Made by a program: the position numbers and the translations under genes | NCBI RefSeq assembly: GCF_002214385.1 | Contig: NZ_CP014855.1 | Location: 434,001 to 498,000, forward strand | Origin: Thermococcus gorgonarius | Lineage (GTDB): Archaea > Methanobacteriota_B > Thermococci > Thermococcales > Thermococcaceae | Direction: 5' to 3' | Length of the DNA stretch: 64,000 bases | The notes under the pieces: model-generated | Told to the model about the DNA's origin: nothing | Seen by the model: only the letters and a program-made list of their open reading frames with translations | The model's database searches: none | Shown here: positions 1-64,000 of the stretch, in pieces | How the letters are laid out: every line of letters starts with the position of its first letter | How positions within the stretch are numbered: position 1 is the first letter of the stretch

Positions 1-2
1 GG

Positions 3-10
3 TATTTTAA
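3..10 (+). promoter_or_regulatory. Possible TATA box of cdc48
   Basis: TATTTTAA lies about 52 nt upstream of the preferred cdc48 start. A transcript starting some 25 nt downstream would carry the GGAGGTG ribosome site. The BRE would lie outside the window, so the call is tentative. Confidence 0.4.
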
Positions 11-61
11 CCCTAAAACATAGTTTCTGAACGTGGAGAGAAAAGGCTGGAGGTGCTGGCA

Positions 62-2569
62 TTGATATTCGGGCGCGAAGAACCCGTTGATGAAATAAAG
101 TTGAGGGTTGCTGAGGCCCTTAAGGTTGATGTTGGCCGGGGAATAGTCAGGTTTGACAAGCCTTACCAGAGGAAGCTCGGCGTCTCAGCTGGTGACATAG
201 TTGAACTTATCGGCTCTCGTTCAACGGCTGCGATAGTTGCGAACGCTCATCCAGACGACAGGGGGCTGGACATAATAAGGATGGACGGTTATATCAGAAA
301 GAACGCGGGAGTAAGCATCGGCGACTACGTTACGGTCAGAAAGGCCCATGTTCAGGAGGCAAAGAAGGTAGTCCTCGCCCCCGCACAGAAGGGGGTAATC
401 CTCCAGATCCCCGGAGATCTCGTGAAGCAGAACCTCCTTGGAAGGCCCGTTGTAAAAGGTGATATAGTTGTCGCGAGCAGCAGGGGAGAGACGGGTTACT
501 ACGGTGGTTCTCCCCTGGACGACCTCATAAGGGGTCTATTTGAGAGTATGCCCCTAGCTTTTGGAGAGCTCAAGTTCGTCGTCGTTAACACTGTTCCAAA
601 GGGGATAGTCCAGATAACCTACAACACCGAGGTCGAGGTTCTTCCGCAGGCAGTTGAGGTTCGTGAGGAAGCGATTCCAGAGGTTACCTACGAGGACATA
701 GGCGGTTTGAGCGATGCCATACAGAAGATCCGCGAGATGGTAGAGCTCCCGCTCAAGCATCCAGAACTCTTTGAAAGACTGGGCATTGAGCCGCCGAAGG
801 GTGTTCTCCTCTACGGTCCGCCCGGAACCGGTAAGACCCTCCTTGCCAAGGCCGTTGCCAACGAGGCGAACGCCCACTTCATAGCCATCAATGGTCCAGA
901 GATAATGAGCAAGTTCTACGGCGAGAGCGAGGAGAGGCTTAGGGAGGTCTTCAAGGAGGCTGAGGAGAACGCTCCGAGCATAATCTTCATAGACGAGATT
1001 GACAGCATTGCACCAAAGAGGGAAGAAGTTGTCGGAGAGGTTGAGAAGAGGGTTGTCAGCCAGTTGCTGACGTTAATGGACGGTTTGAAGAGTCGTGGAA
1101 AGGTTATAGTCATAGCCGCGACCAACAGGCCGGATGCCATTGACCCGGCCCTGAGGAGGCCTGGAAGGTTTGACAGGGAGATTGAGGTTGGCGTTCCCGA
1201 CAAGCAGGGAAGGAAGGAGATACTCCAGATCCACACCAGAGGAATGCCTCTGGAACCTTCCTTTGAGAAGGAAGAAGTGCTTAAGGCTCTCGATGAGGTT
1301 GGAAGTAGGGTGCTTGAGCCTGAAGTTTTAATGAGACTGAAGCTCCAGATAGAGAGGGCAGGAAGCAGTGAGGAGATAAAGCGCATCCTGCAGGAGTACG
1401 GCGAGATATACTCAGAGGTTAAGGCGAAGCTCATAGACAAAATGCTTGAGAGGATCGCTGAGAAGACTCACGGCTTTGTCGGTGCGGATTTGGCAGCTCT
1501 CGCAAGAGAAGCAGCTATGGTCGTTCTGAGGAGGCTCATTGAAGAGGGGAAGATAAGTCCGGAGCAGGAGAGAATACCGCCGGAAGTCCTCCAGGAGCTA
1601 CGCGTTAGGGAGGAGGACTTCTATGAGGCGCTGAAGATGGTCGAGCCTTCGGCTCTCAGGGAGGTTCTGCTTGAGGTTCCGAACGTTCACTGGGACGACA
1701 TCGGCGGGCTGGAGGACGTAAAACAGCAGCTTAGGGAAGCGGTGGAGTGGCCACTCAAGTATCCACGGGCCTTTGAGCGGCTTGGCATAGATCCCCCGAA
1801 GGGAATCCTCCTCTACGGCCCGCCCGGAACGGGTAAGACCCTCCTTGCCAAGGCCGTGGCGACGGAGAGCGAGGCCAACTTCATAGCCATAAGGGGCCCA
1901 GAAGTGCTCAGCAAGTGGGTCGGTGAAACCGAGAAGAGGATCAGGGAAATCTTCAGAAAGGCTCGCCAGGCAGCACCGACGGTAATCTTCATTGACGAGA
2001 TTGACGCAATAGCCCCGGCCAGGGGAAGCCATGAGGGAGGAAGATACCTCGACACCCTGATAAACCAACTCCTGACGGAGATGGACGGTATTGACAAGAA
2101 CAGCGGCGTGGTTGTCATAGGTGCTACCAACAGGCCGGACATCATTGATCCAGCCCTGCTCAGGCCTGGAAGGTTTGACAGACTCATCCTCGTTCCAGCG
2201 CCGGACGAGAAAGCGAGGCTGGAGATACTCAAGGTTCACACGAGGAGGGTGCCTCTGGCAGGTGACGTTGATCTAAAGGACATCGCAAAGAGAACCCAGG
2301 GCTACTCCGGTGCCGATCTGGAGGCTCTGGTGAGGGAAGCGGCATTGACTGCGCTCAGGCGGATAGTTAGGAGTATCCCCGGTGCCGAGCCCGGCGAAGA
2401 GGAGTTCCTCGAAAAGCTGAAGGTTACTAGGAGAGACTTTGAGGAAGCTCTAAAGAGGGTCAAGCCGAGCATAACGCCCTACATGATCGAATACTACAAG
2501 AACTTTGAGGAGAGTCGCAAGAAAGTCGTCGGTAATACTGAGAGGTCTCCGGACTACTACACCTTCTGA
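62..2569 (+). CDS. CDC48/VAT-type AAA+ unfoldase
   Basis: This is an 835-residue p97/VAT-type double-ring AAA+ ATPase that unfolds proteins for the cytosolic 20S proteasome and other partners. An N-terminal double-psi barrel domain is followed by two AAA modules, with Walker A GPPGTGKT at about residues 252-259 and 586-593 and IFIDEID Walker B in each. D1 carries a charged insertion of roughly 70 residues between the MPLEP segment and the THGFVGADL sensor-2 region, as I recall for Thermococcales paralogues. The C terminus DYYTF is aromatic but not a strict HbYX proteasome-docking motif. GGAGGTG at 49-55 followed by 6 nt favours TTG at 62 over GTG at 53. The proteasome beta gene follows 90 nt downstream. 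Confidence 0.95.
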
Positions 2570-2588
2570 CTCTTTCCTTTTCGAAAAG

Positions 2589-2596
2589 TTTAAATA
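2589..2596 (+). promoter_or_regulatory. TATA box of psmB
   Basis: TTTAAATA preceded by a purine-rich BRE-like CGAAAAG. It lies about 71 nt upstream of the psmB start and just after the cdc48 stop, so psmB probably has its own promoter as well as possible readthrough. The spacing from TATA to the gene leaves a leader of about 40 nt. Confidence 0.65.
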
Positions 2597-2659
2597 CCCT
2601 CTGCCCAAGGTGGGGTTGTCGGAATTTTTCTGTTCTACAGATTACAAGGGGTGTCAGAG

Positions 2660-3280
2660 TTGAACGAAAGTTTAAGCGCTGCGAAAGGCACCACAACAGT
2701 TGGTTTGGTGTGTAAGGAGGGGGTTATCCTAGCCGCTGACAAGAGGGCCACAATGGGGAACATGGTAACGTCGAAGGAAGTCACAAAGATCTTCCAGATA
2801 GACGACCATCTGGCGATAGCGGGTGCTGGACTCGTTGGAGACATTCTGAGTATGGTCAGGCTTCTGAGGGCAGAGGCAAAACTCTACCGGGCAAAAGTGG
2901 GCAGGGAGATGAGTGTTAAGGCTCTGGCAACTCTAATGGCCAACATTCTCCACGGTGGAAGGGGCTACGGCTACTTTGCCTGGTTTCTCGTTGGCGGCTA
3001 CGACTCCAAGCCGAGGCTCTACTCCATAGATGCCGCGGGCGGCGTTACCGAGGAGAAGTTTATAGCCGCTGGTTCTGGAATGGAGTTCGCCCTCGCTATT
3101 CTGGAAAACGAGTTCTCCGAGGGGCTTTCCCTTGAGGATGGGATGAGGCTTGCTGCAAAGGCCGTTAACGCGGCCATCAAGAGGGACGTTTACACCGGGG
3201 AGGGAATTACCCTCGTGGTTGTAACAAAGGAAGGCTATCGCGAGCTTGGAGATGACGAAATAAAGACCCTTCTTAAGTGA
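2660..3280 (+). CDS. psmB: 20S proteasome beta subunit
   Basis: This is an Ntn-hydrolase subunit forming the proteolytic inner rings of the archaeal 20S proteasome. A short propeptide precedes the cleavage site AAKG/TTTVG, which would expose catalytic Thr11 (numbered from the TTG start). The following LAADKRA segment carries the expected Asp and Lys of the active site, and GSGMEFA fits the conserved C-terminal half. GTG at 2651 overlaps the Shine-Dalgarno core, whereas GGGGTG at 2648-2653 sits 6 nt before TTG at 2660, so the TTG is preferred (206 aa). aCPSF1 starts 10 nt after the stop, an arrangement I recall from other Thermococcales. The Cdc48 gene immediately upstream is a plausible functional partner. 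Confidence 0.95.
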
Positions 3281-3290
3281 GGTGGTAGTG

Positions 3291-5237
3291 TTGATCAGGA
3301 GGGAAACGTACGTCGAGGACATACTGAAGGACATCAGGGCCGTCATTGAGCAGATGGTTCCCAAGGAGGCCAAGGTAACTGAGGTGGAGTTTGAAGGGCC
3401 TGAGCTCGTTATTTACGTAAAGAACCCCGAGGCCATAATGAAGGATGGGGATCTTATCAGGAATCTGGCAAAGGTGCTTAAAAAGAGGATAAGTGTTCGC
3501 CCGGATCCAGACATACTGCTCCCTCCGGAAAAGGCGGAGGAGATGATAAAGCAGATAGTCCCGCCGGAGGCAGAGATAACCAACATAAGCTTTGACCCAT
3601 CGGTTGGTGAGGTCATAATTGAAGCCAGGAAACCCGGTCTTGTCATCGGAAAGAACGGTGAGACCCTCAGGTTGATAACTCAGAAGGTCTACTGGGCTCC
3701 CAAAGCGGTCAGGACTCCGCCAATTCAAAGCCAGACGATATACTCCATTAGGCAAATACTCCAGTCCGAGGCCAAGGACAGGAGGAAGTTCCTCAGGCAG
3801 GTGGGCAGGAACATATACCGCAAGCCCGAATACAAGAGCAGATGGATTAGAGTTACCGGCCTCGGCGGCTTCCGTGAGGTCGGAAGGAGTGCCCTTCTAG
3901 TTCAGACTGATGAGAGCTACGTTCTTGTTGACTTTGGCGTTAACATTGCCGCGCTTAAAGATCCCACCAAGGCATTCCCACACTTCGACGCTCCCGAGTT
4001 CCGCTATGTCCTGGATGAGGGCCTCCTCGACGCCATAATCATCACCCACGCCCACCTCGATCACAGCGGCATGCTGCCGTACCTCTTCCGCTACAAGCTC
4101 TTCGATGGGCCAATCTACACAACGCCACCAACGAGGGATCTGATGACCCTTCTCCAGCAGGACTTCATAGAGATCCAGCACATGAACGGCGTCGAACCGC
4201 TTTACAGGCCCAGGGACATCAAGGAAGTCATAAAGCACACCATAACCCTCGACTACGGTGAGGTAAGGGACATAGCTCCCGACATAAGGCTGACCCTCCA
4301 CAACGCGGGCCACATCCTTGGTTCGGCCATAGTCCACCTTCACATAGGAAACGGCCTCCACAACATTGCGGTAACTGGCGACTTCAAGTTCATTCCGACC
4401 AGACTCTTTGAGCCGGCGGTAAGCAGGTTCCCGAGGCTGGAGACCCTCATTATGGAGTCCACCTACGGAGGAAGCAATGACTATCAGATGCCGAGGGAAG
4501 AGGCCGAGAAGAGGCTTATAGAGGTCATACACCACACGATAAAGAGGGGCGGTAAGGTTCTTATTCCTGCTATGGCAGTTGGTAGGGCCCAGGAGATAAT
4601 GATGGTTCTCGAGGAATACGCCAGAATAGGAGGCCTTGAGGTACCGATATACCTCGACGGCATGATCTGGGAGGCAACGGCAATCCACACAGCTTATCCT
4701 GAGTACCTCAGCAAGAGACTCAGGGAGCAGATCTTCCACGAGGGTTACAACCCGTTCCTCAACCCAATCTTCAAGAACGTTGCCAACAGCAGGGAAAGGC
4801 AGGACATCATAGACAGTGGCGAGCCGGCCATAATTATCGCCACCTCCGGTATGCTGGTAGGCGGTCCGAGCGTTGAATACTTTAAGCAGCTTGCCCCTGA
4901 TCCAAAGAACAGCATAATCTTCGTCAGCTATCAGGCCGAAGGAACCCTTGGAAGGCAGGTTCAGAGAGGATTGAGGGAGATACCTCTCGTTGGTGAGGAC
5001 GGAAGGACTGAAGTTGTCCCGGTGAAGATGGAAGTCCATACAATAGATGGCTTTTCAGGTCACGCAGACAGAAGGGAGCTCATGAGCTACGTTGCCAGGC
5101 TCAGACCCAGACCTGAGCGCATTATCACCGTCCACGGTGAGGCCCACAAGTGCCTTGACCTGGCCTCCAGCATACATAAGAAGTTCAGTCTCCCGACGAG
5201 GGCTCCCAACAACCTCGACGCCATAAGACTCAAGTGA
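3291..5237 (+). CDS. fttA: aCPSF1/FttA, KH and beta-CASP RNase
   Basis: This is the archaeal CPSF73 homologue, a ribonuclease and general transcription termination factor that cleaves U-rich 3' ends of nascent RNA behind RNA polymerase. Two KH-like domains occupy about residues 1-150, with GKNGETLR as the nucleic-acid loop. The metallo-beta-lactamase domain has H253-x-H255-x-D257-H258. The beta-CASP domain includes DFKFIPT, YGG, GRAQE and the C-terminal GFSGHAD and TVHGE motifs. The 648-residue length from the TTG at 3291 matches the family. GAGGTG at 3279-3284 overlaps the psmB stop and leaves 6 nt to this TTG; GTG at 3288 is possible but close. The gene is probably co-transcribed with psmB. 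Confidence 0.95.
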   Translation: MIRRETYVEDILKDIRAVIEQMVPKEAKVTEVEFEGPELVIYVKNPEAIMKDGDLIRNLAKVLKKRISVRPDPDILLPPEKAEEMIKQIVPPEAEITNISFDPSVGEVIIEARKPGLVIGKNGETLRLITQKVYWAPKAVRTPPIQSQTIYSIRQILQSEAKDRRKFLRQVGRNIYRKPEYKSRWIRVTGLGGFREVGRSALLVQTDESYVLVDFGVNIAALKDPTKAFPHFDAPEFRYVLDEGLLDAIIITHAHLDHSGMLPYLFRYKLFDGPIYTTPPTRDLMTLLQQDFIEIQHMNGVEPLYRPRDIKEVIKHTITLDYGEVRDIAPDIRLTLHNAGHILGSAIVHLHIGNGLHNIAVTGDFKFIPTRLFEPAVSRFPRLETLIMESTYGGSNDYQMPREEAEKRLIEVIHHTIKRGGKVLIPAMAVGRAQEIMMVLEEYARIGGLEVPIYLDGMIWEATAIHTAYPEYLSKRLREQIFHEGYNPFLNPIFKNVANSRERQDIIDSGEPAIIIATSGMLVGGPSVEYFKQLAPDPKNSIIFVSYQAEGTLGRQVQRGLREIPLVGEDGRTEVVPVKMEVHTIDGFSGHADRRELMSYVARLRPRPERIITVHGEAHKCLDLASSIHKKFSLPTRAPNNLDAIRLK

Positions 5238-5247
5238 GGGGTCTTCT

Positions 5248-5967
5248 GTGGAACCTCCCTCGGAATTTCTTCACTGGTACGTTTTTCCCTTTTCGGCGGC
5301 TTCTTTTCTCTTTGTTTCCTATTCGATTTTGTGGATACTGAAGGCCTGGCGGGAAACTGGAAAGTATCCTTGGAAGCTTAAGGGCTTTCTTTACGGACTT
5401 CTTGCCCTTTTGGTGGCGGGTCTGTTGGAGATCCCCCTCTTCCAGATTTTTCAGATAAACCCGCGGCTGGGTGTGGTTTTAATGGGTATGTTTGTGGGTC
5501 TCATTGAAGAGGGCTCTAAGCTTCTTCCCCTTAGAGTCCGCCCCGAGGGGGGATGGAGGGACTGGAAGAAAACGGTAAGTGCGTCTCTCTTTTTCGGGCT
5601 CCTTGAGGCGGTTTTTTATATCTTTCAGATTGCCATTATGGGTGTTTGGGTGCTCATTCCCGTGAGGTTAATTGTTCTTTTCCTCCACGTCGCCTGGACC
5701 TTCATAGCCCTCACCGTTCTGCTGGTCGAGGGGAAGATGTGGGGCTATCTACTGGCCTCCGTACTCCACTCCCTTTACGACATTCCGGGGCTTCTCTATC
5801 TGGGCGGAATTTCCGAGGTTTACTTCAAAGCCGCCTGCATTCTGGGTCTTGCATCTTATCTGCCTGCTGTCCTAGCCGTCAAGAAAGTTGGCGAGAAGGC
5901 AGTTATCTACATGGAAGAAGAGAGAATAGGGATACACCTCCCCAAGTGGTTCACTTCTTCGCCTTGA
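5248..5967 (+). CDS. PrsW-like intramembrane protease
   Basis: This 239-residue integral membrane protein has about seven hydrophobic segments. It carries the three signature motifs of the PrsW family (glutamic-type intramembrane proteases, M82): EEGSK (EExxK) in one helix, FGLLE (FxxxE) in the next, and HSLYD (HxxxD) near the C terminus. Family members cleave membrane-anchored anti-sigma factors in bacteria; archaeal substrates are unknown. GTG at 5248 lies 10 nt after the aCPSF1 stop with a GAGGGG ribosome site, so it may be read as the last gene of that run. Its 3' end overlaps the DNA ligase gene on the other strand by 17 bp. Membrane and motif reading is solid; the substrate is not inferred. 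Confidence 0.72.
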
Positions 5968-7639
5968 ACTTTTCTTGAAGTTCGTAAAGCTGGGCAACTC
6001 TCTCTATAGTGTCGGCCTCCTCCGGGCTTTTATCTTCTCTCAAAGCAACGTAGCGCGGGAACCTCAGTGCGAAGCCGCTCTTGTACTTCGGACTTTTCTG
6101 TATTTCCTGGTAGGTTACTTCTATGACCACTTTGGGCTCGATTTCGACGAACTTGCCTTCTTCCCTGACTATGAGTGGCTTCAGCATCTTGGTGAACTCG
6201 ACTAAGTCCTCATCGGTGAAGCCGCTCCCGACCTTTCCGACCGGGACGAATTCTCCGCTGTTAGGATCGTAGGCAGCCACGAGGAATGAACCGAGAAGAT
6301 GGGCTCTCCTTCCCTCGCCCCATTCTGCACCTATTATAACCAGGTCGAGGTTCTCCATGGTAGGTTTGATCTTCAGCCACTTCTTTCCGCGGTTTCCGGG
6401 CTCGTAAATTGAATCCAGTCTCTTGGCCATTAGACCCTCATGACCGAGCTCGAGGGCTCTTTTGTAGAATGCCTCAGCTTCCTCGACATTTTTTGTTATC
6501 AGCTGTTCTGCCAGCTTTATCTTCTCACTCGTTTTGACAATTTCCTCGAGTTTTTTCCTCCTCTCAATGAACTTGGTCTCTATTAAGCTCTCCCCGTCGA
6601 TGAACATGACGTCGAAGAGGTTCAGCTCAAGGGGAATTTTCTCGACCATCTCTTCGATGTTGTACTTCCTCCTAAAGCGCCTTAGCACGTACTGGAATGG
6701 CCTCGGCCTTCCTCCCTCTCCGACGGCGACCAGTTCGCCCTCCACTATGGCACGCTCTGGTTTTAGGGAGTTTCTTATTGCCTCAACCACTTCCGGAATC
6801 GACCTGGTAACGTTCTCAAGCCTTCTTGAATAGACTGTCACTTTGTCTCCGTCCTTGTGGATCTGAACTCTGGCGCCGTCGTACTTTATCTCAAAGGCCG
6901 CCTCGCCACCCATCTCCAGAAGGGCGTCCTTAACACTGGCAGCGTTCTGGGCCAGCATCGGCCTTATGGGTTTTCCAACCTGAATCTCGACCTTTGAAAG
7001 TCCCTCGTTGCCTTCCAGCTTTGCAATCTTTGCAACGTAGCCAAAATCGCTCGTCAGCATGTAGGCCCTCTCAACGAGCTCGGGCTTGACCTTGAATGCC
7101 TCTGCTATCGCATCCCTCAAGATCCCCTCGGCGACGCCGGTTCTCATCGTTCCGAGGACGGTTCTCGCTATGTACTTCCCCTCCTCCGGCGCGGCATCCA
7201 TGAAAAGGTTTGCGAGGTACTTCATCTTTCTGTCCTGACTGCCCTCCCCCTGAGCTTCGGCGATTTTAACAAAGGTATCGTAAACTCGCTTTATCGTTAA
7301 CGGCTGGCTGAAAAAGCTCTTCTGCTTCCTCTTCTTTAAAGCTAAGGCCACGCTCTCCCCCAGATCGCCAGTGTCCTTTATCGAGTTCTCGATTTCCCTC
7401 TCGGGAACGCCAGTTGCTATTGCGACGGCCTTTATCAGGAGCTTTTCGCCGACGCCCAGTTCTCTTTCGTCCCAGTCAGGAAAGACCTTGCCAAGGATCA
7501 GGTAAGGAACAACCTCGATCAGATCCTCGGGTGTTTTCTTGAGGAAGTCCGCAACGAACTTAGTTTTGAGGGTTTTGAGGGTTGTCTTCTCCAGCCGTCT
7601 ATAGAGTTCAGTCAGTTCTGAATAGCGCATGTCTCCCAT
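5951..7639 (-). CDS. lig: ATP-dependent DNA ligase
   Basis: This 562-residue archaeal replicative ligase seals nicks by an adenylated-lysine intermediate. An N-terminal DNA-binding domain precedes the nucleotidyltransferase core, where EIKYDGAR near residue 251 holds the catalytic lysine. VYSRR, the EGE segment and GLMAKR are the following motifs, and the C-terminal OB domain has [15 protein letters not shown] at 7639 is chosen over an upstream TTG because GGTGGG lies 4 nt before it and the length then equals that of Thermococcus ligases. The gene lies 40 bp downstream of the pantoate kinase gene on the same strand and probably belongs to its operon. Confidence 0.97.
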
Positions 7640-7679
7640 ACTTCCCACCGAAGAGAATATGTTCAAAAAGAATAAAAGG

Positions 7680-8582
7680 TTAGCCTATCCATCTCCCGAC
7701 CTTTGGCCTTTCGGTGTAGATATCGGCCAGTGTGTAGTTGATCCCCATGTCAGAGATTAGCCCCCTGACTTTTTCTATCTCCTCCTCCCTTACCAGCGCG
7801 AAGAGACCTTTTCCGAGCATGATCATCGAGCTGGGGAGCTTTAAAACCCTGTCAAGTTCCCTGGCTATCTCAAGCAGTTCCCCATCCAGGAGACCCGTTT
7901 TTTCTGCAAAATCTCTCGCCAAAAACATCATCCTCTCGGGCCTCGGGTCATTCAGAAGTGCATCCAGGGCCTTCTTTCCTTCGCCTTTTATTTTTTCAAT
8001 AACCTCCCCATCAAGAACGTCCTTTGTGCGGAGCGGGCCCAGTGGGATCGCGAGCACTTTGTAGTTCTCAAAAAAGAGGTTGTCGGTAACCCCTATTCCC
8101 GGACCGCCGGCTTTGATCCTGACCTCTATTCCACCGGCGAGCTGGCCTACGACGTCGCCGAGACCACCCTTATGGGTTACCTCCATTTCATGCGCTAACT
8201 TAGCGGCCGTTAACCATGTTCCCCCAAAAGAATAGCTTAAGGCCAGAGCTGTCCCCAGGGCTCCGCCGGCACTGTTTCCAAAGCCGTGGCCGTTTGGAAA
8301 GTCAAAGTACTGCCATACCTCTACCTCTCCGACAAAATCGTGGGGAACCAGCCTTTCCGCCACGGAATAGCTTATTATAGCATCATCCTTTTTCACCGGT
8401 TCGCCGTTGAAGGCTACATGGATGTGCCTCTCCAGAGTTCCCGTTTCGATGCTTACGAAGACGTTGGTTCCTTTATCTAGGTTAATCCCTGCCCCCAGGG
8501 AGCCGGCTTTGAGGGGATCCTCGTGGAAGACCGGCACGAAGAAAGCCGTTATATGGGCTGGAACGAAGGCTCTGATCAGCAT
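7680..8582 (-). CDS. Pantoate kinase
   Basis: This 300-residue GHMP-superfamily kinase phosphorylates pantoate in the archaeal route to coenzyme A, where pantoate kinase and phosphopantothenate synthetase replace the bacterial enzymes. The N terminus PAHITAFF and the glycine-rich ATP loop [13 protein letters not shown], followed by [13 protein letters not shown], are characteristic, and the whole sequence resembles the T. kodakarensis enzyme as I remember it. ATG at 8582 sits behind GGGGTGAT, and the gap to the rqcH stop is only 4 nt, so translation is probably coupled. DNA ligase follows. A partner phosphopantothenate synthetase gene is not in this window. Confidence 0.92.
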
Positions 8583-8586
8583 ATGA

Positions 8587-10539
8587 TCACCCCACCACCT
8601 CGACTATCTCTCCTCCTCCAGGTGGAAGGATTGCGTTGAGGTCCTCTTCCCTCACCTTGTAGCCCCACTTTTCGAGGATTGCCTTTATCTTTTTGACGAG
8701 CTCGCCCTTCTTCAGCTTTCCGGGCCTTATGACGATGTAGCGCTTTGTGTGGGCTTTTATTGCATCTACAGGCGCGCAGACAACTAAGTCCTCGCCCTCA
8801 TAGTTTATAACGCCAACCGCCAGCTTCAGGGGCAGTCCGTGAAGCCAGTTCCTCTTTCCGTAGACCATGAACGCTCCTTTACCAAGGTACTCCCCGCTCG
8901 GGGCCTGTTTCGTCACCTGCTCCGGATAAGCCCAGTAGGTGTCGGCCGAGTAGAGGCCCTGACTCCACGCCCTGCTCATCGAAACCGCGAACTGGCAGGC
9001 TTCAAAGATTGTCTTTTCTCCCGCTTTTTGTCCGTCTTTGATGACGACGTGGGGAGCACCGTAGACATCGGCATGACAGTAGAGGTCCTTGTCGGTCATG
9101 TGCTTCTTTACGAGAACCTCGTTGGTGCTCGCGTCTTTACCTGCTAAAACCAGAAAGCCCTCGCTCGAAACGAACCAGCGGAACTTCTCGAACCACTTCT
9201 TCTTCCTCCTCTCGATTTTCTTGACGTTCAGTTCCTTCTTCATCTCTTCCTCTATCAACTTCTCGACCTCGTCGAGCTTCCGCTTGGTGTCCTCGTAGGC
9301 CTTCAAAGCACCCTCGTACTTGTGCCTGAACTTTTTGGCATTCTCGTAGTAAAGCTCTGCATTCTCACCGAGGCTTCTGTCGAGGTGAAGCTTCACCTTT
9401 TTTCCCTCAAGTTCAATCGTTACCGCCTTCTCCTTTGGATCAATTCCCTTCACCATTAAGGCAACCCTGTTTCCAGCCTTCTTGCCCTCCTCGATTCTCT
9501 TCTTGAACTCCTCCCAGCCGAGCTTTTCTGTTGCCCTTCTGAACTCCTCAAGGAGGCGCTCGACCATAGAGTAGTTCGCGTAGATTAGGTCGCCTATCTC
9601 CTGGTTCTCATTCATGGCCTTCTCAAAGCCCTTGAGCATTTCCTCCTGCTTTTTGAGTGTCATCAAGAGCTGTCTCTTCTTGGCTTCGAGCTTCTTTGTC
9701 TGCTCTATTCTGGCTTTTTCAACCGTTATCCTGCCAAAGTACTCATCGAGGGCCTCGCTGAAGGTATTGAAGTACCTCTTCTCAAGCCCCTCGTAGACCC
9801 TGAGCTCTATTGGAACGACGTCGTGCATGTTGCCGTCCTTGAAGACGATGTTGGGCCTTGGCTCGTCGTTGAAAGTGCCCAGCATAGCCTCGTAGACCTT
9901 CCTCAGGTCCTCGTCGCTCAGCTCCTTAACGGGCGTCGTTTTCTCGAAGCCTGCCCTTATGGATATCTCCTCGGCATAGAGGCCACCCATGTTGAGCTTT
10001 CTGGCCAGAGCCCTGACCAGCTCAAGGTTTTCGTCTTCCCTCATGAGCTCCAGAAACCTCTCGAATGAAACCTCCAGCGGGTTCTCTCTCGCCGGCGGAA
10101 AGTGGTACTCGGCGTTGGGCTTTATGGCCCTGTCCTTGTATTCTTCATAGCGCAGGGCCGAGATTATCCTGTTCTCCGAGTCAACGAGGACGATGTTGCC
10201 CCTCCTAAAGAGTTCGCCGATGAGGGTGTAGTCCCCAGCCCTTATCTTCACGATCCTGTCGAACTGGTGCTGCTCTATCGCGTCTATGAAGCCCCCTCCA
10301 AGGTACTTCCTGAGGAGCATCGTGAAGCTTGAGGGCTGTTTTGGTGCCTCCTTGACGTAGCTCGTGAGGTGGAACCTTTTTCCTGCCTGAAGGATTAGGT
10401 CGGCCCTCCCCTCCTTCGTGCGGAGCTTTATCCTTATCTCGTCCCCGTCGTGATAGACCTTGTCAACGCGAGAGCCCACCAGCCACTGGAGTTCCCTCAC
10501 AACATAGCGTATGTCAACGGAACTCATTTCTTCTTTCAT
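8587..10539 (-). CDS. rqcH: RqcH/NEMF-family NFACT protein
   Basis: This 650-residue NFACT protein is the archaeal homologue of bacterial RqcH and eukaryotic NEMF/Rqc2. The family binds 50S subunits with stalled peptidyl-tRNA and directs C-terminal tailing for quality control. The NFACT-N domain includes FDRI, whose D94-R95 correspond to the conserved DR pair needed for tRNA recruitment. A long Lys/Glu-rich coiled coil spans roughly residues 280-430. The NFACT-R domain carries YCHADVYGAPHVVIK and YWAYPEQVTK. ATG at 10539 has GGTGGG 3 nt upstream. A TATA-like CTTTAAAC lies just upstream on the minus strand, so this gene probably heads the rqcH, pantoate kinase, ligase run. Confidence 0.92.
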   Translation of the reverse strand: MKEEMSSVDIRYVVRELQWLVGSRVDKVYHDGDEIRIKLRTKEGRADLILQAGKRFHLTSYVKEAPKQPSSFTMLLRKYLGGGFIDAIEQHQFDRIVKIRAGDYTLIGELFRRGNIVLVDSENRIISALRYEEYKDRAIKPNAEYHFPPARENPLEVSFERFLELMREDENLELVRALARKLNMGGLYAEEISIRAGFEKTTPVKELSDEDLRKVYEAMLGTFNDEPRPNIVFKDGNMHDVVPIELRVYEGLEKRYFNTFSEALDEYFGRITVEKARIEQTKKLEAKKRQLLMTLKKQEEMLKGFEKAMNENQEIGDLIYANYSMVERLLEEFRRATEKLGWEEFKKRIEEGKKAGNRVALMVKGIDPKEKAVTIELEGKKVKLHLDRSLGENAELYYENAKKFRHKYEGALKAYEDTKRKLDEVEKLIEEEMKKELNVKKIERRKKKWFEKFRWFVSSEGFLVLAGKDASTNEVLVKKHMTDKDLYCHADVYGAPHVVIKDGQKAGEKTIFEACQFAVSMSRAWSQGLYSADTYWAYPEQVTKQAPSGEYLGKGAFMVYGKRNWLHGLPLKLAVGVINYEGEDLVVCAPVDAIKAHTKRYIVIRPGKLKKGELVKKIKAILEKWGYKVREEDLNAILPPGGGEIVEVVG

Positions 10540-10587
10540 CTTCCCACCGAAAAAGAGTCAGAAAAGGGGTTTAAAGAGTTGCCTTCG

Positions 10588-10842
10588 TTACCAGGCAAAG
10601 GCTATTAGCACCGCTGTGGCTATCGCGAGGGCTGCCCTGTAAACATCGCTTCCGTTTCCTTCAAAGAGCTCCTGCAGGAAGACCCACAGTGCCCCCGCTA
10701 CACCTATATCAAAAATGACTTTTCCAAGTTTTACGGCATCATCTATTGGCATTCCTAGAACCGCTATTATCTCTCCCAGCAGCAGTATTCCCACTATTCC
10801 GGCCAGGAGTCCACTACCTGATTCCTTTTTTAAGACCTCCAC
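10588..10842 (-). CDS. Small membrane protein, unknown
   Basis: This is an 84-residue hydrophobic protein of no family I recognise. Two to three hydrophobic segments are visible: LLAGIVGILLLGEIIAVLG, a central VIFDIGVAGALWVF, and a C-terminal AALAIATAVLIAFAW that ends the protein. The frame stays open upstream to an ATG at 10929, but GTG at 10842 has GGGTG exactly 6 nt before it, the local rule, and the upstream extension is poorly conserved in character. It lies upstream of rqcH on the same strand, separated by 48 bp containing the rqcH promoter. The coding call rests on hydrophobic pattern and codon use. Confidence 0.6.
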   Translation of the reverse strand: MEVLKKESGSGLLAGIVGILLLGEIIAVLGMPIDDAVKLGKVIFDIGVAGALWVFLQELFEGNGSDVYRAALAIATAVLIAFAW

Positions 10843-10964
10843 GACCATCACCCGGTTGATTTTTTGATAGTCGTTCATGATACGGTACTCTCTCTTAAAA
10901 GCGGTTTGCTTTTCAAGTCCGATGTACATCTTTCAGCCAATGAGCAGGTGGGGACACGCTAACG

Positions 10965-10971
10965 TTAAATA
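10965..10971 (+). promoter_or_regulatory. TATA box of GH57 branching enzyme gene
   Basis: TTAAATA preceded by CTAACG lies about 34 nt upstream of the ATG. The predicted transcription start falls inside or just after the glycolytic motif at 10983-10999, giving a very short leader. Confidence 0.6.
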
Positions 10972-10982
10972 CTCGGACGTGT

Positions 10983-10999
10983 AATCACTGCAGGTGATA
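10983..10999 (+). promoter_or_regulatory. Thermococcales glycolytic motif (TGM)
   Basis: AATCAC-TGCAG-GTGATA matches the TGM consensus TATCACN5GTGATA in 11 of 12 defined positions. The motif is the binding site of the sugar regulator Tgr/TrmBL1. Here it lies downstream of the TATA box and immediately before the ATG, the position in which the regulator is known to repress when maltooligosaccharides are absent. The inference is that the branching enzyme is induced by maltooligosaccharides. Confidence 0.78.
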
Positions 11000-11001
11000 T
11001 A

Positions 11002-14101
<3,100 letters not shown>

Positions 14102-14135
14102 GTCAACACCTCCAAAATTTGAAAAGAAAAGAGGC

Positions 14136-14243
14136 TTAAGACCTTTGTGCCTTCTCTGCCTTAAGCAGCCTGCTTATGCTCCAGTACATCATGGCAAAGA
14201 TAACAAGCCATGCACCCACCATGTAGATTACCCAGCTTTCCAT
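14136..14243 (-). CDS. MetS-like small subunit of NSS transporter
   Basis: This 35-residue single-span peptide reads MESWVIYMVGAWLVI at the start and ends with a basic segment, RLLKAEKAQRS. Such MetS-type peptides (about 30-60 residues) accompany NSS symporters; in Corynebacterium MetS is needed for methionine uptake with MetP. GAGGTGG precedes the ATG, and the gene starts 10 nt after the transporter stop, which supports coupled translation. It is short enough to be missed by most gene finders. Confidence is based on position, size, topology and resemblance to the family; a direct alignment was not run. Confidence 0.88.
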   Translation of the reverse strand: MESWVIYMVGAWLVIFAMMYWSISRLLKAEKAQRS

Positions 14244-14253
14244 CGTCACCACC

Positions 14254-15810
14254 TCAGACCTTTACGATGACCTCGTTCTTTTCTAGCTCCTCTGCATACT
14301 TTCTCTTGATGGAGTAGTAGCTCTCAATGAATCCGATGATCCACATGACGATTATTGCCGTCCACGGTGCGATGCCGATCCTTCCGCTTATGAAGCTCTT
14401 GAATGTTCCGACCAGTGGGAGCAACAGGAGTATCGGTGCTATGTAGAGGATTATTGGTTTGTACCAGCCGGGAACTTCCATCCATGCACCCTCGTGGAGC
14501 TCCTTCCAGAAGTTGTCGGGCTTGAAGAGGTACACTGCAACGATGATGTCAAACAGCGCCAGCAGTGTCAGCTGGAAGCTGACCCACGCGTCAACCTGGT
14601 CCATGTAACCGCTGATGTAAACGACCGGCAGTCCCATTATGAAGTATATGAGGAACACTATCCAGGTGCCTATGCTCCTCTTGATGTTGAGGTCTTCCTC
14701 AAGCAGAGCCACAAGGTAGTTGTACATTGCTATTGCCGAGGTGAACCCTGCGAACCAGAGGAGCAGGAACCACATCGCACCGAAGAGCTTTCCAGCATCC
14801 CCCATGCTGACGAAGACGTTTGGCAGGCTGGTGTATGAGAAGCCAAGACCGAATTTTTGGCCAATCCAAGCGAGTGCCTCACTCTTACCCTTGGCCAAGA
14901 CATCCGCTGGAACGATCTTGGGAGCGTAAGCGGTAGCGAGCGGTATGGCTATTGAACCACCGAGGACTACTTCAGCGAACTCGTTGAGCGAAACCGTCGC
15001 GAGACCGCTGAGGGCAACGTCATCCTTGGGACCGAGATAGCTCGCATAGTTCTGGATGATACCCATACCGAGCGAGAGTGTGAAGAATATTTGTCCGGTC
15101 GCAGCGAGCATGACGTCCCAAAGGTGGTCTCCAAGGTAACTCCAGTTCGGGCTCCAGATGAATTTGAATCCATCAATGGTGCTCCAGTTGGGGTCTATTG
15201 GTGAACCAAGGACGAAGATGTAGCCGACCATTATAATTGCGAAGATATAGAGCAGTGGCATCATTACCTTGACCCATCTCTCTATTCCCTTGCTGACACC
15301 CTGGCCGACTGCTATGGAGAGCAGTATGACTGTGATTCCCCAGAACAGAAAGACCTCGCCGTGGTTGCTGAGGTAGTTGCTGAAGAAGTCTCCCGTGTTC
15401 TGGCCGAAGTAGGCGCCGGTTATGCTGAACCAGGAGTAAGCCGCTGACCAGCCTATGAGGTGCAGGTAGTAGCTATTGAGCAACACCGTCAGACTGAAGG
15501 CCAGCATACCGCTGATGACACCCAACCAGAGCGCGCTCCTCGGCTTGAGGCTTTCCCTGGCCATGAGGTAGTACGTTGGACCGAGGGTACCGTGACCATA
15601 CTTGCCACCGTAGCGACCGGCGACCCACTCAATCCACATCACTGGAATACCGAGGAAGAACAGTGCTACGAAGTACGGCACCATGAAGGCGCCGCCACCG
15701 TTTTGGGCCACCTGCGTTGGGAACCTGACGAAGTTACCGAGACCAACGGCGTTACCTGCCATGGCCAAAATCAAACCAATCTTTGTTGCCCATTGATCCC
15801 TCTGCTCCAC
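14254..15810 (-). CDS. NSS-family sodium-dependent amino acid transporter
   Basis: This 518-residue LeuT-fold symporter has about 12 membrane helices and imports amino acids with Na+. Helix 1 carries GNAVGLGNFVRFP, the unwound sodium/substrate segment typical of the family. YFVALFFLGIPVMWIEWVAG forms helix 2, and TLSLGMGIIQNYASY matches the helix 6 region. Substrate specificity cannot be read safely; the MetS-like subunit suggests methionine or a hydrophobic amino acid. GTG at 15810 follows GGGGGTG with exactly 6 nt. A 35-residue partner gene and a membrane protein gene follow on the same strand, forming a three-gene operon. Confidence 0.93.
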   Translation of the reverse strand: MEQRDQWATKIGLILAMAGNAVGLGNFVRFPTQVAQNGGGAFMVPYFVALFFLGIPVMWIEWVAGRYGGKYGHGTLGPTYYLMARESLKPRSALWLGVISGMLAFSLTVLLNSYYLHLIGWSAAYSWFSITGAYFGQNTGDFFSNYLSNHGEVFLFWGITVILLSIAVGQGVSKGIERWVKVMMPLLYIFAIIMVGYIFVLGSPIDPNWSTIDGFKFIWSPNWSYLGDHLWDVMLAATGQIFFTLSLGMGIIQNYASYLGPKDDVALSGLATVSLNEFAEVVLGGSIAIPLATAYAPKIVPADVLAKGKSEALAWIGQKFGLGFSYTSLPNVFVSMGDAGKLFGAMWFLLLWFAGFTSAIAMYNYLVALLEEDLNIKRSIGTWIVFLIYFIMGLPVVYISGYMDQVDAWVSFQLTLLALFDIIVAVYLFKPDNFWKELHEGAWMEVPGWYKPIILYIAPILLLLPLVGTFKSFISGRIGIAPWTAIIVMWIIGFIESYYSIKRKYAEELEKNEVIVKV

Positions 15811-16151
15811 TTACATCACCCCCTTATTTTTGCCCCGGAAATACAAAGAGGGGCTAACAAGGACATACTGGCACATTAAAGTATTTCTTCTCTATTAAAA
15901 AGTCTTTCGGAAGCGGTCTATTGTTATTTGACGCAAATTCGAAAATTATACTCTTTTTTGAACTTTTTACAAAGATTTTGTTGGAATTGGAAGGACTCTC
16001 CATCAAGAGTCTTAGCCGGAGTTTTTACATAGACTACTGCTGGGGTAATACTTAGCTATTCTATGGACGAATCTGTCCAGCAAACCTTATTAATGTCTTC
16101 AAAAACCGAGTTTTGAAAAATCAAAATGACGTTTTGAAAGGGGGTGGGAAC
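15811..16151. other. Divergent intergenic promoter region
   Basis: This gap separates the NSS transporter (leftward) from the thiamine-binding lipoprotein (rightward). Minus-strand TATA-like TACTTTAATG around 15877-15886 could serve the transporter. Plus-strand CTTATTAATG around 16086-16095 could serve thiB. A 5-bp-arm inverted repeat lies just upstream of the latter. The middle, 15900-16020, is AT-rich and shows no further gene or repeat that I can support. Confidence 0.5.
16064..16079. promoter_or_regulatory. Inverted repeat upstream of thiB
   Basis: TGGAC-N6-GTCCA is a perfect 5-bp inverted repeat directly upstream of the presumed thiB TATA element. Its position suits a transcription factor site responding to thiamine. 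I saw no copy upstream of the permease gene. Being short, it could also occur by chance. Confidence 0.4.
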
Positions 16152-17270
16152 GTGAAGAAACTCGTTGGTTTTTTGGTTGTCTTGCTGTTGGTGATTTCAG
16201 CCGGGTGTATTGGTTCAGAAAAAGGTACCTCTACCAGTACCACAAGCTCGGGGAGCGAAAAAACTACCACTACCAGCAACAAGCCTGAAACCTTAGTAGT
16301 GTACTCCTATGATAGTTTTGAATACGTTGCTCAGGCAACGTTTCCAAAGTTCGAGGAGAAATACGGAGTTAAGGTAAAGCTCATCACCGTTGGCGACGCA
16401 GGACAGCTCTTGAACAGGCTGATCCTTGAAAAGGACAACCCCCAGGCGGACGTGGTTATAGGCATAGACAACAGCCTCGCCGCTAAGGCCATAAAAGCCG
16501 GAATTCTCGACCCCTACAAACCGAAGAACATAGACCTCGTTCCAGAATGGCTCATCGAGAAGCTCGACCCAACCTATCACTTGATTCCCTACGACTATGG
16601 TTACATAGCCATAAACTACAGGCTGGACAAGGTCAGCGAGCCGCCGAAGAGTCTTGAAGACCTCACCAAGCCCGAGTGGAAGGACAAACTCGTCATCGAG
16701 GATCCAAGAACGAGCTCACCGGGTGCAGCGTTTCTCCTGTGGACGATAGCCGTTTACGGTAACGATGGCTACCTCGACTACTGGGAGAAGCTCAAGGAGA
16801 ACGGCGTTGTTATAACCGAAGGCTGGAGCGACGCATGGTACGGGAAGTTCATGAAGGAGGGCTACCCACTGGTTCTGAGCTACTCCACCTCACCGGCGGC
16901 CACGGTTTACTACGAAAACAACACCAACATCAGGGCGGTGGCCTTCAGGGAGGGCAACTACCTCCAGGTTGAGGGCGCGGGAATAGTCAAGGGCACCAAG
17001 AAGAAAGACCTTGCCCAGAAGTTCATAGAGTGGCTCCTAACCGAGGACTTCCAGAGCGAAGTACCAACTAACCAGTGGATGTATCCCGTTAATCCAAACG
17101 TCAAGCTCCCAGACGTCTATAAGTACGCCGTTCCGCTCGAGGAGATCAAGCCCGTCAGCCTTGATCCGGAGTATGTAAGGGAGAACTTCGACCGCTGGAT
17201 AAGGGAGTGGGTGCAGCTCATGATCCAGGGCAAGAGCCCCGAGGAGATAAAGGCCTCAAGGGAGGGTTGA
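16152..17270 (+). CDS. thiB: Thiamine ABC transporter substrate-binding lipoprotein
   Basis: This 372-residue lipoprotein delivers thiamine (or its phosphates) to an ABC permease outside the membrane. The signal peptide [13 protein letters not shown] ends in the lipobox ISAGC, followed by a Ser/Thr-rich linker typical of surface anchoring. The body aligns by eye with E. coli Thi[57 protein letters not shown] and SYSTSPA all match in order. GTG at 16152 has GGGGTG 5 nt upstream; in-frame starts further up would put charged residues before the signal peptide. It faces the ATPase gene, with 15 bp of 3' overlap. Confidence 0.9.
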
Positions 17271-18257
17271 ATAGGCTCTAACCTTTATCCCAACTTTTTT
17301 TGGAATTTTCTTCGGGCTAAAGGGCAGCTCGGGTATGGGGGTTTCGGTCGTTATTTCTTTTCCCTCAACCTCAAGGATCATCCGCACCCTGCCGGGTAGG
17401 ATCTCGTATTCCAGAACCTCCGCATCGTTTCCTTCCGTTACGACAACGCTCTCGGGCCTGAAGAACACCTTAACTCTTCCGTCCCTGCCGACTTCAAAGC
17501 ACAGCCCGCCGAGACATGCCCTTCCGTTTTTGCTTTCGAGTTCGAGGAGGTTGGCCTTCCCGAGGAACTTGGCCACGAACTCGCTCTTTGGATGATAGTA
17601 GAGCTCCAGCGGTTCCCCAAGCTGGAGGATTTTTCCGGCGTTCATCACAGCTATCCTGTCGCTTATTGCCATTGCCTCCTCTTGGTCGTGGGTGACGTAC
17701 ACAGTTGTGGTCCCGGTTTCTCTCTGGATCCTCCTTATCTCCCGTCTCAGCCGCTCTCTGATTTTGGCATCTAGGTTGCTGAGGGGTTCGTCGAGGAGAA
17801 GGACGAGGGGCTCTATAACGAGGGCCCTGGCCAAAGCCACGCGCTGCTGCTGTCCGCCGCTGAGCTGTTCCGGATAGCGCTTTTCCATTCCCTCCAGGCC
17901 AACCACCTCAAGAACCTCTCTCACCCTGCGCTCGATCTCATTCCTCGGCAGTTTCCTCAGCTTCAGCCCAAAGGCCACGTTGTCAAAAACAGTCATGTGA
18001 GGAAAGAGCGCGTAATCCTGGAAGACGAGGCCGATGTTCCTCTCGTAGGGTTCTTTCCCGGTAACGTCCTCCTCACCAAAGAAAACCCTGCCTTCGGCCT
18101 TCTCCAGGCCGGCTATTATCCTCAGCGTCGTGGTTTTCCCACAGCCGCTGGGTCCCAGAAGGGTAAGAAGCTCACCGTCCCTGACCTCAAGTTTGGGGAT
18201 GCTCAGGGTGAACCCTTCCCTGACGAGTCTGATCCCGTCAAGCCTTACCTCTACCAT
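17256..18257 (-). CDS. Thiamine ABC transporter ATPase
   Basis: This 333-residue ATPase subunit powers import. Walker [10 protein letters not shown] is near residue 35, Q-loop [10 protein letters not shown] near 80, signature [15 protein letters not shown] near 130 and Walker [12 protein letters not shown] follows. A C-terminal regulatory/OB-type extension (about residues 240-333) resembles the Fe/spermidine/thiamine (PotA/FbpC/ThiQ) subfamily. It starts within the last 7 nt of the permease gene, so the two are co-translated. Substrate assignment comes from the neighbouring ThiB-like binding protein rather than from this sequence. Ferric or polyamine transport is a less likely alternative. 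Confidence 0.88.
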
Positions 18258-19870
18258 ACTTCCTCACCGGTCTTCTCGATTATCAGGAAACCAACAAGGC
18301 TAACGAGGATTAGAATCACGCCCATGGCTGATGCCGGGCCGAACTGTCTGGTTCCGAGGTACTTGTAGATGGCTATCGTGACGGTCGTGTATTCCGGCCG
18401 GTAGATCATGTAGGTTGCCCCGAGTTCTGCAACGCTCATGGCGAAGGCGAATATGGCCCCGACGAGAAGTCCGCCCATAGCTAGGGGAAGTTCCACCTTC
18501 AGAAATGCCGTTAGATCCCTTGCACCCAGGGTTAAGGCCGCCTCGCGGAGGTTCTGCTTTATCTTGCCCAGGGATGCCAGCAGGGCCCTGAGGACGAAGG
18601 GGTAGGCTATAACGGTGTGGGCGGAGGCTATGAGGTAGGGACTACCAAGCAGGAGGAGGGGCCCCCTGTGGAAGGCCTTTATGTAGCCCAGCCCTATGAT
18701 TATCGCCGAAGATCCCAGGGGGAGCATAACGGCCGTGTCAAAGAGCCTCTTTCCAGGAAAGCTCCATCTCCGCAGGGCGTAGGCTATCGGGAGGGCTATG
18801 AGCAGGCTTAGAAAAACCGTTGAGAAACCGAAGAGGAAGGTGTAGCCTATCGCGTGCAGGCTGTCGGAGGCGAAGAGGGGGTTGTACTCAGCCTCAAAGA
18901 GGCGCCTGTACCAGAGGAGCGTCGGCCTTCCACCGTAGGTGAAGGACTCGTAGACGACCGCCAGGAGTGGAGCCACTATGAAGAGCGCAACCACAGCGGA
19001 GTAGAGGAGGATTAGAAGGCCTTTGACGCTGAGGATCTCCTTAGTGGTTAACCTCTCGGTTCTCCTGAAAACCCTCTGCTCTTCGGCCCGGGAGTAGAGC
19101 TCTAGGCTTTTGAGGTATGCGTACATGAAGGTAAAGCTCAGCGCCAGCTGGATGACGGCAAGGGCTGAGCCCCTCCTGAAGTCCAGAAGGGTCATGATCT
19201 CGGTGAATATGGCCACCTCAAGGGTGGCGTATTTGTAGCCGCCTATTATCAGCGGTATCGAAAAGCTGAGGAAGGAGAAGATGAAGGTGAGCATGGCCGA
19301 GGCCAGTATGCCCGGATATAGCATCGGAAGGGTCACCTTCCTGAAGAGCGTGAAGCCCCTCGCTCCAAGGCTCATGGCTGCTTCCTCGTAGTGGGGGTTT
19401 ATCCTCTGCCAGAGGGCCGAGAGCATTCTGACGACGACGGGAAAGTTGTAGAATGCATGAGCCAGGATTATGCCCTTCCAGGAGTAGATTATTCCCAGAT
19501 CTCTGCCTACCAGGTTTGTTATAACCCCGTTCCTTCCAAAGAGGATTATGAAGCCCATAGCGACCATTATGCTCGGCATGACGAAGGGAACCGTGAGCAG
19601 GGCCCTCAGGAAGCGCTTTCCCGGGAAGTCGTACCTGGCGAAGAGGTAAGCTCCGGGGAGACCGAGGGCGAGCGTTAAGATAGTTGAGGCTATCGCCTGT
19701 TCAAATGTGAAGAGGATGACCTTTCTGTAGTAGGAATCACCCAAGACCTCGCCGAGAGCAGCTGGGGACAGACCGTCCTTTAGAATGAGGAGTATCGGAT
19801 AGTAGAAGAACAGCAGGAGAAAAACCAGCGAGGGGATGAGTATCAGAGGGCTGAGTCTCTTCCACTTCAT
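18251..19870 (-). CDS. thiP: Thiamine ABC transporter permease, fused double domain
   Basis: This 539-residue permease contains two tandem six-helix permease modules, the organisation of bacterial ThiP and FbpB. Each half has an EAA cytoplasmic loop: [18 protein letters not shown] in the first half and [18 protein letters not shown] in the second. ATG at 19870 gives a short basic N terminus [10 protein letters not shown]; an upstream TTG is less attractive. The ATPase gene overlaps the 3' end by 7 nt. A TATA-like sequence lies 30-45 nt upstream on the minus strand. The transporter genes run opposite to the binding-protein gene. Confidence 0.88.
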
Positions 19871-19934
19871 CGGAATCCCTACCAATCTTGGCCTTAAAAC
19901 GTTGTCCTTTAAAATGTTAGGCTGGCCGAAAAGG

Positions 19935-19941
19935 TTTTAAG
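19935..19941 (+). promoter_or_regulatory. TATA box of the 94-residue gene
   Basis: TTTTAAG preceded by a purine-rich BRE-like CCGAAAAGG, 34 nt upstream of the ATG at 19975. The predicted start would give a leader of about 10-15 nt carrying GGTGGG. Confidence 0.6.
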
Positions 19942-19974
19942 TTCCGTCCCACAACTACCCATTGGTGGGTAAAA

Positions 19975-20259
19975 ATGTATTACATCGGAAAAGCGAGGAG
20001 CCCCTACGGTCCACACAAGACCCACGAGGCCATCCTGGAAAAGCTCAGGGAGAAGGGCTTCGACGTTGAGTTCACCAAACACCACTGGGCCGGCGATCTG
20101 CCCTTTGGACTGGTCCTGGTTGAGGGAAAGAAGGGCCACGTGGCCGTCAGGTGGTCCCTCGGCAGGGAATTCACCCTTGAGCTGGAGGAAACCGACAAGG
20201 AAACGTTCGACGAGTTCATAGAGGACACTATAGAGTATACAAACGCGGACTCAGGATGA
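19975..20259 (+). CDS. Conserved small hypothetical protein
   Basis: This 94-residue soluble protein has no family I can assign. It begins MYYIGKARSPYGPHKTHEAI, is rich in alternating hydrophobic and charged residues compatible with a small alpha/beta fold, and ends with an acidic helix. ATG is preceded by GGTGGG and a good BRE/TATA pair, and codon use is typical of the chromosome, so it is very likely expressed. Its 3' end overlaps the HAD gene on the other strand by 9 bp. Confidence 0.75.
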   Translation: MYYIGKARSPYGPHKTHEAILEKLREKGFDVEFTKHHWAGDLPFGLVLVEGKKGHVAVRWSLGREFTLELEETDKETFDEFIEDTIEYTNADSG

Positions 20260-20928
20260 ACGCTCCTGCTTAACCCTCTCGATGACGTCGAAGATGCTCC
20301 AGAGGTCTCTGATCACGTGTAGATGGGGGATTAAGGCCAGCATTTCCCTCTTTTTCTCCACGAACTTCGCCGTGAAGGGGAAGTAGTACCAGACGTATTC
20401 CGTGTTCTCGTCGCCGTGCCCGATGAAGCGCCAGGGTTTGTCGTCCACCCAGATGAAGATCTCGTCTCCATACTTCTCGCGGACGAGCTGAAATGCCTCG
20501 TCTATCGTTAAGTCCCTCCCGAAGACTATGACTTCGTCGAAGAGGTCGTAGATGCCCATCTCCTTCAGCCTTCTTACCTTCATGCCGTCTATGAAGTCTT
20601 CCGCCGAGAACGAGATAACGGTGTGCCCGGCTTCCTTGAGCTTCCTAAGCAGTTCGGGGGAGTCGTCTATCGGCTTCGTCAGCTTCACCCTCTCCTCGAA
20701 CCAGGTCTCGAAAAACTTCGTCCTTAGGAAGAACGGCGGCTTCGACTTCTTCTTGTGCTTTCCAAAGGTCGGTCTCTCGAACTGGAGCTCTATCTTGGTG
20801 AGGAGCTTCGCCCATAGAGCCTTTCCCGGAAGCCAGCGGTAGCGTTTCTCCAGTGCTCTTCTGAAGGCCTCCTCGATGCACGAGTAAGTGTCAGCAAGGG
20901 TTCCGTCAAAGTCAAACGCTATTATCAT
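20251..20928 (-). CDS. HAD-superfamily hydrolase
   Basis: This 225-residue protein starts with FDFDGTLAD, the HAD motif I with nucleophile Asp6 and general acid Asp8. SFSAED acts as motif II (the Ser), Lys is available around VRRLKEMG, and WVDDKPW supplies the motif IV acidic pair. It lacks obvious family-specific features, so the substrate (a phosphate monoester, probably) is unknown. A basic insert of about 30 residues (FGKHKKKSKPPFF) forms part of the cap. The ATG touches the TGA of the upstream lipoprotein gene, and its GGAGGTG lies inside that gene's end, so the two are translationally coupled. Confidence 0.85.
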   Translation of the reverse strand: MIIAFDFDGTLADTYSCIEEAFRRALEKRYRWLPGKALWAKLLTKIELQFERPTFGKHKKKSKPPFFLRTKFFETWFEERVKLTKPIDDSPELLRKLKEAGHTVISFSAEDFIDGMKVRRLKEMGIYDLFDEVIVFGRDLTIDEAFQLVREKYGDEIFIWVDDKPWRFIGHGDENTEYVWYYFPFTAKFVEKKREMLALIPHLHVIRDLWSIFDVIERVKQERSS

Positions 20929-21537
20929 TCAACCACCTCCAAGCGAGACGTAGAAGTGGCCCGCTCTCACGTGCTCAGAGATGAAGTCGTCGGACATTCC
21001 ATAGGCCCAAATGACGCGGAAGCTCCCGTTTGTAGGGATTTTGAAGTCGTAGGGATCGCCTGTGTCAAGCTTCCTTGAGAACTCCACTACCGTGAAATCT
21101 CCATCTTCCCTGCCGCCGAAGGATACAATGCTGTAGTTTCCGCCGTAGAATTCATCGGGGTTGTGCGGGCCCGCAAAGCCGGTGGAATAATCATCACTGA
21201 TCCCAACAGTCCCGTTGGGAAGGACGTAGGCTATAACTATGTCGGTCTTTTTCATCCCAGGGCCGCCTCCAAAGCCCACTGCGAGCCAGCCGTGCGTCAT
21301 AGCCTTCATGCCCACGAAGAGGGTACCATTCTCAACGCGGAAGAAGGCCGAAAAATCGCCTTCCTTGGTGGTGAAGTTTACCTGATATTCACCCGGCGAT
21401 ATAACCCCGTCGGGCTTCCACTGAACCAGCTGGGTATTAGCATCTGACTTTTCGCCAGCATGGCTTACACACCCTGAAGATAAGGTTACAAGCGCGAGCG
21501 CTAAGACCACTGCAAGGAATTTGAGGCCTCTCATCAT
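20929..21537 (-). CDS. DOMON-domain lipoprotein
   Basis: This 202-residue secreted lipoprotein has a signal peptide FLAVVLALALVTL and lipobox SSGC. The mature part is a DOMON-like beta-sandwich: DGVISPGEYQ at its start, GWLAVGFGGG in the core and WAYGMSD near the end. DOMON domains bind haem or sugars; no ligand can be assigned here. There is no ribosome site before the tandem ATG ATG at 21537/21534, and the TATA box (ATTTTAAA on the minus strand, 21563-21570) is only about 29 nt upstream, so the mRNA is predicted to be leaderless or nearly so. The HAD gene follows without a gap. Confidence 0.75.
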   Translation of the reverse strand: MMRGLKFLAVVLALALVTLSSGCVSHAGEKSDANTQLVQWKPDGVISPGEYQVNFTTKEGDFSAFFRVENGTLFVGMKAMTHGWLAVGFGGGPGMKKTDIVIAYVLPNGTVGISDDYSTGFAGPHNPDEFYGGNYSIVSFGGREDGDFTVVEFSRKLDTGDPYDFKIPTNGSFRVIWAYGMSDDFISEHVRAGHFYVSLGGG

Positions 21538-21647
21538 GGGCTTAGAATCGAGGCTGGGTTTTTTTAAAATTGCCTGACCAGCACAAAGCATATATTACAG
21601 GGACATCAAATTTCAACGAGCATTTTAAAGCTCAGAAGGTGATAGGT

Positions 21648-23009
21648 ATGGGCAGACACTACATCCCGAACTCGGCCCACAAGGAGGAGATGCTGAAAGA
21701 AATCGGTTTTTCATCCATTGAGGACCTCTTCTCAGATGTTCCAAAGGGCATGGTCAAGGAGTTCGACCTGCCGGAGGGAAAGAGCGAATACGAGGTCTTC
21801 ACTGAGATGAACGAAATTCTGGGCAAAAACAAGACCGTACTTGAGATGCCGAGCTTTTTAGGAGCGGGCACGTACTTCCACTACGTTCCCGCGCACGTCA
21901 AGTACATCATCGAGAGGAGCGAGTTTCTAACTGCTTACACCCCCTACCAGCCCGAGATAAGTCAGGGCATGCTCCAGGCCCTCTTCGAGTACCAGAGCAT
22001 GATGGCCGAGCTCTACGGCCTTCCCATCGTGAACTCCTCTATGTACGACTGGGGAACGGCAATAGCGGAAGCAGCCCTGATGACGGTGAGGCTCCACAGA
22101 GGGAAGAAGAAGCGCTTCCTGATCCCTAAGGCCCTAAGCCCAGAAAAGAAAGCGGTGATTAGGACCTACACCCGCGGAGCGGACCTTGAGATAGTCGAGG
22201 TTCCCTGGGACGAAAAGGGTCAGCTCGACCTCGAAAAGCTCAAGGAGGAAGTTAAAGATTCCGCTGGAGTTTACGTCGAGATGAGCAACTTCTTTGGCCT
22301 TGTGGAGGAGAACGTTAGAGAAATCGGAGAAATAGCCCATGAAGCTGGGGCTTACTTCGTCGTTGGGGCAGACCCGACGATGCTGGGAGTCTTTGAAGCT
22401 CCGGGAGAGCTGGGCGCTGATATAGCCGTTGGGGAGGCATCTTACCTTGGAAGCCCGATGAACTTCGGCGGCCCGAGGGCGGGCGTCTTTGCGGTGAGGA
22501 ACGACAGGTCACTCATCCGCCAGATGCCGGGCAGGATAATCGGCATGACCAAAGACGCGGACGGAAAGAGGGCATTCGTGATGACCCTCCAGACGAGGGA
22601 ACAGCACATAAGGCGCGCAAAGGCAACCTCCAACATCTGCTCAAACGAGGCGCTGGTGGCGGTGGCGGCTGCGATACACCTCGCAACGCTCGGGCCGAAG
22701 GGCCTGGCGGAGCTTGGCGAAATCATTCTCAAGAACACGGCCTACCTCAAGAAGCGCCTCTCAGAGGTCGGCGAGGTTCCCTTCGAGGGGCTCTACTTCA
22801 AAGACGTGCCAGTACGCTTTGAGATTCCCTACGATGTCATCCACGAGAGGCTCCTTGAGAGGGGAATCCACGGCGGCTACTACCTCGGAAAGCACTTCCC
22901 AGAGCTGGGCGAGACAGCGCTCTTCGCGGCGACAGAGACAACGAGGAAGGAGTGGGTTGACAGACTGGTTGAAGCGCTGGGAGAGATAATAAGTGAGGCG
23001 GAGCTGTGA
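21648..23009 (+). CDS. gcvPA: Glycine decarboxylase subunit 1 (P-protein A)
   Basis: This 453-residue protein is the alpha subunit of the split archaeal/firmicute-type P-protein. With GcvPB it decarboxylates glycine and passes the aminomethyl group to lipoylated H-protein. It has the PLP aminotransferase fold-type I, with [37 protein letters not shown] and ADPTMLG typical of the N-terminal half. ATG at 21648 has GGTGAT upstream and matches the usual MGRHYIPN start. GcvPB follows, its ribosome site overlapping this stop. No gcvT, gcvH or lpd is adjacent. Confidence 0.95.
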
Positions 23010-23019
23010 GGTGGTGAAG

Positions 23020-24528
23020 ATGTTCAGGCAGGCTAAATGGGATGAGCCAACTATCTTTGAGCTCTCACGCCCCGGAAGGATTGGTTACACCCTTCCAAAG
23101 CCCATTGAGGAGGTTGAGGTTGAAATCCCTGAGAAGCTCAGGAGAACGAGCCCGCTCAAGCTCCCTGAGCTGAGCGAGCCCGAGGTGGTCAAGCACTATA
23201 CGAGACTTAGCGAGATGAACTACGGCGTTGACTCCGGAATCTACCCGCTCGGCTCGTGCACCATGAAATACAACCCCAAGATAAACGAGGAGATAGCCTC
23301 CCACCCTGGTGTCGCCTACGTCCACCCCTACCAGGACGAACGGACAGTTCAGGGAGCGCTCAGGATAATGTGGGAGCTGGAGCAGTGGCTGAAGGAAATA
23401 ACCGGCATGGACCGCTTCACCCTTCAGCCTGCCGCTGGGGCGAACGGTGAATTCACCGGCGTTTCGATAATCCGCGCCTACCACCTCGATCGCGGGGAAG
23501 TTCAGAGGGACGAGATGCTGGTTCCGGATTCAGCGCACGGAACCAACCCGGCAAGTGCGGCCATGGCCGGCTTCAAGGTTATTGAGATACCCTCCAACGA
23601 GAACGGTACGGTTGATCTGGAAGCCCTTGAGAACGCTGTGAGCGAGAGGACTGCCGGCTTAATGCTCACAAACCCAAACACCCTCGGCATCTTCGAGGAC
23701 GAGATACTGGAGATAGCGAAGATAGTTCACAAAGCTGGAGGCCTGCTTTACTACGACGGAGCGAACCTCAACGCGGTCCTCGGAAAGATAAGGCCGGGTG
23801 ATATGGGCTTTGACATAGTCCACCTCAACCTCCACAAGACCTTCTCGACTCCACATGGCGGTGGCGGCCCCGGAAGCGGGCCCGTCGGCGTTAAGGACTT
23901 CCTCAAGGATTACCTGCCAGTCCCACTGGTGAGCTACGACGAAGAAAACGACCGCTACTACCTCGACTACAACGTGCCGAAGAGCATCGGCAAGGTCAAA
24001 GAGCTTTACGGGAACTTTGCCGTCATCGTCAGGGCCCTGACTTACCTCAAGATAATGGGGAAGGAAGGCCTGAGAGAGGTCAGCGAGGTCGCTGTCCTCA
24101 ACGCAAACTACCTCACCCAGAAGCTGAAGGGAACCCGTGGCTATGAGTTGCCGGGTAAAGAACTGAGGAAGCACGAGACCGTCTTTTCAGCCGAGCCCAT
24201 GAAGAAGGAGACCGGTGTCACTGCGATGGACGTCGCCAAGAGGCTCCTCGACTTTGGAATGCACGCTCCAACGGTTTACTTCCCGCTGATTGTTCACGAG
24301 GCTCTCATGATAGAGCCGACCGAAACTGTTAGCAAAGAAGAGCTCGACGCCTACGTCGAGGCCCTCAAGAGGATAAGCGAAGAGGCCTACAGCAACCCTG
24401 AGGTTGTGAAGAGCGCCCCGCACAACACAGCAGTGAAGAGGGTTGACGACGTTTTAGCTGCGAAGAAGCCGGTAATAACTTGGCGCATGTACAGGGAGCT
24501 CAAGAAGAAGGGCGAGATCGATTATTGA
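23020..24528 (+). CDS. gcvPB: Glycine decarboxylase subunit 2 (P-protein B)
   Basis: This 502-residue catalytic-lysine subunit forms the PLP Schiff base with its partner GcvPA. The site [17 protein letters not shown] holds Lys273. [22 protein letters not shown] and PNTLGIFE are the cofactor-contact motifs. ATG at 23020 follows GAGGTGG whose first bases are the gcvPA stop codon, 10 nt before, so the two subunits are translated together, as expected for a heterotetramer. T-rich runs after the stop (around 24533-24545) look like a factor-independent or FttA-type termination region. Confidence 0.95.
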
Positions 24529-24532
24529 CTTT

Positions 24533-24545
24533 TATCTTTTTGTGG
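24533..24545 (+). terminator. T-rich terminator after gcvPB
   Basis: The run TTTTATCTTTTTG directly after the gcvPB stop is a typical archaeal U-rich 3' end signal. There is no stem-loop. Confidence 0.45.
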
Positions 24546-24629
24546 GGTCAGCCAGTGCCAGTCTCTTCATCCGGTAGCGAATCCGACCGGTAAACGCTCT
24601 TCATTCCCCTCTCTTCTTTTGGCGGTTGC

Positions 24630-24638
24630 TTTTTAAAA
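24630..24638 (+). promoter_or_regulatory. TATA box of C/D box sRNA 1
   Basis: TTTTTAAAA lies about 25 nt upstream of the predicted 5' end of the guide RNA, the expected archaeal spacing. Confidence 0.6.
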
Positions 24639-24656
24639 GGTTCTCCCAAAGTTCCC

Positions 24657-24716
24657 CCGGCCGATGACGAGCGTTAGCCACGCTGAGCGGTGAGGAAAAG
24701 AGGGTTAGCTGAGGCT
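24657..24716 (+). ncRNA. C/D box guide RNA (candidate 1)
   Basis: The gap between gcvPB and the hydrolase contains a complete C/D layout: C box ATGACGA (24664-24670, one change from consensus), 12-nt guide, D' box CTGA (24683-24686), C' box GTGAGGA (24690-24696), 12-nt guide, D box CTGA (24709-24712). The flanks GCC and GGC can form the short terminal stem. Both guides have the 12-nt length typical of archaeal sRNPs, and a TATA box stands 25 nt upstream. Targets would be methylated at the base paired 5 nt from each D box. I did not identify the target with certainty. Confidence 0.75.
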
Positions 24717-24846
24717 TTAGTAGAGCTTTCCATTCTCCTCCCTGAGTTTCTCGCGCTTTTTTCAACTTTCTTTTCATCTTCAAAAAGTTTAGGCTTTTTA
24801 ATTTTTTGAATTTTTGAAAAGGTGCTCTTTATAAAAATTTGAAAAA

Positions 24847-25710
24847 TCAGAGGTACTTCCTCAGGAACTCCCCCACTTTTTTCTTCCACTCCTCAGGATG
24901 GAGCTTGAGCGTCCTTACGTGAGGAGCGTCGGTGACCCAGAGCTCGACGTCCGGGTTTATGGTTTTGTTGCGCTCGTAGAACTCCCGAACCTCTTCTACC
25001 GTGACGAGCGGGTCTTTCTCTCCGGCTATTAGGAGGAGCGGTTTCCTTGCTTTGTCGGCATAACTTATCGGGTGGACTTCCTTCCCGCCACTAAAAAGCT
25101 TCGTGAAGGGCTTGACGAAGACGTGGAGCCACTCAGGAAGGCCGACGAAGTACTTGAGGCCCCTTGCACTGGTCTTATCGAGATCCATGGGCGGTGAATC
25201 TGCGACGCCGCAGCAGACCTCCTCAATCTCTGCGAGGGAGCGTATGGTGAGCATCGCGCCCATCGAGAAACCTACGAGGGCTATTCTCTTCGCTTCCTCC
25301 GGGTGGTTTTCCTTCAGCCACCTCACGGCCGCCCTAACGTCCGCAATCTCCTTATCGCTGACCGTCGTGTACTTCCCCTTACTCCTTCCATGCGCCCTGA
25401 AGTCAAAGACGAGGACATTGTAGCCCTCTTTGAGGAGGAACTCAACGGTCGGCTTCATGTAGAGCTCGTACCACCTGCTTGCCGTGTAGCCGTGGAGTGG
25501 GATGACAGTTTTATCGCTCCCGTTTGAGATCCACCAGCCGCTGAGCTTTAGCCCGTCCTCGGTCTCAAATGTGATATCCTCATAATCGAAGCCGAGGTCT
25601 TTCGGCGTCCAGTCCCCGATGAGCCTCGGCGGCTTCACCATCTTATACCCAACGAAGGCAGAGAAGGTAAGGAAGAGGAAAATAACAAGAAGTAAGACTT
25701 CAATGATCAT
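24847..25710 (-). CDS. Membrane-anchored alpha/beta hydrolase
   Basis: This 287-residue serine hydrolase has an N-terminal hydrophobic anchor (about residues 3-25), so the catalytic domain probably sits outside or on the membrane. PLHGYTASRW gives the oxyanion loop, FDFRAHGRSKG the next strand, GFSMGAM the nucleophile elbow with its Ser, AGEKDPLV the acid and PHVRTL the catalytic His. The pattern fits esterases/peptidases of the S9-like or acyl esterase group; the substrate is unknown. It overlaps the upstream MFS gene by 4 nt (ATGA-type), so it belongs to that operon. Confidence 0.85.
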   Translation of the reverse strand: MIIEVLLLVIFLFLTFSAFVGYKMVKPPRLIGDWTPKDLGFDYEDITFETEDGLKLSGWWISNGSDKTVIPLHGYTASRWYELYMKPTVEFLLKEGYNVLVFDFRAHGRSKGKYTTVSDKEIADVRAAVRWLKENHPEEAKRIALVGFSMGAMLTIRSLAEIEEVCCGVADSPPMDLDKTSARGLKYFVGLPEWLHVFVKPFTKLFSGGKEVHPISYADKARKPLLLIAGEKDPLVTVEEVREFYERNKTINPDVELWVTDAPHVRTLKLHPEEWKKKVGEFLRKYL

Positions 25711-27008
25711 TTTCCACTCACCTCAAGTTCCTTCATGCTCCATATGAGAGGCATGGCTATGAGCACCAGCACCGCTCCGATGGGGAAGAGGATGCGGTAG
25801 TTGTCGTCCGCGAGGTCAACTATGGCCCCTCCTATCGTGCCGGCAAGAAGGACGGGCAGTGAGCGGGTGGCCTCGAAGAAGCCGTAGTAGCGGCCTGTAA
25901 ATGCCTCCCTCTCAAACTTAGTGAGCAGATCGCCGATGACGGGATAAGAGGCCGCCATCAGGATTCCCCAGCCAATTCCCGCTATCCCGAGGGCAACTAC
26001 TATCTCCTTCTGGCTCGTTATGAACCAGCCCCAGAGCTGTGGAATGGCAAAGACGAGGCCGCCGAGGATTATGCTCAGCCTCCTGCCAATCTTGTCGTAG
26101 ATCATGCCGCCGGGGAGTGACCCCACGAGCACGGTCACGTTGAAGAGGGCCATTAGATACAGACCGAGGGATGTAACTGCCTTGATGTTCTCCTGGCTCG
26201 CTGAGCCTTTGAGAATGTACGCAAGGATCCCGTAGAGGAATATTGCTATGAACTCAAAACTCATCCACCAGAGGGTTTGTGCGGTGTAAAACTTGAGGAA
26301 GTCGCGCTTTTTGACTATGCTGGCCAGGTATTCCCAAAGGCTCTCCTCGTCATCAATTTCCGGCGCTTTGGGTTCTCGGATAACGAAGTAAACGAAGAGA
26401 GCGGCTCCAATAAGGAATATCGCAGTTATTATAAACGGTATCTTAAGGTACGGCGTCTGGACGAGCGCCTTTATTCCTTCACTTTCGCCTGTCTCGGCCA
26501 CGGCCTTGGCGATGAGAAAAGCCGCCAGTCCGAAGAGGAACAGGTTGCCCGCCCATTCGAAGAGCGTAATGATCCCGCTCGCCTTTCCGCGCTGTCCGCT
26601 CTCGACCGTATCAGGCATCAGCGCACGGTACTGGGCGGTATAGGTGTGCATCGAGAGGTAGAAGAAACCGAGGGCCAGAGCAAAACCCCAGAGCGGGACA
26701 CCCATGGCATAGGCCGTGTAGATCATCAGTGCAGCAATCCCGGCGAGGAGGCCCCCGAGCATTATAAACGGCCTTCTCCTGCCGTATTTCGATCTGAGGG
26801 TATCGCTGTAATACCCCAGCAGAACTGGCACGAACAGGCCGATGAGGCCCTCAGCGGCCAGTATGGTCCCCTTAACAAAGGCGGACTCCGTGTAGCTCGA
26901 CAGTAGCGGAAAAGACAGGCCTTTGTTGAGGGCCCACCCAACGCTTCTGCTGAAGCCGAGCAGAGCAAGTCCAAGCACAACACCCCAACTGAAGCCCTTC
27001 CTCTCCAT
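25707..27008 (-). CDS. MFS transporter, SLC45/sucrose-like
   Basis: This 433-residue transporter has 12 predicted helices. The A-motif loop reads YYSDTLRSKYGRRRPF, the RxGRRRP pattern seen in the SLC45/plant sucrose-proton symporter group and related sugar carriers. A second copy of the motif, MIYDKIGRRLS, lies between helices 8 and 9. ATG at 27008 is chosen over 27011 because GGGGGTG then lies 6 nt before it. The alpha/beta hydrolase gene overlaps its end. A second, related MFS gene lies just upstream, and the pair look like diverged tandem paralogues. The substrate is inferred only as a sugar or sugar derivative. Confidence 0.82.
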   Translation of the reverse strand: MERKGFSWGVVLGLALLGFSRSVGWALNKGLSFPLLSSYTESAFVKGTILAAEGLIGLFVPVLLGYYSDTLRSKYGRRRPFIMLGGLLAGIAALMIYTAYAMGVPLWGFALALGFFYLSMHTYTAQYRALMPDTVESGQRGKASGIITLFEWAGNLFLFGLAAFLIAKAVAETGESEGIKALVQTPYLKIPFIITAIFLIGAALFVYFVIREPKAPEIDDEESLWEYLASIVKKRDFLKFYTAQTLWWMSFEFIAIFLYGILAYILKGSASQENIKAVTSLGLYLMALFNVTVLVGSLPGGMIYDKIGRRLSIILGGLVFAIPQLWGWFITSQKEIVVALGIAGIGWGILMAASYPVIGDLLTKFEREAFTGRYYGFFEATRSLPVLLAGTIGGAIVDLADDNYRILFPIGAVLVLIAMPLIWSMKELEVSGK

Positions 27009-27093
27009 CATTCACACCCCCTTATTCTGCCGTGTTTATGTCAAAGAGACGTTTTTACGTTTCCAGTTCAAACGACAAAAATAAAAGGAAAGG

Positions 27094-28455
27094 TCAGTCC
27101 ATGTCCGGCACGTAGTCGAGGGCATTGCCCTTAGTTCTGACAATGTCGCCCCTCCTGACGAACTGCATCGTTATCGCCGCCAGTATGAAGAACACCATTG
27201 CAAACGGAAGGAGCGTTTTGTAGCCTATGAGGTCGAGAAAGGCTCCCGCCAGGGGAGGTGCGACAAGGTTGGCAGCCTGACTGAAAAAGTAATAGAGCCC
27301 GGTGTAACCGCCGAGCTTCTCCTCCGTCGTCATGTCGACTACCATTGGCAGGGAGTTCACGTTGACCATCGCCCAACCTATTCCCGCAACAAAGAACAGG
27401 GCCATGAACTCCATGACGACTGGGTCAGATAGGGACGGACTCTGGGGCTGGTGGGTTTCACCCAAAAAGTATGCCCCGAGTACCACGAGGGAGATAAGTA
27501 TCAGGCCCGCGGTTATGGTTCTCTTCCTCCCTATTCTCGCCCCGAGAAAGCCCGCGGGTATCGCGGATATCATGAAGCTGAGCGACACTGCGCCGAGCAG
27601 GAAGGCCCCGGTGCTCTCGATCCTCCTTGTGAACTCAGTCTCAGCGGCACCCACCGGGATCCTGAACAGGTGGTACTTGAAGTAGCTGGTAAAAAAGGTC
27701 TCCAGGGAGTTGAAGGCGACGAACCAGAAGAATATTGAGAGCAGTATGAACAAAAGGCTCCTCTCGTGGCTCGCAAAGACGTCCTTGAGGTTCTCCTTCA
27801 GCTCGCCAAAGCTCTTGCGTGACGTCTCGGAGAGCAGCTTTCTAATGCTGACCTTCTCCCCCGGGACGCGGTATTCCTCGGGCTCCGGGACGAAGAACAC
27901 CACTAGGAGGTTGGCAATGAGCATTATCGCCGCACCGGCGTAGAAGGGGTAGGCGTAGTTTATATCGTAGAGGGCCTTGCCCCCGAAGTAAGCCAAAAGT
28001 GCTCCGAGGCCACCCATGAAGTTGATTATGCCGTTGGCCTGACTCCTCTTCTCACTCGGTGTTATATCCGGCATGAAGGCAATGACCGGAGAGCGGAAGA
28101 GCGCCATGAAGAAGTTCATGAAGACTATCGTCCCCATGAAGAGGGCCAAACTGCCGTGCTCCCTGGCTATCGGGATGAGCGCAAACATGATCGCCGCAGA
28201 TGGGGCGCCGAGAAGGATGTATGGTTTCCTCCTGCCGAGTCTCGTCCGAGTCATGTCGCTGAGCGCACCAAGGAACGGGAGCAGTAGAACCGCGAACAGG
28301 TTGTCGATGGTCATGATGAAGCCCGTCACCGTTTTGTTCATGCCAAAGGTGTCCTGCAGGAAGATTGGTATGTAGGCGTTGTAGAGGGCCCAGATGATGC
28401 TTATACCGAAGAAACCGAAGCCGAGCAGGAATATCCTTGAGTATTTGAACTCCAC
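27094..28455 (-). CDS. MFS transporter, SLC45-like paralogue
   Basis: This 453-residue 12-helix transporter is a relative of its downstream neighbour. The cytoplasmic loop reads LSDMTRTRLGRRKPY, and helix 1 opens FGFFGISIIWALYNAYIPIF. Its central loop is long and charged, about residues 200-230. GTG at 28455 follows GGGGGTG by 5 nt. It is divergent from two glycerophosphodiester phosphodiesterase genes, with a large inverted repeat in the shared promoter. Transport of glycerol- or sugar-phosphate derivatives is a possibility, not shown by sequence. Confidence 0.82.
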   Translation of the reverse strand: MEFKYSRIFLLGFGFFGISIIWALYNAYIPIFLQDTFGMNKTVTGFIMTIDNLFAVLLLPFLGALSDMTRTRLGRRKPYILLGAPSAAIMFALIPIAREHGSLALFMGTIVFMNFFMALFRSPVIAFMPDITPSEKRSQANGIINFMGGLGALLAYFGGKALYDINYAYPFYAGAAIMLIANLLVVFFVPEPEEYRVPGEKVSIRKLLSETSRKSFGELKENLKDVFASHERSLLFILLSIFFWFVAFNSLETFFTSYFKYHLFRIPVGAAETEFTRRIESTGAFLLGAVSLSFMISAIPAGFLGARIGRKRTITAGLILISLVVLGAYFLGETHQPQSPSLSDPVVMEFMALFFVAGIGWAMVNVNSLPMVVDMTTEEKLGGYTGLYYFFSQAANLVAPPLAGAFLDLIGYKTLLPFAMVFFILAAITMQFVRRGDIVRTKGNALDYVPDMD

Positions 28456-28456
28456 A

Positions 28457-28515
28457 TTTCCACCCCCAAATTCGGTATCGGCGATTGAAACAGTGTGGAA
28501 ATTTGGGGGAGGAAA
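28457..28515. promoter_or_regulatory. Inverted repeat between MFS and phosphodiesterase genes
   Basis: TTTCCACCCCCAAATT at 28457-28472 is the inverted counterpart, 15 of 16 matching, of AATTTGGGGGAGGAAA at 28500-28515. The left arm contains the ribosome site of the MFS gene. The right arm sits directly upstream of the phosphodiesterase TATA (TTTTAAG near 28517-28523). It may be an operator shared by both divergent genes. Confidence 0.5.
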
Positions 28516-28546
28516 CTTTTAAGGGTTGCCAGCTCATCTCTGAACG

Positions 28547-29314
28547 ATGAGAGCAGGAACAGAATTGAACAATGAAAGTACTCTGATACTGGGTCACAGG
28601 GGCTTCAAAGGGCCGTTGGAGAACACCCTTCCAGCTTTTAGAAGGGCTTTACTGTACGCCGACGGAGTGGAGTTCGACGTCAGGGTTACCGGCGATGGAA
28701 AACTCGTTGTCCACCACGATGAAGGTTTCTGGAGTGATGGTCTCTTTTACAGGATAAATGGCCTGAGTCTCAGGGAATTGAGGAGTATCCATCCCCTCGG
28801 AAAGCTCATTCCCAGAGTGAAGAACATTTTCAGGGCCTTCAGAAACTCGTTTTTCGACGCTGATGTTAAAGAACCAGAGGCCGTTGAACCCCTCCTAAAA
28901 CTCGTCGAGAGGTTCAGCGTTGCAGGTCGCGTCGTATTCTCTTCAGAGAACCCTGGAATCGTTAAGGCCCTTTTAAGGGAGTGCCCCGACTGCCGCGTGG
29001 GCTTTTCCATAGTCGGCTACTCTTCCCTCACGTGGATCCCGAGGATTAAAGGTCTCTACTCCCTTCACGTGCCGATAGATGCAGTTTCTTACATTGGCTA
29101 CCACACTTTTGTCGCTTTGCTTAGGGCTCTGCGTAAGAGGGGCCTGAGAATATACCTCTGGAACTATCAGATGAACGAGCTGGAATGGGTGCCAAGGCTT
29201 TGGAGGTTTGCCGACGCTCTCATTTTGGACAACCCTGCGTGGGTAAAGAAAGGTTTTTACGGGTATGGTGCACTCTCCTCTGGCGATACCTATGACGGGC
29301 TGGGAATCAGATAG
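28547..29314 (+). CDS. Glycerophosphodiester phosphodiesterase 1
   Basis: This 255-residue TIM-barrel enzyme of the GDPD family hydrolyses glycerophosphodiesters to sn-glycerol phosphate and an alcohol. [13 protein letters not shown] has the paired His and Arg, EFDVRV and VVHHDE give the metal-binding Glu and catalytic His. The usual NIELK segment is replaced by [11 protein letters not shown], a departure from the canonical pattern. No ribosome site precedes ATG 28547; the TATA-like TTTTAAG lies about 27 nt upstream, so the message is predicted leaderless. The second GDPD gene overlaps its 3' end. Confidence 0.86.
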
Positions 29315-30044
29315 AGTGCTCGTTCTCGGCCACAGGGGCTACTCCGCGAAGTACCCGGAGAACAGTCTCCTCGCCTTCAGAAAGGCCATCGAAGCTGGTG
29401 CCGATGGAATCGAGCTCGACGTCTGGCTCAGTAAGGACGGAAGAGTTGTCATAATGCACGACGAGACCATTGACAGGACGAGCAACATGACCGGAAGACA
29501 GAAGGACATGACGCTTGAGGAGCTCAAGAAGGCCGATATAGGCATGGGGGAGAGGATTCCGACGCTGGAGGAGGTCTTTGAGGTCCTGTCCGATAATGCC
29601 CTAATCAACATCGAGCTCAAGGACAGAGACGCCGCCGGCGAGGTTGCAAGAATAGTAAAGGAGAACAACCCAGGGAGGGTCTTGATTTCCTCCTTTGACG
29701 TTGATGCACTCAGGGAGTACCGGAAGTTTGACGGGAAAACAAGGATGGGACTGCTGATAGACAGAGAGGATGTCGTTCCACTCATCCCGAAGCTTAAGGA
29801 TGAACTAAACCTGTGGTCAATTAACATCCCAATAGAGGCTATACCCCTCCTCGGTCTTGAAAAAACTGTTCAGGCGATTAAATGGGCCCGTTCCCTAGGT
29901 CTCAAGGTCGTTCTTTGGACGGAAAATGACGACCTCTTTTACCTCAACGACAACCTCGCGAAGCTTACGGGACTCTTCGAGGTGGTCATAGTCAACGACG
30001 TCGAGCGGATGATTGATTACCTCAGGAAACTCGGGCTCAGGTAA
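29292..30044 (+). CDS. Glycerophosphodiester phosphodiesterase 2
   Basis: This 250-residue GDPD is closer to the consensus than its neighbour: [39 protein letters not shown]-type core and NIELKD. It shares the fold and reaction with the preceding gene, from which it probably arose by tandem duplication followed by divergence. The ATG at 29292 lies inside the preceding gene (23-nt overlap); an ATG at 29265 is possible, and neither has a good ribosome site, so the start is uncertain. Products would feed glycerol or glycerol phosphate to the glpK gene nearby. Confidence 0.86.
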
Positions 30045-30086
30045 ATTTTAAAAAAGTTCGCATTTTTACTTTTCTTGGTGGTTTGG

Positions 30087-31388
30087 GTGGATTCCAGGTG
30101 GATTCTCACTTTGATTGCAACAGTGCTTTTGGTTTCCCTTCTGATACCCGGCGAGGTTTACAGCCCTCCAAACGTTCCTTATCTCAAAGAGAACTACGAT
30201 GTCTATCAGGAGGTTCCCAGCAGGGTCGCAACCCTTCTGTGCGGGGCAGAAACGAGAGAATACTATGAATACCTCGTGAACTGGACCCTCGGGTTCCCCC
30301 ACTACCATGTGTACTGGGGAGCAGGGGGAAGCTTAAGGACGACTATCGTCGTTGGGAATTGGAGTTCCTTCAAGAAAAGCCTTCCATACGGATGCGAAAT
30401 CATCTCTCTAAAGGAACTTTCAAAGGAACCAACCATCTCCCATGACCTGGCCCTCTACAACGCTTCGCTCATCCTTGAGAACCTGACGAAGGGAACCCCT
30501 GACTACGAAAAACTAAAGCCCTTCTTCTCCTTTGCGTCTTACTCCCCCCAGGATTCTGAGATTCCAAAAACGAACAACACCCACGTTGAAGTAATACTTA
30601 TCGGTACCGGAGACACGGAATTCGTCTGGAAGCCATTCGTTTTTGTGTGGGCTATCGTCATGGCCTTAAGCGCTGTCAGCCTTTTTACCTCTTGGAAACG
30701 CAAGAAGAAGGCCATCTTTGTCTCATTTGTGATTATTCTCCTCCTTGGGGCTTTCTTCGTCGGGAAAGTCCTTTACCTGGAGCATGAGAAAGCCGAGTGG
30801 AACCGCAACGTTGCGTCCGTCCTTTCGCTTAAAGGGATGGGTGGAGAGTGCTGGCCCGTTGTGGGGGTCATAAACGTCCCCTCTGATTCGAGCGCGGACA
30901 GCATACCCCGGGCGCTTCAACTGATAAACGAGAGCCACGCCAAAATCCTCGAGGTGAGCTTTGAGGACTACATAGTGAAGCTTGAGGTCGGCGTAAACCC
31001 CGAAAGTTACGAAGAACTAGCGAAGGAAGCTGAGGAGCTGGGCCTGCAGGCCGATATTTTTCCCAGGTCTGAGGTTTCAGAGATTACAGAACAGATCCGG
31101 AGAAGCTACGAAAGGCAAGAAGAACTCATCGAAACCCTGAAGAAATACCTTCTCAAGCTTCCTCCAAGTGAGAGGAATGCCGTGGAGCGCTTCATCGAGC
31201 TGCAGAAACAGTTCTTGGAAGAGACTGAGAAACAGCTAAACGCGAGCAAAAACTGCTACGAGATTGGCATTGCAATCCCAACCGAATACGGGGTTGTTCA
31301 ATACTCCTCGCTCTCGGGTTTCCTGGCGAAGTTGGTCCTTCTCGTCGTGGGAATAGCTCTCGTGGTTAGTTGGAGGAGTGATAGGTAA
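30087..31388 (+). CDS. Extracytoplasmic-loop membrane protein, unknown
   Basis: This 433-residue protein matches no family I know. An N-terminal hydrophobic segment (LTLIATVLLVSLLIPGEVYS) is followed by a large domain of about 170 residues with several N-x-S/T sites, then two central membrane spans (about residues 190-245), a second soluble domain with a helical Glu/Lys-rich stretch, and a final C-terminal span. Two Cys in the first domain and others in the second suggest outside disulfides. GTG at 30087 follows GGTGG by 5 nt. It lies 42 bp after the second GDPD and may belong to that transcript. Confidence 0.68.
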   Translation: MDSRWILTLIATVLLVSLLIPGEVYSPPNVPYLKENYDVYQEVPSRVATLLCGAETREYYEYLVNWTLGFPHYHVYWGAGGSLRTTIVVGNWSSFKKSLPYGCEIISLKELSKEPTISHDLALYNASLILENLTKGTPDYEKLKPFFSFASYSPQDSEIPKTNNTHVEVILIGTGDTEFVWKPFVFVWAIVMALSAVSLFTSWKRKKKAIFVSFVIILLLGAFFVGKVLYLEHEKAEWNRNVASVLSLKGMGGECWPVVGVINVPSDSSADSIPRALQLINESHAKILEVSFEDYIVKLEVGVNPESYEELAKEAEELGLQADIFPRSEVSEITEQIRRSYERQEELIETLKKYLLKLPPSERNAVERFIELQKQFLEETEKQLNASKNCYEIGIAIPTEYGVVQYSSLSGFLAKLVLLVVGIALVVSWRSDR

Positions 31389-31717
31389 ACAACCGGAGTA
31401 ACTTTGGCTTTATCTTTTTATCCTTTTTGGGGTGTTCTTATCCTAGCAGTGCTCCAAGGACTCTAACACCAGAATCGAGGTCACTGGCCGAGGAATTGTG
31501 GCCGAGAACTGGGATACATTCTGAATCTAAAGGAGACACGGCTTGTCTGACGTCTGGATTACTGCCTGCGCGACGGGTCTTAGCCGGAGGAGAGGGCTGA
31601 CAGGGGTTTCCTGAACGCTGGTAGAGTGAGGGTTTCATGGGCATCCTTACGGTCATTATAAACTGTCCTAGAGTAAAGCCTAATATACTTCCCTTTCGCT
31701 TTATCTCCGGTGATACC
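31389..31717. other. Intergenic region with possible gene remnant
   Basis: No intact gene is visible. On the minus strand an 80-codon open stretch ends with residues resembling the Gly/Ser/Val-rich tails I associate with IS200/IS605 TnpB C termini in Thermococcales, but the match is from memory and weak. At the right end, CTAATATAC near 31680-31688 is a TATA candidate for glpK, and GGTGAT is the glpK ribosome site. Confidence 0.3.
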
Positions 31718-33199
31718 ATGGAGCGCTACATACTCTCACTTGACGAGGGGACAACTTCTGCTAGGGCAATAATCTTCGACAGGGAGAGCAACATACACGG
31801 CATCGGCCAGTACGAATTCCCGCAACACTATCCGAGGCCCGGCTGGGTGGAGCACAACCCAGAAGAAATCTGGGAAGCTCAGATGAGGGCAATAAAAACC
31901 GCCATTGAGCACGCTAAAATAGAGCCGAACCAGATAGCCGCCATTGGAGTAACCAACCAGCGCGAGACAACGATTGTGTGGGACAAGAGTGGAAGACCAC
32001 TCTACAACGCGATAGTCTGGCAGTGCAGGAGAACGGCTGAAATGGTCGAGGAGATAAAGCGCGAATATGGAAACCCCATTAAGGAGAAGACCGGCCTCGT
32101 TCCTGATGCATACTTCTCGGCGAGCAAGCTCAAGTGGCTCCTCGACAACGTTCCCGGCCTGAGGAAGAAGGCTGAAAAGGGCGAGGTTCTCTTCGGAACT
32201 GTGGATACCTTCCTCATCTACCGCCTCACGGGGGAGCACGTTACCGACTACTCCAACGCCTCAAGGACGATGCTCTTTAACATCAAGAAACTCGACTGGG
32301 ATGAGGAGCTTCTCGAGCTGTTTGATATTCCTGAGGAGGTTCTTCCTGAAGTCAGGGAGTCTAGCGAGGTCTACGGCTACACCAAGAAAGAACTCCTCGG
32401 TGCAGAAATCCCGGTAAGCGGAGACGCCGGCGACCAGCAGGCGGCTCTATTTGGCCAGGCGGCCTTTGAGACTGGAATGGTGAAGGCCACCTATGGGACG
32501 GGGAGCTTTATCCTGGCCAACACGGGCAAGATGGTGCGCTACTCGGAGAACCTGCTCACCACCATCGCATGGGGTCTCAAAGGGAAGGTCAGCTACGCCC
32601 TTGAGGGGAGCATCTTCGTAACCGGCGCCGCTGTCCAGTGGCTCCGCGATGGGATAAAGATCATCAAGAATGCCGCCGAAACTGAAGAGCTTGCCACCAA
32701 ACTTGAGAGCAATGAGGGAGTTTACTTTGTGCCGGCCTTCGTCGGTCTCGGTGCGCCGTACTGGGACCAGTTCGCGCGCGGGCTGATAATAGGGATAACG
32801 CGCAGTACCGGCAGGGAGCACCTCGCGAGGGCAACACTAGAGGCGATAGCATACCTTACGAGAGACGTCATTGAAGAAATGGAGAAGCTCGTTGGAATCA
32901 AGGAGCTCCGCGTTGACGGGGGAGCGACTTCAAATGACTTCCTCATGCAGTTCCAGGCAGACATCTTGAACAGAAGGGTCATCAGACCCGTCGTGAAGGA
33001 GACCACCGCCCTCGGGGCGGCATATCTGGCAGGCCTCGCAGTCGACTACTGGGGCGGCCTCGACGAGATAAAGAGCCTCTGGAAGGTAGAGAAAGTCTTT
33101 GAGCCTAAGATGGACGAAGAAACCAGGGAGAGGCTCTACCGTAGCTGGAAGGAGGCAGTGAAGAGGGCGATGGGCTGGGCGAAGGTCGTTGGTTCTTGA
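31718..33199 (+). CDS. glpK: Glycerol kinase
   Basis: This 493-residue FGGY-family kinase converts glycerol and ATP to sn-glycerol 3-phosphate. [13 protein letters not shown] is the N-terminal phosphate-1 loop, VTNQRET and WQCRRT are the substrate-binding region, and [17 protein letters not shown] is the second signature. It is close to the T. kodakarensis enzyme. ATG at 31718 is preceded by GGTGAT and gives the usual N terminus; the frame extends upstream without a ribosome site. The two GDPD genes and unknown membrane protein upstream suggest a glycerolipid salvage locus. No glycerol facilitator gene is in the window. Confidence 0.96.
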
Positions 33200-33274
33200 T
33201 TAACTTTTTATTTGTCTATACTGAAAATGGGGCAACGTTTTTATTCAGAAGTGCGATTTTTAGACGGTGGGCGT

Positions 33275-33850
33275 ATGATAGTTGATCTATCCCTTCCTCT
33301 CGGCGAGGATACCCCGGTTTACCCCGGTGATCCTGAGATACGTGTAAGACCTTGGGCATTTATCGATAGGGACGGCTACTACATGAACTCTCTAAAGATG
33401 GGGGAGCACTCGGGAACCCACGTGGATGCACCCGCTCACTTTATCCCCGGTGGAAAGACCGTGGATGAACTTCCACTTGAGAAGTTTATTGGGAGAGCGT
33501 TTGTAATTGACGTCCGCTCCTCCACTGAGGGGCCGGTTACCCTCGATGAGATTCCCGACTCGGGGTACAGGAACAGGATAGTCCTCTTTCTAACCGGTGG
33601 AAGGGAGCTTTCCCCTGAGGTGGCCCTCTTTTTGGCCTCTGAGGGGGTTAAGGCCGTTGGAACCGACGCCATGAGCATAGGTAATGAGAGCGTTCACGTG
33701 ATACTCCTCTCGGAGGAGATCCCGATTTTTGAGAATCTAACCAACTTGGAAGAAGTGCTTGGGATGGAATTTGTTTTTATAGCTCTCCCCCTCAAAATAG
33801 AGGGCGGATCCGGGAGCCCCGTTAGGGCAGTTGCCATCCTTGAGGAGTGA
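33275..33850 (+). CDS. Cyclase/kynurenine-formamidase-family metalloenzyme
   Basis: This 191-residue protein belongs to the family of arylformamidase and archaeal 'cyclase' enzymes (PF04199). The metal-binding motif HSGTHVDAPAHF supplies two His and an Asp. DLSLPLGEDTPVYPGDP is the usual N terminus and GTDAMSIG the conserved C-terminal loop. Family members hydrolyse amides or isatin, or cyclise small substrates; this one cannot be assigned. ATG at 33275 follows GGTGGG. A TATA-like GTTTTTATTC lies 40 nt upstream, so it has its own promoter after glpK. Its stop abuts the coiled-coil gene on the opposite strand, which ends at 33851. Confidence 0.85.
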   Translation: MIVDLSLPLGEDTPVYPGDPEIRVRPWAFIDRDGYYMNSLKMGEHSGTHVDAPAHFIPGGKTVDELPLEKFIGRAFVIDVRSSTEGPVTLDEIPDSGYRNRIVLFLTGGRELSPEVALFLASEGVKAVGTDAMSIGNESVHVILLSEEIPIFENLTNLEEVLGMEFVFIALPLKIEGGSGSPVRAVAILEE

Positions 33851-34843
33851 TCATTCCTCTTCTTCGCCTGTGCTCTTTTCGATGATGCTCTTAAGAGCCT
33901 CGGCCAGTTTCTCGTTCCTGTCTCTGAGCTTTCTGTTCTCTTCTTCCAGTTTTTCAACTTTGTCCCTGAGTTTTTTCAGCTCTTCGATAAGTGGCGTTAC
34001 CTTGGATTTCGGTATGTATTCGGATTTCATGTTTTTGATTATTGAAAGGGCCTCTTCCAGGTTAGCTGCCCCGGTTATCTCCAAGAGTCTTTTCTCAACA
34101 GTTGAAAGCTTCCCAGAGCGTTTTTCGTACTCCAAAACACGCTTCTCGAGCTCTTTAACTTTTCTATCCATTTCCCTGTACTTCTCTAGTTCCTCCTTCA
34201 GCAGCCTTATTTCCTCCTCCCTGGCTTCAAGTGCCTTCTTCAGTTCGTGGTTCTTCACCACGAGCTTCTCGTATTTCTCCAGAAAGCCTTTGACTGAATT
34301 GGTGAGTTCAGTAGTGGTTCCGACCAGCGAGGAGAATAGCTTGCCCTCGATTTCAGATATTCTCCTGTCCACTATCTCGTTTACCTTTTCTTCGATTATT
34401 TTCGAGTACTGCCTTTCTATCTTGGATGGCTCGGGTACTCCAAGCTGAAGGCGCTCCTCCAGCTCGTTTATCCTTGGTATTAGGCTGCTAACTCCTTCAA
34501 CAAGAACCATCTTTCTCTGGAGTTCCTCAACGTTTGCCTCCAAAGATTTGATGCGCTTTTCCAGGGACGAATCCCTTTCCCGCATTTCTGTTCTTGTGGA
34601 ATCCAGATTTTGCTTGAGCTTCTCTATTTTCTCAGCGAGTGCGTTCTTCTCAATGTGGAACTCCCTTATTAATGCAGCCAGGGCTTGAAGAGAGAGAAGG
34701 GAGTAGTCTCTGAGCTCCTCCGCCTCCGGGATGATGGCCTTTACTGTGTCCCAGTCCCTAAGCGTCTTTAGCTCGGAGAGAATCTCGACGTGCCTTTCCC
34801 GGAGGTAGTCCCAGGTTATCCCTTGCCTTCCCTTGTCGAACAT
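33851..34843 (-). CDS. Long coiled-coil protein
   Basis: This 330-residue protein is coiled coil over nearly its entire length, with heptads of Leu/Ile and abundant Glu, Lys and Arg. The N-terminal 40 residues (MFDKGRQGITWDYLRERHVE) look less helical and may form a small domain; the tail has STGEEEE. It resembles archaeal structural/SMC-like coiled coils only in general character. ATG at 34843 is preferred; the frame runs on to a TTG at 34870. A TATA-like TATTTAAA lies about 34 nt upstream, within the gap shared with the divergent 5S rRNA gene. Confidence 0.72.
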   Translation of the reverse strand: MFDKGRQGITWDYLRERHVEILSELKTLRDWDTVKAIIPEAEELRDYSLLSLQALAALIREFHIEKNALAEKIEKLKQNLDSTRTEMRERDSSLEKRIKSLEANVEELQRKMVLVEGVSSLIPRINELEERLQLGVPEPSKIERQYSKIIEEKVNEIVDRRISEIEGKLFSSLVGTTTELTNSVKGFLEKYEKLVVKNHELKKALEAREEEIRLLKEELEKYREMDRKVKELEKRVLEYEKRSGKLSTVEKRLLEITGAANLEEALSIIKNMKSEYIPKSKVTPLIEELKKLRDKVEKLEEENRKLRDRNEKLAEALKSIIEKSTGEEEE

Positions 34844-34928
34844 GCCCCATCGATCTGGAATAGTTCTCAAAATTTAAATAGATTTTGTGTAGGTTGATAC
34901 ATTCGAGGGGAGTAACTCAACCGAAAGA

Positions 34929-34936
34929 TTTATAAA
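34929..34936 (+). promoter_or_regulatory. TATA box of 5S rRNA
   Basis: TTTATAAA with an upstream BRE-like CGAAAG stands 25 nt before the 5' end of the mature 5S rRNA, the canonical archaeal spacing for a strong stable-RNA promoter. Confidence 0.75.
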
Positions 34937-34960
34937 GTCACACCGGGGAGTATAAGTCGG

Positions 34961-35084
34961 TACGGCGGCCATAGCGGCGGGGTTACACCCGGTCTCGTTT
35001 CGATCCCGGAAGTTAAGCCCGCCTGCGTTCCCGGGTGTACTGCCCTCCGGGAGGGGGCGGGAAACCGGGAACGCCGCCGGCCAC
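34961..35084 (+). rRNA. rrf: 5S ribosomal RNA
   Basis: This 124-nt sequence begins TACGGCGGCCATAGCGGC and ends GCCGCCGGCCAC, so 5' and 3' ends pair in helix I. The loop segments CGAT and GGAAGTTAAGCCC are the conserved 5S core. The gene stands alone, not beside 16S and 23S, consistent with the separate 5S copy I recall for Thermococcales. Its exact 3' end may vary by a few bases. Confidence 0.95.
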
Positions 35085-35129
35085 TATCTTCTCCATCAGC
35101 TTTTTAATTGGAGCAGACTATCTACTCAC

Positions 35130-36668
35130 ATGAGCGACCCCTATCTGGAACTCGTGGGTCTCCTTGGAATTCATGAGAGAAAGGAACCTCTGTCAGCTGA
35201 AAGACGGGCCAGGGAGTTTTTGAAGCACCTCCAGGAACTGAAACCCGGGGACGAGGCTACCGTTAGGGGTTTTCTTCTTCTCAGGATTCCCCCAAATGCT
35301 CCCAAAGATGCAGTCTACTACATTCTCGCTCCCTTACCTCCCGGTGAGCTTAGAAAAGCTGGATATCAGTTTCCAAGGGCTTACGCCGTGGTAAGGATAG
35401 ATGACAAAACCGAGATAAAGGGGCGTTTGAGCTCTGGCTCATACGTAGAGGTAAAGGCCATTGTAGATGCCTACCCGTGGGGGAACCTAAAACTCCTCCG
35501 GGCGTTGCGTGTTAGTACCCTCCAATACTCCCAATACTGGGCTCAATACCGGGATCTCATGTTGAAGCCCAAGGAAGTGGAGGAGCTCATTGATGAAACA
35601 GTACACACCACAAAGAGCTTTCGAGACGCTCTCCTTTACTCTATCTACGGTGGAACTCCTCTTCTTGAGTCGCCAACCGGGTGGGGTGAAGGAAGCGAAT
35701 TCTCTCTCCTGAGTAGCAGGAAGAGAGAAGTGGGTTTAGTTACGATGTGGCGCATTCTCCGGGTTGTTCATTCCCTCTTCCCCTGGGAACTCCAGCTTAG
35801 GAAGGAGAGAAAGCTTCAATACTCTGATCCCTTCTTTGACTTGGATTTTACTGTGATTAACCCCAACCAAGAACCCTTCAGATATTACGTTCCCGGTTCC
35901 CCTTTGAGGATTTCAAAGTTTGCCCAGAGAGCCCTTGAGGGCAAGAACGCTATAGGTTTGTTGTCCCTGCCGAAGCGTGCCAGTCCGGTTGATGGGCTGG
36001 TCAGTATGGCGGAATTGCCCTTTGTTTTTATACCCCAGGAGGACGAGAGACCGTACCTCCAGGACACTAAGTTGCTCTCCAAGTTCATGCCGAATCTGAT
36101 AGCCACGATTTTCATCGAGCGGGAGCGGTACGGAAGTGTTTCAATCAGGGACAGCGAGGTTGAAATCCTCAGGAGGAAGTTTGAGGAATGGCTTATCGAA
36201 AAGAGGGAAGAATACGGTTGGAAGTTCGATGTTTTGACGATCCCAGGGGCTGTTTTGGACATCAGAAGAAGGTATGAGCTGACCCTTCGGCTCTTTGGCT
36301 CGGTTGGTCGTTTTAGGGGCAGGCTTGGACGGAATGAGGTTAGGACTGTTATGGAGGTGAACGAGGAAATTTTAAACGACTGGATGGTGGTTGTTGATAG
36401 CCTCCCCCAGAGCGAACTTCAGAAACTTCTGAGCCTTAAGGAATACCGGTTATACTTGCCGGCTGACAGGCGGATCGCCAAGGCCCTCGAAATCTTCAGG
36501 GACATCGAGGCAACCACGTTGAGCGGTGAAGTCGACAGGGTGGAGTTTCTGGATGCCCTTCTGAAGTTCGGTTTTTCCAGAGAATGGGCCGAGAGAACAC
36601 TGGAAAGGCTCATAAAGGAGGGATACATTTACGAGCCTGCAAGAGGAAAGCTTAAACTGGTGAGATGA
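35130..36668 (+). CDS. Unknown protein with OB-fold-like N terminus and MCM-like winged helix
   Basis: This 512-residue protein has no name I can give. Residues 35-130 read like an OB-fold (alternating beta-strands, GDEATVRGFLLLRIPP, YAVVRIDD, GSYVEVKAIVDAYPWGN). The last 55 residues form a winged helix (FLDALLKFGFSREWAERTL, IKEGYIYEPARGKLKL) much like that at the end of archaeal MCM helicases. The middle 300 residues carry no Walker motif that I can see. It ends 1 nt before rnp4, implying co-transcription with RNase P. A nucleic-acid-binding role is inferred. Confidence 0.72.
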   Translation: MSDPYLELVGLLGIHERKEPLSAERRAREFLKHLQELKPGDEATVRGFLLLRIPPNAPKDAVYYILAPLPPGELRKAGYQFPRAYAVVRIDDKTEIKGRLSSGSYVEVKAIVDAYPWGNLKLLRALRVSTLQYSQYWAQYRDLMLKPKEVEELIDETVHTTKSFRDALLYSIYGGTPLLESPTGWGEGSEFSLLSSRKREVGLVTMWRILRVVHSLFPWELQLRKERKLQYSDPFFDLDFTVINPNQEPFRYYVPGSPLRISKFAQRALEGKNAIGLLSLPKRASPVDGLVSMAELPFVFIPQEDERPYLQDTKLLSKFMPNLIATIFIERERYGSVSIRDSEVEILRRKFEEWLIEKREEYGWKFDVLTIPGAVLDIRRRYELTLRLFGSVGRFRGRLGRNEVRTVMEVNEEILNDWMVVVDSLPQSELQKLLSLKEYRLYLPADRRIAKALEIFRDIEATTLSGEVDRVEFLDALLKFGFSREWAERTLERLIKEGYIYEPARGKLKLVR

Positions 36669-37019
36669 ATGGGTAAAAGGGAACTCAGGGCAAGAGAGCA
36701 GAGGGAAAAGAAAAAAATAGCCGCGGAGAGGGTTGACGTTCTCTTCACTCTGGCTGAGAGGGTCTTTCCGTATGATAGAGATCTGGCCAAGAGATATGTT
36801 GAGATAGCCCTTGCCGTCCAGCAGAAGGCCAAAATCAGACTCCCCCGGAAGTGGAAGCGGAGATACTGTAAGAAATGCCACTCCTTCCTCGTACCAGGTG
36901 TTAACGCGAGAGTCCGGCTCAGGAGCAAACCCTATCCCCACGTTGTAATAAAGTGCCTTGAGTGTGGCAACATAATGCGCTATCCCTATCTGAGGGAGAA
37001 AAAGGAAAGACGTAACTAG
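36669..37019 (+). CDS. rnp4: RNase P protein component Rnp4/Rpp21
   Basis: This 116-residue zinc-ribbon protein binds archaeal RNase P RNA, with Rnp1, to help cleave tRNA leaders. The N terminus is two long basic helices. The zinc ribbon has KKCHSF and the CLECGN pair, so four Cys are available. The ATG is immediately after the upstream stop with GGTG upstream, supporting operonic translation. The stop overlaps the small minus-strand gene by 4 bp. Identification rests on the Cys pattern, the helix motif and the length. Confidence 0.92.
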   Translation: MGKRELRAREQREKKKIAAERVDVLFTLAERVFPYDRDLAKRYVEIALAVQQKAKIRLPRKWKRRYCKKCHSFLVPGVNARVRLRSKPYPHVVIKCLECGNIMRYPYLREKKERRN

Positions 37020-37183
37020 GTCTTCGATTCCTCTGCCTCGGCAACGGCTATTTTCATGAGTCCGTCCATGACGCTCTTCATTACGAGCTCGCTCGTGTCC
37101 TTTATCTCGCTGAGCTTTGCTTTTATCAACTTCCTGAACTTGGGGTTATGAACCGCTATCTCGGGTAGCTTTAGAGAGGCCAT
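37016..37183 (-). CDS. Small hypothetical protein, probably leaderless
   Basis: This 55-residue charged protein begins MASLKLPEIAVHNPKFRKL and has no family I recognise. Third positions are G/C-rich and codons are AAG, GAG, CTC, ATA and AGG, fitting real coding sequence. No ribosome site precedes the ATG at 37183; a TATA-like TTATTAC on the minus strand near 37207 would put the transcript start at the ATG. Its ATG is 4 bp from the ATG of the divergent ArlJ fragment. It could also be a spurious frame, since the opposite frame is itself damaged. Confidence 0.5.
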   Translation of the reverse strand: MASLKLPEIAVHNPKFRKLIKAKLSEIKDTSELVMKSVMDGLMKIAVAEAEESKT

Positions 37184-37187
37184 AAGG

Positions 37188-37670
37188 ATGGGTGCGGAGC
37201 CGGACTACGTTGGACTTGTAATAAGCAGAAACTTTGAGAGACTCGTCAGGCTCAGGAGAAAAAGACAGCAGAGCATGGCCAGCTTTATTGGCATAATCTA
37301 CGGTTTAACGGCTTCGTTTGCATTCGCCCTTGCCGCCTCGTTCCAAGTTGCCTACAGTATCAATACCCTTTTTGGTCAGCTGAACGTACCTACCGAGTAC
37401 ATTGGGGACATCATTCATGTTATCCCTCCTTCGGGAATGACCTTTGTCATGTACGTCATGCTCACAATAATGATAGTTCATTCTCTGCTTTCGGCCGTGT
37501 CAATCAAAGTCGCTGATGGAGGACACGTCTACGTTGCGATGAAATACTTTGTCATCCTTCTCTGGATATTCGCCGCCGGCATGTACGCAGGCCAAGTTTT
37601 GATGGAGAAGATGATGAATCTCGGAAGCGGTTCAACTCAGGTGCTTGCTGTACTCTTCCAGAGCCTTTGA
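37188..37670 (+). CDS. C-terminal ArlJ/T2SS F-type membrane fragment
   Basis: This 160-residue protein resembles the C-terminal part of the archaellum platform protein ArlJ (FlaJ), a T2SSF-domain membrane protein that is usually over 500 residues long. RLRRKRQQSMASFIGIIYGLT and the final segment MIVHSLLSAVSIKVADGG match ArlJ. The N-terminal T2SSF domain, and most of the second, are missing; an in-frame stop lies 36 nt upstream of the ATG. No arl genes flank it. It is probably a decayed piece, or a small derived membrane protein. The ATG has only a weak ribosome site. Confidence 0.6.
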   Translation: MGAEPDYVGLVISRNFERLVRLRRKRQQSMASFIGIIYGLTASFAFALAASFQVAYSINTLFGQLNVPTEYIGDIIHVIPPSGMTFVMYVMLTIMIVHSLLSAVSIKVADGGHVYVAMKYFVILLWIFAAGMYAGQVLMEKMMNLGSGSTQVLAVLFQSL

Positions 37671-37703
37671 CCAAAATTGTGATTAAGCCTTCGTCTTAGA
37701 TAA

Positions 37704-38375
<672 letters not shown>

Positions 38376-38389
38376 CCCGAGCGTTTAAG

Positions 38390-38398
38390 TTTTTATAT
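38390..38398 (+). promoter_or_regulatory. TATA box of C/D box sRNA 2
   Basis: TTTTTATAT lies about 25 nt upstream of the predicted 5' end of the guide RNA, immediately after the pcm stop. Confidence 0.65.
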
Positions 38399-38416
38399 CC
38401 TGCACTAACGGATATT

Positions 38417-38474
38417 GGCTATGATGAGATTGGCCTTTGGGGTCATCGATGCCCGGGATCGACGGCCTGAGCCA
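38417..38474 (+). ncRNA. C/D box guide RNA (candidate 2)
   Basis: C box ATGATGA (38421-38427) is a perfect consensus and D box CTGA is at 38467-38470. GGC before the C box and GCC after the D box can pair as a terminal stem. The internal C'/D' pair is degenerate (around GGGTCATCGATG). The intervening 39 nt has room for two guides. Position between pcm and the RuvBL gene with its own TATA box supports a monocistronic sRNA. The target was not identified. Confidence 0.72.
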
Positions 38475-38484
38475 CTCCGTCAAA

Positions 38485-38492
38485 TTTTTAAG
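38485..38492 (+). promoter_or_regulatory. TATA box of RuvBL-like gene
   Basis: TTTTTAAG lies 50 nt upstream of the ATG, so the predicted leader of about 28 nt includes GGGGGTG. Confidence 0.55.
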
Positions 38493-38542
38493 CCTTCTCC
38501 TTTTAGTAACCCTCGGGTAGATTAAGTTGTGGGGGTGATTGA

Positions 38543-39865
38543 ATGCCAGCGATCGAGGAGGTCACCGTGAGGAGCTTTGAGAGGATAGGCATGCACTCCC
38601 ACATAAAGGGCCTCGGCCTGGACGAGAACGGAAAGGCAAAGTTCATGGCGGACGGAATGGTCGGGCAGGTTAAAGCCAGGGAAGCCGCTGGAATAGCGGT
38701 CGAGCTCATAAAGCGCGGCAAGCTCGCTGGAAAAGGTATCCTGCTGGCGGGGCCGACGGGAAGTGGCAAAACAGCTATAGCGATGGGCATAGCGAGGGAA
38801 CTCGGTGAAGACGTCCCCTTTGTCCAGATTGCTGGAAGCGAGATCTACTCCTCCGAGATCAACAAGACCGAGTTCCTCAAGCAGGCCATGAGGAGGGCGA
38901 TAGGCGTTAGAATAAGCGAGGAGAGGAAGGTCTACGAGGGTGAAGTCAGGGAGATAAAGATCAACAAGACGAGGCATCCCTTCAACCCCTACATCGAGGT
39001 TCCGGAGAGCGTTCTCATAACCCTCCGCACGAAGGACGACGAGAAGACGATACGGGCCGGCAGGGAGATAGCCTACCAGCTCATGGAGATGGGTGTTGAG
39101 GAGGGCGACGTCATACAGATCGACGCCGAAACCGGCAGGATCTCCAAGGTAGGTACAACGAAGGAGGAAGAGGGGCTCTTCTTTAAGAGGAAGGTCAACC
39201 TGCCGAGCGGACCGGTTCTTAAGATAAAGGAGTTTACCTACACGGTTACGCTCCACGACTTGGACGTTGCCAACGCCCGCGGAAACATCTTCGGCCTGCT
39301 CTTCAGCACCGGGGCGGAGATAAGCGACGAGATAAGGCAGCGTGTTGATGAAACTGTAAAGAAGTGGATAGAGGAGGGCAGGGCAACGCTCGTCCCCGGC
39401 GTCCTCTTCATAGATGAGTGCCACATGCTCGACATAGAGGCCTTCTCGTTCCTAGCTAGGGCGATGGAGAGCGAGCTGGCTCCCATACTCATCCTGGCCA
39501 CGAACAGGGGCATGACGACCATCAGAGGAACGGACATAAAGGCCCCGCACGGAATCCCGATAGACATGCTCGACCGACTTTTGATAATCAACACCGAGCC
39601 CTACAAGAAGGAGGAAATCCGTGAAATCGTCAAGATCCGCGCCAGGGAGGAGAAGATAGAGATAAGCGAAGAGGCCATAGAATACCTGGCAGAACTCGGT
39701 GAGAAGACCAGCCTGCGCTATGCAGTCCAGCTCCTGGCACCGGCGAGCGTTCTGGCCAGGGGCGGGAAAGTAGAGAAGGAGCACGTAGAGAAGGCCAAAG
39801 AATACTTCGCCGACCTCAAGAGGAGCATAAACTTCGTGGAGAAGCTCGAAGGCATGCTCCAGTGA
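38543..39865 (+). CDS. RuvBL/TIP49-family AAA+ ATPase
   Basis: This 440-residue protein is the archaeal relative of eukaryotic RuvBL1/2 (TIP49). Walker A GPTGSGKT is at residues 70-77 and the DECH Walker B begins at residue 291. An insertion of about 150 residues between them contains the OB-like domain II of the TIP49 family, with SEIYSSEINKTEFL at its border. Eukaryotic RuvBL proteins assemble R2TP, INO80 and snoRNP-assembly complexes; the archaeal role is unclear. The start codon is behind GGGGGTG. A C/D box sRNA gene sits directly upstream, which is suggestive given the R2TP role in box C/D snoRNP assembly. Confidence 0.92.
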   Translation: MPAIEEVTVRSFERIGMHSHIKGLGLDENGKAKFMADGMVGQVKAREAAGIAVELIKRGKLAGKGILLAGPTGSGKTAIAMGIARELGEDVPFVQIAGSEIYSSEINKTEFLKQAMRRAIGVRISEERKVYEGEVREIKINKTRHPFNPYIEVPESVLITLRTKDDEKTIRAGREIAYQLMEMGVEEGDVIQIDAETGRISKVGTTKEEEGLFFKRKVNLPSGPVLKIKEFTYTVTLHDLDVANARGNIFGLLFSTGAEISDEIRQRVDETVKKWIEEGRATLVPGVLFIDECHMLDIEAFSFLARAMESELAPILILATNRGMTTIRGTDIKAPHGIPIDMLDRLLIINTEPYKKEEIREIVKIRAREEKIEISEEAIEYLAELGEKTSLRYAVQLLAPASVLARGGKVEKEHVEKAKEYFADLKRSINFVEKLEGMLQ

Positions 39866-39926
39866 GCATTTCTTTCCATTCCCTCCTATTCTATTATGCC
39901 TAATCTACCCATGTCCCCACAAACCG

Positions 39927-40547
39927 CTAGAGATGGATGAGGCCAGCTTTAAAAAGCGCACACAGGACGTCAAAGAAAGCCGAACCAAGCCAGTGGAGGA
40001 GGAAGCTCTGGAAGAAGCTCTTCCCTTTCAGGTCCATCCAGGCAAAAACCAGGCCTGCGAAAAATGAGTATGGGATTTCGGGGAGTGGTTTCCCGATGTG
40101 GACGAGGGTGTAGGGAACGTCCTGGGCGAATATGGCCAACCATCTGTTCTTCTCCGCGAGCGGGAACAGGAGAAACCCCCTGAAAAAAGCCTCGTGGGCG
40201 AGCATAACAACGCCAATAACCAGCTCTTTTTCGAAGAAGCTCACCCAGCCCAAATAAGCAAAGCGGGGGTAGTAGTTTCTCATTGATGGAACAAAGAGCC
40301 CTCCAAAGCTTGCAACAACGGCAAGGATCATCACAAGCCCGAAAATTTTCCAGTTGTCGTCTGGTAGTCTTAACCCCAATTCCTCCGGTCTAAAACCAAA
40401 GGCGGAGGAAACTGCCAAGGGGACTAGAAAGTACCAGAACAGAAGCCATGCCGCCCAGCGCTCCAGGCTCCCAACGAAAAAGCGCGGAATAAACGAGATG
40501 GGTAGCAGGATGATAAAAAGGGCGTAGGAGTTCCTGCGGAGGATCAT
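39927..40547 (-). CDS. CPBP-family intramembrane metalloprotease
   Basis: This 206-residue membrane protein has six to eight helices and belongs to the CPBP/ABI family (Rce1-like glutamate proteases). The first motif, normally EExxxR, is read here as HEAFFRG, so one of the two Glu is replaced by Ala. The later motif reads SFFAGLVFAW and the His in LVHIGKP and LLHW are in place. ATG at 40547 lies 4 nt after the stop of the upstream gene; TTG at 40550 is possible. It forms an operon with the unknown 303-residue protein. The substrate is unknown. Confidence 0.78.
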   Translation of the reverse strand: MILRRNSYALFIILLPISFIPRFFVGSLERWAAWLLFWYFLVPLAVSSAFGFRPEELGLRLPDDNWKIFGLVMILAVVASFGGLFVPSMRNYYPRFAYLGWVSFFEKELVIGVVMLAHEAFFRGFLLFPLAEKNRWLAIFAQDVPYTLVHIGKPLPEIPYSFFAGLVFAWMDLKGKSFFQSFLLHWLGSAFFDVLCALFKAGLIHL

Positions 40548-40550
40548 CAA

Positions 40551-41462
40551 TCACACCATGAAGCTGATGGTTGTCGTGCTGGGGTACCTCCTGACTTCGA
40601 TGCCGCGGTTGGCAAAGGCTATGCCTATCTCAAGCGGCCTGTTCGGATTTGCTCTCCTTACAACCCTGATCCCTATCTCGTTTTCCAGCCTGTCTTTGTT
40701 AAGCCTTGAAACGTATGAATACAGCAGACTGACGAAGTTCCTGTAATCGTGCATCTCCTCCAGAAACTCCCTCTGCTCGGGGTTCAGGTAGGGGTAGACG
40801 TATTGGTCAAAAAACCACTGGAATGTTCCCAATGTTTCGGATGAATAAACGAACAGCAGCTTGTAGAATTCTTCGTTTTTGTTTCCAAACACTGAGTCCA
40901 TGTACGGAATAGCCCTCCCAAGAATCCTGCTCGCCTCGCTGAGGTTCAGGTTAACCAAGTTCAGTCTCAGGTCGCTACCCCTGAGCTCTAGGAGTATATA
41001 CCTTCCCCCAAAATCCATGTAGATTTGATTGTAAAACAGGACGGATTCTCTGGGTTTGTACGTCATCTGCTGGAGTATCTTGGCAAGGCTGCCCTCTATC
41101 CGTGCCAAAAGATGCGGCTCGCCGATGAACAGCGTTTCAACTCCTCCAACTAAGTCAACGTATACAACTTCCCTATCCAGAACAAATTCAACTTCCCTTC
41201 TCCAACCGGGCAGGTTGTATTTAGTTAATACTGAAAGATCCACTAGTGACACTTTGACCTCTTTCTCCAAGCCGCCAAATCTCTTTTTCAGAACGAGAAC
41301 TGGGTGGTACCCGCTGGCGGGATTCAGAGGGGACACTGGAATGTCTCTCACTTTGATCATGGCGATTAGTGCCTTTTTTATCTTCTCTCTATCCTGCTGG
41401 GAGAACCTCTGCGTTAAGTCCTCGACGAGTCTCTCCAACCTCCCCCTGAGTCTGACTTCCAT
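40551..41462 (-). CDS. Unknown 303-residue protein
   Basis: No family is recognised. The protein starts MEVRLRGRLERLVEDLTQRF and has a mixed alpha/beta pattern with many hydrophobic strands; no membrane span, signal peptide or catalytic motif stands out. The ATG is behind CGGTGGGATC, and a TATA-like TTTTATATCC on the minus strand is visible 35-45 nt upstream, at the end of the FKBP gene. The protease gene follows at once, so a functional link between the two is possible. Confidence is in the coding call, not the role. Confidence 0.7.
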   Translation of the reverse strand: MEVRLRGRLERLVEDLTQRFSQQDREKIKKALIAMIKVRDIPVSPLNPASGYHPVLVLKKRFGGLEKEVKVSLVDLSVLTKYNLPGWRREVEFVLDREVVYVDLVGGVETLFIGEPHLLARIEGSLAKILQQMTYKPRESVLFYNQIYMDFGGRYILLELRGSDLRLNLVNLNLSEASRILGRAIPYMDSVFGNKNEEFYKLLFVYSSETLGTFQWFFDQYVYPYLNPEQREFLEEMHDYRNFVSLLYSYVSRLNKDRLENEIGIRVVRRANPNRPLEIGIAFANRGIEVRRYPSTTTISFMV

Positions 41463-41504
41463 GATCCCACCGGGAGGTAGATTGGAAGAAAGGATATAAA
41501 AGGA

Positions 41505-42422
41505 TTAGGAAGTCTGCTCCTCTTCGCCAGCTTCTTTTGTGTCCTCCTGAGGTTTTTCCTCAACGATCTCTTCGGAGGATCCAGCGTCCTCCTCCTTAGT
41601 GCTTTCGCTGACTTCCTCTACCTGAGACTCGGCTGCCTCCTCATTAGTTTTCTCTGACGCTTTTTCAGAGACCTCTGTTTCTTCGCTACCTTCCTCTTTT
41701 TCCGCCTCTTGCGGCTTTAGAAGTTCCTCAACTGTGGGCTTGAACTTGACCTCTTCGTATCCTATGAACTTGAGGTCGCTTTCAAGAAGTATCTCCCCCA
41801 GCACTAGAGTGTTTCTATCGACTTCATCGAGCACGGGCCTGAAGTCAACGGTTACGTCTTTCTCCCCAACTTCAATGACAACTTTTTCCAGCGGTATCCT
41901 GGGCAGACGGAGCTCTATAAGAGCCTTGACTTTCTCTATAGGATCCTCCACTTTCTCCGTTACCTCAACTTCATAGACCAAGTGCTTGCCCGCGTAGGGG
42001 TGGTTGAAATCGATCCTAACTCTGCCACCGCTCACGGTGAGTATTCGTCCCTTAAGCTTCCTTCCATCGCCGGTTTCGAGCTCTATCGGCATTCCCGGGA
42101 TTGGGTATATCCCTGCCCTCCTAAGCTGGCCCAGAGTGAAGACCTTGATGAGTTTAGGATCTCTCTTTCCGAAACCCTTCTCGGGGGGAATAATTATCTC
42201 ATACTTCTTTCCAACTTCTAGGCCTTCAAGCTGTTCATCCAGTCCCTGAATTACGTGACCTGCACCGACCGCTATAGGGACGGGCCCATAAACGCCGTTC
42301 TCTTTGTATATGCCTGCTTCTTTTGCTATTTCCTCCTCGGTAGTGTCAAAAATCTCGCCCGTCTCTTTTATTCTTCCGGTGTACTTGAGCCGAATAACGT
42401 CCCCTCTCTGGATCTTTGTCAT
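41505..42422 (-). CDS. Long FKBP-type peptidyl-prolyl isomerase
   Basis: This 305-residue prolyl isomerase of the archaeal FKBP26/SlyD-like group assists protein folding. The FKBP core VIRLKYTGRIKETGEIFDTT is interrupted by the IF-domain, and GAGHVIQGLDEQLEGLEVGKK and PPEKGFGKRDPKL follow. The C-terminal archaeal domain continues to about residue 220. The last 75 residues or so are a Glu/Ser/Thr-rich tail with little secondary structure. ATG at 42422 follows GGAGGT by 7 nt; an upstream ATG would place the ribosome site in the coding region. It diverges from cysS. Confidence 0.93.
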   Translation of the reverse strand: MTKIQRGDVIRLKYTGRIKETGEIFDTTEEEIAKEAGIYKENGVYGPVPIAVGAGHVIQGLDEQLEGLEVGKKYEIIIPPEKGFGKRDPKLIKVFTLGQLRRAGIYPIPGMPIELETGDGRKLKGRILTVSGGRVRIDFNHPYAGKHLVYEVEVTEKVEDPIEKVKALIELRLPRIPLEKVVIEVGEKDVTVDFRPVLDEVDRNTLVLGEILLESDLKFIGYEEVKFKPTVEELLKPQEAEKEEGSEETEVSEKASEKTNEEAAESQVEEVSESTKEEDAGSSEEIVEEKPQEDTKEAGEEEQTS

Positions 42423-42530
42423 TTTCCCAACCTCCATCCTTTTCTACTCCCAGTTATGGAGGTGGTTTTTAAGCTTTCCCGCATCGATAAACTAATAAAA
42501 AATCCTGCAAAACACCGCGCGGTGGTTAGC

Positions 42531-43961
42531 ATGGGGATAAAAATCTACAACACCCTAACCAGAAAGAAAGAGGAGTTCATGCCGCTCAGAGAGGGCGAGG
42601 TTAGGATGTACGTCTGCGGGCCGACGGTTTACGATTACCCCCATCTCGGCCATGCGAGGACCTACATAGCCTTCGACGTTGTGAGGCGCTACTTCGAGCA
42701 CAAAGGATACACTGTTCTGATGGTCATGAACTTCACGGACATCGATGACAAGATAATCAAGAGGGCCAATGAAACCGGTGAGGATCCGAAAGAGCTCGCC
42801 GAGAAGTTTCTAAGGTACTTCCTTGAAGACATGGCTGCCTTGAAGGTCAAGCCTGCAGACATCTATCCTCGGGTTACAGAGCACATAGATGATATTATTG
42901 AATTCATAAAAAAGCTCCAGGAAAAGGGCTACGCATACGAGGGTTCCGATGGCGTTTACTTTGAAGTTAGGAAGTTTAAGGACTACGGAAAGCTGAGCAA
43001 GATAAAGCTGGAAGACCTTGTTAAAGGCGCAAGGGTAGAGCCGGGCGAAGGGAAGAAGAACCCGGAGGATTTTGCCCTCTGGAAGAAGGCAAAGCCGGGA
43101 GAGCCCAAATGGGAGAGCCCCTGGGGTGAGGGAAGACCCGGCTGGCACATTGAGTGCTCCACGATGAGCACAAAGTACCTCGGAGAGAGCTTCGACATCC
43201 ACGGCGGCGGAAGTGACCTTATATTCCCCCACCACGAAAACGAGATTGCCCAGACGGAAGCGTGCACCGGCCACGAGTGGGTCCGCTACTGGATGCACAC
43301 CGGCTTTCTGATGGTCAACGGCGAAAAAATGAGCAAAAGCCTAGGAAACTTCATCACTATTAGGGAAATACTGAAGCACTATGACCCTGAAGTCGTGAGA
43401 CTCTTCGTCCTGCAGAGGCACTACCGCTCGCCGCTCGACTACACTGAGGAGGGCATGGAGCACGCTAAGAACAACCTTGAGCGCCTGTATAACACCCTTG
43501 AAAACATCCGCGTGGCGATGGAGAGGGCCGAGATTTCCTTCCGCTGGGAGAAGCCGGAATTTGAAGCCTATGAGGCGATAAGGGAGGCAAGGAAAAAGTT
43601 CTACGAGGCGATGGACGATGACTTCAACACGGCCGAGGCTCTGAAGGCCGTCTTCGAGGCCAGCAACTCAATCAACCGCTATTTAACCCAGGTAGAGACG
43701 CCGAAGGAGAGCATCCTGAGGAAGGCCTGGGAATTCTTCAAGGTTGTGAGCGAGGTCTTCGGGATCTTCGAGGACTACTTCATGGAACAGAAGGCAGGCC
43801 AGGAGGAAGAACTCATAAAGCTCCTCATAGAGGTGCGCACCCAGCTCAGGAAGGAGAGAAACTTCGCCCTGGCGGACAAGATAAGGGCCGGGCTGAGGGA
43901 GCTTGGGATTCAGCTCGAGGACACGCCGCAGGGAACTGTCTGGAAAAGGATCAAGGTTTGA
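42531..43961 (+). CDS. cysS: Cysteinyl-tRNA synthetase
   Basis: This 476-residue class I synthetase charges tRNA-Cys. YVCGPTVYDYPHLGH has the zinc Cys and the HLGH (HIGH) motif at residues 38-41. KMSKS occupies residues 266-270. GGGSDLIFPHHENE supplies the remaining zinc His/Glu. The C-terminal DALR helical domain is present. ATG at 42531 follows GGTGG by 5 nt in a small GC palindrome, and the upstream open frame lacks such a site. It is transcribed on its own; a T-rich run follows the stop. Confidence 0.97.
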   Translation: MGIKIYNTLTRKKEEFMPLREGEVRMYVCGPTVYDYPHLGHARTYIAFDVVRRYFEHKGYTVLMVMNFTDIDDKIIKRANETGEDPKELAEKFLRYFLEDMAALKVKPADIYPRVTEHIDDIIEFIKKLQEKGYAYEGSDGVYFEVRKFKDYGKLSKIKLEDLVKGARVEPGEGKKNPEDFALWKKAKPGEPKWESPWGEGRPGWHIECSTMSTKYLGESFDIHGGGSDLIFPHHENEIAQTEACTGHEWVRYWMHTGFLMVNGEKMSKSLGNFITIREILKHYDPEVVRLFVLQRHYRSPLDYTEEGMEHAKNNLERLYNTLENIRVAMERAEISFRWEKPEFEAYEAIREARKKFYEAMDDDFNTAEALKAVFEASNSINRYLTQVETPKESILRKAWEFFKVVSEVFGIFEDYFMEQKAGQEEELIKLLIEVRTQLRKERNFALADKIRAGLRELGIQLEDTPQGTVWKRIKV

Positions 43962-43968
43962 AGGTTTC

Positions 43969-43979
43969 TTTTTCCCTTG
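43969..43979 (+). terminator. T-rich terminator after cysS
   Basis: The pyrimidine run TTTCTTTTTCCC follows the cysS stop within 10 nt and lies in the convergent gap to pyruvate kinase. It fits a U-rich archaeal transcript end. Confidence 0.45.
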
Positions 43980-44018
43980 TTATTTATAAACTTCCTGAAA
44001 AGAAATTAAAACAAAGAA

Positions 44019-45443
44019 TTATGGAACCTGGAAGATCCTCACGGTGTTTGTTCCAACAGTTTTTCCAACAGGTGCCCCCTTGGTAAGGAGCACGGTGTCG
44101 TCTTCCCTGGCAAGGCCGAGGCCCTTTATCAGGCTGATTATTTCGTTCTCGTCGTGGCTCTCAATAACAAATGGATACACCCCATAGCTGAACATCAACC
44201 CGTTGGCAACTTTCTCATCGCTCGTGAACGCGAGGATCCACTGCTTCGGCCTGAAGCGGGAGATCAGACGGGCGGTGTAGCCGCTTTTGGTGGGAGTTAG
44301 GATGTATTTGGCATCAACAACCTGAAGGGCCTCTATTATGCTCCTCGTGATGGCGTCCTTTATGGTCCCCTTCTTTGGGATTTTTTCCTTCCACTCCAGC
44401 ATTCTCACATTGCCAAAGCTTTCTCTGTATGCCTCTGTAGCCCTGGCTATCTTTGCCATCATCCTAACTGCATCAACGGGATACTTTCCAACGGCAGTCT
44501 CCTCGGAGAGCATAACCGCATCGGCACCGTCAAGTATTGCGTTTGCCACGTCCGTGACCTCGGCCCTGGTTGGGAGTTTCTCCACAGTCATGCTCTCAAG
44601 CATCTGGGTGGCCACTATAGTGGGTTTACCCGCCATTACAGCTTTCTCTATGAGCCTCTTCTGAAGAATGGGGAGCTTTTCAATGGGTATCTCGACACCT
44701 AGGTCGCCCCTGGCTATCATTACACCATCTGAGGCTGATAGTATCTCCTCGAAGTTCCTGATGGCATCAGGTCTTTCTATCTTTGATATCACAAACATCT
44801 TAGCCCCCTGCTTTTCAATGAAACTCCTAACCTTGAGAACGTCATAGGCAGAACCAACAAAACTGATTCCAACCGCATCCACCTCGTTTTCAGCCATGAA
44901 CCCGAGGATCTCAAGATCCTTCTCTGTCACGGCCTCCAGCGGAATTCGAGCATTTGGTATGTTTATTCCCTTGTGAGAGTACAGTACTCCTCCAACAATA
45001 ACCTTACAGACGACATCTGGCCCCTCTACTTTGACCACTTTAAGGACAATGAACCCATCGCTGAGATAGATAACATCGCCGGGAGATACAAGTTTGGGGA
45101 GGTCTTTGAACTCTACCGGGATTAATCCTTCCATCCCCTCAACGTCCCTTACTGTAAGGGTCACTGTCTGGTTGCGCCGGAGCTCGACCTTCCCTCCAAT
45201 TATATTTCCTACCCTTATCTTAACCCCCGGAAGATCCCCCAGTATCGCAACTCTGCGACCGAGACGTTCTGAAGCCCTTCTTATCTTCTCAATTCTCTTT
45301 TTGTGTTCCTCAAATGTGCCGTGCGAGAAGTTTATTCTGGCAACACTCATTCCAGCTTTTATCAGAGCTTCCAGCGTCTTAGAATCATCCGATGCCGGCC
45401 CAATAGTGGCAATGATTTTTGTCTTGTGTGAGGGTAGTCTCAT
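44019..45443 (-). CDS. pyk: Pyruvate kinase
   Basis: This 474-residue glycolytic enzyme makes pyruvate and ATP from phosphoenolpyruvate and ADP. TKIIATIGPAS and MSVARINFSHG are N-terminal signatures, ISKIERPDAIRNF contains the catalytic Lys, GVMIARGDLGVEIP the metal-binding Glu/Asp loop, and ATQMLESM and MLSEETAVGKYP follow. ATG at 45443 with GGTGAG upstream is a good start. A TATA-like TTAAAT lies some 35 nt upstream on the minus strand. I looked for a glycolytic motif upstream and did not find a convincing one. The gene borders the AT-rich desert at 45.4-47.1 kb. Confidence 0.97.
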   Translation of the reverse strand: MRLPSHKTKIIATIGPASDDSKTLEALIKAGMSVARINFSHGTFEEHKKRIEKIRRASERLGRRVAILGDLPGVKIRVGNIIGGKVELRRNQTVTLTVRDVEGMEGLIPVEFKDLPKLVSPGDVIYLSDGFIVLKVVKVEGPDVVCKVIVGGVLYSHKGINIPNARIPLEAVTEKDLEILGFMAENEVDAVGISFVGSAYDVLKVRSFIEKQGAKMFVISKIERPDAIRNFEEILSASDGVMIARGDLGVEIPIEKLPILQKRLIEKAVMAGKPTIVATQMLESMTVEKLPTRAEVTDVANAILDGADAVMLSEETAVGKYPVDAVRMMAKIARATEAYRESFGNVRMLEWKEKIPKKGTIKDAITRSIIEALQVVDAKYILTPTKSGYTARLISRFRPKQWILAFTSDEKVANGLMFSYGVYPFVIESHDENEIISLIKGLGLAREDDTVLLTKGAPVGKTVGTNTVRIFQVP

Positions 45444-47097
45444 GATATTCTCACCGACTTTTCTATTTTCATATTAGATTTAACTCTTTTTGGTGATGTC
45501 GTTTGGATTATCCATATCGTATTGTAAAATATATAATTAGATCTCCCTAACATTATTTCCAATGTATCTCGCGGAAAATACTGAGAATTGTTACTTTTAA
45601 TAATTGTATTTTCTATGAATTATCAATATTCATTGCTAGAAATAACTTTGTTTAGGTATAAAAATTGATAAATTCATTAGTTATATTATTAATTACTTAT
45701 AAAATTATTTTTACACACAATAGCCAACATTAAAAAATCCAAATTTTTTAATACTTTGATCAGTGATATTAACAAAACTTCACATTCGAAACCATGTAGA
45801 AGCGTCCCCAAACACATGTTCGTGGGGTCATGATATTTGTCATATGCTCCGGTCTTAACACCAAAATTTCATAATACTATTAAAGGTAGTTATAGGAGAC
45901 AAGTGATATCCCGAGAGAACGGTATATGTACGTATTGGGCCCCTGCGAGCCGTTGGTATCACAATACATCCATCAAAAAGACGCGTGTTTTTAATCTTCA
46001 TGGGCCTCACCAGGTAGGGCAGAGAAAGCTCTCCTTCTGGAGAGATACGCTAAGTTCTCCCAAACGGGCTGGTATCTATTCTGCTTGACTGAAACTTCAG
46101 GGGTCTCCAACTATAAGCTGTTTGGTCACTCAAATATCTGGCAGTGAACCAAGAAAACAAAACTCCTCCTTACCACACAAAAATCTCCCCCTTTTTATGT
46201 ATGTGTTTGTACATTAAATTTGGATATAATGTACCTTATATCCAAATTACACGAACATAAAAGTACATTAAATCGGGAGAAGGTGAACGCAACCTCGAAA
46301 GCGGATTGAAGTAATTCTAACCATCTAAACGGTAAATCAGTGCCCATTAGTTTGGAGGTGAGCTCTCGTGTCTTTGTGTCAAAGCCAAAACAGTGCTGTG
46401 GGCGACATCTCCCGTGTAAAGAAAGCCAGTTATAAATTGCTGCCGATGGCTGGAAGATATTAGAAGGATTGAGTTGTGATGTTGAGATTTAGTCTCTGGT
46501 GTAGGTCATAATACAAGGGGTCTAGTAAAATGCCGCTGACTCGGCCAGTCAGCTAAAGGCTCAGGGGGTATTAACATACTGTGGGCTGAGGGAATACACT
46601 AGCGCGCAATTTCAGTATCTACCCATCGCTTTGTCCTGATGGATACTCGTTGGACATCCCATCGGGGTATGCCAATCGCATTATAACCATCTTTAATTGT
46701 AACCCAATTTTGTGATAAAGATGCCGGCTCTTACAGTTCAAAAACCCGTGTCCTGGAAGGCTCGTGTGTTTCAGTGTTTCGAACCCCTGAACAGGGCCCA
46801 CCCCGCCCAAATAGCTATATACATTGTGCCAATATTACCACCCAACATAGTTGAAAATCAAAAAAATACTAATATTACTGATAGTAATTTCAATATAATC
46901 TGGTCTATACAACATATTAACAATTAGGAACTGTCCTAATACTAACTTATTAAAATATATAGGAAATTAGACATATTAGAAGTAATTTCATTAAAATTTC
47001 AAAAAGTCAAAATTCACTGAAAATTTTGAGAGTTGATCCACAGAATATAGAGAGAGCAAAAGAGCGAGAAAAAAGCCGGAAAAAGGCATTAAAGCCT
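45444..47097. other. AT-rich gene-free region
   Basis: This 1.65-kb gap between pyruvate kinase and purB has no convincing gene. The left part (45480-45790) is about three-quarters A+T, in sharp contrast to the flanks. The middle includes open stretches of 60-83 codons on both strands without ribosome sites or typical codon use. One short phrase on + near 46105-46145 (KLFGHSNI) resembles the C-terminal region of a tyrosine recombinase, but is too short to call. The stretch around 46353-46466 has GGAGGTG followed by GTG and 31 codons, of doubtful meaning. The strongest structure is the palindrome described at 46217-46248. It may be a remnant of an integrated element or lost genes. Confidence 0.6.
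46209..46273. repeat. 13-bp perfect inverted repeat with flanking direct repeats
   Basis: AATTTGGATATAA (46217-46229) and TTATATCCAAATT (46236-46248) are perfectly complementary 13-bp arms around the 6-nt spacer TGTACC. GTACATTAAAT occurs at 46209-46219 and again at 46263-46273. AATGTAC at the centre is the inverse of GTACATT at the left. The layered repeats are reminiscent of a regulator operator or a replication/partition site of an extrachromosomal element. Confidence 0.8.
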
Positions 47098-48453
47098 TTA
47101 TATGTTTTCTTCGCGCTCTTTCTCTTCTATAAAGGCAATTACGTTATCCACTATCTGCGGGGCCAGTCCGATGTAGTTCTCTGGCTTTAGAGAAGCTATG
47201 TCATCATCGCTGAGGAACTTTCTAACTTCTTCACTTTCCTTCACGACCTCGAGGAGATCCCTCCCCTCGCGGAAGGCTTTCATAGCCAATCTCCTTACCA
47301 ATTCATGCGCCTCCTGCCTTCCCATGCCTTTCTCAGTGAGCTTGAGCATCAGAGGCTCGGCCATTATCAGGTTGTTAGTCATGTAGAGGTTGCGCTTTAT
47401 GTTCTCAGGGAAGAACTCGAGACCACTCAGGACTTTTATAGTGGTTTTTAGCATCTCGTCAATGAGAACGAAGCTCTCAGGGAGAATGACTCTCTCCACC
47501 GATGAGTTCGTCAGGTCCCTCTCGTGCCAGAGCGGGTTGTTCAGCAGGGCCGGAATCACGTTGGAGTAGAGAACTCTCGCCAAACCGCTCACCTTCTCGC
47601 TCCTTATGGGGTTCCTCTTGTGGGGCATTGTGGAAGAACCTACCTGCCTCTCACCAAAGGGCTCACTGACCTCCAGGATTTCGGTTCTCTGGAGGTTTCT
47701 AATCTCCAAGGCAATCTTGTCGAGGGTGGAAGCGACGAGGGCCAGGAAGGCCATCAGCTCTGCGTAAACGTCCCTCTGGATTATCTGGTTGCTTATCCTC
47801 ACGGGCTTGAGCCCGAGGTCTTCCATGACCAGCCTTTGTATCTCAAGTCCCTTCTCCTCGAAGCTCGCCATAGTTCCGACTGCGCCACTCATCTGGCCGA
47901 CGAGAACCCTCTCCTTGAGTTCGTTGAGCCTGTCGATGTGCCTCTGAACCTCATCGAGCCATATTGCGAACTTCATTCCATAAGTGGTCGGAACGGCGTG
48001 CTGACCGTGGGTCCTGCCAATGCAGACGGTGTACTTGTGCTCCTTTGCGAGTTTTTTCAGAACGGAGCGGAGTTCTTTCAAGTCCCTCTCGACTATTTCA
48101 AGGCTCTCCTTTATGAGGAGTGCGTTGGCGGTGTCTATGATGTCGTTTGAGGTAGCGCCGAGGTGGACGTACTTCCCGTGCTCGCCGCAGATCTCACTTA
48201 AAGCTTTGACGACCGCCATTATGTCGTGGTGTATCTCGGCCTCTATCTCCTTGACACGCTCAAGTTTGACCCACTTCGTGTTGGCCCTCTCGGAGATAAC
48301 GCGGGCGCTCTCCTCGGGTATGTTCCCCAGCTTTGCGTGTGCCCTCGCTAAAGCCGCCTCAACGTCGAGAAGCTTCTGGAGTTTGTTTTCCTCGTCCCAT
48401 ATGAGGCGCATCTCTTCGCTCCCGTACCTGTAATCTATGGGGTGGACGGCCAT
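47098..48453 (-). CDS. purB: Adenylosuccinate lyase
   Basis: This 451-residue fumarase-superfamily lyase acts twice in purine synthesis, splitting SAICAR and adenylosuccinate to release fumarate. The signature GSSTMPHKRNP carries the flexible catalytic-loop Ser. HLGATSNDI and GRTHGQHAVPTTYG are the other conserved active-site segments. ATG at 48453 follows GGTGAT by 5 nt; an upstream ATG at 48465 would place that ribosome site inside the gene. Minus-strand TATA ATTTAAATG lies about 37 nt upstream and overlaps a 10-bp inverted repeat, suggesting regulated purine synthesis. Confidence 0.96.
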   Translation of the reverse strand: MAVHPIDYRYGSEEMRLIWDEENKLQKLLDVEAALARAHAKLGNIPEESARVISERANTKWVKLERVKEIEAEIHHDIMAVVKALSEICGEHGKYVHLGATSNDIIDTANALLIKESLEIVERDLKELRSVLKKLAKEHKYTVCIGRTHGQHAVPTTYGMKFAIWLDEVQRHIDRLNELKERVLVGQMSGAVGTMASFEEKGLEIQRLVMEDLGLKPVRISNQIIQRDVYAELMAFLALVASTLDKIALEIRNLQRTEILEVSEPFGERQVGSSTMPHKRNPIRSEKVSGLARVLYSNVIPALLNNPLWHERDLTNSSVERVILPESFVLIDEMLKTTIKVLSGLEFFPENIKRNLYMTNNLIMAEPLMLKLTEKGMGRQEAHELVRRLAMKAFREGRDLLEVVKESEEVRKFLSDDDIASLKPENYIGLAPQIVDNVIAFIEEKEREENI

Positions 48454-48483
48454 TTTTATCACCATTATAATGTCAATATTCCG

Positions 48484-48516
48484 AACATTTAAATCCTTCT
48501 TTGACTTTTAAATGTT
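48484..48516. promoter_or_regulatory. Inverted repeat over purB promoter
   Basis: AACATTTAAA (48484-48493) and TTTAAATGTT (48507-48516) form a perfect 10-bp inverted repeat with a 13-nt spacer. The left arm coincides with the purB TATA box (minus strand), so binding there would block TBP. It may be an operator; alternatively, the second arm could be a second TATA. Confidence 0.5.
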
Positions 48517-48573
48517 AAAACGTCTCCCCTCTAATTCTAGAGCCTCGGGCATATGCATGGGGAAACCGAAAAG

Positions 48574-48580
48574 TATTTAA
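48574..48580 (+). promoter_or_regulatory. TATA box of alba
   Basis: TATTTAA preceded by the BRE-like CCGAAAAG stands 49 nt before the alba ATG, placing the start of transcription near 48603. It is a strong match expected for an abundant chromatin protein. Confidence 0.7.
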
Positions 48581-48628
48581 CCCTATCTCGGCGATAGGCT
48601 AACGACAAAACTTCCGGAGGTGCCAGAA

Positions 48629-48904
48629 ATGGCTGAGGAGCACGTTGTCTACATCGGAAAGAAGCCGGTTATGAACTACGTCCTGGCCGTTATAACCCAG
48701 TTCAACGAGGGTGCCAAGGAGGTCACTGTGAAGGCTCGCGGTAGGGCTATCAGCAGGGCCGTTGACGTCGCCGAGATCGTCAGGAACAGGTTCCTCCCAG
48801 AGGTCAGGGTCAAGGAGATCAAGATCGGCACCGAGGAGCTTCCGACTGCCGACGGCAGGACTGCCAACACCTCGACCATCGAGATAGTTCTTGAGAAGCC
48901 GTGA
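48629..48904 (+). CDS. albA: Alba chromatin protein
   Basis: This 91-residue archaeal DNA/RNA-binding protein is among the most abundant nucleoid proteins. [20 protein letters not shown] contains the conserved lysines that bind nucleic acid, and [21 protein letters not shown] forms the helix and dimer interface. ATG at 48629 follows GGAGGTG by exactly 6 nt. It has its own strong promoter and lies opposite purB. Family knowledge: acetylation of the N-terminal Lys weakens DNA binding in Sulfolobus; it cannot be judged here. Confidence 0.96.
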
Positions 48905-48997
48905 ATTGATTAAATCCTTTTCCTTTTACTCTCATGCCTTTTGCTTCAAAGTTCTTTGAATTTAATATTCCCCTCCCAACTTCTAACGGTGACTTAG

Positions 48998-49588
48998 ATA
49001 ATAACCAATGAGGAGGCCCTGGCAATTCTCCATACGATTGAGGACGAATCCAAGTCAATAACTCAGATCTCCGAAGAACTTGGATTTCCCCTCTCCACTG
49101 TAAGCTACCACATCGACAGGATGCTACGGGTGGGGCTCGTTGAGGCCGCGGGGGAAGAAGTATGGGAAGAAACTTCGGGAGGTAAGGCTCTACCGGGCTT
49201 CCAATAGGTTCATCCTAATAGTCCCGCGCCTTGACGCAGGCAGGGTCACCAAAGAGCTTCCCTCCTCGAAAAGCTGCATGTAATAAGCTTGGACTAGTGT
49301 CTTTTCTGTCTATTGCATCCAGCAGGTTCCTTTGATCCTATGTCGTTGAAAATGTCTTGAAGTTCTTCAGTACCGATAATGAGTCTCAGATCTATATCCA
49401 GTGTGAACATTTACACGCCCGTTACAACTGCTCCTAATAACGCAACGATAAGCACTACCCCAGTCGGGAGTGGCAGAAGCGGGCATTCCCCGCTGTATTT
49501 AGCCGTGTTGGTGTTTATCAGTACTTTTCTAATATCTTACTGGCTCCTTAGGAGAAGATCCCAAAACGTTTTTAAGTTTCCTCCATGA
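48998..49588 (+). pseudogene. Frameshifted membrane-anchored HTH regulator
   Basis: The first frame encodes an ArsR/winged-helix domain (ITNEEALAILHTIED, SEELGFPLSTVSYHIDRM). At a run of five G (49150-49154) the frame breaks; dropping one G restores KKYGKKLREVRLYRASNRF, which continues to a double stop at 49281-49286. The third piece, around 49290-49370, has hydrophobic residues in another frame, and a final frame (49379-49588) holds a Thr-rich linker, a membrane span and a RRRSQN end. Together they describe one HTH protein with a C-terminal span, damaged at least twice. The first codon is also lost: a TAG lies where a start would be. A TATA-like TTTAATATT precedes it. Confidence 0.72.
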
Positions 49589-49611
49589 AACTCCCCTGAA
49601 GAGGTGGTACC

Positions 49612-50145
49612 ATGGCAGAGATCACCGTGGGTCAGATAGTCAAGAGAAAAGCAGTGCTTGTCAGGCCCGATGATACAATTCATAAGGCTGCTCGAATACT
49701 AGCCCGCAACAAGGTAGGGAGTGCCGTTGTCGTTGATGAGAACGAGGAAATCGTTGGAATAATAACCGACAGGGACATCCTCGACAAGGTCGTGGCCAAA
49801 GGGAAGGATCCAAAGAATGTTCTCGTTAAGGAAGTAATGACTAAGAAGCCTGTAACCATAGAGGATGACTACACGATTCAGGACGCCATTGATAAGATGA
49901 TGGAGAAGGGCATTAGGAGACTTCTCGTGACCAGGCTCGGAAAGCCCGTCGGATTCGTGACTGCAGCTGACCTGCTGGCGGCTCTTAACACTTACAATCA
50001 CGAAGAAGAGGAGGAAAGTAAAGAGGAAACCGAAGTCTATGGAATCTGCGAGATCTGCGGCCAGTACGGACCCCTCTACAAGGTCTACATTGAGGGAGGA
50101 GAAAAGTGGGTGTGCGAGAGCTGCAAGGACTCACTCAACCTATGA
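49612..50145 (+). CDS. CBS-pair protein with C-terminal zinc ribbon
   Basis: This 177-residue protein has two CBS repeats (about residues 8-60 and 73-125) that form a Bateman module binding adenine nucleotides, then an acidic linker ([11 protein letters not shown]) and a zinc ribbon with CEICG and CESCKD. Such proteins are common in Thermococcales as putative AMP/ATP-sensing adaptors; the partner is unknown. ATG at 49612 follows GAGGTGG. The stop overlaps the opposite THEP1 gene by 11 bp. Confidence 0.88.
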
Positions 50146-50677
50146 TTCCCTTCAGCTCTTTCATAATTCTATCGAGGATTATCCCAAACTCCGCGTTTCT
50201 GTTCTCGACGCTTAGAGTGTGAAGCTGCCCGAGCGGTCTGAACTTGTCGGCCAGTTTTCTGTGGACGACTGCCAAAAGGGGCTTCTCCGACTTTAGGACT
50301 TCTCCAACAGCCCTAATAAACTCGTCGCTCTTGTACTCCATTGGGCCGATTTCGTCGATAACTATTAGATCGGCCTCGACCAAAGCGCGTTTTATGGCGG
50401 GAACGGCGACGCGCTCGATCTCATCAACGTGGACGACGTACTTCCCGAAGGGAACTCCTGGCAGGTGGGACGTCCCCCTGATGCTCGCTAAGGTTCCCTC
50501 TTCACCGGTATCAAGGGCGATTATCTTGAACCCTACGCGCCTCCCGCCCCTGCGCACTTCCCGAGTTATAATCCCACCGACGATGTAGCCCCAGCGGTCA
50601 ACTTCTTTGGCTACCCTTTCGACGAGGGTTGTCTTCCCGACACCTGCCGGGCCCGTCACGAATATCCTCAGCACCAT
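50135..50677 (-). CDS. THEP1-family nucleoside-triphosphatase
   Basis: This 180-residue P-loop NTPase hydrolyses ATP, GTP and others and is found in archaea and eukaryotes; its role in the cell is unclear. [13 protein letters not shown] is the Walker [11 protein letters not shown] the Walker B, and [11 protein letters not shown] and [12 protein letters not shown] are family segments. ATG at 50677 is chosen as start (GGTGAG 4 nt upstream); a much longer upstream frame runs over the divergent mtnA gene and is not coding. Confidence 0.92.
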
Positions 50678-50731
50678 TTGGCTCACCGAAGGAGCTTTAA
50701 GTTCTTCCCTTAAACCCTTTGGGGTGATAGC

Positions 50732-51805
50732 ATGGAGATAAGGTACAGGCCAGAGGAACTCACGAGGCTCCCGAGGAGCGTTCGTTACGAGAAAGGAAAA
50801 GTCATCATGATCGACCAGACTCTCTTGCCAAGGGAGTTCAGAACGATAGAGCTGACGACCGTTGACCAGGTCGCAGAGGCGATAATAACGATGAAAGTCC
50901 GCGGTGCGCCCGCCATCGGCGCCTCGGCGGCCTTCGGTTTGGCCCTCTACGCCGATACAACCAAAGCCAAGACCAAGGAAGAGTTCATGGACGGCTTTTA
51001 TTCGGCCTACGAAAGGCTCAAGAACACGAGGCCGACCGCTGTGAACCTCTTCTGGGCGCTCAACAGGATTAAGAAGCTTGTGGAGGAGAACCTTGAGAGT
51101 CCTCTCGACGAGATAAAGAGGCTCATCGTTAATGAAGCGCAAAAGATAGCCGACGAGGACGTTGAGGCCAACCTTAGAATGGGCCACTACGGTGCCGAGG
51201 TTCTGCCCGAGGGGAACGTTTTAACGCACTGCAACGCCGGAAGCTTGGCGACCGTTCAACTCGGAACCGTTGGGGCCGTGTTGAGAGTTATGCACCGCGA
51301 TGGGACGCTTAAGCTCCTCTGGGTGGACGAGACGAGGCCCGTCCTCCAGGGCGCCCGTCTGAGCGCCTGGGAGTACCACTACGACGGCATTCCCCTCAAG
51401 CTGATAACCGACAACATGGCCGGCTTTGTCATGCAGCAGGGCAAGGTCGATGCCATAATAGTCGGCGCCGACAGGATTGTAGCAAACGGCGACTTCGCCA
51501 ACAAGATAGGAACCTACAGTTTGGCAGTCCTCGCGAGGGAGCACGGGATACCTTTCTTCACGGTAGCACCGCTTTCAACGATAGACATGAGCCTCAAGAG
51601 CGGAAAGGAGATACCCATAGAGGAGAGGAAACCTGAGGAAGTCCTCACCTGTGGCGGCTGCAAGATTGCTCCCGATGTGGACGTCTACAATCCAGCGTTC
51701 GACGTCACGCCGCACAAGTACCTAACCGGAATAATCACGGATCAGGGCGTCGTGTGGCCGCCGTTTGAGAGGAATTTGAAGAGGCTGTTCAAGGAGCAAC
51801 TTTGA
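50732..51805 (+). CDS. mtnA: Methylthioribose-1-phosphate isomerase
   Basis: This 357-residue eIF2B-alpha-like isomerase interconverts 5-methylthioribose-1-phosphate and -ribulose-1-phosphate in the methionine salvage pathway. [28 protein letters not shown] with the catalytic Cys, and [11 protein letters not shown] with the catalytic Asp are the expected motifs. A related enzyme, ribose-1,5-bisphosphate isomerase of the AMP pathway, is shorter and would differ here. It diverges from THEP1 by 54 bp. Its 3' end overlaps the decayed vapC remnant on the minus strand by 17 bp. Confidence 0.94.
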
Positions 51806-51989
51806 GGTTTTCTTTCTCTGCCGCTTTTTTCAACCTATCATCAAACGTTACAAAGAGGCTCAGGTCGTCTTTATTTTCAATGCAGAGGCGGGCTGAAGAG
51901 AATCGAGGGTCTTAAGGTCGTGTTTGAGAACTAGTGTTGTAGCCAAACTTCTTCACAAGTGCGCTTGTGTCAAAGAACGCTACCTCCAT
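51789..51989 (-). pseudogene. vapC: VapC toxin remnant (PIN domain), internally deleted
   Basis: The first 14 codons read MEVAFFDTSALVKK, the typical PIN-domain N terminus with its Asp. Thereafter the frame is lost. Another frame gives VLKHDLKTLDSLQPASALKI, the middle of a PIN domain, and yet another NKDDLSLFVTFDDRLKKA, its C-terminal Asp motif. In all about 200 nt remain of a normal 390-420, so 60 to 70 codons in the centre are gone and the ends are out of frame. The gene begins inside the last 10 nt of vapB. It cannot give a functional RNase. Confidence 0.82.
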
Positions 51990-52138
51990 TCCTCTTCCCT
52001 CTCCTTGACCACATCCTCACTCAGCTCTCCCACGATGTTGGAAAGGGCCTTCCTAACTTCCTCCAGGTTCGGGGCCTTCTTGAAGAACTTTCTCAGGTGG
52101 GAGTAGGTTAGCTGGACTTTCTTGGCGGGAGTTCCCAT
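51980..52138 (-). CDS. vapB: VapB-like antitoxin, orphaned
   Basis: This 52-residue protein begins MGTPAKKVQLTYSHLRKFF and ends with a Glu/Arg-rich tail, EEEWR. The position and the 10-nt overlap with a PIN-domain start are typical of a VapB antitoxin gene. ATG at 52138 is preceded by GGTGGTAAG. The frame is intact although the toxin is destroyed, so it may be kept neutrally or have a new target. DNA-binding domain type is not certain from this short sequence. Confidence 0.72.
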   Translation of the reverse strand: MGTPAKKVQLTYSHLRKFFKKAPNLEEVRKALSNIVGELSEDVVKEREEEWR

Positions 52139-52153
52139 CTTACCACCATCATT

Positions 52154-52453
52154 TTATCGTTCCTGCGGATTAAATAATTTCCGGAGCCTCTCCGTGAGTT
52201 TTCCCCCGACTCCCTCCCCTACCACTTCCTCAACGAAAACGCCCTCTACCTCACCCAGCTCCTCCTCGAGGGCAGGCAAGAAGAGGCCAAGGAGCTCCAG
52301 CGGCTCAAGACACGGGCAGTCCACGGAGTACTCGAGTGGCTTTTCCGGCAGTTCTATCCTCAGAGATAGGCCTTTCCCGGTTTTTGAAACCTCAAACGGT
52401 ACGGAGCACTCCTTCAGGATTATCCTGCCCCTCACTATCATCAGCAGAGTCAT
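52154..52453 (-). CDS. Small hypothetical protein with CPC motif
   Basis: This protein of 95 to 99 residues has no recognised family. It starts MTLLMIVRGRIILKECSVPF, includes SVDCPCLEPLELLGLFL, and ends in a helical segment. ATG at 52453 or 52441 are both possible; neither has a clear ribosome site. It lies 50 bp downstream of the GNAT gene on the same strand, so it may be the last member of that cluster. Hydrophobic/acidic residues alternate in a way that supports a real protein. Confidence 0.6.
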   Translation of the reverse strand: MTLLMIVRGRIILKECSVPFEVSKTGKGLSLRIELPEKPLEYSVDCPCLEPLELLGLFLPALEEELGEVEGVFVEEVVGEGVGGKLTERLRKLFNPQER

Positions 52454-52503
52454 AGAGGTGATGGAGAAAAAGGTTTCCAAAACAGAAAGTTTGAAACCGG
52501 ACG

Positions 52504-53004
52504 TTAAAGAGGTTTCTCCATAATAACCGCCCTCTCGGAGTAGCCCTTTTCGGCATACCACTTCCTCGCGGGGTTGTTAACGTCAACCCTAAGGGAGATT
52601 TTCCTGGCACCCTTCTTCCTTGCCCATTCTTCGGCTTTCTCCAAGAGGGCGCTCCCTATGCCCATCCCCGGAAAGAGGGTCTCGATATCGTATATGTAGG
52701 CCGAGGGGACGAAGTCCACCGTATCAATTCTCAGGCAGACCCACACGTGGCCGAGGTAGCGCCCGTAGGGGTCTGCTGCGACGAAGAACTTGTGCTCGCC
52801 CGTTGAAAGGAGGCTTTTGATGACCTTCCCGTAGTTCTCCTCGTACTCCTCGTCACTAAGCTGGAAGCGGGAGAAAGAGCGGCTTATCCTCATGTCGTTC
52901 TCGAATATCTCGTCGAGATAGTCCTCACCGTCGAGTATGGTGAAGTCCCCGGCGGTCTTTTCAACCGGCGGCAGTGCAGGGGGCCTTTTCTTCTTTGAGA
53001 ACAC
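52504..53004 (-). CDS. GNAT acetyltransferase
   Basis: This 166-residue GNAT protein has the acetyl-CoA motif FPGMGIGSALLEKAEEWARK and the terminal VNNPARKWYAEKGY segment. A charged N-terminal region (residues 1-25) resembles a linker. GTG at 53004 places the start inside the end of the MurL-like gene, with 44 nt of overlap in another frame. Substrate unknown; from its cluster it may acetylate an amino group of a product of the neighbouring enzymes (inference). Confidence 0.83.
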   Translation of the reverse strand: MFSKKKRPPALPPVEKTAGDFTILDGEDYLDEIFENDMRISRSFSRFQLSDEEYEENYGKVIKSLLSTGEHKFFVAADPYGRYLGHVWVCLRIDTVDFVPSAYIYDIETLFPGMGIGSALLEKAEEWARKKGARKISLRVDVNNPARKWYAEKGYSERAVIMEKPL

Positions 53005-54439
53005 CGCTTATCGCCTCCTCGCGGGAAATTCTGACCCAGTGGTCACCCTTCAAATAGGCGTAGCCCTTCGTGTAGGGTTCCAGCAGTCTGTAGAGCTTCT
53101 CGCGGATCTCCTCGGGAATCGCATCAAAGCTTGAGTTCCTGCCGTCGAAGTGGAGCATTTCAACGTGCCAGTGGGGCTTCCCGTCGAGTGGGAACTCGGG
53201 ATTTCTCTGCTTTATGAGGTAGAGTGAGTGCTCAAGCTCCCCCCTGTCCAGCCGGGTTTTTCCTTCGTTTATGCGCCGGGCGAGGCCTTCAACGTGCTCG
53301 GGTTTGTATTTTATTAAAGTTGGGTCTATGCCGTTCGCGAGGAGGAACGTTAGAACTCCATTGCACTTGAAGCACTTCCCGCATGGGACGTAGTCGTCTC
53401 CCTCCCTGTGGACGGAGTGGCAGCTCCTCTGGAGCCTGAAGAGCTCCGGGTAACGGCTGTGAAGCACGCGCTCCACGATGAGGCCGGTTATAGGTCTGAC
53501 TGCCGACCACTGCCTTATCCCGAGACCCCTCTCCGCGAACCAGCGCGTCATGTATCTCTCGAAGTCCTGGCTCTGGTCGTAGGTGGCGTAATAGTGGCGG
53601 ATTCCATTGTACTCGTAAGTTAACCCCCTCGGGTCGTCATATTCGTTGCCGAAGAGCAGGTTCCCGATGCCATACTTGTGCATCAGCGGGAGGAAGGCGA
53701 AGGAGTAGCCCGCGAAGAAGAACAGCCGTATGGGATAGACCTCGGCCCTTGGTTTGCCCACGTTCTGGAGGATTTTCATGTTCTTTTCTATGAAGGTGTA
53801 GAGCCTGTCGGCGTTGCTCCAGACCCTTTTGGTTCTCGGCTCGTTCCTCTCGAACCAGCGGTAGGCGGGGATTGCCACCTTCCAGTGGCCGCCGGACTCG
53901 TTGTAAAAGAAGGGATAGACCTCGCAGCCGAGCTCCTTCATCATGCCGTAGGTGAGGAGGCTCTCCTTGCCACCGCTCAGCATTACGGCGCACTTGGAAT
54001 AGTCTGGCTCAAAGTCGATGGGTTCCTCCTCAATGCTTTCGGGCAAAAGCTTAGCCATCGGCTCGGCCATCTCCGGCGTTACTTCCTTCGGGATGTACTC
54101 CTCTCTCACGAAGCCCGTCCTCTGGACTATCCTGTTGACGAAGATGTCGCGAGCAGTTACCTCCATCATGTCGCGGAAGAACTTGAGGTCTCTCGGGTCG
54201 AGTGAGAAGTCAAAGCGTATCTCCGGTGTAAAGAGGCCGTAGTTTATGGCCGGGATCATGCTCATCAGCTTTGCAAAAGCCTCGACCTTTGGGATTTTCT
54301 CGTGATAGCGGTGGATTAGAGTGTAATCCAGCTCTTCACCGTCGATGCCGAGGACATATCTCGCTGAGATGCGCCTTGCGGAGACCCTTGGCCTCTCTAT
54401 GAGGATATAGTCAAAGCACTTCAGCTCCGGCAGGCTCAC
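52961..54439 (-). CDS. MurL-like PP-loop ATPase
   Basis: This 492-residue protein has a PP-loop SGGKES near residue 154, a zinc-like CGKCFKC near residue 355 and a long N-terminal region. The arrangement, including INYG, LLFGNEY, a DFER segment before SAVRPITGLIVERVL and the RSCHSV/CGKC end, fits the family of bacterial MurL, the ATP-dependent epimerase of the terminal L-Glu of UDP-MurNAc-L-Ala-L-Glu. Archaea lack that substrate, so the real one must differ. GTG at 54439 follows GAGGTGAGGACGA, overlapping the upstream gene by 29 nt. Confidence in the PP-loop class is high, in the MurL relation moderate. Confidence 0.72.
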   Translation of the reverse strand: MSLPELKCFDYILIERPRVSARRISARYVLGIDGEELDYTLIHRYHEKIPKVEAFAKLMSMIPAINYGLFTPEIRFDFSLDPRDLKFFRDMMEVTARDIFVNRIVQRTGFVREEYIPKEVTPEMAEPMAKLLPESIEEEPIDFEPDYSKCAVMLSGGKESLLTYGMMKELGCEVYPFFYNESGGHWKVAIPAYRWFERNEPRTKRVWSNADRLYTFIEKNMKILQNVGKPRAEVYPIRLFFFAGYSFAFLPLMHKYGIGNLLFGNEYDDPRGLTYEYNGIRHYYATYDQSQDFERYMTRWFAERGLGIRQWSAVRPITGLIVERVLHSRYPELFRLQRSCHSVHREGDDYVPCGKCFKCNGVLTFLLANGIDPTLIKYKPEHVEGLARRINEGKTRLDRGELEHSLYLIKQRNPEFPLDGKPHWHVEMLHFDGRNSSFDAIPEEIREKLYRLLEPYTKGYAYLKGDHWVRISREEAISGVLKEEKAPCTAAG

Positions 54440-55502
54440 TCGTCCTCACCTCTCCAGGCCCCTTCGCCTTGCTCGCTATCAGCCTGGCTATATCCTCGAC
54501 GCCCTGGTAGAACGGGACGCGCGTCATGCTCCCGGTCTCGCTCTCTATCCGCTCTGCCCATTCGAGGGCCTCCTCCTTCGTGAGGTTCTGGGTGTTTATC
54601 GTGATAGCTATCGGTGGCTTCCCTGAGAGGAGCTCTATCATCCTTATGTAGTTCTCAAGAGGCGGAATCCTGTACTGGGGGAAGTCGTCGAAGGTCAATC
54701 TTCCCGGCGCATGCTGGAGGACGATGAAGTCGGGCCTGGCAGCGCCTATCAGCTCGAAACCGCCCGGAAAGGCCGGGTGAAGGAGCGAGCCCTCGCCGTG
54801 GGTAACTATTATGTCTGGCCTCTCCCCTACCCAGGCGCGGTAGAAGACGTCTTCTATTGCGCCAGCAACGAAGTCGTTGATGATGGAGTCCATGACTATG
54901 CAGTACTTGAAGCCCTGCATCCAGCCGGTCTGGCCCATAGCTATGAACTCGCTCTTCAGGCCGAGGGCCTTAAACGCCTCGTGGAGCATTATCGCGGTGG
55001 TCCTCTTTCCTATGGCCGCATCTGTTCCAAGAACCGCTACTTTGGTGGCCTTGACGTCCTCTATCTTCCCGGTAAAGGGAACGCGGTAGTTGTAGAATAT
55101 CTTCCTGACGTCGATTATCTCGACTCCCCTCTGCCTCGCGAGGCGCTTCAGGTAGGGGTCGTCGCTGAGGAAGTGGTGAAGACCACTGATAACTCCAAGG
55201 CCCGCTTTTATTGCTTTCGCAACTATCCTTCTGTAGCTAGGTGGGAGAACTCCTCCAGGAGTGGCGACGCCAATGATGAGCCACTTTGCATCCGGGTTCT
55301 CCTTAAGTGCCTCCTCGATGGTTCCGTATATAGGGATGCCCCTGTTTATACCGTCGAGCACTTCTCCCGCGTCCTTTCCCGCTAGAGTTGAATCTATCAA
55401 GCCGACTATCTTATACTTTCCCGAGTACCGCACGAGCCCGTGCGCCGTTTTTCCATCCGTAGTAAGATAGCGCCCCTCCGTAAGCACCAAAGCCTTCTCC
55501 AC
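54411..55502 (-). CDS. DUF1611/DgcN-like P-loop protein
   Basis: This 363-residue DUF1611 protein has an N-terminal domain (LVLTEGRY, VGLIDSTLAGKDAGEVLDG, GIPIYGTIEEAL) and a C-terminal P-loop domain, with GTDAAIGKRTT as the phosphate loop at about 156. HGEGSLLHPAFPG and LQHAPGR are conserved. A bacterial family member, DgcN, is a D-glutamate N-acetyltransferase working with epimerase DgcA. GTG at 55502 has GGAGGTG exactly 6 nt upstream; GTG at 55511 overlaps the ribosome site. It overlaps the PLP gene by 92 nt and the MurL-like gene by 29. Confidence 0.86.
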   Translation of the reverse strand: MEKALVLTEGRYLTTDGKTAHGLVRYSGKYKIVGLIDSTLAGKDAGEVLDGINRGIPIYGTIEEALKENPDAKWLIIGVATPGGVLPPSYRRIVAKAIKAGLGVISGLHHFLSDDPYLKRLARQRGVEIIDVRKIFYNYRVPFTGKIEDVKATKVAVLGTDAAIGKRTTAIMLHEAFKALGLKSEFIAMGQTGWMQGFKYCIVMDSIINDFVAGAIEDVFYRAWVGERPDIIVTHGEGSLLHPAFPGGFELIGAARPDFIVLQHAPGRLTFDDFPQYRIPPLENYIRMIELLSGKPPIAITINTQNLTKEEALEWAERIESETGSMTRVPFYQGVEDIARLIASKAKGPGEVRTSEPAGAEVL

Positions 55503-56400
55503 CGTGGGCACCTCCGGTCAACACCAACACGAAGTTTCCTTTCCACATTCCAAACTTCCTAACGAACTTGATCAGACCGGCAACCGTTAAGGCCGAGGCC
55601 GGCAAAACCGAAAGGCCCGTCGTAACGCGGAGCAGCTCGGCGCATCTCAGGGCAGTATCGTCGGCGAAGCCGAAGACGTAGCCATTGGACTCTTTTACAG
55701 CCCTCATTGCCTCACCGAGATCGAAGGATATCTCCGAGACGAGGGGCTCGTTGACCGGTGTCTCCGCTATATCCCTCCTTGGGTCGCCGTAGAACTCCCA
55801 GAGGAGCTGGTTGCCAAAGGCTGTTGTGACGCCCACCATCCTCGGCTTAGCCTTCCCGCGGAAGCCGTGCCAGATTCCCGCCAGAGTGGTACCGTTCCCA
55901 ACCGGGACGAACATCGCATCCGGCCTTATCTCGCGTAGTATATCCTCCGCTATCGAGGAATATCCAACATAGTCCACTTCCGGATGACTTCCGGGGTTTG
56001 CGTCGTAGATGCCGTTTGCAAGGGCAAAGCGCCTGCTCTCAGCTACAACCTCCTCGTACGTCCCCGGCCAGGGGATCACCTCCGCGCCGAGGGCCTTCAT
56101 CTCGCCGGCCCTTTCTAAGGTGTAGCCGGCCGGCACAAAAACGAAAGCCTTCAGGCCGTAGAGCCGTGCGTAGTAGGCGATGGAAACACCGTAGTTCCCG
56201 CAGGTGCCCACGGTGATGGCAGAATAGCCCTCTTCAAGGGCTTTTTCCACGTGGGCTCTGGCAATTCTGTCCTTGTGAGTTCCGGTGGGGTTTCTTCCTT
56301 CGTAGTCTATGTAGATTCCCTCAACCCCCAGGGCCTCCTCGAGGAGAGGGGCCCTTACGAGGGGGCCGCCGTCATCATCGGAGTTCTTTTCGGCCTCCAT
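55411..56400 (-). CDS. PLP-dependent threonine-synthase-like lyase
   Basis: This 329-residue PLP enzyme of fold type II (threonine synthase, serine/threonine dehydratase and cysteine synthase group) has Lys near 43 in GTHKDRI and GTCGNYGVSIAYY as the substrate loop. VPVGNGTTLAG is the phosphate-binding loop. It lacks the N-terminal domain and length of canonical threonine synthase, so its substrate is open; a racemase or amino acid lyase is possible. ATG at 56400 has GGTGG 6 nt upstream, and TATA-like ATAAATTAAAAATG on the minus strand precedes it. It heads a cluster of four overlapping genes. Confidence 0.84.
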   Translation of the reverse strand: MEAEKNSDDDGGPLVRAPLLEEALGVEGIYIDYEGRNPTGTHKDRIARAHVEKALEEGYSAITVGTCGNYGVSIAYYARLYGLKAFVFVPAGYTLERAGEMKALGAEVIPWPGTYEEVVAESRRFALANGIYDANPGSHPEVDYVGYSSIAEDILREIRPDAMFVPVGNGTTLAGIWHGFRGKAKPRMVGVTTAFGNQLLWEFYGDPRRDIAETPVNEPLVSEISFDLGEAMRAVKESNGYVFGFADDTALRCAELLRVTTGLSVLPASALTVAGLIKFVRKFGMWKGNFVLVLTGGAHGGEGFGAYGGALSYYGWKNGARARAVLGKV

Positions 56401-56517
56401 TTCCAGCCACCAGATCCGTTGTTTTCGTCCAAACACGGTTATACGGCATTTTTAATTTATGTCGCCACTGTCATTCCCTTCATTTTTTGAGGGAAGCCAA
56501 GTGGAGTTCCTCAGAGG

Positions 56518-56615
56518 TATATAAATCTTTCTCCCAGTTATGACCGTTATTCTTGCCTAACATTTGTCTCGATCTCTAAAATCGTTAGGAAACCGAGTTA
56601 TTGCCGCGAATCTGA
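56518..56615 (+). promoter_or_regulatory. Unassigned TATA box and possible hairpin RNA
   Basis: TATATAAA (56518-56525) is a good TATA box with no gene at the expected distance. The predicted transcript would begin near 56546 and run into CCTAAC (56556-56561), which pairs with GTTAGG (56584-56589), with CGAT/ATCG nested inside. A small structured RNA or a long leader for the acidic-protein gene is possible. Confidence 0.35.
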
Positions 56616-56624
56616 GCAGAAAAG

Positions 56625-56632
56625 TTTTTAAA
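56625..56632 (+). promoter_or_regulatory. TATA box of acidic small protein
   Basis: TTTTTAAA preceded by GCAGAAAAG lies 48 nt before the ATG at 56680 and is a better placed promoter for that gene than the upstream TATA. Confidence 0.6.
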
Positions 56633-56679
56633 CTCATTATACGCTCAATAAACGCCCCTCACGGGGGGAGGTGGTCGAT

Positions 56680-56880
56680 ATGTACTACCCACCCAAGAAG
56701 AAGGTTCAGCCCAGGAAGGTTGAGGAAGAAGAGGATGAGGAATTCGAGCCCCTCGACGCTGTTGAGGATGCCTATGAGAGCTGGGATGAGGAAGAGGAGT
56801 GGGGCGAAGAAGAGGAATGGGATGATGAAGATTGGGGCGAAGAGGAAGAATGGGATGAGGACTGGGATGATGAAGACTGA
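56680..56880 (+). CDS. Extremely acidic small protein
   Basis: This 66-residue protein begins MYYPPKKKVQPRKV, with a basic head, then becomes almost wholly Asp/Glu and Trp, in repeats such as WGEEEEWDDED. About half the residues are acidic and Trp is spaced periodically. It is probably disordered and may act as a charge mimic of nucleic acid or as a chaperone tail. ATG at 56680 follows GGAGGTG by 6 nt, so expression is well supported even though the sequence is low-complexity. No homologous family is known to me. Confidence 0.78.
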   Translation: MYYPPKKKVQPRKVEEEEDEEFEPLDAVEDAYESWDEEEEWGEEEEWDDEDWGEEEEWDEDWDDED

Positions 56881-56950
56881 ACATCCTTCCTCTTTCTTTT
56901 AAACCTCAAGCTTTTTAAATTCTTCTTTTTCCCAGCCCGGGGTGAAAATC

Positions 56951-58219
56951 TTGAGGCGCCGCCCGCAAAAGAGAAAACGGACAACCCTTAAAGCCCTGGA
57001 AAAGGGGCGGCAGATGAAACACCGGCCAGACCCTGGAAAGTGGTTCTATTCGTTCATCCCCTTTAAAGTCTCAACTGGTGGTGCCGCCCCCCTAATCTCG
57101 CTCCTCACGATGAACCTCGGCGGCGGCCCGACGGATGTTGGTGTTGTGAACGCGATAGGCAGCACCGCATCGATGCTGGGCGGTCTCTTCTGGGGCAGGC
57201 TGAGCGACAAACTCAACAGGAGGAAGGTTTTTCTCCTGACGGGGTTTTTGGGCACCGCGGTGGCTTCCATCCTTTTCGCCCTCGCGGAGAGTGTCCACCA
57301 GGTTATGGCGATAAACGCGCTCTACACATTCTTTATCGCGGCGACAATACCTATTCCGATCCTCATAATAACCAAGGCCTTCCGCCTGGAAGACTGGGAC
57401 TACGCCATAGGAAGGTTCAACGAGATAGGCGGCTGGGCATGGGTCGGGGGCATGGTCCTCGGCCTGGTAATGGCCCGGTTCCTCAGTTTGAGAGAGATAT
57501 TCGTGGTTCTGGGCCTCATCGGGTTGTTATCCCTCCCGTGGGGCGCCGGAACAATACGGGAGGTTCCTTTACACATTGACAGGCGGGTTCTTGGGATATA
57601 CACGGGTTACGTCGTCGAAAAGTTCAGGTATCTGCCGAACATGGTAACACACCTCCCAAGGTTCTCCACGGAGGGCTTTGGAAGGCTCTACATTTCCACA
57701 ATTCTCTTCTGGATTGGGGCCATGCTGTACTTCACCCAGTTTCCGGTTCTCCTGAAAAGCAGGGGACTGGGCGCGACGGAGCTTTACATCATGAGTATTG
57801 CAAACTCCGCCATTGCAGCCTACATGTACACCCGCGTTGGACTGAGACTCAGGAAGACGGGTGGCTACGGGGCGCTTAAGAAGGGCCTGGCTCTGAGGGG
57901 AGTTGCGTTCCTCCTGCTGGCGGTCTCGACTTTTTTGAGGGGAAGCGTTTTCTTCGTTCTGGCGTTCATCTCTTACGCTATAGCCGGCTACACCTGGTCT
58001 TACATAAGCGTCTCAACGTCCTCGATAATTTCCCGTCGGGCACCGCCGAAAAAGAAGGGCTCCCTAATAGGTGCCTACAACCTCATCAGCTCTCTGGGGG
58101 CCATAATCGGTAACCTGATAAGTGGATTTGTGGTCGAAGCGCTGGGCTTTACCGCTGACTTTGCCCTCGCTTCATCACTGATGTTCCTGGCCCTTGTCCC
58201 AATCCTCCGCGAACGTTAA
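56951..58219 (+). CDS. MFS transporter
   Basis: This 422-residue 12-helix transporter has the A-motif loop FWGRLSDKLNRRKVFL. A very basic head (MRRRPQKRKRTT) precedes helix 1. TTG at 56951 is chosen because GGGGTG at 56939-56944 lies exactly 6 nt upstream; GTG at 56942 falls within that ribosome site. The substrate is not readable. The iron alcohol dehydrogenase gene starts 35 nt downstream of its stop. The relation to the SLC45-like pair at 25.7-28.4 kb is distant. Confidence 0.82.
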   Translation: MRRRPQKRKRTTLKALEKGRQMKHRPDPGKWFYSFIPFKVSTGGAAPLISLLTMNLGGGPTDVGVVNAIGSTASMLGGLFWGRLSDKLNRRKVFLLTGFLGTAVASILFALAESVHQVMAINALYTFFIAATIPIPILIITKAFRLEDWDYAIGRFNEIGGWAWVGGMVLGLVMARFLSLREIFVVLGLIGLLSLPWGAGTIREVPLHIDRRVLGIYTGYVVEKFRYLPNMVTHLPRFSTEGFGRLYISTILFWIGAMLYFTQFPVLLKSRGLGATELYIMSIANSAIAAYMYTRVGLRLRKTGGYGALKKGLALRGVAFLLLAVSTFLRGSVFFVLAFISYAIAGYTWSYISVSTSSIISRRAPPKKKGSLIGAYNLISSLGAIIGNLISGFVVEALGFTADFALASSLMFLALVPILRER

Positions 58220-58253
58220 AAGCTTCTATGTCCAACCATACCCGGTGGTGCCC

Positions 58254-59393
58254 ATGTTCTGGCTGAAAACCCGGATTATCGAGGGAGAGGGGAGTTTGAA
58301 GGCTCTCTCAAAAGAGGTCAGAGGCTACGAGCGCGTTCTCATACTCTCATCAAGCTCGATGAAGAGGCACGGCTTCCTGAGCGAGGCCGAGGACTATGTG
58401 AGAGAAGCCGGCGCGGAGGTCTTCTCGATTACGGGCCTTCCGGCCGAGCCGAGTGTCGAGACGGTCGAGGAGCTACTTCCCAAGTTGAGGGAGGAGTTCC
58501 AGCCGGACTTACTGGTGGCCCTTGGCGGTGGGAGCGTCATCGACACGGCTAAAGCTTTAAAGGTCTTCTACGATGCCCCTGAACTGAACTTTGAAGAGAT
58601 TGCTTTCATCGACCGCTTTTCAAAGCCCAAGCCCGTTCCGAAGCTGAAAACACCGCTAATCGCGATACCCTCGACGAGCGGCGCTGGAAGTGAGGTTTCG
58701 GCGGCGAGTGTGCTGAAGAAGGGAGATGCCAAATACAATATCGTCAGCCCGGAGATAGCGCCGGAAGTTGCTATCCTCGATCCCAGACTTCCGAGAACGA
58801 TGCCGAGGGAGGTTGCCAGGAACTCAGGCCTTGACGTTCTCGTCCACGGAATAGAGGCCTACACGACAAAGGCTGCCAATCCTTTCAGCGACGCGATGGC
58901 GATAAAGGCTATAAAGACCGTCTACAAGTGGCTGCCTCTCTCGGTCAAAGGCGACGAGGAAGCGAGGGCAAAAGTCCACTACGCGGCCACTATGGCGGGA
59001 ATAGCGTTCCTGAACGCGCGCCTAGGTTTAGCCCACGCTATGAGCCACAAGGCGGCATGGATAGGACCGCACGGTCTCCTGAACGCAATATTCATACCCT
59101 ATGTGATGGAGTTCAACGCCGAGAGAAGCGAGTACGCGAGGAAGCGCTACGCCGAAATAGCGAGAGAACTCGGCTTCAAGACGACCAAAGACCTCATTGA
59201 GGTTGTCAGGGAGCTCAACGAGATGCTCGGAGTCCCAAGGCTGAGAGACCTTGTGGACGAGGAGACCTTTATGGCGAAGCTCGACGAGATGGCGGAGAAG
59301 GCCTACCGCGACGGGTTAATTGCCTTCAACCCCGTGGAGCCTAAGCCGGAGGAGATAAGGGAGCTTTATCTGAAGGCTTTTCATGGGGAGTGA
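58254..59393 (+). CDS. Iron-containing alcohol dehydrogenase
   Basis: This 379-residue group III alcohol dehydrogenase interconverts alcohols and aldehydes with NADP(H). GGGSVIDTAKAL is the dinucleotide loop. Fe is held by Asp and His in NSGLDVLVHGIEAY, His in LAHAMSHKAAW and His in IGPHGLLNA. The sequence is very similar to Thermococcus alcohol dehydrogenases I recall. ATG at 58254 follows GGTGGTG; the frame stays open upstream into the MFS gene without a ribosome site. A T-rich stretch follows the stop. Confidence 0.95.
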   Translation: MFWLKTRIIEGEGSLKALSKEVRGYERVLILSSSSMKRHGFLSEAEDYVREAGAEVFSITGLPAEPSVETVEELLPKLREEFQPDLLVALGGGSVIDTAKALKVFYDAPELNFEEIAFIDRFSKPKPVPKLKTPLIAIPSTSGAGSEVSAASVLKKGDAKYNIVSPEIAPEVAILDPRLPRTMPREVARNSGLDVLVHGIEAYTTKAANPFSDAMAIKAIKTVYKWLPLSVKGDEEARAKVHYAATMAGIAFLNARLGLAHAMSHKAAWIGPHGLLNAIFIPYVMEFNAERSEYARKRYAEIARELGFKTTKDLIEVVRELNEMLGVPRLRDLVDEETFMAKLDEMAEKAYRDGLIAFNPVEPKPEEIRELYLKAFHGE

Positions 59394-59442
59394 GCTTGTC
59401 GGATTCTTTATTTGAGTTTTTGCAGTGAAAAATAAAATTAAA

Positions 59443-61050
59443 CTAGCCTGAAACTGCAAACCTTTCAAGGATTAAGACGTCGAGCCCGGCTTTTCTAAAG
59501 GTTCTCAGCGCGTCCTCAGGGGAGCAGACTATGGGTTCGCCGTGCATGTTGAAGCTGGTGTTCAGAACTGCCCCAAGCCCTGTTTTTTTATGGAATTCTT
59601 TAATTACCGAATAGTAGGGTTTGTTAACCTCTTCCCTGACTGCCTGAGGCCTCGTCGTTCCATCGACGTGGACTACCGCCGGAGCAAGCTTTCTAAACTC
59701 GCCACTCGCGGTGTAGCTCATGGTCATGAACTCGTTGGGCGTTCCGTTTAAGTCTGCGAGGTATTCATCGGCCTTCTCCCAGAGCATTGAGGGTGCGAAG
59801 GGCTGGAAGACGTCCCTCTTCAGCGTGACGTTGAGCCTCTCTTTCACGCTATCGTCGCGCGGGTCAGCTAAGATTGAACGGTTGCCCAAGGCCCTTGGCC
59901 CGAACTCCATCGCCCCCTGGAAGAGGCCAACCAGCTTTCCCTCAACGAGGACATCGGCGACGAAGGACGGAACGTCAACCTCCTCGTACTCGACACCCTC
60001 GCTCCTCAGGAAGTCCTCAACGTAATCCGGCCCGTATTCTGGCCCGAGATAGACGTGCTCAAGCTTGAAGGGCCTCCACTTTCCGTCGAGCCTCTCCATC
60101 TGGGCCTTAACGAAAACCGCCGCCCCGAAGGCCAACCCGCCGTCGTCCATCGCCGGAAAGACCCACAGGTTATCATCGCCGAGAACGTGCCTTAGGATTG
60201 CGTTTGCCTTGACGTTCTGGGCGACTCCGCCCGCGTAAGCCACGGGAAGGGCGTGGTTTTTCAGCCTGAGGCCCAGCTCTTCAACCAACTTCTCAAGGTG
60301 GGCCTGCGCGCTGGAGGCTATCTCTATTGCCTTCCTCTGGAGCTTTCCGTCGAGCTTTCCGCGCTTCATCTGGTTCGCTATCTCCTTTGCGTGCCTCAGC
60401 GGGTAGTCAAATAGTTCCGCCAGCCTTTTCGTCGCCTCAACGCCTACAACGCCGAGGTGGTTCTCAAAAGTCAGACCGTTCAGCTCGATTATAGAGCTTA
60501 AATCGTAGGTAGGTTTTCCATAGGCGGCTAAGCTCATCACCTTGCCCTCGTGGCGCATGGGCTTGAATCCCAAAAGCTCGGTAACCGAAGCATAGAAGTC
60601 GCCGAGGGAGTCAACGTAGGTGCTCTGGGCTATCCTTATCATCTCGCCCTCTCTCGCGATGTAGACGGAGGAGCTCAGGCCGTCGCCGGCGGCGTCTATG
60701 CTCACCGCGAGGGCGTTTCTCCAGCCGCTCGTGTAGTATGCCGAAGCGGAGTGAGCTAAGTGGTGCTCAACAAAGAGAACCTTCCTCTTGAAGTCCGGCC
60801 CAAAAACAGCCCTAAGGTTGGCCTCAAGCTCCTTTAGGCGGGAAAGCTTTCTGAAAATCCCTGCAACGGCTATAATTTCAACGTCTTCTGGCTTTGCTTT
60901 GGCCATCTCAAGAACTTTCCTCACGCTAAGCTCGGGAAAGCCTCTGTATTTCTTTATCCGGTTTAAGCGCTCTTCGTTCACAGCGAAAATCCTCTCGCCG
61001 TCTATAAGAACGGCCCCGGCGTCGTGGCCGTCGTGGATTCCGAGTATCAT
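59443..61050 (-). CDS. NodU/TobZ-family carbamoyltransferase
   Basis: This 535-residue protein transfers carbamoyl groups from carbamoyl phosphate through an adenylate, as NodU, TobZ and the HypF C-terminal domain do. The N-terminal ASKHA fold reads ILGIHDGHDAGAVLIDG, FVEHHLAHSASAYY and SIDAAGDG. EGKVMSLAAYGKP and GGVAQNVKANA are the central signatures, and GPRALGNRSILADPR the C-terminal. No partner enzyme is adjacent, so the acceptor (a sugar, antibiotic-like or hydroxyl compound) is unknown. A palindromic operator lies in its promoter. ATG at 61050 follows GGGAGG. Confidence 0.92.
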   Translation of the reverse strand: MILGIHDGHDAGAVLIDGERIFAVNEERLNRIKKYRGFPELSVRKVLEMAKAKPEDVEIIAVAGIFRKLSRLKELEANLRAVFGPDFKRKVLFVEHHLAHSASAYYTSGWRNALAVSIDAAGDGLSSSVYIAREGEMIRIAQSTYVDSLGDFYASVTELLGFKPMRHEGKVMSLAAYGKPTYDLSSIIELNGLTFENHLGVVGVEATKRLAELFDYPLRHAKEIANQMKRGKLDGKLQRKAIEIASSAQAHLEKLVEELGLRLKNHALPVAYAGGVAQNVKANAILRHVLGDDNLWVFPAMDDGGLAFGAAVFVKAQMERLDGKWRPFKLEHVYLGPEYGPDYVEDFLRSEGVEYEEVDVPSFVADVLVEGKLVGLFQGAMEFGPRALGNRSILADPRDDSVKERLNVTLKRDVFQPFAPSMLWEKADEYLADLNGTPNEFMTMSYTASGEFRKLAPAVVHVDGTTRPQAVREEVNKPYYSVIKEFHKKTGLGAVLNTSFNMHGEPIVCSPEDALRTFRKAGLDVLILERFAVSG

Positions 61051-61071
61051 GAGGGCGCCTCCCGGGCTATA

Positions 61072-61105
61072 GTTTACCCGTAAGTAATTTACTCAGGAGT
61101 AAATT
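61072..61105. promoter_or_regulatory. Palindromic operator of carbamoyltransferase gene
   Basis: AATTTACTC-AG-GAGTAAATT (61086-61105) is a perfect 9-bp inverted repeat. A second, looser copy, TTTAC-N6-GTAAT, lies at 61073-61088, offset by about one and a half helical turns. Such tandem TTTAC/GTAAA sites suggest two dimers of a transcription factor. The site lies 22-55 nt upstream of the ATG, near the expected transcription start. Confidence 0.65.
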
Positions 61106-61125
61106 GTCCAAAAGGGAAAGAGAAA

Positions 61126-62577
61126 TCAGTAAGTCCTCGCGAACCTTGCTATGAACTTCGCCTCCCTGCCGCAGACCGGGCACTTCTTCCCTTCCGGTGC
61201 CTTGGCTGTCTCAAGCGGGTAGGGAATACCGAGCATCTTCGCGTCGAGCTCTTCCTCCATCTTCAGGCCGCACTCCTCCTCGCCGCACCACGGAATCTCA
61301 ACGATTCCGCGCCTGTCCTCGAAGACGGCTTTTGCTTCCTCAATCGTGTCGACGCGCTTGATGTGGCTTTCGAGGAACTCCTTGGCGCGGTTGTAGAGGT
61401 TCTCCATTATCTCGTCGAAGGTTCTCCTGACGGCCTCGACTATCTCCGCCCTCCCAACGACTTCCTTTGTGAGGGTGTCGCGCCTAGCTATGACGGCTTT
61501 TCTGCCTTCAACGTCCTTTGGACCGACCTCTATCCTCACTGGAACGCCCTTCAGCTCCCAATCGTAGTACTTCCTGCCGGGCCTTATGTCCCTCTCGTCG
61601 ACGTGGACGCGGATTCCGGCGTTTCTGAGTTCTTCAGCTATCTCCCTCGCGTAGGCGAAGACGTCAACGCTGGCGTCCTTCTTTGGAATCGGTACTATAA
61701 CCACCTGTATCGGCGCTATCGTCGGCGGGAGAACCATGCCGTTGTCGTCGCCGTGTATGGCTATAACCGCGGCGAGAAGCCTCTCGCTCATTCCGAAGGT
61801 CGTCTGGTGGACGTATTCGTGCTCTCCCGTCTCGGTCTCATACTGTATGTTGTAGGCCTTGGCGAAGTTCTGGCGGTAGTTGTGCATAGTCCCTATCTGG
61901 AGCGTTCTGCCGTCGGGCATCATGACCTCAGCACCGAGGGAGTAGTAAGCCCCCGGGAACTTGTCCCACTCGGGCCTCTTCGAGACTATGTAGGGCAGGG
62001 CGAGGAACTTGGCAAGCCTCTCGAATATCTCAAGGTCTTCTCTTATCTGCCTCTCAGCGTCCTCATAGCTGTCGTGGGCGGTGTGGGCTTCAAAGAAGCG
62101 GCTTATCTCCCTGACGCGGATGAGCGGCCTGGTGTGCTTGGTTTCGTACCTGTAAACGTTAACTATCTGGTAGATTTTGAAGGGCAGGTCGGCGTGCGAC
62201 CTTATCCAGAGCGAGAACATGGAGTACATCGCCGTCTCGCTCGTTGGCCTGAGGATGAGCCTGACGTCAAGCGGGTCCAGACCCGCGTGTGTAACCCAGT
62301 AAACCTCGTCCTCGAAGCCCTTTATGTGTTCTGCCTCCTTCTGAAACTCGGTCTCAGGGATTAAAGCCGGGAAGAGCACCTCTTCGTGGCCTGTTCTGGC
62401 CATCTCCTCGTGGATGAACCTCTCTATGTTGCGCATGATTTTAAGGCCGTAGGGAAGCCATATGTTCATTCCCTTGACCGGGTAGCGCTTGTCCTGGATT
62501 CCAGCGGTTTCGATAAGCTCGTTATACCATTCGCTGAAATTCTCGCTCCACTTTTCCCTCTTAACTTTGCCCGTCAT
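61126..62577 (-). CDS. proS: Prolyl-tRNA synthetase
   Basis: This 483-residue class II synthetase of the archaeal/eukaryote type charges tRNA-Pro. [21 protein letters not shown] is near motif 1, [16 protein letters not shown] the proline pocket, [17 protein letters not shown] motif 2, and [11 protein letters not shown] motif 3. The C-terminal zinc domain has CGEEECG and CPVCG. ATG at 62577 follows GGTGGTG; a GTG nine bases earlier is inferior. TATA-like CTTAATAAA on the minus strand lies about 45 nt upstream. Its 3' end is 76 bp from the carbamoyltransferase start on the same strand. Confidence 0.97.
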
Positions 62578-62656
62578 CTGCACCACCTAGCCGTTGGACG
62601 TAAAAGCCGTTTATTAAGTTTTTTCCAAATCTAAAGTAAGGATGTGAAGGAAAAGC

Positions 62657-63982
62657 TCAGAACTTCAGAACCCTTGCCAGAACTATCAGCGGGTCCCAAA
62701 CCGGCGCGAAGGGGGGCGCATAAGCCAAGTCGGTAAAGAAGGCATCCTTCGTTGTGAAGCCAGCGGTGAGCATCGCCGCGGCCGTGTCTATCCTTGGTAG
62801 TATCTCAGCACCGACAGCCTGGACGCCGAGGAGCCTGTTGGTCTCGTTGTCAACAACTCCCTTTAGCCAGATTTCTCTGGCCCCCGGGTAGTAGTGGGGC
62901 TTCGTATTGGCTTTTATGAAAGCAGTCCTGACGTCGTAGCCTTCCTTTATTGCTTCGGCCTCAGTGAGGCCCGTCTTGCCTATCTCAAGGTCGAGGAACT
63001 TGGTTATGCTCGTTCCAAGCACTCCGGGGAAGTGTATCTCCTTCCCGGCTATGTTGCTTCCGGCCACGTAACCCATCTTGTTCCCGGGCGGTGCGAGGGG
63101 TATCCACACGCGCCTACCGGTTATTAGGTGCTTCGTCTCTGCCACATCACCAGCCGCATAAACGTTCTCAACGCTCGTCTGCATCTTCTCGTTCGTCCAT
63201 ATCGCGCCGGTCTCGCCTATCCTGACGCCCAGTTCTCTGGCCAGCTCGGTGTTCGGCTTTATCCCTGTGGCAACTATGACGAGGTCCGCTTTATACTCCC
63301 CGGCGTCGGTGATGACCTTCTCGACCCTTCCGTCGCCCTCAAAGCGCATGGTGAGCTCCTCTAGGCGGAGGTTGAGGTTGGCCTTAAGCTTCTCCTCGAC
63401 TATGTCCGTAATCTCCTTGTCGAAGGTCTTCCTGAGGATCCTCTCGCTCCTGCCGATGAGGGTCACGTTCTTGCCCCTAGCGACGAAAGCCTCGGCCATC
63501 TCAAGGGCGATGTAGCCGGTTCCGATGACGACCACGTCCCTGACGTCGTACTTTTCCATATACTCGGTTATTGCGACCGCATCGGGGGGCAGGTCGGCGG
63601 TGAAAACACCCGGAAGGTCTATGCCCTCTATCGCCGGAACTTGGGGAGAGGCACCGTTGGCAAAGACGAGGTAATCCCACTCGTAGGTGTGCTCCCCGTC
63701 GGGCTCCCTCACGCGGACATTCCCCTGCTCGACCTCAATGACTTCTGCTTTCATGTGAAGGTCAATACCGCGCTTCTTGATGAAGACCTCTGGAGGGTAA
63801 TGCATCAGCTTTTCCTTTGGTGAAATTCCCTCAACGACGTAGGGAATGCCGCAGGGGGCGTGGCTTACCCACTCAGTGGCTTCAAACACTTTGACGTCCC
63901 ACTCGGGCCTGAGTCTTTTAACACGGGATGCCGCGCTCATTCCAGCTGCTCCACCGCCTATGATAACCACCGTTTTCTTCAT
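62657..63982 (-). CDS. CoA disulfide reductase
   Basis: This 441-residue flavoprotein of the pyridine nucleotide-disulfide family reduces CoA disulfide (and polysulfide/sulfur) with NAD(P)[15 protein letters not shown] binds FAD. The single redox Cys44 in SHAPCGIPY is the CoADR/Nox signature. [15 protein letters not shown] is the NAD(P)H-binding site and VYAAGDVAE the second FAD motif. [13 protein letters not shown] and [13 protein letters not shown] mark the C-terminal domain. ATG at 63982 is preceded by GGTGGT. Sequence closely resembles the P. horikoshii enzyme as I remember it. Confidence 0.94.
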
Positions 63983-64000
63983 CCCGTACCACCACAAAAG

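Follow-up and report, generated by a model that had tools for sequence, protein, structure and literature searches.

A chromosomal dif site with mirrored boxes and conserved outer blocks in a gene-free region of Thermococcus gorgonarius

Organization of the region between pyruvate kinase and purB

The stretch of T. gorgonarius DNA that was analysed, referred to here as the window, has a length of 64,000 nucleotides. The window genes for pyruvate kinase and adenylosuccinate lyase (purB) are separated by 1654 bp, and the longest open reading frame located wholly inside this gap has 83 codons for amino acids. A palindrome lies 774 bp from the pyruvate kinase gene and 850 bp from the adenylosuccinate lyase gene. 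The first-pass annotation, which saw no gene near the palindrome, was right in substance, as no gene is recognisable in this unusually long gap. The region contains the following features (window coordinates; dif, the boxes, and blocks B and C are described below):

44019..45443, minus strand: pyruvate kinase gene (PF00224, E 3.7e-115), bounding the gap on the left, with transcription leading away from dif
45512..45752: left AT-rich stretch, GC about 0.17-0.28
45844..45892, minus strand: possible left copy of block B, weak (E 1.6e-4 in a looser run, lost in a stricter rerun)
45893..46190: left interval of the same kind as the right dif-to-B interval; its outer limit depends on the weak left B
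46196..46202, minus strand: left outer box ATACATA, degenerate, at mirrored positions 31-37
46208..46212, minus strand: left inner box GTACA, at mirrored positions 21-25, overlapping the left copy of GTACATTAAAT
46219..46229, plus strand: dif left arm TTTGGATATAA, 0 mismatches to the dif pattern; perfect pairing reaches 46217
46230..46235, plus strand: 6-bp dif spacer TGTACC, the putative strand-exchange region by analogy with Pyrococcus abyssi XerA
46236..46246, plus strand: dif right arm TTATATCCAAA; perfect pairing reaches 46248
46253..46257, plus strand: right inner box GAACA (consensus GNACA at 21 from the centre)
46263..46269, plus strand: right outer box GTACATT (consensus GNNCATT at 31), with which the right copy of GTACATTAAAT begins
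46276..46683: right dif-to-B interval, of normal GC, with no recognisable gene and poorly conserved
46684..46740, plus strand: right copy of block B, in outward orientation
46832..47012: right AT-rich stretch, GC about 0.17-0.25
46995..47041, plus strand: right copy of block C, outward, found by profile; midpoint about 79 bp from the purB stop codon
47098..48465, minus strand: adenylosuccinate lyase gene purB (PF00206 and PF10397), the right boundary, transcribed toward dif

Read directly from the sequence, the palindrome is composed of AATTTGGATATAA (46217-46229), TGTACC (46230-46235), and TTATATCCAAATT (46236-46248). No other perfect inverted repeat with arms of 13 bp separated by 0-20 nt occurs in the 64-kb window, and neither 300 dinucleotide-shuffled versions of 45444-47097 nor 12 shuffled versions of the whole window contained one. 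Two copies of GTACATTAAAT, at 46209-46219 and 46263-46273, are separated by 54 bp start to start, and there is no third copy in the window. The 13-bp arms, the 6-nt spacer, and the distance between the GTACATTAAAT copies are confirmed as they had been annotated.

Identification of the dif site

The palindrome shares its 11-bp arms, 6-bp spacer, single copy, location away from the xerA gene, position in the second quarter from oriC, and AT-rich flanks of about 23 bp with the dif site of P. abyssi, as set out in the part of the published account considered here (Cortez 2010, PMC2958812). A dif pattern allowing up to three mismatches was matched at exactly one place each in 59 of 94 Thermococcaceae genomes. 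The single place in the T. gorgonarius genome has 0 mismatches, and the pattern run backwards as a control had no match in the 94 genomes. The loci of relatives used for comparison number 70, 58 from pattern-matched genomes and 12 from genomes matched by DNA search only. The dif left arm was compared with 69 other loci. A scoring scan of the 70 loci and the window placed dif in 70 of the 71, the miss being L098 (genome G046), a locus at a contig end. Eight further loci were selected for matches to B, C, or the element described below; dif was found in six of these, scoring 20 to 24 of 28 positions, and was not found on two short contigs. The weakest of the six, from G088, has an altered spacer. 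Overall, a dif counterpart was located in 76 of the 94 genomes. It was not located in the other 18, nine of which are listed as at least 90% complete (G009, G046, G056, G062, G065, G069, G078, G086, and G092). The draft contig that carries locus L058 (G051) stops one base past dif. The plasmid and viral collections contained no exact match to a 20-base dif pattern. The genes flanking dif differ among the 70 loci examined.

The T. gorgonarius genome contains one tyrosine recombinase, located 119 kb from dif. The XerA protein has 282 residues and scores 306.8 bits against the archaeal XerA model NF040815, for which the cut-off is 220. In the genome of 1,674,122 bp, dif is at 480,232 and cdc6, which marks oriC in these archaea, is at 1,619,691. 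The two are about 115 degrees, or about 0.53 Mb, apart, and dif is not opposite cdc6. In the covered part of the P. abyssi account, which gives oriC and cdc6 together, dif likewise lies at 120-142 degrees, not opposite, in four genomes (Cortez 2010, PMC2958812). According to the portions of two studies considered here, P. abyssi XerA binds and recombines dif (PMC2958812, PMC3646895), and it cleaves at the borders of the spacer (PMC3646895). By analogy with this biochemistry (Cortez 2010, Serre 2013), XerA of T. gorgonarius would be expected to recombine the site described here.

The identity of the palindrome as dif is well supported. Taken jointly with the readings of XerA, of the boxes, and of the boundary given below, its assignment as the chromosomal dif site of an archaeal Xer/dif system is close to certain. 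A recombination site had been one of the options of the first-pass annotation, and it is the one borne out by the geometry, the single copy, and the relatives. Uniqueness of the repeat, which in combination with a lack of binding had been regarded as a sign of chance or degenerate sequence, does not count against the site, as the repeat is single within each genome yet conserved across genomes. The site is known in kind (Cortez 2010).

Mirrored boxes beside dif

When the 139 sides from the 70 loci were pooled, two boxes were apparent on each side of dif: GNACA at positions 21-25 and GNNCATT at positions 31-37 from the dif centre, arranged as mirror images. Beyond about 43 from the centre, conservation falls to near background. 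The two boxes per side of the pooled profile provide the conserved AT-rich flanks of about 23 bp that are characteristic of dif. The motif GNACA occurs in the inner-box window on 100 of the 139 sides, compared with 12 for the control motif ACANG. Strict GNACA is present in the outer-box window on 46 sides (control, 10) and in both windows on 37. Thirty of the 139 sides are without any GNACA across the whole span; ten of these thirty lie at altered arms or element ends (L033, L035, L041, L050, L052, L069, L073, L075, L100, and L101).

In the window, three boxes match the consensus well, and the fourth, the left outer one, is degenerate. The layered symmetry that had been noted at the palindrome stands, with a refinement. 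The two GTACATTAAAT copies are real but not equivalent, since the left copy is formed by the inner box and the edge of the dif arm, whereas the right copy covers the outer box. The conserved pattern is mirrored, and the copies only look like a direct repeat because GTAC is self-complementary.

The 10-bp step between the boxes would set both of them on one face of the helix. The covered part of the P. abyssi account describes conserved flanks of about 23 bp, with inverted repeats that possibly bind a partner (Cortez 2010, PMC2958812). A partner protein most likely lands on the mirrored boxes, of which there are two per side, 10 bp apart, spanning about 86 bp in total.

Outer blocks B and C

Profiles from sliding 60-bp segments of the window, run against the 70 loci, revealed three islands of conservation outside the flanking genes: dif (70 loci), block B at +440..+500 (38 loci), and block C at +770..+830 (35 loci). 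The overlapping segment +740..+800 was found in 23 loci, and the other segments outside genes in at most 13, a number reached next to B. Reversed seeds found 0 loci throughout the scan. Seeds from five of six other loci regained B and C. Apart from dif and genes, seeds from the sixth, L070, which belongs to another genus, matched no more than 10 loci; dif seeds from L097, which has an altered arm, matched at most two.

Iterated profiles identified 59 copies of B in 44 loci and 71 copies of C in 45 loci. A looser run increased the number of B copies to 70 in 51 loci, including the weak left B of the window and, in genus g3, weak matches that resemble B in four loci (L083, L085, L087, and L088). 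The profile found C in the window on the purB side only, with no left copy. Both sides of dif are occupied by C in 26 of 45 loci and by B in 15 of 44. All 71 copies of C point outward, as do 45 of the 59 copies of B, the remaining 14 pointing inward. The spacing between B and C in 52 pairs has a median of 305 bp, a standard deviation of 29, and a range of 225-432, and 49 of the 52 values fall within 283-351 bp. The standard deviation of the dif-B distance in the same pairs is 146.

A B pattern with up to three mismatches had 48 matches in 36 of the 94 genomes, all within 1.2 kb of dif. The corresponding C pattern, which is stricter than the profile and does not reach the window's own C copy, had 31 matches in 25 of the 94 genomes. 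Of these matches, 29 lie within 0.91 kb of dif, and the other two are on contigs without a located dif. Weaker copies may occur elsewhere. The matches to both patterns are confined to one of six genera. Neither block was found by pattern in genus g3, which we take to be Pyrococcus, since G004 carries a dif identical to that of P. abyssi. The backwards controls gave one match for the B pattern (G012) and none for the C pattern.

The DNA between B and C is AT-rich and mostly unconserved in sequence, with a GC content of about 0.16-0.20 over about 150-170 bp just inside C. The AA/TT dinucleotides in the AT-rich stretches of relatives have a periodicity of 11-11.5 bp, with a power of 2.75 at 11.5 bp, calculated from 61 dereplicated stretches of 71. 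Shuffled sequences reached 1.28 +/- 0.16, the highest of 100 being 1.59, and other AT-rich DNA from the same loci had a weaker periodicity of 1.5-2.0 (n=28). The left and right AT-rich stretches of the window peak at different periods, with no clear common one. The runs of A and T in the AT-rich stretch on the inner side of C have no strand bias: the inward strand contains 136 runs of five or more T and 174 of five or more A, and 37 of 71 sides are T-rich.

Neither B nor C can be needed for strand exchange itself, because plasmids bearing only a dif oligonucleotide are recombined by P. abyssi XerA in vitro, as stated in the covered part of the study (PMC2958812). The same part of the P. abyssi account mentions neither block, nor the B-C spacing, AT-rich stretches, or any element in the interval beside dif. 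The outer architecture and the element described in the next section go beyond the Cortez 2010 text covered here (PMC2958812). Among the papers listed in literature searches with the starts of their abstracts, none evidently dealt with outer blocks or with elements that home to dif.

A two-gene element between dif and B in relatives

In comparisons of some close relatives, the homologous sequence ends within one of the dif arms and begins again at B. The sequences of L070 and L073 are homologous up to +9 and then again from +250/+558. The pairs L043/L100 and L090/L097 (left side) follow the same pattern of a break in the arm and resumption at B, and in L054/L101 and L054/L033 homology returns only at C. 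The replaced segment can hold two genes, which encode a nuclease-like protein and a second protein of about 116-150 amino acids. The open frames of the nuclease-like protein have 261 (L100), 276 (L069), 309 (L052), and 242 (L116) codons for amino acids. The two-gene element beside dif is located at:

L069, 1811-3027
L100, 1687-2854
L052, 2869-3798
L111, 2189-3340
L112, 2048-3182

A five-sequence alignment of the larger element protein contains an invariant D-x10-E-x-K pattern. This pattern is typical of PD-(D/E)XK nucleases, and our reading of the protein as nuclease-like rests on it. Comparison of the element proteins with Pfam, PADLOC, NCBIfam, and PDB sequences identified no convincing family, and the fold of one protein of the larger type predicted from sequence alone had a mean pLDDT of 34.7 and was unusable. 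The plasmid and viral collections contained no relative of the larger protein, and no recombinase gene was seen among the two genes of the element.

Copies or remnants of the element are present in 15 of the 70 loci at E below 1e-3, and a reversed-sequence control gave nothing below E 2. The element was also found in four of the eight further loci, which had been fetched for that reason. A tblastn-type search found the larger protein in eight of the 94 genomes, each time directly beside dif. Copies from different genera are up to 87% identical, which suggests that the element has spread horizontally.

An altered dif arm, TTGTCATATAA or TTTTCCTATAA, occurs in 10 of the 70 loci; including the further loci, the two types are distributed as follows:

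Arm TTTTCCTATAA: L033, L035, L041, L050, L101
Arm TTGTCATATAA or close: L073, L075, L091, L097, L100, L108-L113

The altered arm is mostly the one that faces the element or what remains of it. Locus L071 has a remnant with ordinary arms. In L109 and L110, the altered arm TTATATGACAA lies beside ordinary accessory boxes with no element match; therefore, the arm and the slot occupied by the element can become separated. The small gene of the element is open though the larger one is lost in L033, L101, L035, L050, L073, and L075, which suggests that it is retained by selection, for immunity or a host role. The retained small gene is located at:

L033, 2437-2787
L101, 3847-4197
L035, 3128-3580
L050, 2423-2848

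Neither tblastn, with E values up to 0.5, nor a profile search, with E values up to 5, detected a remnant of the element in the intervals of the window. Both dif arms of the window are of the common type, and a Xer-exploiting element at this locus was rejected as a candidate.

Alternative explanations

Block B could be the far end or a relic of a mobile element that targets dif and not an accessory site of the host. This is possible but on the whole unlikely. The stop codon of the small gene of L112 falls at the start of B, the end of the L100 reading frame overlaps B by about 13 bp, the protein match in L111 stops 8 bp before B, and homology returns at B after the replaced segment in some close pairs. 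However, C and the B-C interval are outside the replaced segment, B is present with tight B-C spacing on sides free of detectable remnants, including those of the window, and L069 has the element without a profile match to B.

According to another reading, which we consider quite unlikely, the gene-free region serves to terminate transcription from converging neighbours, with C acting at 3' ends and not in chromosome architecture. The midpoint of C lies about 70-95 bp beyond the stop codon of reading frames of purB size. For the other usual neighbour, with reading frames of mostly about 120 codons for amino acids that encode a DUF134 protein in the single one tested, the distance is about 117-126 bp. 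Because the same two neighbours recur, synteny and function are confounded in these two preferred distances of about 80 and about 120 bp. C is found mostly where the gene points toward dif: such sides have C in 55 cases and are without it in 19, whereas sides with a gene pointing away have it in 6 and are without it in 22 (with mechanical gene calls, and counting sides of at least 350 bp). C is also T-rich when read inward, but the AT-rich stretch inside C is without a bias for inward T-runs. At no other gene end does C occur with up to three mismatches where dif can be placed (29 of 31 matches). The conservation of C extends over about 35 bp, and an oligo-T terminator needs less than that. 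The termination reading also leaves B and the B-C spacing unexplained.

Transcription of the region into a structured non-coding RNA is very improbable. The apparent hairpins would suit such an RNA, as would the length of normal-GC DNA in which no gene is recognisable, but no Rfam family reached its gathering score in the region, where there were sub-threshold matches only. Folding gave z-scores of -0.33 to 1.09 for four stretches, with no RNA structure signal in the right or left dif-to-B interval, and the consensus fold of B came out empty on either strand, as did that of C on the plus strand, so that neither block has a conserved RNA structure in these tests. The interval sequences are, moreover, poorly conserved. 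Elsewhere in the window, and unrelated to dif, Rfam identifies a 5S rRNA (34961-35082, plus strand) and the C/D-box RNA sR34 (24660-24714, plus strand).

A plasmid-type or chromosomal replication origin, with the palindrome and repeats as initiator sites, is extremely improbable: there is no gene inside the region, the flanks are AT-rich, and the repeats are nested, but an archaeal origin would adjoin cdc6/orc1, which is distant here, the geometry is that of dif, the same site occurs once per genome in relatives, and the neighbours are pyruvate kinase and adenylosuccinate lyase. The earlier suggestion of a plasmid-type origin is thus not supported, and neither is that of an operator of a lost gene, given a site that is retained in most of the genomes beside varying genes.

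Proposed role of the dif locus

Homologous recombination would join sister chromosomes into a dimer with two copies of dif. XerA, bound as monomers to the 11-bp arms, would then cleave at either edge of the 6-bp spacer, and the ensuing strand exchange would yield two monomeric chromosomes. A partner protein bound to the mirrored boxes may hold or orient the synapse. The functions that we infer for B, C, and the slot element are as follows. Block B, the AT-rich DNA, and block C most likely constitute an insulating boundary module that keeps genes and transcription off dif. The module would position a chromatin or SMC barrier there, and this boundary model agrees with the reported stalling of SMC at dif by TrmBL2 in Thermococcus kodakarensis. 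A protein barrier combined with an effect of DNA structure at dif, as would apply in that system, would suit a gene-free locus with AT-rich flanks. Blocks B and C of the T. gorgonarius locus are candidates for the bound sequences.

The reaction and the geometry of the site are shared with bacterial XerCD/dif, which works with FtsK and KOPS, in the covered part of the P. abyssi account (PMC2958812). The bacterial system has two recombinases and FtsK, whereas the archaeal one has a single recombinase and no FtsK (same source and part). The window locus instead has accessory boxes and long-range flanking blocks.

The element of the relatives resembles integrative mobile elements exploiting Xer (IMEX) of bacteria, such as the CTX phage. 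The location at dif and the alteration of the adjoining arm are common to both. In contrast to IMEX, there is one dif-like site per locus in the scans used, and no recombinase gene was seen. The slot element instead carries genes for nuclease-like and small proteins, and its far end is at B in several cases.

A more comprehensive model, which we put forward tentatively as possible rather than probable, places the Thermococcus dif at the centre of a dedicated 1.6-kb architecture locus, in which the mirrored boxes are followed, on one side or on both, by B, phased AT-rich DNA about 170 bp long, and C at the edge. These parts might jointly replace FtsK in the pairing of sister dif sites, or might block SMC, RNA polymerase, or replication forks. 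The dif-B intervals would serve as slots in which a selfish element of two genes lands. It would replace one arm of dif with its own while keeping the site usable, and could spread between genera by nuclease-driven conversion of the dif-B interval.

In archaea, no equivalent of the bacterial Xer control has been identified, according to the part of a 2021 review considered here (PMC8371274). The boxes, B, and C are concrete conserved sequences tied to dif, and they make it testable how archaea that are without FtsK pair sister dif sites and bias XerA towards resolution. If the slot element is indeed a parasite that homes to dif, it would represent a new use of the chromosome resolution site.

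Follow-up and report, generated by a model that had tools for sequence, protein, structure and literature searches.

Analysis of a 64-kb stretch of DNA, here referred to as the window and forming part of a complete 1.67-Mb Thermococcales genome, revealed an uncharacterised three-enzyme cassette, shared by some heat- and acid-loving archaea, whose substrates are probably unusual amino acids and perhaps their mirror-image forms. The core of the cassette is constituted by a DUF1611 protein and a PP-loop enzyme, commonly accompanied by a PLP enzyme, and the core order PLP–DUF1611–PP-loop is common to two archaeal phyla. A GNAT acetyltransferase, an MFS transporter, and a small acidic open reading frame (ORF) represent additions found in Thermococcales.

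Gene cluster in the window

An earlier note on this DNA described four overlapping minus-strand ORFs, and re-reading of the sequence confirmed both their places (Table 1) and their overlaps along the cluster, namely 92 nt (or 101 nt if the GTG farther upstream is used), 29 nt, and 44 nt. The gene families named in that note were recovered as well: Pfam returned PALP, the two domains DUF1611_N and DUF1611 (E values of 3e-31 and 6e-64, respectively), and Acetyltransf_1, while the PP-loop protein was recognised by its SGGKES motif. The likely start of the PLP ORF is the ATG at 56400, and the start codon of the DUF1611 gene is a GTG at either 55511 or 55502.

Table 1. Features of the cassette locus; coordinates are positions within the 64-kb window, not the genome
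Feature	Position	Strand	Evidence or remark
PLP fold-type II enzyme, threonine synthase-like paralogue	55411..56436	-	PF00291, E 2.8e-55; NF004996, 365 bits
DUF1611 protein, DgcN superfamily	54411..55511	-	PF07755 and PF17396; P-loop GTDAAIGKRTT
PP-loop enzyme, 492 aa	52961..54439	-	SGGKES motif, four-cysteine site; no curated family
GNAT acetyltransferase, gene 4 of the cluster	52504..53004	-	PF00583, Acetyltransf_1, E 4e-11
MFS transporter, divergent from the enzyme genes	56942..58219	+	PF07690, E 2.4e-35
Small acidic E/D/W-rich ORF, 66 aa (MYYPPKKKV...)	56680..56880	+	GGAGGTG upstream
Small CPC-motif ORF	52154-52561		Real, has relatives; outside the cassette

Joint inheritance of the cassette in two archaeal phyla

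The PP-loop protein is present in 27 of the 94 Thermococcales genomes, including one in which the gene is cut by a contig end (G052) and two that carry short remnants (G010 and G011). DUF1611 was found in 24 of the 94 genomes, every one of which also carries the PP-loop gene, and the two genes adjoin each other at every Thermococcales locus read. The gene order at these loci is PLP–DUF1611–PP-loop–GNAT, and an MFS gene in divergent orientation is usually present as well. The cassette enzymes also decay together. In G028, the PLP, DUF1611, PP-loop, GNAT, and MFS genes are all broken or incomplete, and the aIF2B-like and Fe-ADH genes that flank them remain undamaged; G026 harbors broken PLP, DUF1611, and PP-loop genes between intact flanks, and the PLP and PP-loop genes are broken in G069. 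In G089, residues 60-242 of the PLP protein are lost and the other three genes are intact.

Outside Thermococcales, a contig scan with the Thermococcales alignment yielded two loci in Thermoplasmatota, at 35-38% identity. Matches to the PP-loop protein were obtained in 68 of 390 Thermoplasmatota genomes (strong in 66) and the DUF1611 family was found in 104 of them. Comparison of the two match lists by hand placed a DUF1611 gene within ~1.5 kb of the PP-loop gene in 65 of the 66 genomes with strong matches, the sole exception being G221, whose locus (L222) contains a run of 100 N at the 5′ end of the PP-loop gene. Among 19 Thermoplasmatota loci that were read, the PLP gene lies upstream of DUF1611 on the same strand in 16 and is absent at L115, L116, and L134; since it is missing there and deleted in G089, the PLP enzyme is not indispensable. 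A D-aminoacyl-tRNA deacylase gene (PF04414) is located directly upstream in 14 of the 19 loci, and the other flank is in most loci formed by a convergent Tsr3-type gene (PF04034); these flanks are housekeeping genes, however, and their order may be kept for other reasons. At L115 and L116, the cassette is followed by an EamA transporter gene. Searches of plasmids by tblastn gave no match to the PP-loop protein or to its distant relative L131, and viral contigs gave none either. Collectively, the co-conservation of the cassette enzymes is far above chance, and the genes are kept together in related genomes (24/24 in Thermococcales and 65/66 in Thermoplasmatota), a point that the earlier note had singled out for checking.

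The accessory genes behave differently in the two phyla. The GNAT gene is constant at Thermococcales loci and was seen at none of the Thermoplasmatota cassette loci. In Thermococcales, the MFS gene usually goes together with the enzymes, but strict linkage was rejected, as seven genomes carry MFS without the enzymes and two (G039 and G078) carry the enzymes without a close copy of the MFS gene; in G054, MFS occupies the same chromosomal site and the enzymes are missing. The small acidic ORF travels with the MFS gene, including in genomes without the enzymes, and none was seen at Thermoplasmatota loci. For both reasons it was demoted as a carrier or substrate protein, and it is possibly an accessory. 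The small CPC-motif gene, which the earlier note had placed after the cluster, is a genuine ORF with relatives, and in the decayed locus of G028 it gave matches in pieces only. No copy was seen next to the cluster at L072-L076, and the gene was rejected as a member of the cassette.

The PLP enzyme resembles threonine synthase

The PLP protein exceeds the cut-off of the "threonine synthase" model NF004996 (266 bits; score in Table 1), and its best Foldseek matches are threonine synthases, with which it shares the fold-type II PLP fold and the Schiff-base lysine motif. However, it reaches 72 bits with the thrC model TIGR00260 (cut-off of 167.1), whereas a separate protein of the window genome passes this model at 200.7 bits. 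The Schiff-base lysine K47 and the motif C71-G-N are kept in 16 of 16 aligned PLP members, and the residue preceding G-N is thus an invariant Cys in the cassette enzymes but Thr in threonine synthase. The family labelled threonine synthase is probably something else. Serine racemase carries its second base, Ser84, at the position of C71, and by analogy a two-base role for Cys71 is possible.

The PP-loop enzyme constitutes a separate family related to MurL and QueC

The PP-loop protein had no match in Pfam (up to an E value of 10) or NCBIfam (up to an E value of 1). Four cysteines (C340, C353, C356, and C359, spaced as C(x)12CxxCxxC) are invariant in 19 PP-loop sequences, and the operon-linked sequences retain SGGK-S, the four cysteines, and E181-S-G-x-H185-W. 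The last of these motifs sits about where QueC has YxQxHxxE.

The earlier note had likened this protein to MurL, and some of its relatives indeed showed a weak similarity to that family. The MurL profile (NF041275) picked up 4 of the 19 PP-loop family members, the best being L130 with an E value of 5e-6; residues 146-355 of L131 (210 residues) match MurL positions 132-334 (E value of 4.8e-4) and the C-terminal part of L134 also matches (E value of 3.8e-4). In some relatives, the match to MurL covers not only the P-loop but also the C-terminal half. The best-matching sequences, L130 and L131, are distant relatives that do not lie beside DUF1611. Further likenesses are the use of ATP, a similar length (447 profile positions versus 492 aa), and a P-loop at a similar offset. 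Membership in MurL, in contrast, was not borne out. The profile matched neither the window protein nor other Thermococcales members, the relatives scored 10-25 bits against a cut-off of 700 bits that was passed in 0 of 25 genomes, and the best match in the window genome was a different PP-loop protein (E value of 0.16). In addition, the host archaea are devoid of murein, and the scanned window neighbours included no Mur-ligase domain that would represent a murD2 partner.

The fold pointed elsewhere. The AlphaFold2 model of the PP-loop protein (mean pLDDT of 91) was compared with the PDB by Foldseek and best matched QatC (E value of 8.5e-6), QueC (9e-5), and Cap9 (1.4e-3); no MurL structure was found in the PDB, so this ranking has no MurL comparison. 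Viral matches obtained for the protein were QueC-like. The known chemistry of QatC and QueC is amide formation. Members of this group (PF06508) share with the window protein an SGG-type P-loop and a four-cysteine site, and QatC has a comparable N-terminal extension. The loop nevertheless reads SGGKES instead of SGGxDS, and the cysteine spacing differs from the C(x)8CxxCxxC of the QueC zinc site (PMC13329287). The QueC profile matched 3 of the 19 family members (best E value of 5e-4), and PF06508 gave no match for the window protein, with the best relative reaching 20 bits against a threshold of 22, so that all members tested fell below the Pfam threshold. A 7-deazaguanine role was considered and is unlikely because the QueC substrate motifs YxQxHxxE, VPxRN, and YPDC (PMC13329287) are missing from the window protein. 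On the choice between MurL and QueC that the earlier note had set as a test, the sequence leans slightly toward MurL through distant relatives and the fold toward QatC/QueC. We conclude that the PP-loop protein represents a family of its own that has kinship with MurL as well as QueC and belongs to neither.

DUF1611 and its partners elsewhere

The DUF1611 protein of the window carries PF17396 and PF07755, both above cut-off, and has the PDB relatives 2obn, 2g0t, and 7xrj. The two-domain architecture sustains its earlier assignment to the DgcN superfamily but not to DgcN itself, as it scores 161 bits with the DgcN model NF041892 (cut-off of 480). DgcN is a D-glutamate N-acetyltransferase and DgcA is an N-acetyl-D-Glu racemase. 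Together they form a known bacterial route in which D- and N-acyl-amino acids are N-acylated and epimerised to yield the L form (PMC10845958, PMC12363236). The cassette resembles this pair in that a two-domain DUF1611 protein lies next to a second enzyme; it differs in that the cluster contains no DgcA-like gene and has the PP-loop enzyme in its place.

Related archaea in which DUF1611 adjoins an epimerase-family gene strengthen the resemblance. Among 20 Thermoplasmatota genomes that carry DUF1611 but lack the PP-loop gene, a gene of the MR_MLE type, encoding a DgcA-like epimerase of the enolase family, adjoins DUF1611 in four (G096, G117, G132, and G112) and lies one gene away in two (G163 and G129), whereas it adjoins DUF1611 in 0 of 20 cassette genomes. 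For 6/20 versus 0/20, Fisher's exact test calculated by hand gives a one-sided p = 0.01, which serves as a guide only, the genomes being related. In a tree of 46 DUF1611 sequences, all the PP-loop-linked ones fall into one group (27 rows, support of 92/89) and a separate group of 13 rows (100/100) contains all six MR_MLE-linked sequences. Two of the MR_MLE-neighbouring DUF1611 proteins score 229 and 263 bits with the DgcN model, again below its cut-off. The MR_MLE gene at L209 scores 254 bits as an L-Ala-D/L-Glu epimerase and 203 bits as DgcA, both below cut-off, and at L212 DUF1611 adjoins a relative of ornithine racemase (407 bits; cut-off of 480). Many other DUF1611 genes have no epimerase or racemase neighbour, and the only MR_MLE match in seven Thermococcales genomes was weak and evidently enolase itself. 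These neighbourhoods point to amino-acid epimerases. We infer that DUF1611 tends to sit beside amino-acid-inverting enzymes, a position held by the PP-loop enzyme in the cassette. This exchange of partners gives the strongest clue to function and is the chief reason for assigning the PP-loop enzyme an epimerase-type role, although it comprises six loci in related genomes and could in part be coincidence.

Discussion

We tentatively favor, with somewhat less than even confidence, a function in which an amino acid is N-acylated by DUF1611 and adenylated at its carboxylate by the PP-loop enzyme, most likely with epimerisation as the result. The amino acid would be made or racemised by the PLP fold-type II enzyme, and DUF1611, by virtue of its kinship with DgcN, would acylate the amino group. 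The PP-loop enzyme would then activate this N-acyl amino acid by adenylating its carboxylate, a step suggested by the PP-loop chemistry of MurL and QueC and by the four-cysteine site. The most likely outcome would be an inversion of the alpha-carbon at the expense of ATP, by which the enzyme would fill the place that DgcA takes beside other DUF1611 proteins; the exchange of partners, the weak similarity to MurL, and the presence of a D-aminoacyl-tRNA deacylase gene nearby all argue for this outcome. In Thermococcales only, the GNAT protein may add a further acetyl step and the MFS transporter may move the substrate or the product. D-glutamate, which the earlier note had put forward as the substrate, is not supported. 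A more specific version appears rather improbable to us, namely, that an ATP-driven, MurL-like PP-loop epimerase replaces DgcA and inverts the N-acyl amino acid made by DUF1611 in archaea that have no murein, with the PLP enzyme being the PLP-dependent aspartate racemase reported from Thermoplasma.

Other readings have to be weighed against epimerisation, and one of them, the formation of an amide or conjugate of the kind known from QueC and Cap9, is almost as probable an outcome. A cassette built around a QueC/QatC-type ligase would assemble an N-acylated amino-acid conjugate (an osmolyte, a signal, or a metallophore, for example) for export by the MFS transporter, with no stereochemistry involved. 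Enzymes of the QueC family activate a carboxylate for transfer to an amine (PMC13279940), and the fold ranking, the fit of the four-cysteine site to the QueC zinc site in spite of its wider spacing, and the transporter genes at most Thermococcales loci and at L115 and L116 are all in line with such a ligase. We regard this reading as possible but doubtful, considering that the canonical QueC motifs are absent from the window protein, that the MurL profile gives better scores than the QueC profile for distant relatives, and that DUF1611 neighbours elsewhere include epimerases or racemases.

The cassette might also be a functional counterpart of bacterial DgcN-DgcA that disposes of D- or N-acyl amino acids, whether environmental or misincorporated, by N-acylating them and epimerising them to the L form; the MFS transporter would then act as an importer. 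DgcN-DgcA is itself such a route, the patchy distribution and repeated loss in Thermococcales are those to be expected of a nutritional accessory, and the D-aminoacyl-tRNA deacylase neighbour in Thermoplasmatota would fit as well. Yet the known MurL works one way, from L to D (PMC5808125), the cluster was found to contain no deacylase for the release of a free L-amino acid, and the direction of the reaction is not readable from sequence, and we consider a catabolic or detoxifying role unlikely. By far the least probable explanation is that the PLP gene simply encodes an ordinary threonine synthase and has unrelated genes adjacent to it by chance. Its NF004996 score and its Foldseek matches agree with this, but the genome encodes ThrC separately, two phyla have retained the gene order, and decay affects the genes jointly, so that co-conservation already largely refutes it.

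Free D-amino acids have been reported in hyperthermophilic archaea since 1999, and as late as 2018 their function was described as unclear (PMC6047364). Were the PP-loop enzyme a MurL-like epimerase working with an aspartate racemase, the cassette would represent a dedicated pathway for these compounds. The PP-loop family, which has no curated name and whose near-constant partner is DUF1611, would link peptidoglycan-type epimerases with the QueC fold, and the cassette provides a concrete, knock-out-ready set of genes for testing the function of D-amino acids in archaea.

Partners of the DUF1611 gene

At locus L075 of the Thermococcales, the DUF1611, PP-loop and GNAT genes are all intact although the PLP gene has lost residues 60-242, and these three genes can therefore persist without the PLP gene. 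Elsewhere, DUF1611 adjoins a relative of ornithine racemase (L212), which is a third epimerase-type partner for DUF1611. In the window, the PLP frame extends about 30 residues beyond its usual C-terminus, into the DUF1611 gene. Since the two genes overlap by just 4 nt in L072 and similar loci, the longer overlap seen here has the look of an extension through stop loss.

Within the PP-loop family, MurL (5e-6) and QueC (5e-4) are matched best by two distant homologues (L130 and L131; 18-20% identity, SCGKDS motif), neither of which adjoins DUF1611. In the Thermoplasmatota locus L222, which holds a lone PP-loop gene, a 100-N run lies at the place where DUF1611 would end.

Features identified in the window and in the compared loci
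Feature	Position	Strand	Remark
PLP frame extension	window 55411-55511		
PLP gene, residues 60-242 deleted	L075:5244-5584	+	
Distant PP-loop homologue	L130:2919-4151	-	
Distant PP-loop homologue	L131:437-1852	+	
Lone PP-loop gene	L222:1267-5898		MR_MLE epimerase-like gene and GNAT nearby
DUF1611 and ornithine racemase relative	L212:1070-3250	-	NF040742, 407 bits
PIN-domain toxin and antitoxin pair, apparent remnant	window ~51786-52140	-	read by eye
Small acidic ORF, 66 aa	window 56680-56880	+	conserved

Small genes around the cassette

The apparent PIN-domain remnant reads MEVAFFDTSALVKKFGYN..., and its frame is broken after that. The small acidic ORF, preceded by GGAGGTG and by an inverted repeat of the CCCCTC...GAGGGG type, encodes a protein that starts with MYYPPKKKV and continues in E/D/W repeats (e.g., EEEEWDEEEEWDDEDW). 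It carries two stops in the decayed locus of G028. Nearly every Thermococcales locus examined has this ORF in the space between its PLP and MFS genes, and in genomes without the cassette enzymes the ORF is found with the MFS gene.
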